IMG/VR virus record: IMGVR_UViG_3300030406_000920
Span: 1-35,423 of that record
Source of the DNA: a virus
Direction: 5' to 3' (one strand)
DNA: 35,423 nt
Every line of letters begins with the position of its first letter. Position 1 is the first letter of the stretch. The notes beneath the pieces are model-generated. The model saw nothing but the letters and a program-made list of their open reading frames with translations. It was not told where the DNA came from and made no database searches. The translations under genes were made by a program, and so were the position numbers. This document shows positions 1-35,423 of this stretch, in pieces.

Positions 1-39
1 GATCGTAAAAAATATAATGAATTAGTTAAATTAAATAAA

Positions 40-600
40 ATGAATATAAACGTAACAGAACAAACTACTACGTTTCCATATCCAGTTAAAAAATTGAAAG
101 GTAATTTAATGGAAAATATAGGCATGGAGTGGGAGACCGAACATGGCGTATTTGTTTTAAATGTAGATTCAATTAGATGGATAGAGAAAAACGTTAAAAC
201 CTCTATGTATAATAACAATAGATGTTATGTGTACAACAAAGCGTTTGCTGAGTGGTTTAAAACTCCTGAATTATGGGGTGATGATGTACACGATACTAAA
301 ATCGAAGGATCTATATTTGATAAAATTAGATCGTGGGCAGAGGTAAGAGGCTTATATGACAAAGGTAATACATATGTGCAGTATGTTAAACTTCAAGAAG
401 AAGCCGGTGAATTAGCAAAAGCATTATTGCAAAGCGACCATGATGAAGTCAACGATGCAATTGGCGACATGGTTGTAGTGCTTACAAACTTAGCGCATCT
501 ACACGGCACAGAAATAGAACATTGTATAGAAGATGCTTACAAAGTTATTAGCAAACGAAAAGGTAAAATGATTAACGGAACATTTGTAAAAGATGAGTAA
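40..600 (+). CDS. MazG-type nucleoside triphosphate pyrophosphohydrolase with extra N-terminal domain
   Basis: A 186-aa protein whose C-terminal half is an all-alpha MazG NTP-pyrophosphohydrolase domain. Residues about 95-176 carry the metal-binding signature EExxE (E120, E121, E124), 11 residues, then ExxD (E136, D139), with a further D143. Family members hydrolyse (d)NTPs to (d)NMP and PPi; phage versions are thought to adjust nucleotide or alarmone pools. Residues 1-90 form an additional region that I do not recognise. The frame stays open upstream to base 1 (13 more codons without a stop), so the gene could begin outside the window; ATG 40 is preferred because a probable upstream gene end in another frame (TAG at 23-25) lies just before it. 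It is first in a tight + strand nucleotide-metabolism block and overlaps the next gene by 8 bases. Confidence 0.8.
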   Translation: MNINVTEQTTTFPYPVKKLKGNLMENIGMEWETEHGVFVLNVDSIRWIEKNVKTSMYNNNRCYVYNKAFAEWFKTPELWGDDVHDTKIEGSIFDKIRSWAEVRGLYDKGNTYVQYVKLQEEAGELAKALLQSDHDEVNDAIGDMVVVLTNLAHLHGTEIEHCIEDAYKVISKRKGKMINGTFVKDE

Positions 601-901
601 ATACGTAGTAAAAACAGACGATAAAATCGTACATAAAGTTATCGAAAAGATAGACCAACGTAGTCTGATTGGTCAAGCTAAGTACGGTGCAATGATGATG
701 GAGGAGGTCGAGGGCAAAGATAAAGATCTCAATGATTTTCTAATTGATGTACAAGAAGAAATAATGGACGCGTTGTTATATATACAAGCAGCCAGAGAAT
801 GTTTAAGAGATGAAGTAGAAGAATGTATGTTAAATAGAATGAACATTATAGGTCAAAACGGTAATGATGGATTACATTATGAAGAAGAAGAAGATCTATA
901 A
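593..901 (+). CDS. Small MazG-like helical protein (putative NTP-PPase relative)
   Basis: A 102-aa acidic helical protein. Residues 23-66 have the pattern of small phage MazG-like proteins: a KYG turn (30-32) followed by a helix containing EEIMD (E55, E56, D59) and ALLYIQAA. That resembles one half of the MazG metal site, so a nucleotide pyrophosphohydrolase role is plausible; a second ExxE-type motif is not obvious. The C-terminus is a run of acidic residues. ATG 593 overlaps the end of the upstream MazG gene by 8 bases, suggesting translational coupling. The function call is inferred from motif and neighbours only. Confidence 0.6.
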   Translation: MSKYVVKTDDKIVHKVIEKIDQRSLIGQAKYGAMMMEEVEGKDKDLNDFLIDVQEEIMDALLYIQAARECLRDEVEECMLNRMNIIGQNGNDGLHYEEEEDL

Positions 902-1340
902 AAGAAAAAAACGCGGACCTGTACAGGCAAAAAAGGTAACATATGATGGTATCAAATTTGCCTCAGGTCTTGAGCGTTATATGTATCAAGCGCTTAAAAA
1001 AGCCAAGATAAAAGCTACATATGAAGGCGCTACGTTTGAAGTAGTTGAAGACTATATGTTTAACAATGCTTCATATGAACGCACAGCAAATGGTAAAGGA
1101 GAGTTTAAACAACGTGGTAGAAAAAAAATACTACCAATTAAATATACTCCTGATTTTATTTGTCCTGATTATAGCTTTATAATTGAATGTAAAGGTAGAG
1201 CTAACGAGTCTTTTCCTTTACGTTGGAAATTATTTAAAAAATATGTAGTAAAAAATTATCCTAACACAATACTATTTAAACCACAAAATCAAAAGGAATG
1301 CGACGAAACAGTAAGGTTAATCCTAAGTTATCTAAAATAA
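879..1340 (+). CDS. T7 endonuclease I-like PD-(D/E)xK nuclease (Holliday-junction resolvase type)
   Basis: A 153-aa basic protein. It has the arrangement of phage T7 gp3: SGLE (E32), then YTPDF (D92) and IIECKG (E103, K105), which give the catalytic Glu, Asp, Glu and Lys of the PD-(D/E)xK fold. T7 endonuclease I resolves branched DNA and helps degrade host DNA; the same role is inferred here. The D-to-E spacing (11) is close to T7's (10). The N-terminus is a Lys/Arg-rich tail (residues 1-12). ATG 879 is chosen because it begins the basic tail; an in-frame ATG at 864 would add five residues. Either start overlaps the upstream gene, which ends at 901. Confidence 0.82.
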   Translation: MKKKKIYKRKKRGPVQAKKVTYDGIKFASGLERYMYQALKKAKIKATYEGATFEVVEDYMFNNASYERTANGKGEFKQRGRKKILPIKYTPDFICPDYSFIIECKGRANESFPLRWKLFKKYVVKNYPNTILFKPQNQKECDETVRLILSYLK

Positions 1341-1471
1341 TAGCTAGGAAAAAATATGCAGAACGACAAATTGACAAATGGGTTAAATGGTCGTGGGAAC
1401 AAAGAGGAAAAGTAAAATATAAAGAACTAGTTGGTTATCAAGACCAATATAATATTAAAGTTTATGGATAA
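1298..1471 (+). CDS. Small basic protein, 57 aa, unknown
   Basis: A short gene nested in the compact operon. ATG 1298 lies inside the end of the nuclease gene and is preceded by AAAAGG, one of the few purine-rich leaders here. The product is 57 aa, Lys/Arg and aromatic rich, with a W-V-K-W-S-W cluster near residues 28-33, and ends at TAA 1469-1471. It fills the otherwise empty gap between 1340 and 1464, and its stop overlaps the next start (ATGGATAA), the junction style used elsewhere in this block. No family recognised. Confidence 0.55.
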   Translation: MRRNSKVNPKLSKIIARKKYAERQIDKWVKWSWEQRGKVKYKELVGYQDQYNIKVYG

Positions 1472-1613
1472 AGAAAAATGGAACTGGTCTTTGTCAATAG
1501 GTTTTTATCCGGGTATATTATTCGGTATAAGAGCTTATGAAGAAGAAAAACAATTAACATATGTGTTATATCTACCGTTTGTAGACATAGCATTTGAAAT
1601 GCCTTATAATTAA
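1464..1613 (+). CDS. Small protein, 49 aa, unknown
   Basis: A 49-aa reading frame from ATG 1464 to TAA 1613, just before nrdB. An in-frame GTG at 1431 would add 11 residues, but ATG 1464 overlaps the preceding stop by 8 bases and fits operon spacing better. The protein is rich in aromatic and hydrophobic residues (FYPGILFG, YVLYLPFVDIAF), compatible with a small beta-rich or membrane-associated protein, but no clear TM helix is seen. Function unknown. Confidence 0.5.
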   Translation: MDKEKWNWSLSIGFYPGILFGIRAYEEEKQLTYVLYLPFVDIAFEMPYN

Positions 1614-1614
1614 A

Positions 1615-2583
1615 ATGAGTTTATTTAAAGAAAGAATACCTTATAAACCTTTTGAATACCCAATATATTATACCGAAGGTTGGTTAAAGCAAGCACAAGC
1701 TTTCTGGTTACACACAGAAATACCTATGTCAGGTGATGTTAAAGACTGGAACGAAAAGCTTACTGATGCAGAAAAAAATTTAGTAGGTAATATATTATTA
1801 GGATTTGCACAAACAGAATGTGCGGTGTCTGATTACTGGACACAAAAAGTCGTGTCATGGTTTCCAAAACATGAGATACAGCAAATGGCTATGATGTTCG
1901 GCTCACAAGAAACAATACATGCTGTAGCTTATAGTTATTTAAATGAAACACTGGGACTGGAAAACTTTGAAGCGTTTTTACATGAAGAGGCGACTGCTGA
2001 TAGATTTGATAATCTGGTTGCTTATGACGGTACTGATCCACGTGGTATTGGCCGTAGCTTGGCTATCTTTTCAGCCTTTGCTGAGGGAGTTAGCTTGTAT
2101 AGCGCTTTTGCTGTTCTATATAGTTTTCAGCTTCGTAATCTTCTCAAAGGAATAGGTCAACAAATGAAATGGTCTGTGAGAGACGAGTCATTACATAGCC
2201 GTATGGGTTGTCAATTATTTAGACATATGTGTGACGAAATACCTGATCTAAAACAAGAGTGTAAAGAAGATATATATGCAGCTGCTAAAATTATGTTAGA
2301 GCTAGAAGAAAAATATATAGACAAAATGTTTGAGATGGGTGATATAGAAAACTTATCATCAAACGATTTAAAACAATTTATTAGAAAAAGAACAAATGAA
2401 AAACTTGTTGAGCTTGGTTACACGGATAAAAGACGCTTTTTTAATTACGATGAAGAAGCTGCTGCGAATCTTGATTGGTTTTATCATCTTACAGGTGGTC
2501 ATACTCATACTGATTTTTTCGCTATTAGGCCAACTGACTATAGTAAAGCAAATGAAAACGAAGACTTTGAAGATATTTGGTAG
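1615..2583 (+). CDS. nrdB: Class I ribonucleotide reductase, small (R2, beta) subunit
   Basis: A 322-aa ferritin-fold R2 subunit that makes the tyrosyl radical used by NrdA to reduce ribonucleotides. All expected metal ligands are visible: E68 (AQTE), E99 and H102 (SQETIH), E157 (FAEG), E191 and H194 (RDESLH). Y106, four residues after H102, corresponds to the radical tyrosine Y122 of E. coli, so a conventional diiron or Fe/Mn-tyrosyl enzyme is expected. ATG 1615 is chosen over an upstream in-frame ATG at 1594 because 1594 would run into the preceding gene. The gene precedes nrdA, separated by a 71-codon gene, so the usual nrdA-nrdB order is reversed. Codon use changes over about 1995-2155 (see findings). 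Confidence 0.95.
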   Translation: MSLFKERIPYKPFEYPIYYTEGWLKQAQAFWLHTEIPMSGDVKDWNEKLTDAEKNLVGNILLGFAQTECAVSDYWTQKVVSWFPKHEIQQMAMMFGSQETIHAVAYSYLNETLGLENFEAFLHEEATADRFDNLVAYDGTDPRGIGRSLAIFSAFAEGVSLYSAFAVLYSFQLRNLLKGIGQQMKWSVRDESLHSRMGCQLFRHMCDEIPDLKQECKEDIYAAAKIMLELEEKYIDKMFEMGDIENLSSNDLKQFIRKRTNEKLVELGYTDKRRFFNYDEEAAANLDWFYHLTGGHTHTDFFAIRPTDYSKANENEDFEDIW

Positions 2584-2585
2584 AC

Positions 2586-2801
2586 ATGAAAGAAAGTAAA
2601 TTAATAGAAATGAAAAAGAAAATAGATGCATTAACAAATGTTGTTAGTCATTTATTAAAACAAGTTGCTGCTAATGAAACATTATGTAAAGGAACGCTAA
2701 CTGCTTTTCAATTACATATAGGTAAAGATGAGTGGACTAAACTTGTAGAAGAATTAAAACAAAAAGAAAAAAGAATAATTACTGAAGAAGATGTGGAATA
2801 A
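2586..2801 (+). CDS. Small helical protein between nrdB and nrdA, unknown
   Basis: A 71-aa, highly charged, probably all-helical protein. It starts 2 bases after the nrdB stop at ATG 2586 (an in-frame TTG at 2577 overlaps nrdB and is less likely) and overlaps the nrdA start by 11 bases. Residues 1-33 form an amphipathic Leu/Val-rich helix typical of short coiled coils, and the C-terminus is acidic. No family recognised. Its position inside the nrd operon suggests co-expression with the reductase, but that is context only. Confidence 0.65.
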   Translation: MKESKLIEMKKKIDALTNVVSHLLKQVAANETLCKGTLTAFQLHIGKDEWTKLVEELKQKEKRIITEEDVE

Positions 2802-4485
2802 CAATTGGGTTAAAGGTGTGGACTACCCGAGTTGGGGTGACACAGAAGTATATAAGAAAACTATAGGTGGAGGTTATTTATATAATGGTGAAACACCTAA
2901 AGAAGCTTATATGAGAGTTGCTACTACTGTAGCTAAACGTTTAAAAAAACCAGAGTATGCTGAAACATTTTTTGATTACATATGGAAAGGCTGGTTGTGC
3001 CTTGCTTCTCCGGTTCTTTCAAATACTGGAACTGATCGTGGGCTTCCTATTTCTTGCTTTGGTATTGACGTTGCTGACAGTATTATTGACATTGGTCAGA
3101 AAAATTTGGAGATGATGCTACTCGCTAAACACGGCGGTGGAGTTGGTATCGGTATAAATCAAATCAGACCCGCCGGTGCAAAAATAACAGGTAATGGAAC
3201 AAGCGACGGAGTTGTGCCTTTTTGTAAAATATACGATAGCACAATACTTGCCACTAATCAAGGATCTGTCAGACGAGGAGCTGCATCAGTTAACATTAAC
3301 ATTGATCACCCCGATTTTGAAGAGTGGCTCGAGATTAGAGAACCTAAAGGAGACGTTAACAGACAATCGCTTAACCTACATCAATGCGCTGTCGTCGGCG
3401 ATAAATTCATGCGAAGACTTATTAGCGGGGATAAAAAAGCTAGACAGAAGTGGGGAAAGCTATTACAAAAACGTAAAGCGACTGGAGAACCTTATATACT
3501 TTTTAAAGGTAACACTAACAAACAAAATCCAGCGGCGTACAAAGACAACGCTTTAAAAGTACATATGACAAATATATGTAGTGAGATTACATTACATACA
3601 GATGAAAATCATTCATTCGTTTGTTGTCTATCTAGTTTAAACCTAGCTAAGTATGACGAGTGGAAAAATACAAATATTATTTATGACTCAATATGGTTTC
3701 TTGATGGAGTGCTTGAAGAGTTTATACAAAGATCTAAATACAGAAAAGGTTTTGAAAACTCTGTAAGAGCTGCTGAAAAAGGTAGAGCATTAGGTCTTGG
3801 TGTATTAGGTTGGCATACATATTTACAAGAAAAAGGTTTACCATTTGAGGGTTTATTATCACAATATGAAACAAGAAGAATTTTTAGTCAAATTAAAATC
3901 GAGTCTGAAAGAGCTAGCATGGCTCTTGCTGATGTTTATGGAGAACCTCTTTGGTGTGTCGGTACTGGCTTTCGCAATACCCATTTACGTGCTATTGCTC
4001 CCACTGTATCTAATAGTAAGTTGTCTGGGAATATCTCTCCCGGGATTGAACCGTGGGCAGCAAACGTATTTACGGAGCAGTCTGCTAAAGGAACATTCAT
4101 AAGAAAAAATCCTACACTAGAAAAAGTGTTAGACAAATTAAAATTAAATACAAAAGAAATATGGGACAAAATATTAGCAGATGGTGGTTCGGTCCAGGAT
4201 ATAAAAGAATTAGACGAAGATACCAAAGAAGTATTTAAAACATTTAAAGAAATAAACCAGTTAGAATTAGTAAGACAAGCTGGTATACGCCAACAGTATA
4301 TAGATCAGAGTGTAAGTTTAAATCTAGCTTTTCCATCTCAAGCAGATCCTAAATGGATTAATCAAGTACATTTAGACGCATGGAAAAAAGGAATTAAAAC
4401 ATTATACTATATGAGAACTGAATCAGTACTACGTGGAGACATAGCTGCTAAGGCTATGGAAGAGTGTGTGGCGTGTGATGGATAA
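2791..4485 (+). CDS. nrdA: Class I ribonucleotide reductase, large (R1, alpha) subunit lacking an ATP-cone
   Basis: A 564-aa catalytic subunit that reduces ribonucleotides with NrdB. Key residues are present: C89 (ISCF) and C278 (FVCC) form the redox pair, N261-I-C263-S-E265 is the radical-site motif, and TLYY near the C-terminus matches the tyrosine pair of the radical path. The C-terminal CVAC supplies the swinging dithiol reduced by thioredoxin or glutaredoxin. The conserved AIAPT...GIEP loop lies at about 400-428. The protein begins directly in the R1 helical domain, so the N-terminal ATP-cone that mediates dATP inhibition in E. coli (761 aa) is absent, suggesting loss of that feedback. 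The stop overlaps the A-tract of the opposite-strand terminator. Confidence 0.95.
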   Translation: MWNNNWVKGVDYPSWGDTEVYKKTIGGGYLYNGETPKEAYMRVATTVAKRLKKPEYAETFFDYIWKGWLCLASPVLSNTGTDRGLPISCFGIDVADSIIDIGQKNLEMMLLAKHGGGVGIGINQIRPAGAKITGNGTSDGVVPFCKIYDSTILATNQGSVRRGAASVNINIDHPDFEEWLEIREPKGDVNRQSLNLHQCAVVGDKFMRRLISGDKKARQKWGKLLQKRKATGEPYILFKGNTNKQNPAAYKDNALKVHMTNICSEITLHTDENHSFVCCLSSLNLAKYDEWKNTNIIYDSIWFLDGVLEEFIQRSKYRKGFENSVRAAEKGRALGLGVLGWHTYLQEKGLPFEGLLSQYETRRIFSQIKIESERASMALADVYGEPLWCVGTGFRNTHLRAIAPTVSNSKLSGNISPGIEPWAANVFTEQSAKGTFIRKNPTLEKVLDKLKLNTKEIWDKILADGGSVQDIKELDEDTKEVFKTFKEINQLELVRQAGIRQQYIDQSVSLNLAFPSQADPKWINQVHLDAWKKGIKTLYYMRTESVLRGDIAAKAMEECVACDG

Positions 4486-4514
4486 AAAAAAGGGAGGCCG
4501 ATTAAGCCTCCCTT
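4484..4514 (-). terminator. Rho-independent terminator of the late (-) operon
   Basis: Read on the - strand: stem AAGGGAGGC (4514-4506), loop TTAATCG, stem GCCTCCCTT (4498-4490), merging into a run of eight T (4491-4484). This is a textbook intrinsic terminator for leftward transcription. On the + strand the hairpin is followed by TTGGTTAC, with no U-tract, so it should stop the late operon better than the nrd operon. It lies in the 76-base gap between the convergent stops of nrdA (4485) and the last late gene (4562). The rest of the gap (4515-4561) holds only a weak inverted repeat GGAACA (4522-4527) / TGTTCC (4556-4561). Confidence 0.88.
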
Positions 4515-4561
4515 GGTTACAGGAACATTTGGGTATGGTACGCCCATTATTTATTTGTTCC

Positions 4562-4846
4562 TTACCATTTTACTTTATTTGCCCAGTATGCAGCGGACAT
4601 TTTACCTTTCTTAATATTTTTAGCGTGACGAGCTTTAAAACTTTTACGTCTTGCTTTTGATTTAGCATCTTGCTTTTTACCAGCAGTACTTACTCCTTGC
4701 TGACCAAATCTAATTATTTTTTCTCTACCTCCTTCACAAGCTTTAACTATATGTGATTTAGTTTTGTGACCAGGTGTTTTTCTAGGTTTATTACATTTTA
4801 AAGTAGACTTATCTACTTTTAAAATTGGTGGTAATTTATATGCCAT
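4562..4846 (-). CDS. Small Lys-rich late protein, 94 aa (conserved phage type, function unknown)
   Basis: A 94-aa very basic protein, last gene of the late operon. ATG 4846 gives a natural start (MAYKLPP); longer in-frame starts would overlap the upstream gene's coding sequence. Visible features: two Cys (C18, C37), a central KACEGGREKIIRFGQQG segment (35-51), then a Lys/Arg-rich stretch KARRKSFKARHAKN (64-77) and the end SAAYWANKVKW. From memory, proteins of this layout recur as uncharacterised small proteins in marine phages and some giant viruses, but I assign no function. Charge and position suggest a DNA- or virion-associated late protein (inference). Confidence 0.75.
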   Translation of the reverse strand: MAYKLPPILKVDKSTLKCNKPRKTPGHKTKSHIVKACEGGREKIIRFGQQGVSTAGKKQDAKSKARRKSFKARHAKNIKKGKMSAAYWANKVKW

Positions 4847-4850
4847 AATA

Positions 4851-5135
4851 TTAATCGCCGCAAGGCTTTCCTGTTTTAACGTTAATCCAATTTTCTTTTT
4901 CAAACCAGTCTCTAAGTGTTGCTCCTTTTTTACGAGCACCTTTAACATTAGACTTGCTTGATCTCTTATACTTTCCTTTTTTACCAGCAGACTCTTTAGC
5001 ACGTACAACTTTAGCTCTTTCAGCTTTACTCATTGATCTTACTTTAGCAGCAGGTAAACAAACCTTTTTAGTTCCTCCACCCTTTACTTTACTTTTCTTT
5101 TTCTTCATGAATGGAGAGTTGCCAGAATACATCAT
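4851..5135 (-). CDS. Small Lys-rich late protein, 94 aa (DUF5872-like C-terminus)
   Basis: A 94-aa extremely basic protein. It begins MMYSGNSPF, has a Lys-rich middle (KKKKSKVKGGG, later GKKGKYKRSSKS), C26, and ends with LRDWFEKENWINVKTGKPCGD (residues 74-94). The closing W...V.TGKPCG pattern resembles the end of DUF5872-type proteins of phages and large DNA viruses (from memory). The start overlaps the upstream stop (TAATG), indicating coupled translation. It lies between two other small basic Cys-containing proteins. DNA binding or nucleoprotein packaging is plausible but unproven. Confidence 0.72.
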   Translation of the reverse strand: MMYSGNSPFMKKKKSKVKGGGTKKVCLPAAKVRSMSKAERAKVVRAKESAGKKGKYKRSSKSNVKGARKKGATLRDWFEKENWINVKTGKPCGD

Positions 5136-5548
5136 TACTTTTTCTTTTTAGATTTACCCATTTTACTTGGTCCACCAGCCTTAGTACATCTTACACCCCA
5201 TCCAGAAGCGTAAGCGCTAGGCCAAACATCAAACTTTCTTTTAGCCGCTTCTTTACAAGGACCACTTATTTTACCAAACAAAGGTGTGTCAGGCGCCATT
5301 TTAAAAGCAGCGTTATCTGCCTCGCTTTTTTTCCTATTCTTCCAATCATTTACCATACCTTGTTCTTCTTGTACAAAACTTTGATAATTTTCTGGTGTCA
5401 ATTTACCTTTATCTAAAAGATCTTTAGCATAAGATATATTATCATTATACGTTTGATTAACTTCTTCCATAGATTTATTAGGAGCTGGCTCAGGCTGTCT
5501 GCTAAATAAATTACTATATCTTTTTATTAGGTTTTTAAGATTACTCAT
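5135..5548 (-). CDS. Small late protein with PSAYASGWGVRC motif, 137 aa
   Basis: A 137-aa protein in two parts. The N-terminal about 85 residues are helical and charged, with a Pro-rich linker near 19-24. The C-terminal about 45 residues carry GPCKEAAKRKFDVWP and SAYASGWGVRCTKAGG, with C98 and C121, and end in KKKK. The F-x-V-W-P-S-A-Y-A-S-G motif recurs, from memory, in small uncharacterised phage proteins, often near Lys-rich partners like the two genes that follow. ATG 5548 overlaps the stop of the endolysin gene by 4 bases. Function unknown; the paired Cys could bind zinc. Confidence 0.72.
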   Translation of the reverse strand: MSNLKNLIKRYSNLFSRQPEPAPNKSMEEVNQTYNDNISYAKDLLDKGKLTPENYQSFVQEEQGMVNDWKNRKKSEADNAAFKMAPDTPLFGKISGPCKEAAKRKFDVWPSAYASGWGVRCTKAGGPSKMGKSKKKK

Positions 5549-6009
5549 ATTACTTTATATTTAGTTCTACCCATATCATCTTTATAGGCTTTTAAACATC
5601 TGTTTCTGTTATCTTCTTCTGACACATATGATATATGTACCCAATTAGGATTCATGTCTGTTCCAAACTCCCATATCATTTGATCAAAATTTAAATTTTC
5701 TTTTATCCACGTGTACATTTCTGCGTTAGTTTTATAACCATACACATCGTCTATATCCATTGCTTGTCCTTTACAATGTTGAGACGTCTTAGATCCACCA
5801 ATAGCTGTATTTAACTCTGGTGATCTAAAAAAAGAATTAACTTTTATAGGTCCACCAACCCACTCTCTTAATGGTTCAAATATTTTTTCAGCTGTTAACT
5901 TCATGTTTTCAACTTGTGTTGGGTTAGGTGTATTATCTATACCTCTACGCTTAGCTGTATTTGAATGTATTGATTCGGCGTAGGTTATATGTTTACTAAT
6001 TCTATCCAT
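5545..6009 (-). CDS. M15-family peptidase, probable endolysin
   Basis: A 154-aa metallopeptidase of the M15 (D-Ala-D-Ala carboxypeptidase / L-Ala-D-Glu endopeptidase) type that cleaves peptide bonds of peptidoglycan. The zinc motif SQHCKGQAMDID supplies H78 and D85, and WVHISY supplies H125; FDQMIWEFG places a candidate catalytic Glu at 114. R62 (FRSPELN) is the usual conserved Arg. Length fits single-domain phage endolysins. There is no signal peptide, so release needs a holin; the nearest candidate is the one-TM protein at 6563-6853. It sits at the end of the late operon with other envelope proteins, supporting a lysis role. Confidence 0.88.
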   Translation of the reverse strand: MDRISKHITYAESIHSNTAKRRGIDNTPNPTQVENMKLTAEKIFEPLREWVGGPIKVNSFFRSPELNTAIGGSKTSQHCKGQAMDIDDVYGYKTNAEMYTWIKENLNFDQMIWEFGTDMNPNWVHISYVSEEDNRNRCLKAYKDDMGRTKYKVI

Positions 6010-6011
6010 AA

Positions 6012-6161
6012 TTATTCTACTTCGCTAAACACAGCATAGACACGTATATTTCTTTTTCTACCTTTGCGTATTGTAGCTATTAATTCTTTTCTTTCTTTTA
6101 CTTCTTCTTCCTTTACAGGATAATATTTAGGATTTGTACTATTTAATTTTCTTTTCTTCAT
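6012..6161 (-). CDS. Small basic protein, 49 aa, unknown
   Basis: A 49-codon gene from ATG 6161 to TAA 6012-6014. It begins 1 base after the upstream stop and ends 2 bases before the endolysin start, exactly filling the gap, which is the main support for it. The product (MKKRKLNS..., ending VYAVFSEVE) is rich in Lys, Arg and Glu with no TM helix or Cys. No family recognised. It could be a small regulator of the lysis section or a structural cofactor, but nothing in the sequence decides. Confidence 0.6.
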   Translation of the reverse strand: MKKRKLNSTNPKYYPVKEEEVKERKELIATIRKGRKRNIRVYAVFSEVE

Positions 6162-6162
6162 T

Positions 6163-6561
6163 TTAAAATTGACTTGCGGCATTTACCTCATCAACCGCTT
6201 CTTGTATTTCATTTAAATCCGCCGGTAGCATTAAGTCTAGTCCTGCTTTAAAAACGATTTCTTTTATACCGTCTTTAAATATAATTAATGTTGGCGCCAT
6301 ACGTACCTTGTATTTCTTTTTAGCAGCTGGGCACGCAGCTATATCTGCTCTATAATATATAACGTCTTTTAGTTCTGACCATTGCTCAAATTTATTTGCG
6401 TCGTTAAACTTAGCATAAAACTCTACAATCACAGGCTTTGTTTGATCATCACCAAAAGCTTGTCTTTCATTTATTTTATTATCAAAATTATTATCAGTAA
6501 TCCACTCTTGAGCAGACATGTTAAATGATATTAATAATAAAATTATATTTAAGTATCTCAT
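6163..6561 (-). CDS. Exported thioredoxin-fold protein without the CxxC active site
   Basis: A 132-aa protein with an N-terminal signal peptide (about residues 1-17, MRYLNIILLLISF...SA|QE), so probably periplasmic. The body follows the thioredoxin pattern: PVIVEFYAKF (43-52) matches the strand before the active site, and RMAPTLIIFKDG (87-98) contains the cis-proline P90 and following strand. Where thioredoxins have CGPC this protein has NDAN (53-56), and its only Cys is C77. It should therefore lack dithiol-disulfide exchange and more likely acts as a binding or chaperone module. It lies in an envelope/lysis cluster. A divergent thioredoxin-like family with another activity is possible. Confidence 0.72.
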   Translation of the reverse strand: MRYLNIILLLISFNMSAQEWITDNNFDNKINERQAFGDDQTKPVIVEFYAKFNDANKFEQWSELKDVIYYRADIAACPAAKKKYKVRMAPTLIIFKDGIKEIVFKAGLDLMLPADLNEIQEAVDEVNAASQF

Positions 6562-6562
6562 A

Positions 6563-6853
6563 CTATTTTTGTTTTTGTATCTCGTACAATCTTTCGTCTA
6601 TTTTGTCAATAGTTTCTTTTATTTCTTCTACATCTTCTTGAGTGTCCATAATTGTTTGACGAATCAACTCATCTTTTAAATCATATTCAACTCTGTCAAT
6701 AGCTGGTAAAGGTAATTCTTTAGCTTCGGCTATGTCAGCTTGTAATCCAAACCACATACCAGCTAGCGTTACTACAAAACCAACTATCATACCTATTGTT
6801 TTAAGATCTAATGTTACTTTAGTTTCTTCTCCTATTTGTGGTGCTCCTGCCAT
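6563..6853 (-). CDS. One-TM protein with C-terminal coiled coil (holin or inner-membrane spanin candidate)
   Basis: A 96-aa protein with one hydrophobic segment at about residues 19-38 (IGMIVGFVVTLAGMWFGL) and a charged C-terminal helix at 60-95 with heptad-like Ile/Leu spacing. An N-terminal TM followed by a coiled coil is the layout of inner-membrane spanins, and small one-TM proteins can also be pinholins or holins. Its place between an outer-membrane protein and the endolysin supports a lysis role. No signal peptide or Cys. ATG 6853 is adjacent to the upstream stop. Without experiments I cannot choose holin over spanin. Confidence 0.6.
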   Translation of the reverse strand: MAGAPQIGEETKVTLDLKTIGMIVGFVVTLAGMWFGLQADIAEAKELPLPAIDRVEYDLKDELIRQTIMDTQEDVEEIKETIDKIDERLYEIQKQK

Positions 6854-6854
6854 T

Positions 6855-8027
6855 TTATCTAAGTGTTATGTTCAGGCCAACTGAACCATTATAAATTTTA
6901 CTATCCCAAAATTTAGTATATTCTCCTTCAAAGAATACACCTATTGATCTACTAAGTTTCCATCCAAAAACTACACCAGCTTGATAGTCTTCCCATTGCT
7001 CTAAATCAGAGTCTTGTCTTAATCCTCCAAGACCCCAGTTGTTTCTATTTAAATAACTAAAATCAACGTCACCTTCTACGTACTTATGGTGTGGTAATAA
7101 ATAGCTACCAAAAGCATGAAGCCAGAAATTATTTTTATAATGATAAAAGTCAAAACCGACCACAGGTGAAACAACTCCAAATGGATCTAATAAATCCCAT
7201 TGCTCATTATTATAACGATTAATTAATGATTCAAATATAGTATCACGGAACTGTAAATCAGTATAAGCTACTTCATTTCCTTGTGGATCGTACCAGTAAT
7301 AGTCATAAACATCTTCACCATCAATATTAATAGTAACCCATTGATCAGTATAACCATATTGATAACCTAACTGATACCAATAATTTACTGGCCAACCATT
7401 ATCGTCTGTTTCATTTAACCATATTTCAATTGGATTATATCCATATGCTCTTTCATGTGTACGATAAATAGCTCCTGCAGATATACTAAACTTCTCACCA
7501 ATAGGTAATTTAGCTCTAACTTCAGCTGATTTATAATTAAAATTAATTCTACCTTGCGCTCTACTTTCTAGTTTTACCATGTGATATTTACCACTATGTT
7601 TAATAAAGTACCTATGGTTTTTATATATCTCATCTCTTGATCTTTCTTTTTCATAATGAAATACATATTCTAAACCTTTAACAGGAGAGTTAGTAGCAAT
7701 TAAACCTACATTATTTTCTGTCCCATCATAATAGCTTTTACTTTTTATTTCGTAATCAAACCTAGCTAGCTTACGTATACCAAAACCATATCTATAATCA
7801 AAATCATAATAGTCCGTACCATCTACAACAACAGGTGGTGTATACAAGTTGCCATCAGGATTTGTTCTTACAAAATAATCTGGTGGATTTTCTTTTGGAT
7901 TTTCTAAATCACCAGCTATATATATAGTTCCATATTTTAAAAAATCTTTATATAATTCTTTAAAAATATTTTGAGAACTTGTAGTGAAAGTTATTAATAA
8001 TAATAGTAATGTAAATAGTTTTTTCAT
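6855..8027 (-). CDS. Predicted outer-membrane beta-barrel protein with signal peptide
   Basis: A 390-aa protein with a clear signal peptide (MKKLFTLLLLLITFTTSSQ, likely cut before Gln 19). The mature part is rich in Tyr, Trp, Asn and Gly with alternating hydrophobic/polar strands, such as YHMVKLESRAQGRINFNYKS and AGVVFGWKLSRSIGVFFEGEY, and ends in a strand (SVGLNITLR), as expected of an outer-membrane beta-barrel. No known phage family is recognised. Phage outer-membrane proteins such as Lom or receptor-masking proteins alter the host surface; a role in lysis, superinfection exclusion or receptor blocking is possible here (inference). An exported beta-rich virion protein is the main alternative. 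Confidence 0.65.
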   Translation of the reverse strand: MKKLFTLLLLLITFTTSSQNIFKELYKDFLKYGTIYIAGDLENPKENPPDYFVRTNPDGNLYTPPVVVDGTDYYDFDYRYGFGIRKLARFDYEIKSKSYYDGTENNVGLIATNSPVKGLEYVFHYEKERSRDEIYKNHRYFIKHSGKYHMVKLESRAQGRINFNYKSAEVRAKLPIGEKFSISAGAIYRTHERAYGYNPIEIWLNETDDNGWPVNYWYQLGYQYGYTDQWVTINIDGEDVYDYYWYDPQGNEVAYTDLQFRDTIFESLINRYNNEQWDLLDPFGVVSPVVGFDFYHYKNNFWLHAFGSYLLPHHKYVEGDVDFSYLNRNNWGLGGLRQDSDLEQWEDYQAGVVFGWKLSRSIGVFFEGEYTKFWDSKIYNGSVGLNITLR

Positions 8028-8063
8028 TATTTATAGTTTTTAAACATTAGTTTATACAACAAT

Positions 8064-8387
8064 TTATTCCATGCTTTTTGAATCTTGTCTATTCCTTTTT
8101 TTATTTTTTCTTTCATTTGTTTTTTTAATTATATAGTTTACTATTAAACCACCAAGCGTAGTGGCTATTAAATCTTTAGTATCGAACTGTCCATACCTTA
8201 CGTAATCATATGTTTCTTTAGTAAACCCAGCTATAAAAGCTGATGACACGCCTGGTAATTCTAGTTTGTTTGCTGCAGCAGATGTTGTAGCACCTGCCGC
8301 GAAGTGATAATATTTATCTACGCCTATAGGCTGTGAACTAGCACAACCCACAAACACCACCGCAAATAGGGCAAGTATTTTTTTCAC
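8064..8387 (-). CDS. YfiM-like (DUF2279-type) lipoprotein
   Basis: A 107-aa lipoprotein. It starts at GTG 8387; the ATG at 8391 is out of frame. The signal sequence MKKILALFAVVFVGC ends in a lipobox-like FVGC, with C15 the lipidated residue. The mature part has DKYYHFAAGA (H28), GFTKETYD (K57, E58, D61) and D72, matching the H...KE..D...D pattern I associate with YfiM-like lipoproteins. A short hydrophobic stretch (73-86) precedes a basic tail. As a lipoprotein in the lysis region it is also an outer-membrane spanin candidate that could pair with the coiled-coil protein at 6563-6853. The 36 bases after it (8028-8063) hold no gene. Confidence 0.65.
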   Translation of the reverse strand: MKKILALFAVVFVGCASSQPIGVDKYYHFAAGATTSAAANKLELPGVSSAFIAGFTKETYDYVRYGQFDTKDLIATTLGGLIVNYIIKKTNERKNKKRNRQDSKSME

Positions 8388-8395
8388 ACATATCT

Positions 8396-11300
8396 TTATT
8401 TTATTTTTAAACCTGTTCCTTTTATTTTTAAACCAGATCTTAATCTGAGTTTGTTTTTACTTTTTTTAGTTGTTTCGTCTTTATCAATACCTATTTCCCA
8501 AGAAGACCAACCACCTAACAACGCCATTCGTTCCCACATAGCCAAGTCTTGACTAAACGCATCGTCAATGTTTATCATTTTCTTTATAGCTCTATCAAGT
8601 GGAATATTAAAACTAGCTGATATATAATTAGCTATAGCTAATATAGCAGGGTTTTGTATATCAAATCCCATAGACTTCATCTTATCTAAATCATATTTAA
8701 AAGATCTATTAGCTTGATTTATTCTTGAAAGCTTAGAAGATATAGGTGGTGATAATCTACCTAACTCATAAGCTATCTTATCATAGTTAGGATTTTTCTT
8801 TTTACTTTCTTTTATACCTCTTAGTATAGCGTTTTTAACTACAGACACTGCTGCTCCACCAAAACCTAAACCTCTTAATAATGAATCAGCCATACCATTT
8901 GCAATGCCTATAGTTTTTTCATTTTCTTCTTCTTCATCACTATCACCGAAGGCTATAGCAAATAACGCTTGTTGTAACGCGTTGAATATTAAGTTTTGTA
9001 CAAACGAGTAATACATTATTTTAGAAACGTTTGTTCTCCAGTCACCTCTACCATTTTTAAGATCTGATATAGCTTTACCTATTAATCTATTATACTGCAT
9101 TGGTGTATTAGCAAATGCTAATATAATTCTACCAAGTGGTCCAGCTTGTTGCTGTGATATACGATCAGGTCTACTAGACTGCTGCGACTCTTCTGCTATT
9201 TCTCTAAAATCTAAAAACGCTTGTTCTTCAGCCGCTTTTTGATCCATACCTTGTTTAAGATATGTGTTGATTCTGTTTCTATAAAACGTAGCACCACCAG
9301 AAGCAATAGCAAAACTATCTGCTATTTGTGTAGGTAAAAATCCAAACGCCAACATTTTAGATATAATAGCTCTTGGTCCTCCTTCTCTAGCCATGTCAGC
9401 AATATCAGATTCATTAACATTGAACCTTAAACCTCCTCTTCTTTCTTTCAAGAACGGTGAGTTCATAATTTGTAAAAAGTCTTTCCAATATTGTTTTTGA
9501 TCTGCAAAAGCTTTACCAGCAGCTAAAATATTATTATCACTAAAGTTTATAAAGTTTGCAGCAGATATAGTTTGTAGTAATGCAGATCTAGTATTAAAGA
9601 ACATTATTGTACCAATACTATTTGTTAACCAATCAGTAAATCTACCTGTTAAGCTATCACCAGAAAAACCTCTATTTCTACCACTCTTCATTCTCTTTAA
9701 CATGTCCTCTAAAGCTAATCTATAAGATCTACCAAAAGCAGCTTCAAGTTTATTCATGTTCTTATCTGAAAATATTATGTCAACATTTTTCTGCCACTGC
9801 TCTAAATACTTAGCTCGTTTAGCTGTATCTAGTGTATCAACTAAATCTGTTGTAATAGTACCCGCCAACCAACCAGCTTTAGGTTGATTATATTTTTCAC
9901 CTTTTAATATATCTATTAAACTGTCTGCGAATACTTGTAGTTCATTATTAGAAGTTATATAGTCAGTAAGTTCTTTTAAATCTGTTTTTGAAAGGCCAGG
10001 TATATTCATACCTTGTTTATTCCATATATAAACTCTTACAGCTTGTTCAACAGTAAAATCTTCACCAGGCATTTTCTTTTTTAAATTTCTTGGAACAATA
10101 CCTAGCTTTTCTTTTAACGCATTGTAATCTCCTTGCATAGATATTCTATCTAAAGATATACTTGCCATGGCTCTAGCATAAGGATCTAACAAGTGTGTTT
10201 TAATCCACGCCATTTGTGCGTCACCAGTTTTACCCTTACCTAATAAATAATACATTAATCCTACAAAATCATCAGCAGATGGTGGTATAAAGAATTTAAA
10301 TTTACCTTTGCTTGATCCAACAACTTGAGCCTTGGCAGGTGAATATTCTTTTTCCATACCAATACCAGTCTTGCCTTCAATCATTGCGTTAAACTCTCTA
10401 TCTAACGATTTACTAAATCTTATTTTAGCTTGCTGCACCTTAGAGTTAACATCAACCTGCTCTAATACTTTAGCAACTGCTTTAACATTTTTAACCGCGT
10501 CATCTACAAAATAAAAATCATTATATCCTTCAGCTGCTTTACTAATAACCCAGTTTGCTTTAGCTTGAGGTCTACCGTCTTCTAACCCGACTATGTTATC
10601 TAATGGTAGTTCTACTCCAATAGCTTTTAAAAAATCATATATAGATTGAGCTGACGCTTGGGGTCTAGCTGTTAATACAAAAATGTTTTCATTACCAAAT
10701 TTCTTAATAGCTTTTCTAAGTCTAGGAACTAGTGGCCCGGGTTTTCCTTTTACAACTTTAGTAAATTCACTAAAGTCAAACTCAGCTCCTTCACGTTTTA
10801 ACTTTTCATCTTGTACTGCAAATTCAGCAGGCGTTATTTTTTTAGTCTTACCGTCAGGCATTGTAACTATAATTTTACTTTTGCTAAAAGCTAATGTATC
10901 ATCAAAGTCATATATACTTATACCCTTAGTTTCAGCGTTAATATCTCTAGCATTGTCTAATGCTTTGTCAATCATACGCATGTTGTCTATAACTGTTTCA
11001 TTAGAAACACTTTTACTAAACTGACTAATCTTAGGTTGTTTCTTATTATTTTTAGGAGCTACTTGCACTTGAGCTTTATTTAAAGCTGGAGTGGTAGGTT
11101 GTCCTTTAACATTTAAGTTTAAAACTTGAGCTGCTGTTTGATTTCCTCTAAGCATAATACTATTAGGATCAATACCACCTCTAGTGTTAGCTACATTAGG
11201 ATTAAAATATCTTAACCATATAGTTTGATCTAGCGTCCAGCCTTCTGGAGCTTTAGCAACATAATTATATTTAACACCGTTAACTCCTATACCTTTTAGT

Positions 11301-14300
11301 TTTTTATCATCATAAGATCTTAAACCTCCTTGAAAATAATTATTCTCTATACCTTTATAAGTATCTTTATTTAGAGTTTGGTTAGCAGCTTGTATAAATA
11401 AATATTTAGCAACCATACTAGCAGGTAGAGTGTGCTCTTCAGTTAATCCACCTGTTTTATCTATGCTGTAAAATCTTATTGGTGCAGATGTTCTAACAAA
11501 ATGACCTTGATAAGCACTTGTAGAAGATAACAATGCAGCTACAAAAGGTATATTAGCTTTATCTTCCTTCATCAAACCTTCAAACGCTTTAAATATTTTA
11601 TATAGACCTTTTAACTTTTTATCTTGTTTGTCATTAAATGTTTCATCATTAAGCTTGGTTTCTATTTTAGTATAACTATCTTTACTTACCGCAGCTGCAA
11701 TGTCAGTGTCTTCTTTTGCAAAGTCAATCATCTGATCTACAATAGCTTCAACCTGTTCGTTATTTAAAAAAGCAAAATTACCAGCATATGTTCTTAATCT
11801 TTTTGTTTTACCGTCTTCAAAAAACGTTACATCAAATTTATCTACAGCTGGTAAACCTTCTTCATCTATATATTCTTCTATGTATTTACCTTCTATAATA
11901 CCAAGCTCTTCAATAGTTAAACCTTGCGTCGTACCTGTAAATGTTCCATAGTTTCTCCAAAATACTTCTGGCAATGATTTAGAAACACCAGGTTTTAACA
12001 GCCAAGCTTTAAACTGTTTTCTACCATCATCAGTCTTCATATCTATAGGAGTAATACCAGCGTTTTCTAATATGTTTTTCCAAGTATCTGTTGTTCCTGA
12101 AAATACCGGTTTACTAAATTTAAGTAATGGCGCTTTTGCCGGAGCAGTCTTTTGTCTTACAGTAGCTTTTCTTGTAGCTGCTTTTTCCGGTGTTGTAGTT
12201 TGTTCTTGTACAGCTTGGTCTTGTTGTTGATCAACAGCTTGACCAAACCCAGCCAACGCCATGTTTCTAGCTAGAAGCTCTAATACACCTTTTATATATT
12301 GAGACTCAGGTCCTCTTGGTACATAGTTTTTATCTACCTTATTATTAGTAATACCAGATGATTTTAAAAATCTATTTCTATTACCTGGTTTTATTCTATA
12401 CTGTAGATTATTGTTTATCTTTTTTTGTTTACCTTTTGCGTCTAAAACTTTATCGTATTCTGTGTTTAAAAAGTTTCTTGATCTTATACCTGCTGATTGA
12501 CCACCTTCTAGTTTAGCTTTAAGTTTACCAACAGCTTTTGTTTGAACAACATCTGCATTACCTTTTGGCCTAGTGTTTATAAGTCTATCTACATTTTTTA
12601 ATATAAACATTTGTATTTTAGATATGTCATCACCTTTTCTTAAGTTATCTTGCGGTTGTGTAATACGTGATACAGGGATTCCAAAATATTTTGCTAATGT
12701 TTCGTATGGCGCTATCTGTTGTAATTCCTTAAACGTTAAGTTAGCATCGCTTAGATCAATGTTATTCTCTTTTATTTTTCTATCTATTTCTTCTTGAGCT
12801 TCTTGTTTAACCTCTGGAGGTAATATATCAAATATATCTATAGTAGGTTCTACTTCTTCGACAACAGCTTCTTCAACTACTTCTGTACTAGGATCAACAA
12901 CTTGTTGAGCAAGCTCACTGTCAGTACTTTCAGTATCAAGTTTCTTTTTACTTCTTTCTATAACATCAGTTAGATCAAACTTTAATTGACTACCTGCATA
13001 TGTACTCCAGTTATCATTTATACGAGGATCAAACTTATCTAATAAGCCTCTATCAATAACTCTTTCTCTAGCAACCTGATAACCTTCGTCATATGTTATA
13101 TTTCCAAGCCCAGCTCTACTATCAAAGCCCATTGTTTTTAAACCTACTTTAGCGGCTGCGTCTATAAGTACATCTTCTATAACCTGCTTCTCATAACCTT
13201 TAGCATTTTTTAATTTTCTAATTAACTGCTCGTTAGTAAGCGTATCAAGATTAAATTTACTTTTATCAAGTCTAGGTGCTCTAGATGTTTGGTCAATAGC
13301 CGCTGAGGTTTTAATTTCTTCTTTTTGTTCTTCAGGAACAGCAGTAAGATTTTTACCAAAAGTAGTTTTCTTGTTTACAAAATCACTAAGGAAATTAAAC
13401 ATGTCAAAAGAAGTTTTAAACGGATCCATTATACCAGCAATTGCAGGGAATCTTTTTCTAAACAAACCATTTAAAAAATATTTCATACCATGCATATCGG
13501 CAAACATGCTCTGTTTAATATCACCAGCTATTATAGACTCACCAATTACTGTAAGTATTTCATCAACATCTACAACACCGTTTTCATCAGTATACGCTTT
13601 ATCAATAACATTTTTAATTCTATTGTAAACTTTTTCAGGAAACAAACCTTGCTGAACTTTTTTACCTAATACATTGAGCATGCTTTCAGTAGCCGCCTTT
13701 GCCTCAGGAAATAAATCACTAAATACTTTTTTACTATTTATTTCCATGTGAAGCAACTCGTGAAGCGGTGAAATAGCTGCTCTAAATCTTTCATAGGAAT
13801 CAGCTGTTTGTAGTGATATAATTTTACCAGTTGTATCTGTTATAGCTATTTGTCCAGCTACAGAGTCAAACACTTTTGTGTTGTTAGCTACTAGTTGGTT
13901 TGTAGTTTCATTAACAAAAGCATAACTATTTCTTAACCTATTAGCAGCTTGCTCATCTAAATTGTTTTCTTCAATATATTCGTTAACAGCTTGTATATCT
14001 TTAAGTTCAAGAACTTCACCTTGATAATGATGCTCTGCTAGCGATAAAGCAGCCGCATAAAGATTCATCATTCCGTTAGCTATTGTAGGATTAGTTAGCA
14101 TTTTACCTGATCCTTCTAAGCTTTTTGTATACTCTTTATATTCTTTATATTTTTTATTATTTAAATACTCACCTAACTTTTCATTGTCTGCTATAAGTTC
14201 TTTCTCCATAGCTTCCAATCTTTGTTGAAAACCTTCAACACCAAACTGAGGATCATATATCATTTTATAGTATTCTTTTTCTTTAAAATTTAAAGCAGCT

Positions 14301-17140
14301 CTATCCTCTATATATTGTTGTTGTTCTTCTCTAGACATTGAAGCCCACTTTTGATAAGTCATAAATTGATCAAACGCTAGCTCGTCTTGAAGTTTTTTCT
14401 TTTCTTTGTTTAATTGTTTTCTTTCTTGAGATGAAATATTATCTTTTGATAACATATCTTGTATTTCAAAAAGCCTTGTTGATTTCTTTTGGTTTTCTTT
14501 AATATCTTTGTAAGTTCTATACTCACTTTGAATAACATTGTTAATATTACCCAACACTTGAGGACTTTGTAAACCTAAACTTATTATAGCACTTTTAGTA
14601 ATTAAATCAGCATCAACACCTTCCATAATAGATTTGCTATTACCCATTATCATTTTATCCATAAGGTTGTGTCCGGTTTGAGCAGCAATTTCTTCCATGA
14701 CCTCTATACCTATGTTTTTACCCATGCCTAATCCAGCATAACCATATTCTTTAAATCTATTTTTCCAAAACTGCTTTGTGCTCCAGCCCTTTGCAAAAGT
14801 GTCATCTATTCCTGTACGCATTGAATATTTATTAATTCTTCTTGCTCCATTAATATAACTTAATGTACCTAGTTTTTCACTAAACATTTCTATAGCACCA
14901 TAAGTATTTCCAGTAAGAGCTCTTTGCCATCTACTAGAATCAGCAGCGTCTTCATAATAATCAAGCTGTTGCAGCAACTGTTGTCTTAAAACTTCATCAG
15001 TAGTATTTTCTAATTGATTATTTATATTAGCAATTTGCTGTTCAGCTATTTTATATGTTTGTTCTAGTTCACCTAGTTTAGTACCACCTGAATAGCCATA
15101 AAATAAAGCCATTGAAAGACCAGTTGCTTTTTTAGCTGATTGTATTTTTAAGTATTTATCAGCAGCCCATTTAGCAGCCGGGTTTGCACTTTGTAAATCT
15201 TTTAATACTTTTTTGTTTGACAAAATTTGTCTTGGCGTAAATGCTGTTGGTAATAATTTTTGTGGTACCAACTTTCTCATTGCTTTAAATTTAGCAGCAG
15301 GTCCTAATACAGATAAAATACTAGGCGCGGCCTCCATTATAGTTTGTGTAAAATACGTGCCTATATCTCCCCAATTTTCAATATCTTTTACTGACATAGA
15401 CTTTGCTAAACCTGCTTTGTATTCAGCAGCTACGTTATAAATATCTTGCGAAGACTCTAACAGTGTTTCTATATTATTAGGATCGTCTATACCTCTAGCG
15501 TAATCAATTAAATTAAATGCACTACCCATGCCGTAAGCAGTTGGTTGCATTATAAAAGTTTGGAATTGAGCAGCAAGAAACTCTGCTAGTCCAGCAGATA
15601 GTTTAGCGCCCATGTTGTGATTCATTTGAACACTTGACATCATTAGATTTAAATTATCTAAATTAATACTAGTGTCTTCTAGCTGTTTAGCATAGTCTAT
15701 TGTAGACTGTATATTTTTTTTCATTACATCATAATCTGCTTTTATACCAGACTTATGATAACTATTTAAAGCTTCTTCTTTTTGGCCTTTTAGTTTTTGT
15801 AAATAAATTTCTTGCTCAGGGTTTAAATTTTCTCTTGATTCTAATACTTGTATTTGAGTGTTTAGAGTTCTTATTTCTTTTAAATACGGAGCTGATTTTT
15901 GATTTATATATGCTTGTTGTTTATCAAGTTCTCTAACAAAATCATTATATACAACCGTGTTTTGGTCAACGTATTTAGCTATTTCACCTTCTCTATCAAA
16001 TCTTAAAAGTTGATATTTTCCAGTTAAATCTACACCTTTGAATCTTGGAGTTTGATCTTTGTCTAAAGTACTTTTATTATTAATAGCTTCTCGCACGTTG
16101 CTTCTACCTATAGAAAAACCTCCTGTTGCTGGGTAGTCTAAAACAGTATCGCCTCTATCTGAAAAAGGTATTTTATATGTGCCACCATCAACCATGTTAC
16201 CAACTAAAGCTTCTATTTCACTAGCACTAAACTCAAGCTCTGCTAAATCTCTTGCGTATTGATCTTTAACTCTTTGGTTATATGCTGCTATATCTTTTCC
16301 TTTTCTAGCTATATCTTCTGGTAAAGAAGAAAACTCTAGTTTTTCTTCCATCTCATCAGTAAGACCAAGATCTCTTTTATATTTTCCAGTTATTTTATCT
16401 ACCTTTCTTTCTTTTTCTTTAGTTATAAAGTTAAATATATTCTCACCATACTTTTCTCTAACATCGTCTAGTGTAATATTATCCATGCCTTTTTCTTTTA
16501 AAAGCAATATTAAGTCTGCAGGCAGCGGAGGTTTTTTACCTTCTTGAATTTGTTTAATTGTTTCTGGTATCTCAAAAGGATTAAAAACTGCTTTTTGTAT
16601 TTTTTTAGTACCGGGAATATTCTCATCGTAACCAGAAAATATATAATCTATTATTTCTCTTTCATAATTTTCAGGAACAACCTCATCTCTTACAGCTTCA
16701 ATTTCTTTTTTATAACCTTCTAAAATAGGATCTTTTTTCTTTTTTACAGTTTCTAACATCAAGCTATCATCGCCTAAATCTTCAACTTGTATATTAAGAT
16801 TATTATTTTTTGCATACTGATCAAAGTCTATTCCTTTAAAATCATCTAACTGTGCAAGAGTATTATTATACTCATCTTCATAGATATAATAAAAGTCTGA
16901 TTGTCCTTTTTTATTTTTAAAAGGAAGCTGTATAAATCTATTAGGTTTTTCTTCTTCTTCTAAAGATATATTAAACTCCTCTAAAGGTTTGTCCTCTATG
17001 GTTACACCTACTAAATCTACTACAGGCTTAGAGTCTTTTCTACGTTTATATTCACGCACAACTGATTGTATCTCTTCAAAAGATCTACCATCGGATTTCA
17101 TTTGTTCTACAATAGAACCTAAACTAAAACCATCTATCAT
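8396..17140 (-). CDS. Giant polyvalent virion/ejection protein (2914 aa) with zincin and HAD phosphatase motifs
   Basis: By far the largest gene. The N-terminal about 500 residues are charged and coiled-coil-like; hydrophobic helices follow at about 600-700. A zinc-metallopeptidase motif HELLH sits at H1127-H1131, with a DEILTVIGE helix about 60 residues later able to supply a third ligand (gluzincin style). A HAD-type phosphatase domain spans about 2075-2235: DFDDT (D2078, D2080), LTARP, a Lys in KANWV, and FVDDA (D2213, D2214). An EEHTLPAS segment lies between the two motifs. The C-terminal about 500 residues contain SRPDRISQQQAGPLGR, ILAFANTPMQYNR and hydrophobic helices, a signature I associate with large phage polyvalent proteins thought to be ejected with DNA. 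It lies in the virion operon. No DxDGD RNA-polymerase motif was seen. Confidence 0.8.
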   Translation of the reverse strand: MIDGFSLGSIVEQMKSDGRSFEEIQSVVREYKRRKDSKPVVDLVGVTIEDKPLEEFNISLEEEEKPNRFIQLPFKNKKGQSDFYYIYEDEYNNTLAQLDDFKGIDFDQYAKNNNLNIQVEDLGDDSLMLETVKKKKDPILEGYKKEIEAVRDEVVPENYEREIIDYIFSGYDENIPGTKKIQKAVFNPFEIPETIKQIQEGKKPPLPADLILLLKEKGMDNITLDDVREKYGENIFNFITKEKERKVDKITGKYKRDLGLTDEMEEKLEFSSLPEDIARKGKDIAAYNQRVKDQYARDLAELEFSASEIEALVGNMVDGGTYKIPFSDRGDTVLDYPATGGFSIGRSNVREAINNKSTLDKDQTPRFKGVDLTGKYQLLRFDREGEIAKYVDQNTVVYNDFVRELDKQQAYINQKSAPYLKEIRTLNTQIQVLESRENLNPEQEIYLQKLKGQKEEALNSYHKSGIKADYDVMKKNIQSTIDYAKQLEDTSINLDNLNLMMSSVQMNHNMGAKLSAGLAEFLAAQFQTFIMQPTAYGMGSAFNLIDYARGIDDPNNIETLLESSQDIYNVAAEYKAGLAKSMSVKDIENWGDIGTYFTQTIMEAAPSILSVLGPAAKFKAMRKLVPQKLLPTAFTPRQILSNKKVLKDLQSANPAAKWAADKYLKIQSAKKATGLSMALFYGYSGGTKLGELEQTYKIAEQQIANINNQLENTTDEVLRQQLLQQLDYYEDAADSSRWQRALTGNTYGAIEMFSEKLGTLSYINGARRINKYSMRTGIDDTFAKGWSTKQFWKNRFKEYGYAGLGMGKNIGIEVMEEIAAQTGHNLMDKMIMGNSKSIMEGVDADLITKSAIISLGLQSPQVLGNINNVIQSEYRTYKDIKENQKKSTRLFEIQDMLSKDNISSQERKQLNKEKKKLQDELAFDQFMTYQKWASMSREEQQQYIEDRAALNFKEKEYYKMIYDPQFGVEGFQQRLEAMEKELIADNEKLGEYLNNKKYKEYKEYTKSLEGSGKMLTNPTIANGMMNLYAAALSLAEHHYQGEVLELKDIQAVNEYIEENNLDEQAANRLRNSYAFVNETTNQLVANNTKVFDSVAGQIAITDTTGKIISLQTADSYERFRAAISPLHELLHMEINSKKVFSDLFPEAKAATESMLNVLGKKVQQGLFPEKVYNRIKNVIDKAYTDENGVVDVDEILTVIGESIIAGDIKQSMFADMHGMKYFLNGLFRKRFPAIAGIMDPFKTSFDMFNFLSDFVNKKTTFGKNLTAVPEEQKEEIKTSAAIDQTSRAPRLDKSKFNLDTLTNEQLIRKLKNAKGYEKQVIEDVLIDAAAKVGLKTMGFDSRAGLGNITYDEGYQVARERVIDRGLLDKFDPRINDNWSTYAGSQLKFDLTDVIERSKKKLDTESTDSELAQQVVDPSTEVVEEAVVEEVEPTIDIFDILPPEVKQEAQEEIDRKIKENNIDLSDANLTFKELQQIAPYETLAKYFGIPVSRITQPQDNLRKGDDISKIQMFILKNVDRLINTRPKGNADVVQTKAVGKLKAKLEGGQSAGIRSRNFLNTEYDKVLDAKGKQKKINNNLQYRIKPGNRNRFLKSSGITNNKVDKNYVPRGPESQYIKGVLELLARNMALAGFGQAVDQQQDQAVQEQTTTPEKAATRKATVRQKTAPAKAPLLKFSKPVFSGTTDTWKNILENAGITPIDMKTDDGRKQFKAWLLKPGVSKSLPEVFWRNYGTFTGTTQGLTIEELGIIEGKYIEEYIDEEGLPAVDKFDVTFFEDGKTKRLRTYAGNFAFLNNEQVEAIVDQMIDFAKEDTDIAAAVSKDSYTKIETKLNDETFNDKQDKKLKGLYKIFKAFEGLMKEDKANIPFVAALLSSTSAYQGHFVRTSAPIRFYSIDKTGGLTEEHTLPASMVAKYLFIQAANQTLNKDTYKGIENNYFQGGLRSYDDKKLKGIGVNGVKYNYVAKAPEGWTLDQTIWLRYFNPNVANTRGGIDPNSIMLRGNQTAAQVLNLNVKGQPTTPALNKAQVQVAPKNNKKQPKISQFSKSVSNETVIDNMRMIDKALDNARDINAETKGISIYDFDDTLAFSKSKIIVTMPDGKTKKITPAEFAVQDEKLKREGAEFDFSEFTKVVKGKPGPLVPRLRKAIKKFGNENIFVLTARPQASAQSIYDFLKAIGVELPLDNIVGLEDGRPQAKANWVISKAAEGYNDFYFVDDAVKNVKAVAKVLEQVDVNSKVQQAKIRFSKSLDREFNAMIEGKTGIGMEKEYSPAKAQVVGSSKGKFKFFIPPSADDFVGLMYYLLGKGKTGDAQMAWIKTHLLDPYARAMASISLDRISMQGDYNALKEKLGIVPRNLKKKMPGEDFTVEQAVRVYIWNKQGMNIPGLSKTDLKELTDYITSNNELQVFADSLIDILKGEKYNQPKAGWLAGTITTDLVDTLDTAKRAKYLEQWQKNVDIIFSDKNMNKLEAAFGRSYRLALEDMLKRMKSGRNRGFSGDSLTGRFTDWLTNSIGTIMFFNTRSALLQTISAANFINFSDNNILAAGKAFADQKQYWKDFLQIMNSPFLKERRGGLRFNVNESDIADMAREGGPRAIISKMLAFGFLPTQIADSFAIASGGATFYRNRINTYLKQGMDQKAAEEQAFLDFREIAEESQQSSRPDRISQQQAGPLGRIILAFANTPMQYNRLIGKAISDLKNGRGDWRTNVSKIMYYSFVQNLIFNALQQALFAIAFGDSDEEEENEKTIGIANGMADSLLRGLGFGGAAVSVVKNAILRGIKESKKKNPNYDKIAYELGRLSPPISSKLSRINQANRSFKYDLDKMKSMGFDIQNPAILAIANYISASFNIPLDRAIKKMINIDDAFSQDLAMWERMALLGGWSSWEIGIDKDETTKKSKNKLRLRSGLKIKGTGLKIK
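8399..8434 (-). repeat. Tandem 15-bp repeat encoding a duplicated GLKIK tail
   Basis: The 3' end of the giant gene holds two identical copies of GGTTTAAAAATAAAA (8434-8420 and 8413-8399) spaced by 6 bases, a 21-base period. They encode GLKIK-GT-GLKIK immediately before the stop. The repeat keeps frame and looks like a protein-level tag rather than a DNA site. Confidence 0.85.
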
Positions 17141-17144
17141 TTAA

Positions 17145-18728
17145 TTATTCTTTTCCAGGCGTATCCTGATTTAAATAAATACTAAAAATTTCTTCATCAG
17201 CCATATTATCCATAACCTCTTGATCAGCGGCGGTAAGGTCATACCAGTCTCTAAACTTTTGTATATCGCCACCAAAAGTATCTATATTATTTATAATTTG
17301 AGTTAACTCTGATTTTTCTTTTGCGGTAAGACCGCCAAACTTTTTAAGAGCTCCTAACATACCCATTACAGTACCATCAAAACCTTTTACTACATCAAGT
17401 TCTCCATCATTATTTATAAATGCTATTAAATTACCAAAATCATCAAAGCCTTTTTTTCTTAATAAATTCTGTACATCAAGTGGTGTATTAACTTCGTCAT
17501 CATTCATTTTAGTTACAATTTTATTTAGATTATCTTGGTTTTCTAAACTAAAAAACTCTATATTTTCATCACCCATGACAGTCATATATCTAGCCGCGTC
17601 ATCTAAATTTATTGCTAACTTAGAAAATTGTCCAGGCGAAGTAGCATCTCTAGTAGATTCATCTATCATACCTAGTATTTGATTGTACGCGCTAGCTCCA
17701 AAAGCAAGAGAACTACCTCCACCAGAAGTAGTTTTTGGTGCTCTTACATTTATAATTTCATCAGCAGGAATATTTCTTGTAATAGCTTTGTCTATTAAAA
17801 AAGCTTCCATTGTTTGTCTCATTTCTTTATTAGAAGGATCCCATTGTTGAAAAGAGCCTAACTCTTTATCAGCATTAACCATATCTGACCAAACAACTTC
17901 CATTTCAGGATCATTAATAAGCTCTGCAAATAAACCTTTTTGAACCATTAATTCACCTAATTTTTCTGGATTATATATTTGTTTTGTTTTAATATTTCCT
18001 TGACTATCTGTATATTCATAGGTATCTGTAGCTCCTTTTAATAAACCTTTTTGAGCTTCAAACAAAGCATCTATACCTAGCTCGTCATAACTTGGTATTG
18101 TTTTAATCATAGCAAAACCTTCTTGATTAAGCAAACCACCAAGTTCATCTAAGTTCATATTGTATTGCCACTCTTGACCACCAACATTTCCACTACCTGT
18201 TAAATACATTTTACCATCTTTTTCTAAAAGCTCTATACCACTAGCGTTGTTAGCTATAGCGTCTAGCATTGCGGATAAACCATCATCGTTTACCCTAGAT
18301 ATTTTGTTTGTAGATTTAGAATCTCTATAGTATTTTATTTGCTCAATAATTTTAGGAGCTAATGCGTTATATTTATCTATATAGTTTTCTGTTTGAGATA
18401 TAATCTTTGCTCCTTCTTGTTGACTCATATGTCCATTAGCCATCAAGTTTTTTACTTTAAATATTTTATCTGCACCTTGATTAAAGAACGCATTTATATT
18501 TGAATCAAAATTTTCTACACCAGTTTCAGGTATAGTATTTATTTTATCATATACAGATGAAAATTCTTTTAATTCTTCATCTATTAATTGTTTTTGTAAG
18601 TAATCTCTTCTTAATGAATTAACCCCACTATTACTGTTAAAAGCTTTGGCTACACCAGCTCCAATAGCTAGTTGTTGTGCTTTACCTCCATATGAAACAG
18701 GTCCTGTAATAAATTGATTTTTTGCCAT
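17145..18728 (-). CDS. Putative internal virion / ejection protein, 527 aa
   Basis: A mostly helical, soluble 527-aa protein beginning MAKNQFITGP. ATG 18728 is chosen because it lies 10 bases past the upstream stop; a longer in-frame start at 18782 would overlap the preceding gene. Features: an Ala/Gly-rich N-terminal stretch (GGKAQQLAIGAGVAKAF), a charged helical middle, a Gly/Ser-rich spot (TTSGGGSS), and an acidic C-terminus. No catalytic motif recognised. It lies between the Ala/Gln-rich internal protein and the giant polyvalent protein, the usual place for core/ejection proteins in podoviruses, so a virion cargo role is inferred. Confidence 0.6.
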   Translation of the reverse strand: MAKNQFITGPVSYGGKAQQLAIGAGVAKAFNSNSGVNSLRRDYLQKQLIDEELKEFSSVYDKINTIPETGVENFDSNINAFFNQGADKIFKVKNLMANGHMSQQEGAKIISQTENYIDKYNALAPKIIEQIKYYRDSKSTNKISRVNDDGLSAMLDAIANNASGIELLEKDGKMYLTGSGNVGGQEWQYNMNLDELGGLLNQEGFAMIKTIPSYDELGIDALFEAQKGLLKGATDTYEYTDSQGNIKTKQIYNPEKLGELMVQKGLFAELINDPEMEVVWSDMVNADKELGSFQQWDPSNKEMRQTMEAFLIDKAITRNIPADEIINVRAPKTTSGGGSSLAFGASAYNQILGMIDESTRDATSPGQFSKLAINLDDAARYMTVMGDENIEFFSLENQDNLNKIVTKMNDDEVNTPLDVQNLLRKKGFDDFGNLIAFINNDGELDVVKGFDGTVMGMLGALKKFGGLTAKEKSELTQIINNIDTFGGDIQKFRDWYDLTAADQEVMDNMADEEIFSIYLNQDTPGKE

Positions 18729-18738
18729 GTTATTATTT

Positions 18739-19467
18739 TTATAGTGTATCAAAGAAATCAGCACCAACTTCTGTACCAGCAAATTGTGCTATATTACCAA
18801 ATGCTCCTGATATATTTCCAAAAAGATCTGCTTGACTTTGCTCTTGTTGTAGTTGAGCTGATCTCATTTCGCCATACATACGATCAATCTTAGCATTATC
18901 TCTAGCCTCTTGTGCTTGAAACTTATATGCTAATCCTGCTGCTTCTGCTTGTTGAACTCTTTGACCTTCACTTATTTCAATACCTTGTATTCTTCTTTCT
19001 TCATCTATTACAGCTTGTTGTCTCATTCTTTCACCTTCAGCTCTTAGTTTTTGATTTTGAGCTTCTTGTTGTTCTATACTAGCGGCTATTCCTTTTTTAC
19101 TTTTTAATGCTGCTTGAGCTAAAGCTGTAGCTCCACCAGCACTTGCGCCAGTAGCTCTTAATGTATCTAAGGTATTAGCTAAAGCTATATCAGCTTCTTC
19201 AGCCTGCATTTCTGCAGCTTGGGTTGCAACAGCTAAATCTGCAAAAGGATTTGTAATTCTATCCGATAAGTTAGTAGCCATGTCACTAAGATCTTCTACA
19301 CCAGCATAAGGATTAATTACGTCTTGCCTATTGTTTTCAAAGTTTTCAAGTGCTAAACGCATTTCTTTTGCTCTACGCGCAGCTCGCCTAGCGCTTACTC
19401 CCGCTCCAATAGATGAACTTATGGCTGACACTCCCATGCCGATCAATGATGTTGTTGCTGCTCCCAT
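18739..19467 (-). CDS. Ala/Gln-rich helical internal virion protein, 242 aa
   Basis: A 242-aa protein. Its N-terminal 25 residues are Gly/Ser/Ala-rich and mildly hydrophobic (SLIGMGVSAISSSIGAGVSA), followed by long Ala/Gln/Glu-rich helices (about 85-210) typical of coiled coils and a Gly/Phe-rich end. The architecture (small glycine-zipper-like segment plus long helices) is like T7 gp14-type internal or DNA-ejection proteins that enter the envelope at infection. It is adjacent to another putative cargo protein and the giant polyvalent protein. The role is inferred from composition and position; no direct family match is claimed. Confidence 0.6.
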   Translation of the reverse strand: MGAATTSLIGMGVSAISSSIGAGVSARRAARRAKEMRLALENFENNRQDVINPYAGVEDLSDMATNLSDRITNPFADLAVATQAAEMQAEEADIALANTLDTLRATGASAGGATALAQAALKSKKGIAASIEQQEAQNQKLRAEGERMRQQAVIDEERRIQGIEISEGQRVQQAEAAGLAYKFQAQEARDNAKIDRMYGEMRSAQLQQEQSQADLFGNISGAFGNIAQFAGTEVGADFFDTL

Positions 19468-19468
19468 A

Positions 19469-19876
19469 TTATAAATTTTTTGATAACTCGTATGACGGTT
19501 TCTCGTCCATATTCCAGTCTAAATTTTTATGTATTTCTATTAAATGTTTATTTTGTACTACACTAAACATATATTTATATCCCATTGTAGTAATAAATTC
19601 TTCTAATTCTGTTAATAATTTTTTAATTGCGTCTTGTCTATCATCTTCTTTATAATCAGGGTTAGATATAATATATTCTACCCATGCTATTTTAGAGTTT
19701 GTAAAATAAACAAAACCAGCCACTATAGGCTTATTATTTTTTTCTACCATAAAACCTCCAGTTCCATGGTTAGGTAAAAAATCTTTAGGCGGCGCAGTCC
19801 AACCTGGCCACCAATCCCACCACTCGACTAAGGTGTCCCAGTCTTTAGTGGTAAGAGCTCTTACGTTAAAATCCAT
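19469..19876 (-). CDS. GNAT-like acetyltransferase-fold protein, 135 aa
   Basis: A 135-aa protein from ATG 19876 (MDFNVRALTTKDW); a longer start would overlap the upstream gene. The order of elements fits the GNAT fold: a first strand and helix (NVRALTTKDWDTLVEWW), a WWPGWTAPP loop, GTGGFMVEKNNKPIVAGFVYF (38-58) as central strands, AWVEYIISNP (64-73) leading into the helix KEDDRQDAIKKLLTEL, and a last strand YMFSVVQNK. The usual acetyl-CoA loop (R/Q-x-x-G-x-G/A) is not clear; only DRQDAI is present. It may modify a protein during assembly or be a structural derivative. It is inserted between tail and internal-virion genes. Confidence 0.65.
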   Translation of the reverse strand: MDFNVRALTTKDWDTLVEWWDWWPGWTAPPKDFLPNHGTGGFMVEKNNKPIVAGFVYFTNSKIAWVEYIISNPDYKEDDRQDAIKKLLTELEEFITTMGYKYMFSVVQNKHLIEIHKNLDWNMDEKPSYELSKNL

Positions 19877-19886
19877 ATAATATAAT

Positions 19887-21437
19887 TTAAATTGATGATA
19901 TAACAAACTCTGATGATGCGGCAAATAATTCTTTTGTTCCGCCAGGGTTTGTTGTTTGATCTGTAGACATTTTAACCGTGGCTACATAACCTTTTATACC
20001 ACTTATATCTACACCAAATACAACTTCACCAGGTGCCACAGGTGAGTTGTTAACTAAATTAGCTACGTATTTATTTTCTTTTCTATTAAATCCAGCATAG
20101 TACTGTACGTTGTCTTCTGTATAAGCGCCTTCATAATAACTAGCTATTTGTGCGCTGTTGTCATTTGATGTTTGCCAGTTGGCGTTTACTAAATCTAAAC
20201 CTGTAACATCTGATGTTATAGAGTCTACTTGCCAGCCATTGTTTCCTTCATACGCAATTGTTTTAAATACTTTTTGTGTAGAAGGATTAGGGTTTAATAA
20301 AAATTCTATACTTGATGGGTAAGATACTCCATAAAAATTATTTCTATTAACACCAGTACCTTCGACATAATGCCTATATATGTTTCCACCTGGATCAGGT
20401 AAATCAGAGCTAGCATTGTAATCAGGTATAGAATACATAGTACCATTTACGCTAAACACAAAGTTAGGATTGTAGCTATAAAAAGTTGGCCAACCTAAAA
20501 CAGATTCATCAAAAGCTAATGTTCTAAAACCATCGCTACCTGTTTGGTTGTGTGGTTTAATATTTAAAGTATATTGCTTAGTATAATTATCCCAACCACC
20601 TATTAACTGTCCAAAGCTATCAATAGTATCTACAGTTTGAAACTGATCTCTAAAAAAGTCAGTCATACCATATCTTGATATTTCTGTTATACCATCGTGG
20701 GATAATCTAAGAACAGCACCTTTGTTTTTATCTGTAAAATATTTTCTAAAACCATATACAGCAAAACTTTCAGGGTTGTCACTAATACCGTACTCACCAG
20801 CATAAGGAACTATTTGTCCAATTACAACGTTAGCAGATGTAACTGTTCCACCACCTTCTGCAGAATATATAGCATCTTTATCTATCAATGCTCTATTAAC
20901 TTTATTTTCTTGGAAAATTATTAAGTTAGTATCTTCAGCATATATTTTTTGTATACTACCATTTCTTGGATCTACACTTTTTATAATGTCTTCTCCAACT
21001 GGAAACTGATTAGTATTGTTTACACCTGTTCTAGCATTGTATATACCACTGTAAATCATAGAGTTAAATCTAATAGCTGCTTCTGGATACTCTTCTTCTA
21101 TATAAGCTTTAACACCATAATCAACATTTACATTGTTATATCCACCTCTTATCCTAGCTTCTTCTACATGCCAGTCTAATAAAGATACAACACCTTGATC
21201 ATTAGTAATGCTCGGCACGGTTGGTACACCTGCTTGTGCAAAATATGGAAACTCTGCTCCAGTAACAGATGTATTAGGTGATATAACACCTGGATATACA
21301 AGCTTACTGGGTAGTGTTGACGTGTCTATTTCTGGATTTGGGTTGCCAGGAGTAGCAGTTAAAGTTTCTGCTCTACCGTCTACAACCTTCTTTAACCAAA
21401 AAGAGTTAAAATAATTTACTTCTACTATTGCTGGCAT
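19887..21437 (-). CDS. Tail stabilisation / muzzle-type protein, second part (516 aa)
   Basis: A 516-aa beta-rich protein. Its core (about 105-260) carries NSMIYSGIYNARTGVN, KSVDPRNGSIQKIYAEDTN, IIFQENKVNRALIDKD, IYSAEGGGT and LSHDGITEISRYGM, a block I recall as the conserved C-terminal part of crAss-like tail stabilisation/muzzle proteins and probably a beta-propeller. It directly follows the 1528-aa gene carrying the matching N-terminal part, so the two may be one split component of the tail tip that closes the channel and contacts the host. No signal peptide or enzyme motif. The 34-base gap to the upstream gene holds only an A/T-rich leader. Confidence 0.65.
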   Translation of the reverse strand: MPAIVEVNYFNSFWLKKVVDGRAETLTATPGNPNPEIDTSTLPSKLVYPGVISPNTSVTGAEFPYFAQAGVPTVPSITNDQGVVSLLDWHVEEARIRGGYNNVNVDYGVKAYIEEEYPEAAIRFNSMIYSGIYNARTGVNNTNQFPVGEDIIKSVDPRNGSIQKIYAEDTNLIIFQENKVNRALIDKDAIYSAEGGGTVTSANVVIGQIVPYAGEYGISDNPESFAVYGFRKYFTDKNKGAVLRLSHDGITEISRYGMTDFFRDQFQTVDTIDSFGQLIGGWDNYTKQYTLNIKPHNQTGSDGFRTLAFDESVLGWPTFYSYNPNFVFSVNGTMYSIPDYNASSDLPDPGGNIYRHYVEGTGVNRNNFYGVSYPSSIEFLLNPNPSTQKVFKTIAYEGNNGWQVDSITSDVTGLDLVNANWQTSNDNSAQIASYYEGAYTEDNVQYYAGFNRKENKYVANLVNNSPVAPGEVVFGVDISGIKGYVATVKMSTDQTTNPGGTKELFAASSEFVISSI

Positions 21438-21471
21438 AATTTATAATCACTTGTTTTTTAATAAATTAACA

Positions 21472-24400
21472 TTATATTGCTTTAGGATAAGGCTCTCCGA
21501 TTCTACTACCTGTATTATTAAACCTAGCTAACCATATTCTATCGTTTTGAGGATTAGAATTTGAGTTATTAAAATTATTTAAAGTTACAGCCGCTCCATC
21601 ATTACCAATAGGATTGCCTTGACCACCTGGTATACCCGCTGTTGGTCTTGATTTATAGGCATGCCACTGATTAGTACCTTGTTGATCAGGTGTCCAAGGT
21701 GTAGTTAATGTAGGGTCTGTATAAAATTGAGTTACATATCTAAAGAAAGGTTCTCTTGCAAATACATTTTGCCATTGTGTACCTTGATAATTTTCAGCAT
21801 CTTCAACACTTGGTTGTGATGTTGTCATCACGGTATATTGCCAACCTATATTTGTTATACCATATGGGTAATAAAAATCACCATAAGTAATACTACAACT
21901 AATGTTATCATTATTATATATACCGTTGTTAGCATCTGTTACGTTTGGATTAGGAGCTTCTGTTTGACTACCTATTAATTGATCTACCATAACTCTATAA
22001 TCACCTCTTGCTAATGGATTATTAGAATCAAAAGCAAAAGTTCTAGTGCATACAACTGTTAATTGCTGACTATTGATTGATTGAGGTTTATCCATTTGAC
22101 CAGCCATAGTATGCTGTATATATGGTTGAGGATAACCAGCTCCTGCTGATATATCGTCTAAACTACCAAGATTTAAAGCATAATCATTTTGACCGTTAAC
22201 AGGGTAGTTTACTTTCCAAGCGCCACCAATTGTTGTGTCTGGCCCAACAACTAAACCATTTTTATCAACAGCATCTGCCCAAGCACCAGGAATAGGAAAA
22301 GTACCATCTCTTCTTTGAATCCAAACATTTGCGCTTATATTTAATAATTCTGGTATATAAGTATTACTTGCTTCGCTTGGATCTATAGTTTGTACAATTT
22401 GAACAGTAATATACATACAACCTTTATACAAACCTCTTTTAATAGGATCTAAATTACACCAAACAGGTCCATCAGATAAATCTAAAGCTTTAACATTATA
22501 ATTAAAGCCAGCTCCAACAGGTCCATATCCAACTGAAACATTGTTAACATTAACTGGGTTTTGTGGATCTGGTATTGAATTCCATAAACCTACGTTGTAG
22601 TTTTGAGGAGCAACTGGTCTTAATAAATTATAACCAGGCACTGTAAGACCTGTAGATTTATTTGACCATATTACCATACCCGCGTCAGAACCTTTAAGTA
22701 AATTAATTGCTTCACCTGAATCAATAAAAGTACATGTTACAGAAGCTTCACCAAAATCAAATTGTAAATCTATTATTGTTGTTATACTTCCAACCACACC
22801 TAAAGCATCTGTAATAGCTAATTGTAAACTATATGGTCCAGACATTACTGATTGTGGTGCTTGCGTAATCTCACCTGTAAATTCATCTATTTCAAATATT
22901 GGTGGGTTTAAAGGCTGGCCATATTGTGTTTGCGATAATATAGCAAACTGTAATTCTAAAGCATCATTAGGTCCTGGATCTGCAGTTCCATTTTCACCGC
23001 TATATACTGGGTTTCCTAGTCCAAAACTATTATAAGGGAATTGTCTATAAGCAGTATATGGATCAAATTGAGGCGCAGCATTACCTAATTGTATTTGTTT
23101 TTGTATAACCGGTCCGGTGTCTCCACTTGTATCATTTGTAGCTATAAAATCAAATGTAAATGTTCTTATGTTTGAATCTGCTAGAAATACAAAGTAACTA
23201 CTTATTTGTAGCGTATAACTATCGTAAGCATGTGTGTTTCCATTAGGTGTTAATGCTCCAGCTGCTGTTTCAACTAAAGTAAACAAACCAGTTTGATCGG
23301 TTCCATTACCATCAACAACTGTCATTACTATAGATGAACTAGCTATTGATCCACCTAAAGCGTCTTCTACATAAAAATCATCTGTTATAATTGGTCCTTG
23401 ACCATTTGAATATGGTTGAGCAGGGAAAGTATAATTTCTATCTTCAACAAAATCAACTGTAAAATCTTCTAAATCATCTGGTACAGATGCTACTGTTGTT
23501 TGTATAGCTTCGTTTAAATCTTTAATTTTACCTGCTGTAGATGTTTCCCAAAATAATTCTAGTCTAGATTCTACTGGTTTAGTTTCATAAACACTTAAGA
23601 AAAATGGATAACCATCTGCTGGTGGGGTTGGATCACCCGCGCTACCAATTAGTTTTTGTGTCGCCACTCTTGCTAGATAAGGGTTGTTTTTAGTATCATA
23701 CACATCTTCAAGAGGCGTCCATGCAGCTGTTATATCAAAATATTTTTCTGGATACAACTCTGTTTGTCTTGCTATTTGAGTAACAGTATCTGAAACAATA
23801 TTAGATAAATACTGTGTGTTATAATTAGGATTAATTATAGCTACTGTGTCTGGCGCTATAGGTAGCTCCGGACTTACTTTACCGTAAAGCTCTACACTAC
23901 TTCTAAAAGAAGTTTGATCTGGTCCAACCTCTTTTAAATCTCTTGGTACTTTATTTATATTGTCATTGAAAAGTGTAATAGTTGACGTATAATATTGTTG
24001 ATCAGTGTAACCGCTGCTTGAATCAGCTGGTTCACCAGTTAATATACCAGGTAAATAAACATTATAGTATTCTTGTTGTTTTTGTTTTACTACTATTTTA
24101 TAAGTATACCAACCAAGTGGATTGTAACGAGGATCTGTAGGATCTCCATTGTACAACCCAGGAGTTCCAGTAGCATCATCTTTAGCTGAGTCTATAATAC
24201 TATTAAAATATACTTTTAAACTATTACCAGGCCAATCAACTATATTGTTAAAATTTTGAGTATCATATTCATTTTGATATGGAACATATATAGTGTCTGC
24301 ACCAAACTCTGGGTTAGGCGAAGAAGCAGCTATAAAACCTTGGTTGTTAGAAAGTAAAACTGTAGAAGTTCTACCGTATCTATCAGATAACACTACACCA

Positions 24401-26058
24401 ACTTGATAATACCTATTTTGTTTTACATTGTGATTAGGATATGCTGAATATGAGTAATTACTATTTGGTTCATCATAAGGAATTTTAGATGAAATACCTA
24501 CATTATAGTCTAATGCTGTTGGCGGTGTATGCTTGTTTTGAAAATTACTATATACGACTCTATTGCTTATTATTTCTTGACCTAAAGCTTTTACAGGTAC
24601 TTTATCGTATACCCTTGTTGTTTGATCTTCTGGCAATACTTTAAATGGCTCAGTAGCTTGATAATCATATTCATATATACTTACAGCTCCAGCTGTATTT
24701 AAATCTTCAGTTGTAATTCTATCTACAACAGATACAGCTAAGCCATCAGATTCTTTATATAATATTTCTATTTCTTCAACTTTTAATTTTTCTAATAATT
24801 CATTAGCGTTTATCTGCGTGCCGTCCATTTCATCTGGCATAGGAATTTGAAGCAATATTCTATTAACTTGGTTTTCCATAAACGAAACAACTGTACTTTC
24901 ATAAGTTCTTTCTTCATCACTAGCTTCTTGATTTTCTAAAAAATAACCAAATTGCTTAGGTATAAACATTGATTGTGTAAACGGAGCCATTAAAGAAAAT
25001 TCACCATCAACAAACTTAAATCTATAACTAAATCTAATAAATTTATCAGTTAAAAAATCTTGATTACCAGCGTAATTAGGTATGTAGTCAGGTGCGCCAG
25101 TATTTACAAAATTAGGATTAGCATAACCAAAATACATTTGACCATCGTTAATAGCATTAAATCTAAAAACTATATTATCACCGTTTCTTTTTTGAACTTC
25201 TACTTGATTAGCTGCTGGAGCAGATATAACTATAACATCATCTTCTGGTAATATCTGACCATCACTAGTCCAAACATTCATGCTATTAGCCGCGGCAATA
25301 GCAGTTGTAATACCCGGTGTAAATGTTGTTTGATCTATATCTATTACTTGTGGGGTAGATGGTGCTAATGTTCCTGCTAACTCTACTTGCCCTATCATAG
25401 GTGTTGTTGGTGAAACAGCATCAGACATAGTTGTTTCAATTACACCAGCATTATCTTTCCAAACTTCAATAGCTTTGTAAGGATTATACTTACAAACAGT
25501 TACGTGATCTTCACTAGTATAAGGTAATCCTGCAATAGAAACAAAGTTAGTCCATAAAACAGCATCGGGATTATTTATATTTATTACTCTTGGTTGGTTT
25601 CTATTATCAGTCCAAAACAATAAGTCTTCTATTAAATTAACACTACGTATTTGATAACCTGTAGAAAAATTTAAAAACGGTCCAGCGGCATATAAATATA
25701 TATCGCCATTATCTATATCGTATCTTATGATAGCATTTTGACTTGTACTGTTGTAACCTAATCTAGGATCTGTATTGTCTGTTAAAAACAAATATATTCT
25801 ACTATTTATTTCATCTGCGTATTGACCTATAATAAGTAGTCGGCTACCTCCTAATACATCAACACCAACAATCTCTCCTACATTACCATTAAATACTAAT
25901 TGCGTACCTTGAATATTTTCAGCAGCTCCAACGTTGCTATCTTCTGACTTTGATATTGCTATGTTTTGAGCGTCGCGATATTCACCGTTGGGTAGTAATC
26001 TTTCATCTAAGTCCTTATTCATTTTGGACTTTAGAAAAGTATTTTTTATTTCTGCCAT
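21472..26058 (-). CDS. Large tail stabilisation / muzzle-type protein (1528 aa) with Ig/cadherin-like insert
   Basis: A 1528-aa beta-rich virion protein. The N-terminus (FLKSKMNKDLDERLLPNGEYRDAQN, then SEDSNVGAAENIQG) is what I associate with crAss-like tail stabilisation proteins. The first about 850 residues contain many Tyr/Asn/Pro-rich strands (for example YQVGVVLSDRYGRTS). About 880-1110 looks like Ig/cadherin-type modules: FEIDEFTGEITQ then YSLQLAITDALG near 1050-1070 is close to the cadherin F-x-ID-x-x-TG-x-I...A-x-D-x-x-G pattern. The C-terminal 400 residues are Asn/Pro/Gly-rich. Likely role: tail tip that stabilises packaged DNA and binds the host. It begins six bases after the preceding gene's stop. 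Confidence 0.7.
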   Translation of the reverse strand: MAEIKNTFLKSKMNKDLDERLLPNGEYRDAQNIAISKSEDSNVGAAENIQGTQLVFNGNVGEIVGVDVLGGSRLLIIGQYADEINSRIYLFLTDNTDPRLGYNSTSQNAIIRYDIDNGDIYLYAAGPFLNFSTGYQIRSVNLIEDLLFWTDNRNQPRVININNPDAVLWTNFVSIAGLPYTSEDHVTVCKYNPYKAIEVWKDNAGVIETTMSDAVSPTTPMIGQVELAGTLAPSTPQVIDIDQTTFTPGITTAIAAANSMNVWTSDGQILPEDDVIVISAPAANQVEVQKRNGDNIVFRFNAINDGQMYFGYANPNFVNTGAPDYIPNYAGNQDFLTDKFIRFSYRFKFVDGEFSLMAPFTQSMFIPKQFGYFLENQEASDEERTYESTVVSFMENQVNRILLQIPMPDEMDGTQINANELLEKLKVEEIEILYKESDGLAVSVVDRITTEDLNTAGAVSIYEYDYQATEPFKVLPEDQTTRVYDKVPVKALGQEIISNRVVYSNFQNKHTPPTALDYNVGISSKIPYDEPNSNYSYSAYPNHNVKQNRYYQVGVVLSDRYGRTSTVLLSNNQGFIAASSPNPEFGADTIYVPYQNEYDTQNFNNIVDWPGNSLKVYFNSIIDSAKDDATGTPGLYNGDPTDPRYNPLGWYTYKIVVKQKQQEYYNVYLPGILTGEPADSSSGYTDQQYYTSTITLFNDNINKVPRDLKEVGPDQTSFRSSVELYGKVSPELPIAPDTVAIINPNYNTQYLSNIVSDTVTQIARQTELYPEKYFDITAAWTPLEDVYDTKNNPYLARVATQKLIGSAGDPTPPADGYPFFLSVYETKPVESRLELFWETSTAGKIKDLNEAIQTTVASVPDDLEDFTVDFVEDRNYTFPAQPYSNGQGPIITDDFYVEDALGGSIASSSIVMTVVDGNGTDQTGLFTLVETAAGALTPNGNTHAYDSYTLQISSYFVFLADSNIRTFTFDFIATNDTSGDTGPVIQKQIQLGNAAPQFDPYTAYRQFPYNSFGLGNPVYSGENGTADPGPNDALELQFAILSQTQYGQPLNPPIFEIDEFTGEITQAPQSVMSGPYSLQLAITDALGVVGSITTIIDLQFDFGEASVTCTFIDSGEAINLLKGSDAGMVIWSNKSTGLTVPGYNLLRPVAPQNYNVGLWNSIPDPQNPVNVNNVSVGYGPVGAGFNYNVKALDLSDGPVWCNLDPIKRGLYKGCMYITVQIVQTIDPSEASNTYIPELLNISANVWIQRRDGTFPIPGAWADAVDKNGLVVGPDTTIGGAWKVNYPVNGQNDYALNLGSLDDISAGAGYPQPYIQHTMAGQMDKPQSINSQQLTVVCTRTFAFDSNNPLARGDYRVMVDQLIGSQTEAPNPNVTDANNGIYNNDNISCSITYGDFYYPYGITNIGWQYTVMTTSQPSVEDAENYQGTQWQNVFAREPFFRYVTQFYTDPTLTTPWTPDQQGTNQWHAYKSRPTAGIPGGQGNPIGNDGAAVTLNNFNNSNSNPQNDRIWLARFNNTGSRIGEPYPKAI

Positions 26059-26064
26059 TTAATT

Positions 26065-27240
26065 TTAATGTTTAATCCATTTAGATTTACCACGCATTAC
26101 TTGAACTATTTGATCTAACTTAATATTAGATAATCTAATTTTTGCATTTCTTAGTTTAGCGTATTTTTCTTTTTGATACCTTCTAACTACATACTCAGGC
26201 ATACGAGCTCTAGTAGCTAATATTTGGTAGTTTATATAAGCGTAGAGAGCTTCTTCTGCCATCTTAGGTATTCTTGTATCTAAATCACAAGAAAGTCCAT
26301 CAGAGATGTATTCTAACACAATGCATCTTCCAGCTAAATTACTAGAAAAAGTAAACTTACCTTGTCTTTCGTCTAATCCATACCAACCATTTATTTGGCT
26401 AGTTTGAGGATTTAAACCATATCTTTGACCTACAATTACGTTCCAGTATAAAGGATATGGAGTGTTAAAATAATCTGTATAATAACTCCAGTAGTTACCG
26501 TTCCAACCAGATATTAATCTAGTATTAGCTTGTCTCCAAGCTTGCTTAGTTAACGATGTAGTTTCTAAATTTTCATTTAACGCGTCTTGTATTGGTATAC
26601 CATCTTGATCTTGTGCTATACTTTCGTATGGGTTAGTTGTCAAACCATTATTAGGATATATAGTATGTAACACTCCTAATTCGTCCTTCCATGATACCCT
26701 AACAATGTTGACATAATCTTGTGGTATAATAAGCGATAAACTTGGTGGTATTTGTAGCTCTTGCGACTTAACACTTTTTAATGTGTCATAACTAAACTCT
26801 TGTAAACCTCGCTTAGCATGAAATATAACATCAGTTCTTTTTACATTAGATATTAATTTACCCGCACCAACATAAGCTATCATATAGTTTGTAATAACAT
26901 CTGATAGTCTTGTGTAGGCATACCCACCATAATTTTGCCATACAGTATTTTCTGTAAGCTGTACTCTTAAATAATTACCAGCTGCTAAACCACCTGTAAC
27001 TGTAATAGTATTATCTACAACAGTATACGTATTGTATAAAGGTGTGTAAGTAAAACCACCATCAACACTAACTTCTAAATAAAAATTATTTGCAGGCCAA
27101 TTAACATTAGTGGGATCAGCTGTTGCAAAAACTAGATCAGTGTTAAATGTAGTAGTAAACGATTCAGGTAAACCTCCGGATGCTATAAAGCTTTGAGCAC
27201 CGATGTAATACTGTCTGTTGTTTTCAGAGATTAGCGTCAT
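26065..27240 (-). CDS. Tail-tube / ring (connector) protein, 391 aa
   Basis: A 391-aa structural protein. The first about 110 residues look like a beta-sandwich (YLEVSVDGGFTYTPL, NTITVTGGLAAGNYLRVQL). The main part begins near RLSDVITNYMIAYVG and includes KRTDVIFHAKRGLQEFSYD, a DYVNIVRVSW strand, and a helical C-terminus (IPKMAEEALYAYINYQ, then RRYQKEKYAKLRNAK). That body is what I associate with ring or tail-tube proteins in crAss-like podoviruses, following the other ring protein. It overlaps neither neighbour: 3 bases to the upstream stop and 6 to the next gene. No enzymatic motif. Confidence 0.65.
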   Translation of the reverse strand: MTLISENNRQYYIGAQSFIASGGLPESFTTTFNTDLVFATADPTNVNWPANNFYLEVSVDGGFTYTPLYNTYTVVDNTITVTGGLAAGNYLRVQLTENTVWQNYGGYAYTRLSDVITNYMIAYVGAGKLISNVKRTDVIFHAKRGLQEFSYDTLKSVKSQELQIPPSLSLIIPQDYVNIVRVSWKDELGVLHTIYPNNGLTTNPYESIAQDQDGIPIQDALNENLETTSLTKQAWRQANTRLISGWNGNYWSYYTDYFNTPYPLYWNVIVGQRYGLNPQTSQINGWYGLDERQGKFTFSSNLAGRCIVLEYISDGLSCDLDTRIPKMAEEALYAYINYQILATRARMPEYVVRRYQKEKYAKLRNAKIRLSNIKLDQIVQVMRGKSKWIKH

Positions 27241-27243
27241 TTA

Positions 27244-27990
27244 TTATAATTTTTCGTTTTGCTCATTCATCGCAGCTTCTTGAGCAGCTGCTTGTACTAT
27301 TTGTGGGTCTCTAATAATAATACCCGCGTACATTAATATTTTTATAACTACTTCACTTTGTTCAGATGGGTGAAGTTCAAATTGAGTAGAACCAGTTGGG
27401 TTTAATGTAGGTTCATAAGCTGTGCTGTCGTATAAGTATTGCCCTTGTGGACCAACAGTATAACCCCATCTTACATCAAGAGGTTTACGAACATAGTTAG
27501 CCGTAACCCTACTAGTTATAGCTGTGGGTCTAACAAATAAAAATTCGTTTTCATATAAGTAATTTGGAAATTGTAATGAAGCTCTAGTTAATCCAGATTT
27601 TTCTACATAATAAAAATCATTTCTATCTAGTCTTTGTAATTCTACTTCATCATTGTATACGACACTTCCAAGCCTGTAAAGCTCGACTGTGTTACCGTAA
27701 AAGTCTACGGTAGGAAGGGTAAAATAACCTCCTGGCGCTTGATAAGCACACTCACCAAAAGTTTTAAATATAGCTATTTTCTCATCTATATTCATCTGCC
27801 TGTCAGCATAATCAGTATCAGTTTGCGGAACACGCATTTGTTGATTTAAATCATCAAAATATTTTTCAAATATATCTAACTGTACTTGAGTAGCTGTTTT
27901 ATTAAATTCATCGGGCGTCATATAACCACGCTGCTCTTTATTTAAAATTGATAATACAGTTCTATATACAGCATTTACGTTTATAGCCAT
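27244..27990 (-). CDS. Head-tail ring / adaptor protein, 248 aa
   Basis: A 248-aa protein beginning MAINVNAVYRTVLSILNKEQRGYMTPDEFNK, an N-terminus I recall from crAss-like ring (adaptor) proteins. The first about 90 residues are helical (TATQVQLDIFEKYFDDLN), the middle is beta-rich (YGNTVELYRLGSVVYND, RNDFYYVEKSGL, YVRKPLDVRWGY), and the C-terminus is an Ala/Glu helix. A helical base with a beta insertion suits an adaptor sitting under the portal. It is preceded by a GC-rich hairpin (28012-28031). The start has an A/T-rich leader with no Shine-Dalgarno. Confidence 0.7.
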   Translation of the reverse strand: MAINVNAVYRTVLSILNKEQRGYMTPDEFNKTATQVQLDIFEKYFDDLNQQMRVPQTDTDYADRQMNIDEKIAIFKTFGECAYQAPGGYFTLPTVDFYGNTVELYRLGSVVYNDEVELQRLDRNDFYYVEKSGLTRASLQFPNYLYENEFLFVRPTAITSRVTANYVRKPLDVRWGYTVGPQGQYLYDSTAYEPTLNPTGSTQFELHPSEQSEVVIKILMYAGIIIRDPQIVQAAAQEAAMNEQNEKL

Positions 27991-28011
27991 AGTATATTTT
28001 TATTATAATAA

Positions 28012-28031
28012 AGGCGGGCGTTAACCCGCCT
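28012..28031 (-). terminator. GC-rich hairpin between two head/tail genes (attenuator candidate)
   Basis: Read on the - strand: stem AGGCGGG, loop TTAACG, stem CCCGCCT, a perfect 7-bp stem with six G-C pairs, 8 bases after the stop of the 258-aa gene. It is followed by TTATTATAATA, an imperfect U-rich tract, so it could be a partial terminator or an RNA 3'-end stabiliser. It stands out in an AT-rich operon with very little intergenic space. Confidence 0.7.
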
Positions 28032-28039
28032 GTTTATTA

Positions 28040-28816
28040 TTAGTATAGTTTCTTTTCTATAGATTTCATCACCATGATTCCCTCATCTGTTTGTAAGAAA
28101 CCTGCAAAAGCAGTATATGGATTTTCACCATAAGGAACTTTCATAATAACTTCTTTTGTTTCTGCCCATAAAAAATCTTTGTTTTTATTAGACAAAGTTA
28201 TTATACCTTGTTCAACTGATTTAATAGCTATGTTTCTTAACTGAACATTTTCATCGCTGGCTAATTGAATAAATAGTTTAGGATTTTTTCTAGCAAATAC
28301 TAGTATATCTCTTTTTAATTCTTTAGTACTTAATTGAGATACTTTAGTTCCTTTTTCTACTCTTAATATAGCTTCAGCTAAGTCAATGTCTAGTGATCTA
28401 GCTATGTTCATTGCATCTATTTCAAATTCTATTTCTTCTACTTCGTTAATAGCTACTTGAACTGGTTTTCTTTCTGCGTATTTCTTGTTTAAACTTGGGT
28501 GATATAATGATAACAATTTTTGTAAAGCTTGATATTGCTTTGGAACATTTAAAACACCATCTTTAAATTGAATATGTTTTAATGTTACTTCTCCTTTTTG
28601 CTCATCAACAAATGGTGAGTTTTGATTAGTAGCATATCTTAAAGCTCTTTGCTCATTTTTTTCCTCGTCAAACCACAGTAATGGGTATCTTTGTGTATGT
28701 CTTGAAGATAGTGTATAAGTAAGTGGTTCTTTACCACCTAATAAATAATACTGTCTATCTTTTATTTCCCAAGAGTTGTCAACAACAACCTCTTTTTCTT
28801 TTTTCTTTTTTGTCAT
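28040..28816 (-). CDS. Putative head-associated structural protein, 258 aa
   Basis: A 258-aa protein with a Lys-rich start (MTKKKKEKEVVVDNSWEIKDRQYYLLGGKEPLTY) and a beta-rich first half that includes WFDEEKNEQRALRYATNQN and FVDEQKGEVTLKHIQFKDG. The second half is helical: INEVEEIEFEIDAMN, LDIDLAEAILRVEKG, LSTKELKRDILVFARKNPKLF, then NVQLRNIAIKSVEQGI. I recall similar proteins beside capsid genes in marine phages but know no function. Position right after the major capsid gene suggests a capsid-auxiliary or completion protein. It is framed by two strong hairpins, implying its own RNA dosage. No catalytic motif. Confidence 0.6.
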   Translation of the reverse strand: MTKKKKEKEVVVDNSWEIKDRQYYLLGGKEPLTYTLSSRHTQRYPLLWFDEEKNEQRALRYATNQNSPFVDEQKGEVTLKHIQFKDGVLNVPKQYQALQKLLSLYHPSLNKKYAERKPVQVAINEVEEIEFEIDAMNIARSLDIDLAEAILRVEKGTKVSQLSTKELKRDILVFARKNPKLFIQLASDENVQLRNIAIKSVEQGIITLSNKNKDFLWAETKEVIMKVPYGENPYTAFAGFLQTDEGIMVMKSIEKKLY

Positions 28817-28849
28817 GATATAATATAATTAAATAAGTTAAAGGTATAT

Positions 28850-28865
28850 GGGCGCCGAAGCGCCC
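28850..28865 (-). terminator. C(UUCG)G tetraloop hairpin after the major capsid gene
   Basis: On the - strand: GGGCGC-TTCG-GCGCCC, a perfect 6-bp all-G/C stem closed by the exceptionally stable C(UUCG)G tetraloop, 16 bases after the capsid stop. It is followed by CATATACCTTTAACTT, which has only short U runs, so partial termination or blocking of 3' exonucleases is more likely than full termination. T7 also places a terminator directly after its capsid gene. Confidence 0.82.
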
Positions 28866-28881
28866 TTACCTTATAAAAGTA

Positions 28882-30363
28882 TTAAGCTGTCATTAATACA
28901 AAGTTGTTAGCACCTTGTACACATAAACATCTTTCAGATAAGAAGTGAACTTCCATTGCATCAAGATCAGAAGTGAAAGCACCACCGACAGAACCAGTGA
29001 TCCATGATTTCATTCTTCTGTCATCAGTTTGAGAAGCTCTATATCTTACGTGTAAGAAAGGTCTTCTAATGTTTGTACCAAGAATTTGGTCATAAACAGT
29101 TGAAGTACCAGCAGGAATTAATACTCCTTCGATGTCATCTCCACTAGTGAAGTTACTAGAACCACCTCTTGTAGAAGCATCGTTTAAGTATTTCCAGCTT
29201 GTCTTATAGAAATCGTAAGATCCTCTTCTAAATCCTGAGAACTGTAAATTAAGAGCCATTTCTTCAGAATTTTCAAATACACCGTAAGATGTACCACCGA
29301 TACCATAAGAGTTTTGTGAAGCAAGCATGTTATCAATATCAAGCTCAGTAGCTCTGTCTAAGAATAACATATTTTCTTCAATAGCTCCTTGGCTATCTAA
29401 GTTCTCAAGAATTGTATCGAAGTCAGCTAATGCACCAGCGAAAGCAGAGAATACATTACCTCTAGCTTGGATAGCAGCAAATAAACCTTCAGTACCTAGT
29501 AAAGCAGCATTCTGAGCATTAAAGTCTGTAATACCAGCTTGTGCTTGAGTATGGAATAAGTTTGCAGACGCACCGTTAACAGCAGCGTTTTCACCTTCAA
29601 CCATAACCATTTCTAAGTAATCTTCGAATCTTAATCTAGTTTCTGATTCAGCTTTTAGATACCATAAGTATCCAGTTGCACCATCTTCTGTAGTTACTTC
29701 AACCCAACCAATTTGTGCAGTATCAGATCCAGATACAACGTATCTATCTCTAATAATAACTGGTTTGTTAGAGAACTGAGTGAAAGAAGGCTCAACGTTT
29801 TCTAATACTCCTGAACTTCCTTTTGGATATTCAGAACCATATACGAATACTTTATATCCTACAGCATCAGCAGGAATTTGACCGCCACCAGCAGAAGTTT
29901 CCTGATATGGGAAAACTTGGATTTCATTAGCGTTAAGCGCAGATCCAGCAACAATACCAGAGTCAGCAACATAAGCCTTAATTGAATCACCACCAGACTT
30001 AGGCATAATTACTACAGTCATACCTGGAGTAATAACGTTTGTAAGTCCAGCTGTTGGAGCGACAAATAAATCTAATACGTTTCCTGGCGCACCTAATGGC
30101 TGCACAGTATCGTAAGATATATGTAATCTATTTTGTTCAGACCAAACTACTTGGTCAGAAGTCATCGGCATTTCAGCGCCGACCATTCTAATAAAGCCAC
30201 CTAGAGTTCTATTTCCATATCTCTCTACTTCAGCTTCATAGATTTCAGGTAGGTACTGTTGAGCAAAGTCATTAGTACCATCTGTAAAACTAAGGTAGTT
30301 ATCCGACGTGATCTGTTGGACCTGTGAAGGATTTAAACTACCAAATAAAGGATTTAAGGGCAT
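28882..30363 (-). CDS. Major capsid protein, 493 aa
   Basis: A 493-aa protein in the expected slot after terminase, portal and scaffold. The N-terminal arm (about 30-85) includes FAQQYLPEIYEAEVERYGNR, LGGFIRMVGAEMPMTSDQ and VVWSEQNRLHI, a block I associate with crAss-like capsid proteins of the HK97 fold. An inserted beta domain (about 95-200) precedes the long Ala/Leu-rich spine (about 245-320), and the C-terminus has the basic-aromatic pattern IRRPFLHVRYRASQTDDRRMKSW. Codons look enriched in C/G-ending forms (such as TTC for Phe) relative to neighbours, as expected for the most expressed gene. A stable hairpin follows. Identification rests on position, size and motif memory. Confidence 0.85.
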   Translation of the reverse strand: MPLNPLFGSLNPSQVQQITSDNYLSFTDGTNDFAQQYLPEIYEAEVERYGNRTLGGFIRMVGAEMPMTSDQVVWSEQNRLHISYDTVQPLGAPGNVLDLFVAPTAGLTNVITPGMTVVIMPKSGGDSIKAYVADSGIVAGSALNANEIQVFPYQETSAGGGQIPADAVGYKVFVYGSEYPKGSSGVLENVEPSFTQFSNKPVIIRDRYVVSGSDTAQIGWVEVTTEDGATGYLWYLKAESETRLRFEDYLEMVMVEGENAAVNGASANLFHTQAQAGITDFNAQNAALLGTEGLFAAIQARGNVFSAFAGALADFDTILENLDSQGAIEENMLFLDRATELDIDNMLASQNSYGIGGTSYGVFENSEEMALNLQFSGFRRGSYDFYKTSWKYLNDASTRGGSSNFTSGDDIEGVLIPAGTSTVYDQILGTNIRRPFLHVRYRASQTDDRRMKSWITGSVGGAFTSDLDAMEVHFLSERCLCVQGANNFVLMTA

Positions 30364-30380
30364 AATTAATTGTTTTTAAA

Positions 30381-31556
30381 TTATCGTTTTTTAATTTTCA
30401 ATTTACTAGTATCAGAACCACTAATTGCACGAACCTTTAAACCACCAACAAATACATCACCACTTGGAGACGTACGCGCCTCTGTAGATACATTTTTTGA
30501 TTTATTAACAACATCTTTAACAGCATCGGCTTTACCTTGCTCATAAAAATGATGTGCTATTTTGTCCGCGTTTCTAGCAGCAAAGATTGCTTTATGATAA
30601 CCTTGAGTATCTTTTACATTGCCCTTATCGTCCAAGAACCTCTGAACAAAGTCTTGTAAATTACTCTGAGCCTTTGCAACTTCACTAGGATTTTTAACAC
30701 CATATCTAAATTTCTTTTCACCAACTGCGAAATCAAAACCTTTGAATTCTTCATTGAATAAACCAGATGTTTTTTGTTTAAAATCTTCATGTTGTTGTAA
30801 AGCAACTTCCTGATTTTTTTTGTAGCGATTAAAAAAGTCAATAGCTTTTTGTTGTTCTTCAGTAACACCAGGTCTTAATCTAACCTGATCATAATACTTA
30901 TTTTTAAGATCATCTAAAAAGTTTTTGGCTTTAGCAACCTCTTCTTTGTAAGCGAGTTTTTTTCGTTTGATGTCTCGCTCTTCATCAACGTCTTCATCAT
31001 AGTCGAAATTTTCTTCCATGATAAATTTTATTTCCTCATCATTAAGATGTGGTTTACTTTGTTTGTAATATTCTTTTAATAACACATTAGAATCTACATT
31101 GGAATAATCAGCATTAAGTCTAACGAAGTCTTCAATTGTTCCATTTGTTTCTTCCATAAACTTTACAAGCTTTTCAATATTTTCTGGTAATACTGGTTGC
31201 TCTTTTTCAACAGTTGTTTTTGTTTCAACTATAGGTTCATCAGTAACTTCTTGTAAAGGTGTAACTTCTTCTACTTCTTTCGTTTCGGTGTCCCGTACTT
31301 CTTCAACCACTTTTTCGCTGTCGCTACTGTCTTTGGGTTGTTCGACAGCAGCATCGCTGTCATTTGTGCTTTGCTCTTGAACGGCATCTTCGTTTTGTTT
31401 TTCTTGTGTTAAATCTACTTTAGCTTCAACAGTTGGTTCAACTGTTTCTTCTACTTTTTTACTTAAATCTACTTTTACAGGCTCTTTATTTTCAACCTGC
31501 TGTTTAATAGATTTTTTCTTGATCTTTAGAGATCCAGAATCTTTAGTGTTTGCCAT
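30381..31556 (-). CDS. Capsid scaffold-type protein, 391 aa, with LKIK tags at both ends
   Basis: A 391-aa very charged, low-complexity protein between portal and capsid genes, where podoviruses encode scaffold. Residues 15-125 are Glu/Val/Lys/Thr-rich and probably disordered; 125-330 are helical and charged (coiled-coil), and the C-terminus contains VFVGGLKVRAISG. LKIKKK occurs at residues 10-15 and LKIKKR at 386-391. Scaffold proteins drive procapsid assembly by binding the inner capsid surface through short basic helical tails, so these ends may be the capsid- or portal-binding elements. No protease motif was seen. The scaffold role is inferred from composition and gene order. Confidence 0.72.
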   Translation of the reverse strand: MANTKDSGSLKIKKKSIKQQVENKEPVKVDLSKKVEETVEPTVEAKVDLTQEKQNEDAVQEQSTNDSDAAVEQPKDSSDSEKVVEEVRDTETKEVEEVTPLQEVTDEPIVETKTTVEKEQPVLPENIEKLVKFMEETNGTIEDFVRLNADYSNVDSNVLLKEYYKQSKPHLNDEEIKFIMEENFDYDEDVDEERDIKRKKLAYKEEVAKAKNFLDDLKNKYYDQVRLRPGVTEEQQKAIDFFNRYKKNQEVALQQHEDFKQKTSGLFNEEFKGFDFAVGEKKFRYGVKNPSEVAKAQSNLQDFVQRFLDDKGNVKDTQGYHKAIFAARNADKIAHHFYEQGKADAVKDVVNKSKNVSTEARTSPSGDVFVGGLKVRAISGSDTSKLKIKKR

Positions 31557-31586
31557 AATAAAATAATATAAAATTAATAAAAAAAT

Positions 31587-34004
31587 CTACGCAAACTGGC
31601 TCAAGTCCATACCTTCACCTAATTGATTTGGTGTATTTTCAAAATCTACAGGTAAAGAATCATTTTTTCTTTGAGAAATCATTTCTGATTGTTGCGTAGC
31701 TTGTATTCTTGTTCTTTGATCTTTACGATCTTCTATTTCTTTTTCTTTTTCTTTTCTTGCTAATATATCCATTTCAGCTAACTTCATGTCAAACTGATAC
31801 TTCATTTGCATTAACTCTTTTTTAATTTGAGCTTCTTTTTCTAGCTTTTGTATTTCAAATTGAGATTTACCTTGTTCAATTTGTAATTGTGTTTGAGCTA
31901 TAGCTTCTTGTTTTTGAACTTCAGACATAGCTGCAGACTCAGCTGCTTTAGCATTAGCTTGAGCTTGCATTTGTATATTAGCTTGCTGTTGTTGTTGCTC
32001 TTGAGCTTGTTTTTGTTTACGTCTTAGTTTTAACAATTGATTAGCTAGTTTAATATTTTTTATTTCTCTAATATCAATTGCATCTTCTAAGTTAATACCA
32101 CCACTCTGTAAAGCTATTTGTATGCTTTTTTCTAGCATAGCTTTTTCTTCTTCATCTGGTTCTAGTTCTAAATAAATACCAAAGTCATGAAGATTTAAGT
32201 GTTGTATTTCATCTAACGTACCTACGTTAAAAGTACTAATAGATGATTTTAAAGATTGAGCAAGCAACTCATGATCTAAACAATCAGCTACTCTAAGGGA
32301 TATATTTTCTGCAGTTCTAACAGCTAAATATAAACCAGCTTGTAATATATGTCTAGTTGCTACATTAGAATTATAAGCAGCTAGTTTCTGTAATCCTACT
32401 AACGCGTCTGGATCTGGAGTACTAGCATCTCTAGCCTCATTTAATCCGGTCACGTCTCTTATCATTTGTAAATAGTATTGATAAGTCTGTATAAGACTTT
32501 GTAGTTTAGCACCAGCGTTTGAAGTTCTTAGTTCTTGTATTGGAACTTTACCTCTATTAGGATCACCTTCTTGGGTTAAACTTCTACCAACTATACTACC
32601 AGTTTGGAAATACATGTTTAATGCTTCTTGTGGATTATAGTTTGTACCATTACCTAAATCAACTTCAGCTAATCCGTCTACATCTACATACACACCGTCT
32701 GGTACCATACGAGATATTACTTGTTGTAGTTTTAAATGTGTTAACTGTATCATATCAGCAAACCCAGTTATTCTACTTACAACAGATTCTATTCTTCCAT
32801 GATACATACGTGGCGCACATATAGAATAATTCATATGTACTTTTGTGCTATCAGCAAAAGGTCTAGACATATTTTCAGATAACTTCCACTGAATCATATC
32901 ATTTATACCTAATACTTTTGCACCAGTAAATAAAACTTCTATAGATCTTGAAACTCTATCAAAGTTATCGTTTTGTTCAGGATTAAATGTATCTGGTTTT
33001 TCAAGAGCTTTTTCTAAACCTTGATCTGTCTTTTTTATTTTAAATACCTGATCCATGTATGTTTTGTATTCAAAAAACATTACAGCAACTACATCAGGTG
33101 CTTCGTTATAATTTCTTAAATAATTTTGTTCACCTGGAAATTTTTCTATTTCTTTTAACTGAGCGTCTGTTAAATAAGGAAATTGTTTTTTAAGCTCAGC
33201 TATACTTATCATTTTAACTTCACCAACGTAATAAAGATCTTCAAAGTTTGGATCTTTTGTATAAGAATAAACCAACTCAGCTGGATCTACATATTCTACT
33301 GTTATACCATTTGAAGTATTAAAATTAGTTTTGACAGCACCAATACCCAACACTACTAAATCCTGTAATATTCTTTTTTTAGTTTGGTCGAATTTATTTT
33401 TAGCTAATACATTAGATATTACCTCTTCTTCAGCTATCTCTATACTTTGCTTATAATTAAGCTGCATATGTAAAGATAATTCTTCTTTGTTTTCAGGTAA
33501 ATTCTCTTTATGTTGAGTAGAATATAAATCTATACCTAATACATCTTTTGCTTTTCTTAAATAATCTCTTGCAGCTATATCACGCATTAAAGCTGTAGCG
33601 TAATCAGTTCTTTTCTTTTGTGAATCAGGATCTTGTGAATAAGCTTTTATATCATAATCTCTATCTGCTAATCCATTTACTACTATATCAACAAACTTAG
33701 ATATAATAGGCACAGGCTTCCAGTCTAAATTTAAATAAGATAAATCACCATTTATAGCTAACTCATCTTTATACTTTTGTATTGATTGCTCGCCTCTAGC
33801 GTAAAGTCTTCTATTATGATATTCAGAATAATTAGTTTTATATAAGCCGTATCTAACGCTACCGCTACCATATCTATTATTACTAAACCATTCATTTTCA
33901 ATAGCTCTAGCTACTTTTAAGCCGTATTCATATGTGTTCTTTTCCTCAAAAGGTACCACCTGACTAGGAAAGCCACTTAGATAATTAGTGTCAACACCAT
34001 TCAT
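31587..34004 (-). CDS. Portal protein, 805 aa
   Basis: An 805-aa protein directly after the terminase gene (stop TAA 34005, start ATG 34004, adjacent). The first about 650 residues have the alpha/beta make-up of portals, with LGIGAVKTNFNTSNGITVEYVDP, followed by YSYTKDPNFEDLYYVGEV, as wing/stem-like elements. The last about 150 residues are a long Gln/Ala/Lys coiled coil (KQAQEQQQQQANIQMQAQ), followed by a short end motif (GEGMDLSQFA). A long Gln-rich barrel/tail is common in podovirus portals such as P22 and, from memory, in crAss-like portals. It forms the dodecameric vertex ring through which DNA enters, contacts terminase during packaging and later the ring proteins. Confidence 0.85.
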   Translation of the reverse strand: MNGVDTNYLSGFPSQVVPFEEKNTYEYGLKVARAIENEWFSNNRYGSGSVRYGLYKTNYSEYHNRRLYARGEQSIQKYKDELAINGDLSYLNLDWKPVPIISKFVDIVVNGLADRDYDIKAYSQDPDSQKKRTDYATALMRDIAARDYLRKAKDVLGIDLYSTQHKENLPENKEELSLHMQLNYKQSIEIAEEEVISNVLAKNKFDQTKKRILQDLVVLGIGAVKTNFNTSNGITVEYVDPAELVYSYTKDPNFEDLYYVGEVKMISIAELKKQFPYLTDAQLKEIEKFPGEQNYLRNYNEAPDVVAVMFFEYKTYMDQVFKIKKTDQGLEKALEKPDTFNPEQNDNFDRVSRSIEVLFTGAKVLGINDMIQWKLSENMSRPFADSTKVHMNYSICAPRMYHGRIESVVSRITGFADMIQLTHLKLQQVISRMVPDGVYVDVDGLAEVDLGNGTNYNPQEALNMYFQTGSIVGRSLTQEGDPNRGKVPIQELRTSNAGAKLQSLIQTYQYYLQMIRDVTGLNEARDASTPDPDALVGLQKLAAYNSNVATRHILQAGLYLAVRTAENISLRVADCLDHELLAQSLKSSISTFNVGTLDEIQHLNLHDFGIYLELEPDEEEKAMLEKSIQIALQSGGINLEDAIDIREIKNIKLANQLLKLRRKQKQAQEQQQQQANIQMQAQANAKAAESAAMSEVQKQEAIAQTQLQIEQGKSQFEIQKLEKEAQIKKELMQMKYQFDMKLAEMDILARKEKEKEIEDRKDQRTRIQATQQSEMISQRKNDSLPVDFENTPNQLGEGMDLSQFA

Positions 34005-35423
34005 TTATTCTATAATTTTTGAAGTATAACCAGAGTTACTGTATTTTTTAAAACCTAAAGGTACTACCTGTCTTTTAAAATCAGCAACTGGTTTGTATTT
34101 ATTTTTATTACAAGCCATTATAGCTAACCCCGAACTAATTGCTGCATCAAACTTAGTTCTATTGTTTATATTAAATTTAGCCCAGTCTTCAAGAGTACGT
34201 TGAAAATATATATCACCATAACCATCGTTACCGTATCCTACATAATTTTCTATATACATCTCAATAGCAGCGGCGTGAGCTTGCTTTATATCTTCACTTG
34301 AGTTTGGTATACCACCTACTTCTTTTTCAGTAGCTGATAATTTATTCCAAACTTTATCAGGTCTATTCATAGAGTAACCTCTATATCCTCTTCTTTTTAA
34401 ATAATAAAGTAATCTTGGTTTATTATTTTCTGCTAATAACGGCATGCCATAAAACACTAAAGCCATTAAAACATCTTCAAAAAATATATCAGCTGTTTGT
34501 GGTCTAGCTATATATTCTAAAAAGAAATGATTAGGAGGCGCGTCTTCCATGCTAAACTTTGTTAAACCATGTAATGCACCTTTAGAACCTTTTTTGTCTA
34601 CTGTACCTGATATATCGTAACTGTCACAACCAAAAGCACCCATATGCTCGTTACCAGGATATTTTGTATTATTTTTTAAAATAATATTGTTTTGCAAATT
34701 TGTATTAGGAACCCAACTAATATTAAATCTACCGTTTTTACTCGGCATAAATATTACTTTAGTATCTTTTATTCCATTTTCCCATTGAAAATTACCTTGT
34801 GTAACTAATGGACTCATTGCTAAAACTTCTTCATTATAATCTATTTGCTCGTAAAGCTTTGTTAAATTAAATAATGAAGCTTTTGTTTCATCTCTAAATG
34901 CATGTTTTTCTGTACGAGGAAACTGTCTATAAAATTCGTTTAAAGCATCTTGATCTTGTTTTAAACCATCAACTTCATTTTGCCAATAATCAATAACACC
35001 TAATGTAATTTCATACCCATCTGGGCCAACTCTTTTTGTTCTAGGTGTTTCGAATACAGGTATGCCATAAGTATCGATGTATCCCTCGTAGTTCCATTCC
35101 ATAGGTATGAACAAAGAATAGAGTCCCGAACGAGTCTGTCCGTTGGCGTTTCGTTTAGTAACATCGGAATCATAGTATAATTTTTTAAAGTTATCACCTC
35201 CTTTATCTAATGAGTTACTTGTTGAACCCATCATACATTTTCCAACTATCCTACTACCTAATCGTAACGTGGTCTTGGTGACCCTCCAGTTGTTGAGGAT
35301 GTTGTTGGGGCGCTCCCACTTCCCCGACTCATCATGAACGAGGAGTTTGAGTTTCTCACCGTCGTAGGAGTTATCACCGGTGTTCTTCCAATCGATGGTG
35401 GTATCAAGTCCCTTGAGGGTGTC
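34005..35423 (-). CDS. terL: Terminase large subunit (packaging ATPase-nuclease), 5' end outside window
   Basis: The reading frame is open to the window's right edge, giving 472 residues of a longer protein; ATG 35234 is internal. Residues 24-33 (KLKLLVHDES) are Walker B with D31 and catalytic E32, and residues 53-70 (LRLGSRIVGKCMMGSTSN) hold the coupling motif. The Walker A loop lies beyond the edge. The nuclease half shows FGCDSYD as first metal-binding Asp, a central acidic stretch FFEDVLMALVF, and NRTKFDAAISSGLA as the last Asp of an RNase-H-like fold. It powers DNA packaging into the procapsid with the portal. Bases about 35268-35423 are near 53% G+C while the rest is AT-rich. Confidence 0.9.
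   Translation of the reverse strand, partial: DTLKGLDTTIDWKNTGDNSYDGEKLKLLVHDESGKWERPNNILNNWRVTKTTLRLGSRIVGKCMMGSTSNSLDKGGDNFKKLYYDSDVTKRNANGQTRSGLYSLFIPMEWNYEGYIDTYGIPVFETPRTKRVGPDGYEITLGVIDYWQNEVDGLKQDQDALNEFYRQFPRTEKHAFRDETKASLFNLTKLYEQIDYNEEVLAMSPLVTQGNFQWENGIKDTKVIFMPSKNGRFNISWVPNTNLQNNIILKNNTKYPGNEHMGAFGCDSYDISGTVDKKGSKGALHGLTKFSMEDAPPNHFFLEYIARPQTADIFFEDVLMALVFYGMPLLAENNKPRLLYYLKRRGYRGYSMNRPDKVWNKLSATEKEVGGIPNSSEDIKQAHAAAIEMYIENYVGYGNDGYGDIYFQRTLEDWAKFNINNRTKFDAAISSGLAIMACNKNKYKPVADFKRQVVPLGFKKYSNSGYTSKIIE

Follow-up and report, generated by a model that had tools for sequence, protein, structure and literature searches.

A conserved gene module for predicted inner-membrane, exported and outer-membrane proteins beside the putative endolysin gene of phages likely to infect marine Bacteroidota

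The analyzed DNA (the window; 35,423 nt, the whole of the 35.4-kb virus record IMGVR_UViG_3300030406_000920) carries its virion genes on the minus strand, encoding a terminase, a portal, structural proteins and a giant protein of 2914 aa. Directly downstream, on the same strand, lies a cassette of six genes, encoding a lipoprotein, a barrel protein, a one-TM protein (TM1), an exported thioredoxin-fold protein (Trx), a short peptide and an M15 peptidase (Table 1). The initial annotation had placed the first four of these in a row, followed by the peptide and an endolysin; all six ORFs were confirmed in this arrangement. From the barrel gene to the M15 gene the reading frames are spaced by 1-2 bases or show small overlaps, and the gap between the lipoprotein and barrel genes is 36 bases. 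The position of the cassette after the virion genes suggests that it is expressed late. The relatives of the terminase belong, in every case with a recorded host, to phages of Flavobacteriia (Flavobacterium, Cellulophaga, Tenacibaculum and Maribacter), and the host is therefore likely to be a marine member of the Bacteroidota.

Table 1. Genes of the cassette and their predicted features
Product	Position	Strand	Features
Lipoprotein, 107 aa	8064..8387	-	GTG start; lipobox FVG|C15; optional neighbour, outside the core
Outer-membrane beta-barrel protein (predicted), 390 aa	6855..8027	-	N-terminal signal peptide; AlphaFold2 model
TM1, 96 aa	6563..6853	-	one N-proximal TM and C-terminal coiled coil
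Exported thioredoxin-fold protein (Trx), 132 aa	6163..6561	-	signal end ...SAQ; Pfam Thioredoxin match; no CXXC
Basic peptide, 49 aa	6012..6161	-	outside the module
M15 peptidase, candidate endolysin, 154 aa	5545..6009	-	Pfam and PHROG matches; no signal peptide

The AlphaFold2 model of the 390-aa protein (mean pLDDT 74.8) contains approximately 12 long strands. The best matches to this model among PDB structures are outer-membrane (OM) barrels, albeit remote ones, with TM-scores of at most 0.52 and 6-11% identity among the matches listed. Protein A0A516LKJ4 (342 aa) of BFVD is probably a true relative, as judged from the models (Foldseek E-value 1.6e-26; 24% identity over 392 columns). The structural matches, PDB and viral, bear out the earlier prediction of an OM beta-barrel: the model and the signal peptide place the protein in the same class as NanC, the EspP beta domain and OmpG-like porins, from which it differs by this low similarity and by the lack of any Pfam family match. 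A sequence search of the PDB also gave no notable match. The barrel has at least 214 relatives in IMG/VR. The motifs RxHxxxYGYNPxE, FWxH and FSY are kept over deep divergence, and many residues are invariant.

Trx matches the Pfam Thioredoxin family (PF00085) with an E-value of 3.4e-07, better than the curated cut-off, and its AlphaFold2 model (pLDDT 80.8) has hundreds of thioredoxin-fold matches in the PDB, the best Foldseek match being Trx1 of Caulobacter (6esx; 5.9e-07). The segment preceding the cis-proline (R-M-A-P) is conserved as well, and the thioredoxin fold proposed in the initial annotation therefore stands, with one refinement. The position of the CXXC site reads NDAN or NEAN, and no CXXC was found in any of the 21 aligned members or in the distant members examined; on this evidence, the protein should be unable to act as a classical thioredoxin. 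It further differs from PF00085 proteins in being exported and in having a conserved C-terminal (K/Q)F, with L220 as the exception in this tail; a GLDL/GISL motif is conserved as well.

TM1 has both features ascribed to it previously, a single TM and a coiled coil. One TM was predicted in all 215 clustered ORFs, located N-proximally, and the conserved, charged C-terminus is coiled-coil-like, with E56, K60-D61, K84 and D86-E87-R88 invariant in the alignment. No Pfam family was matched. Members of the family show weak matches to PHROG holin (best 4.1e-05) and Rz-like families, the likeness to spanins being at the level of the coiled coil only. From these properties TM1 may be i-spanin-like or holin-like; no other holin or membrane candidate was found in the window's lysis region. 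Since neither TM1 nor the barrel matches a Pfam family, routine annotation would list the module as a set of unrelated hypothetical proteins.

The M15 peptidase (Peptidase_M15_3, 3.9e-17; phrog_894 endolysin, 2.3e-31) is probably the endolysin of this phage, judging by these matches. The 107-aa lipoprotein, the only lipobox candidate found in a scan of the minus strand of the window, has a DKxxHFxxG...KExxD pattern and a hydrophobic C-terminal stretch. This pattern is shared with lipoproteins of the DUF2279/YfiM type (YfiM of E. coli), to which the family is weakly similar. Only 3 of 17 members match DUF2279 (best E-value 0.0029), there are weak VanZ matches too, and the window protein itself gave no DUF2279 match at 0.1. 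Its similarity to Cor (phrog_1119, E-value 0.32) is at chance level. The lipobox cysteine is kept in 7 of 17 aligned relatives, the family being optional and mostly without a lipobox. The window protein can be called a lipoprotein but is an inconstant member of the cassette. As a unimolecular spanin would unite a lipobox and a C-terminal TM in one protein, it would be the window's sole candidate for such a role, though one from this optional family. The 49-aa peptide (start taken as 6161, as the start given by the ORF caller, 6182, overlaps trx) was considered as a part of the module and rejected, because tblastn synteny located its gene elsewhere in relatives, in some loci on the opposite strand and beyond the gene for a ribonucleotide reductase.

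Conservation of the cassette was examined in IMG/VR using the barrel (214 stretches) and Trx (125 stretches), 80 loci being kept from each scan. HMM mapping revealed the full triad of TM1, Trx and barrel in 222 fetched loci, a number in which loci from separate scans may be one contig. TM1 and trx are adjacent (60 bases or less) in 219 of 221 cases, with a median overlap of 1 base. As a guard against selection bias, a further set of 80 loci was picked by M15 alone (relatives with at least about 75% identity). The triad is present in 68 of these, and a 69th (L222) becomes complete once L141, another piece of its contig, is added; in 8 the module is cut short where the locus or contig ends, and only 3 (L208, L220 and L256) truly lack parts, two of which (L208 and L256) retain TM1 with neither Trx nor barrel. 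A table of gene orders, compiled with a wider Trx profile in order to catch distant Trx proteins, contains four arrangements: (i) barrel>TM1>trx>M15, (ii) TM1>trx>barrel>M15, (iii) M15>barrel>TM1>trx and (iv) M15>TM1>trx>barrel. The linkage has therefore been kept through rearrangement. The fourth order was found, where M15 was mapped, in L168 and L176-L181, whose barrels are approximately 36-41% identical to that of the window; in L168 and L178 each of the four genes is separated from the next by 1-2 bases.

The values of dN/dS for the barrel, TM1, trx and M15 genes range from 0 to 0.21 (0.06-0.16 for the barrel alone), and all four are under purifying selection. With such values, and with the triad in so many loci, the cassette is not a chance assembly. 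Homologues in which the four genes were never kept together had been named as evidence against it; this objection fails for three of the four, as the barrel, TM1 and Trx do travel with M15, while the lipoprotein does not follow them constantly. Gene content thus indicates that the conserved unit consists of TM1, Trx, barrel and M15, with the lipoprotein as an optional neighbour.

In the class with the order TM1>trx>barrel, the barrels are 41-83% identical to that of the window, the Trx proteins just 22-45%, and the contigs examined have a different portal family and different tail genes; the triad occurs in no fewer than two types of virus that differ in portal family. Loci with the order TM1>trx>barrel>M15 form one clade in the TM1 tree but are scattered in the barrel tree, which forces at least 4 changes. 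From this conflict it follows that barrels have been swapped between lineages independently of TM1 and Trx. The swapped barrels still adjoin TM1-Trx. Such swapping argues against a finely co-evolved interface between barrel and Trx, or requires that the interface is the conserved part. A smaller-scale case is L048, whose Trx is nearly identical to that of the window (dS 0.10), while dS is 0.98 for the barrel and 0.72 for TM1; this pattern points to recent recombination, with a breakpoint within the module, and to a small-scale mosaic.

The OM step of lysis normally needs an o- or u-spanin. Among 119 distinct modules, 78 have no lipoprotein candidate (o- or u-spanin) within 3 kb, so that the barrel is there the only OM-directed protein recognized nearby. 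We propose, with a probability of roughly 0.4, that TM1, Trx and the barrel perform this step in the phages that carry them. The M15 endolysin would remove the wall; TM1 would be anchored in the inner membrane and extend its coiled coil into the periplasm, in the manner of an i-spanin; Trx, exported to the periplasm, would have no redox role and serve as a binding link or chaperone; and the barrel, inserted in the OM, would replace the o-spanin lipoprotein. After removal of the wall, the three proteins would come into contact and open or fuse the OM. A fixed set of inner-membrane, periplasmic and OM proteins kept with an endolysin through rearrangement and swapping is most readily explained as a working lysis module, and the OM-disruption apparatus put forward in the initial annotation fits the data best in this form, from which the lipoprotein drops out as a general part. 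L256, where a lipoprotein gene stands immediately before TM1 and both barrel and Trx are missing, looks like a substitution, though it is a single case. More tentative is the stricter version, in which an inner-membrane coiled coil, a redox-dead Trx and a barrel form a lipoprotein-free machine that replaces Rz/Rz1 in phages of Bacteroidota. Counting against the triad model are the independent exchange of the barrel, the loci L208 and L256 with TM1 only, and the coexistence of a lipoprotein and a barrel in some loci.

In its layout the module is similar to two-component spanins (lambda Rz/Rz1, T4 PseT.3/PseT.2; PMC6139136): a small, predicted inner-membrane protein with one TM and a coiled-coil-like C-terminus is encoded beside the endolysin, with an exported partner directly downstream. 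The order in L168 and L178 (endolysin, inner-membrane coiled coil, exported protein, OM protein) resembles the lambda arrangement of the endolysin followed by Rz/Rz1. Unlike in these systems, the downstream partner has a thioredoxin fold and no conserved lipobox, and the OM protein is a barrel where those systems have a lipoprotein. A lipoprotein beside or overlapping the i-spanin, as expected of an o-spanin, is not a general feature of the module family, and for this reason we do not class the module as a spanin.

Among the alternatives, it is unlikely, though conceivable, that the module serves superinfection exclusion or surface remodelling, with a late barrel that blocks or masks a receptor or protects the cell, Trx as its folding helper and TM1 as an anchor. 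Phage genes for OM proteins and lipoproteins that act in conversion or exclusion are known (Lom, Cor and Llp), and the movement of barrels between virus lineages is what host-surface genes may show. The location beside M15 in every gene order speaks more for lysis, however, and the barrel shows the same degree of conservation as the endolysin, in both its dN/dS and its invariant residues, unlike a surface protein in an arms race. This alternative also leaves the coupling of TM1 and Trx unexplained.

Rather unlikely, too, is a barrel that weakens the OM alone, as an enzyme acting on lipid or LPS or as a pore, with TM1 as the holin and Trx as a chaperone. OM phospholipase has 12 strands, a count shared by the barrel model, and the deeply conserved motifs would suit an enzyme or channel; nevertheless, no known barrel lipase or deacylase is among the top structural matches. 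The PHROG match of TM1 and its position as the sole membrane candidate in the window favour a holin, but in other virus types holin-like genes distinct from TM1 lie close to it. Near the endolysin, five distinct small membrane proteins were found as holin-like candidates (L208, 7456-7617; L025, 10256-10708; L005, 5753-5977; L052, 1351-1764; L016, 12404-12775), and these, differing between relatives, suggest frequent holin replacement.

We consider it improbable that the lipoprotein and TM1 form an ordinary o-/i-spanin pair, with the barrel and Trx as unrelated cargo. The lipobox protein and the i-spanin-like protein are encoded about 1.5 kb or less apart in the window (TM1 lies 1.2 kb downstream of the lipoprotein gene, on the far side of the barrel gene), and the lipoprotein gene of L256 is placed relative to TM1 as in an o-/i-spanin pair. 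A Tyr/Pro-rich lipoprotein family with a lipobox, encoded near the endolysin in L040 (12508-12930) and 43 other loci, may possibly provide o-spanins in some relatives, and in some loci such a protein and the barrel coexist. Yet TM1 is coupled to Trx, not to a lipoprotein, and most modules have no lipoprotein candidate within 3 kb. The earlier idea of a spanin-like pair plus a barrel is thus unsupported as a general design: most related modules are without the lipoprotein, and where it occurs its lipobox is often absent. A barrel that forms part of the virion or functions during entry is very improbable. Although the module of the window comes immediately after the genes for the virion and the giant late protein, the barrel has a Sec signal peptide and an OM fold, has moved between virus types that differ in their portals, and is missing from the examined cultured relatives with related virion genes.

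Those cultured or complete relatives (phi38:1, phi18:3, elemoE, Gundel_1 and MW202828) have no barrel and, in the parts scanned, no member of the triad; MW202828 alone among them encodes a related M15 peptidase, and the MS/MS-annotated phi18:3 has no barrel homologue. In tblastn searches of annotated phage records, the barrel and TM1 gave no match, Trx gave only matches at the level of ordinary thioredoxins, and the triad was not found. Among genomes representing one per prokaryote species, the barrel occurs at 8 loci, all on MAG contigs, and no host gene for it was found: the phage module is present at those loci for which the neighbouring genes were mapped. Contigs with the module (L161-L164 and L167) were binned in MAGs of Woesearchaeota, Alphaproteobacteria and Maricaulis, probably by mis-binning.

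No paper describing the module, or a phage thioredoxin fold linked to a spanin, was found in the open-licence papers searched. In the set of 677 phages analyzed by Kongari et al. (2018), spanins were not found in 91, among them phages of Bacteroides and Croceibacter; the authors raised in one sentence, without an example, the idea that an OM protein might act as the o-spanin (PMC6139136). In the annotations of the Croceibacter phages P2559S/Y and of the Bacteroides phage B124-14, no similar-looking arrangement is visible at the endolysin. Holins and unimolecular spanins, and no barrel module, are named in the consulted portion of a report on flavophage isolation (PMC8776804). For phages without recognizable spanins, the module is a concrete and widely conserved candidate for the means by which the OM is breached. 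Its defined genes make the idea of an OM protein as o-spanin testable, e.g. in complementation of lambda Rz/Rz1, and, if the proposal is true, it may represent a previously undescribed way of breaking the host OM.

The surroundings of the cassette contain further features. The giant late protein (8396-17140) has a stretch resembling a HAD-type phosphatase by eye (DFDDTLAFSKSK ... VLTARP). Downstream of the endolysin (4562-5548) are the genes of three consecutive small, very Lys/Arg-rich proteins, one of which has a match to phrog_7595 (3.6e-34). Relatives show recurring motifs such as TLKDWFEKENWVNVKTG, and the proteins are possibly DNA- or virion-binding. The ribonucleotide reductase-like genes (1594-4485; ORFs of 329 and 564 aa) are encoded on the other strand and converge on the lysis region, and the 564-aa ORF is convergent in many relatives too.
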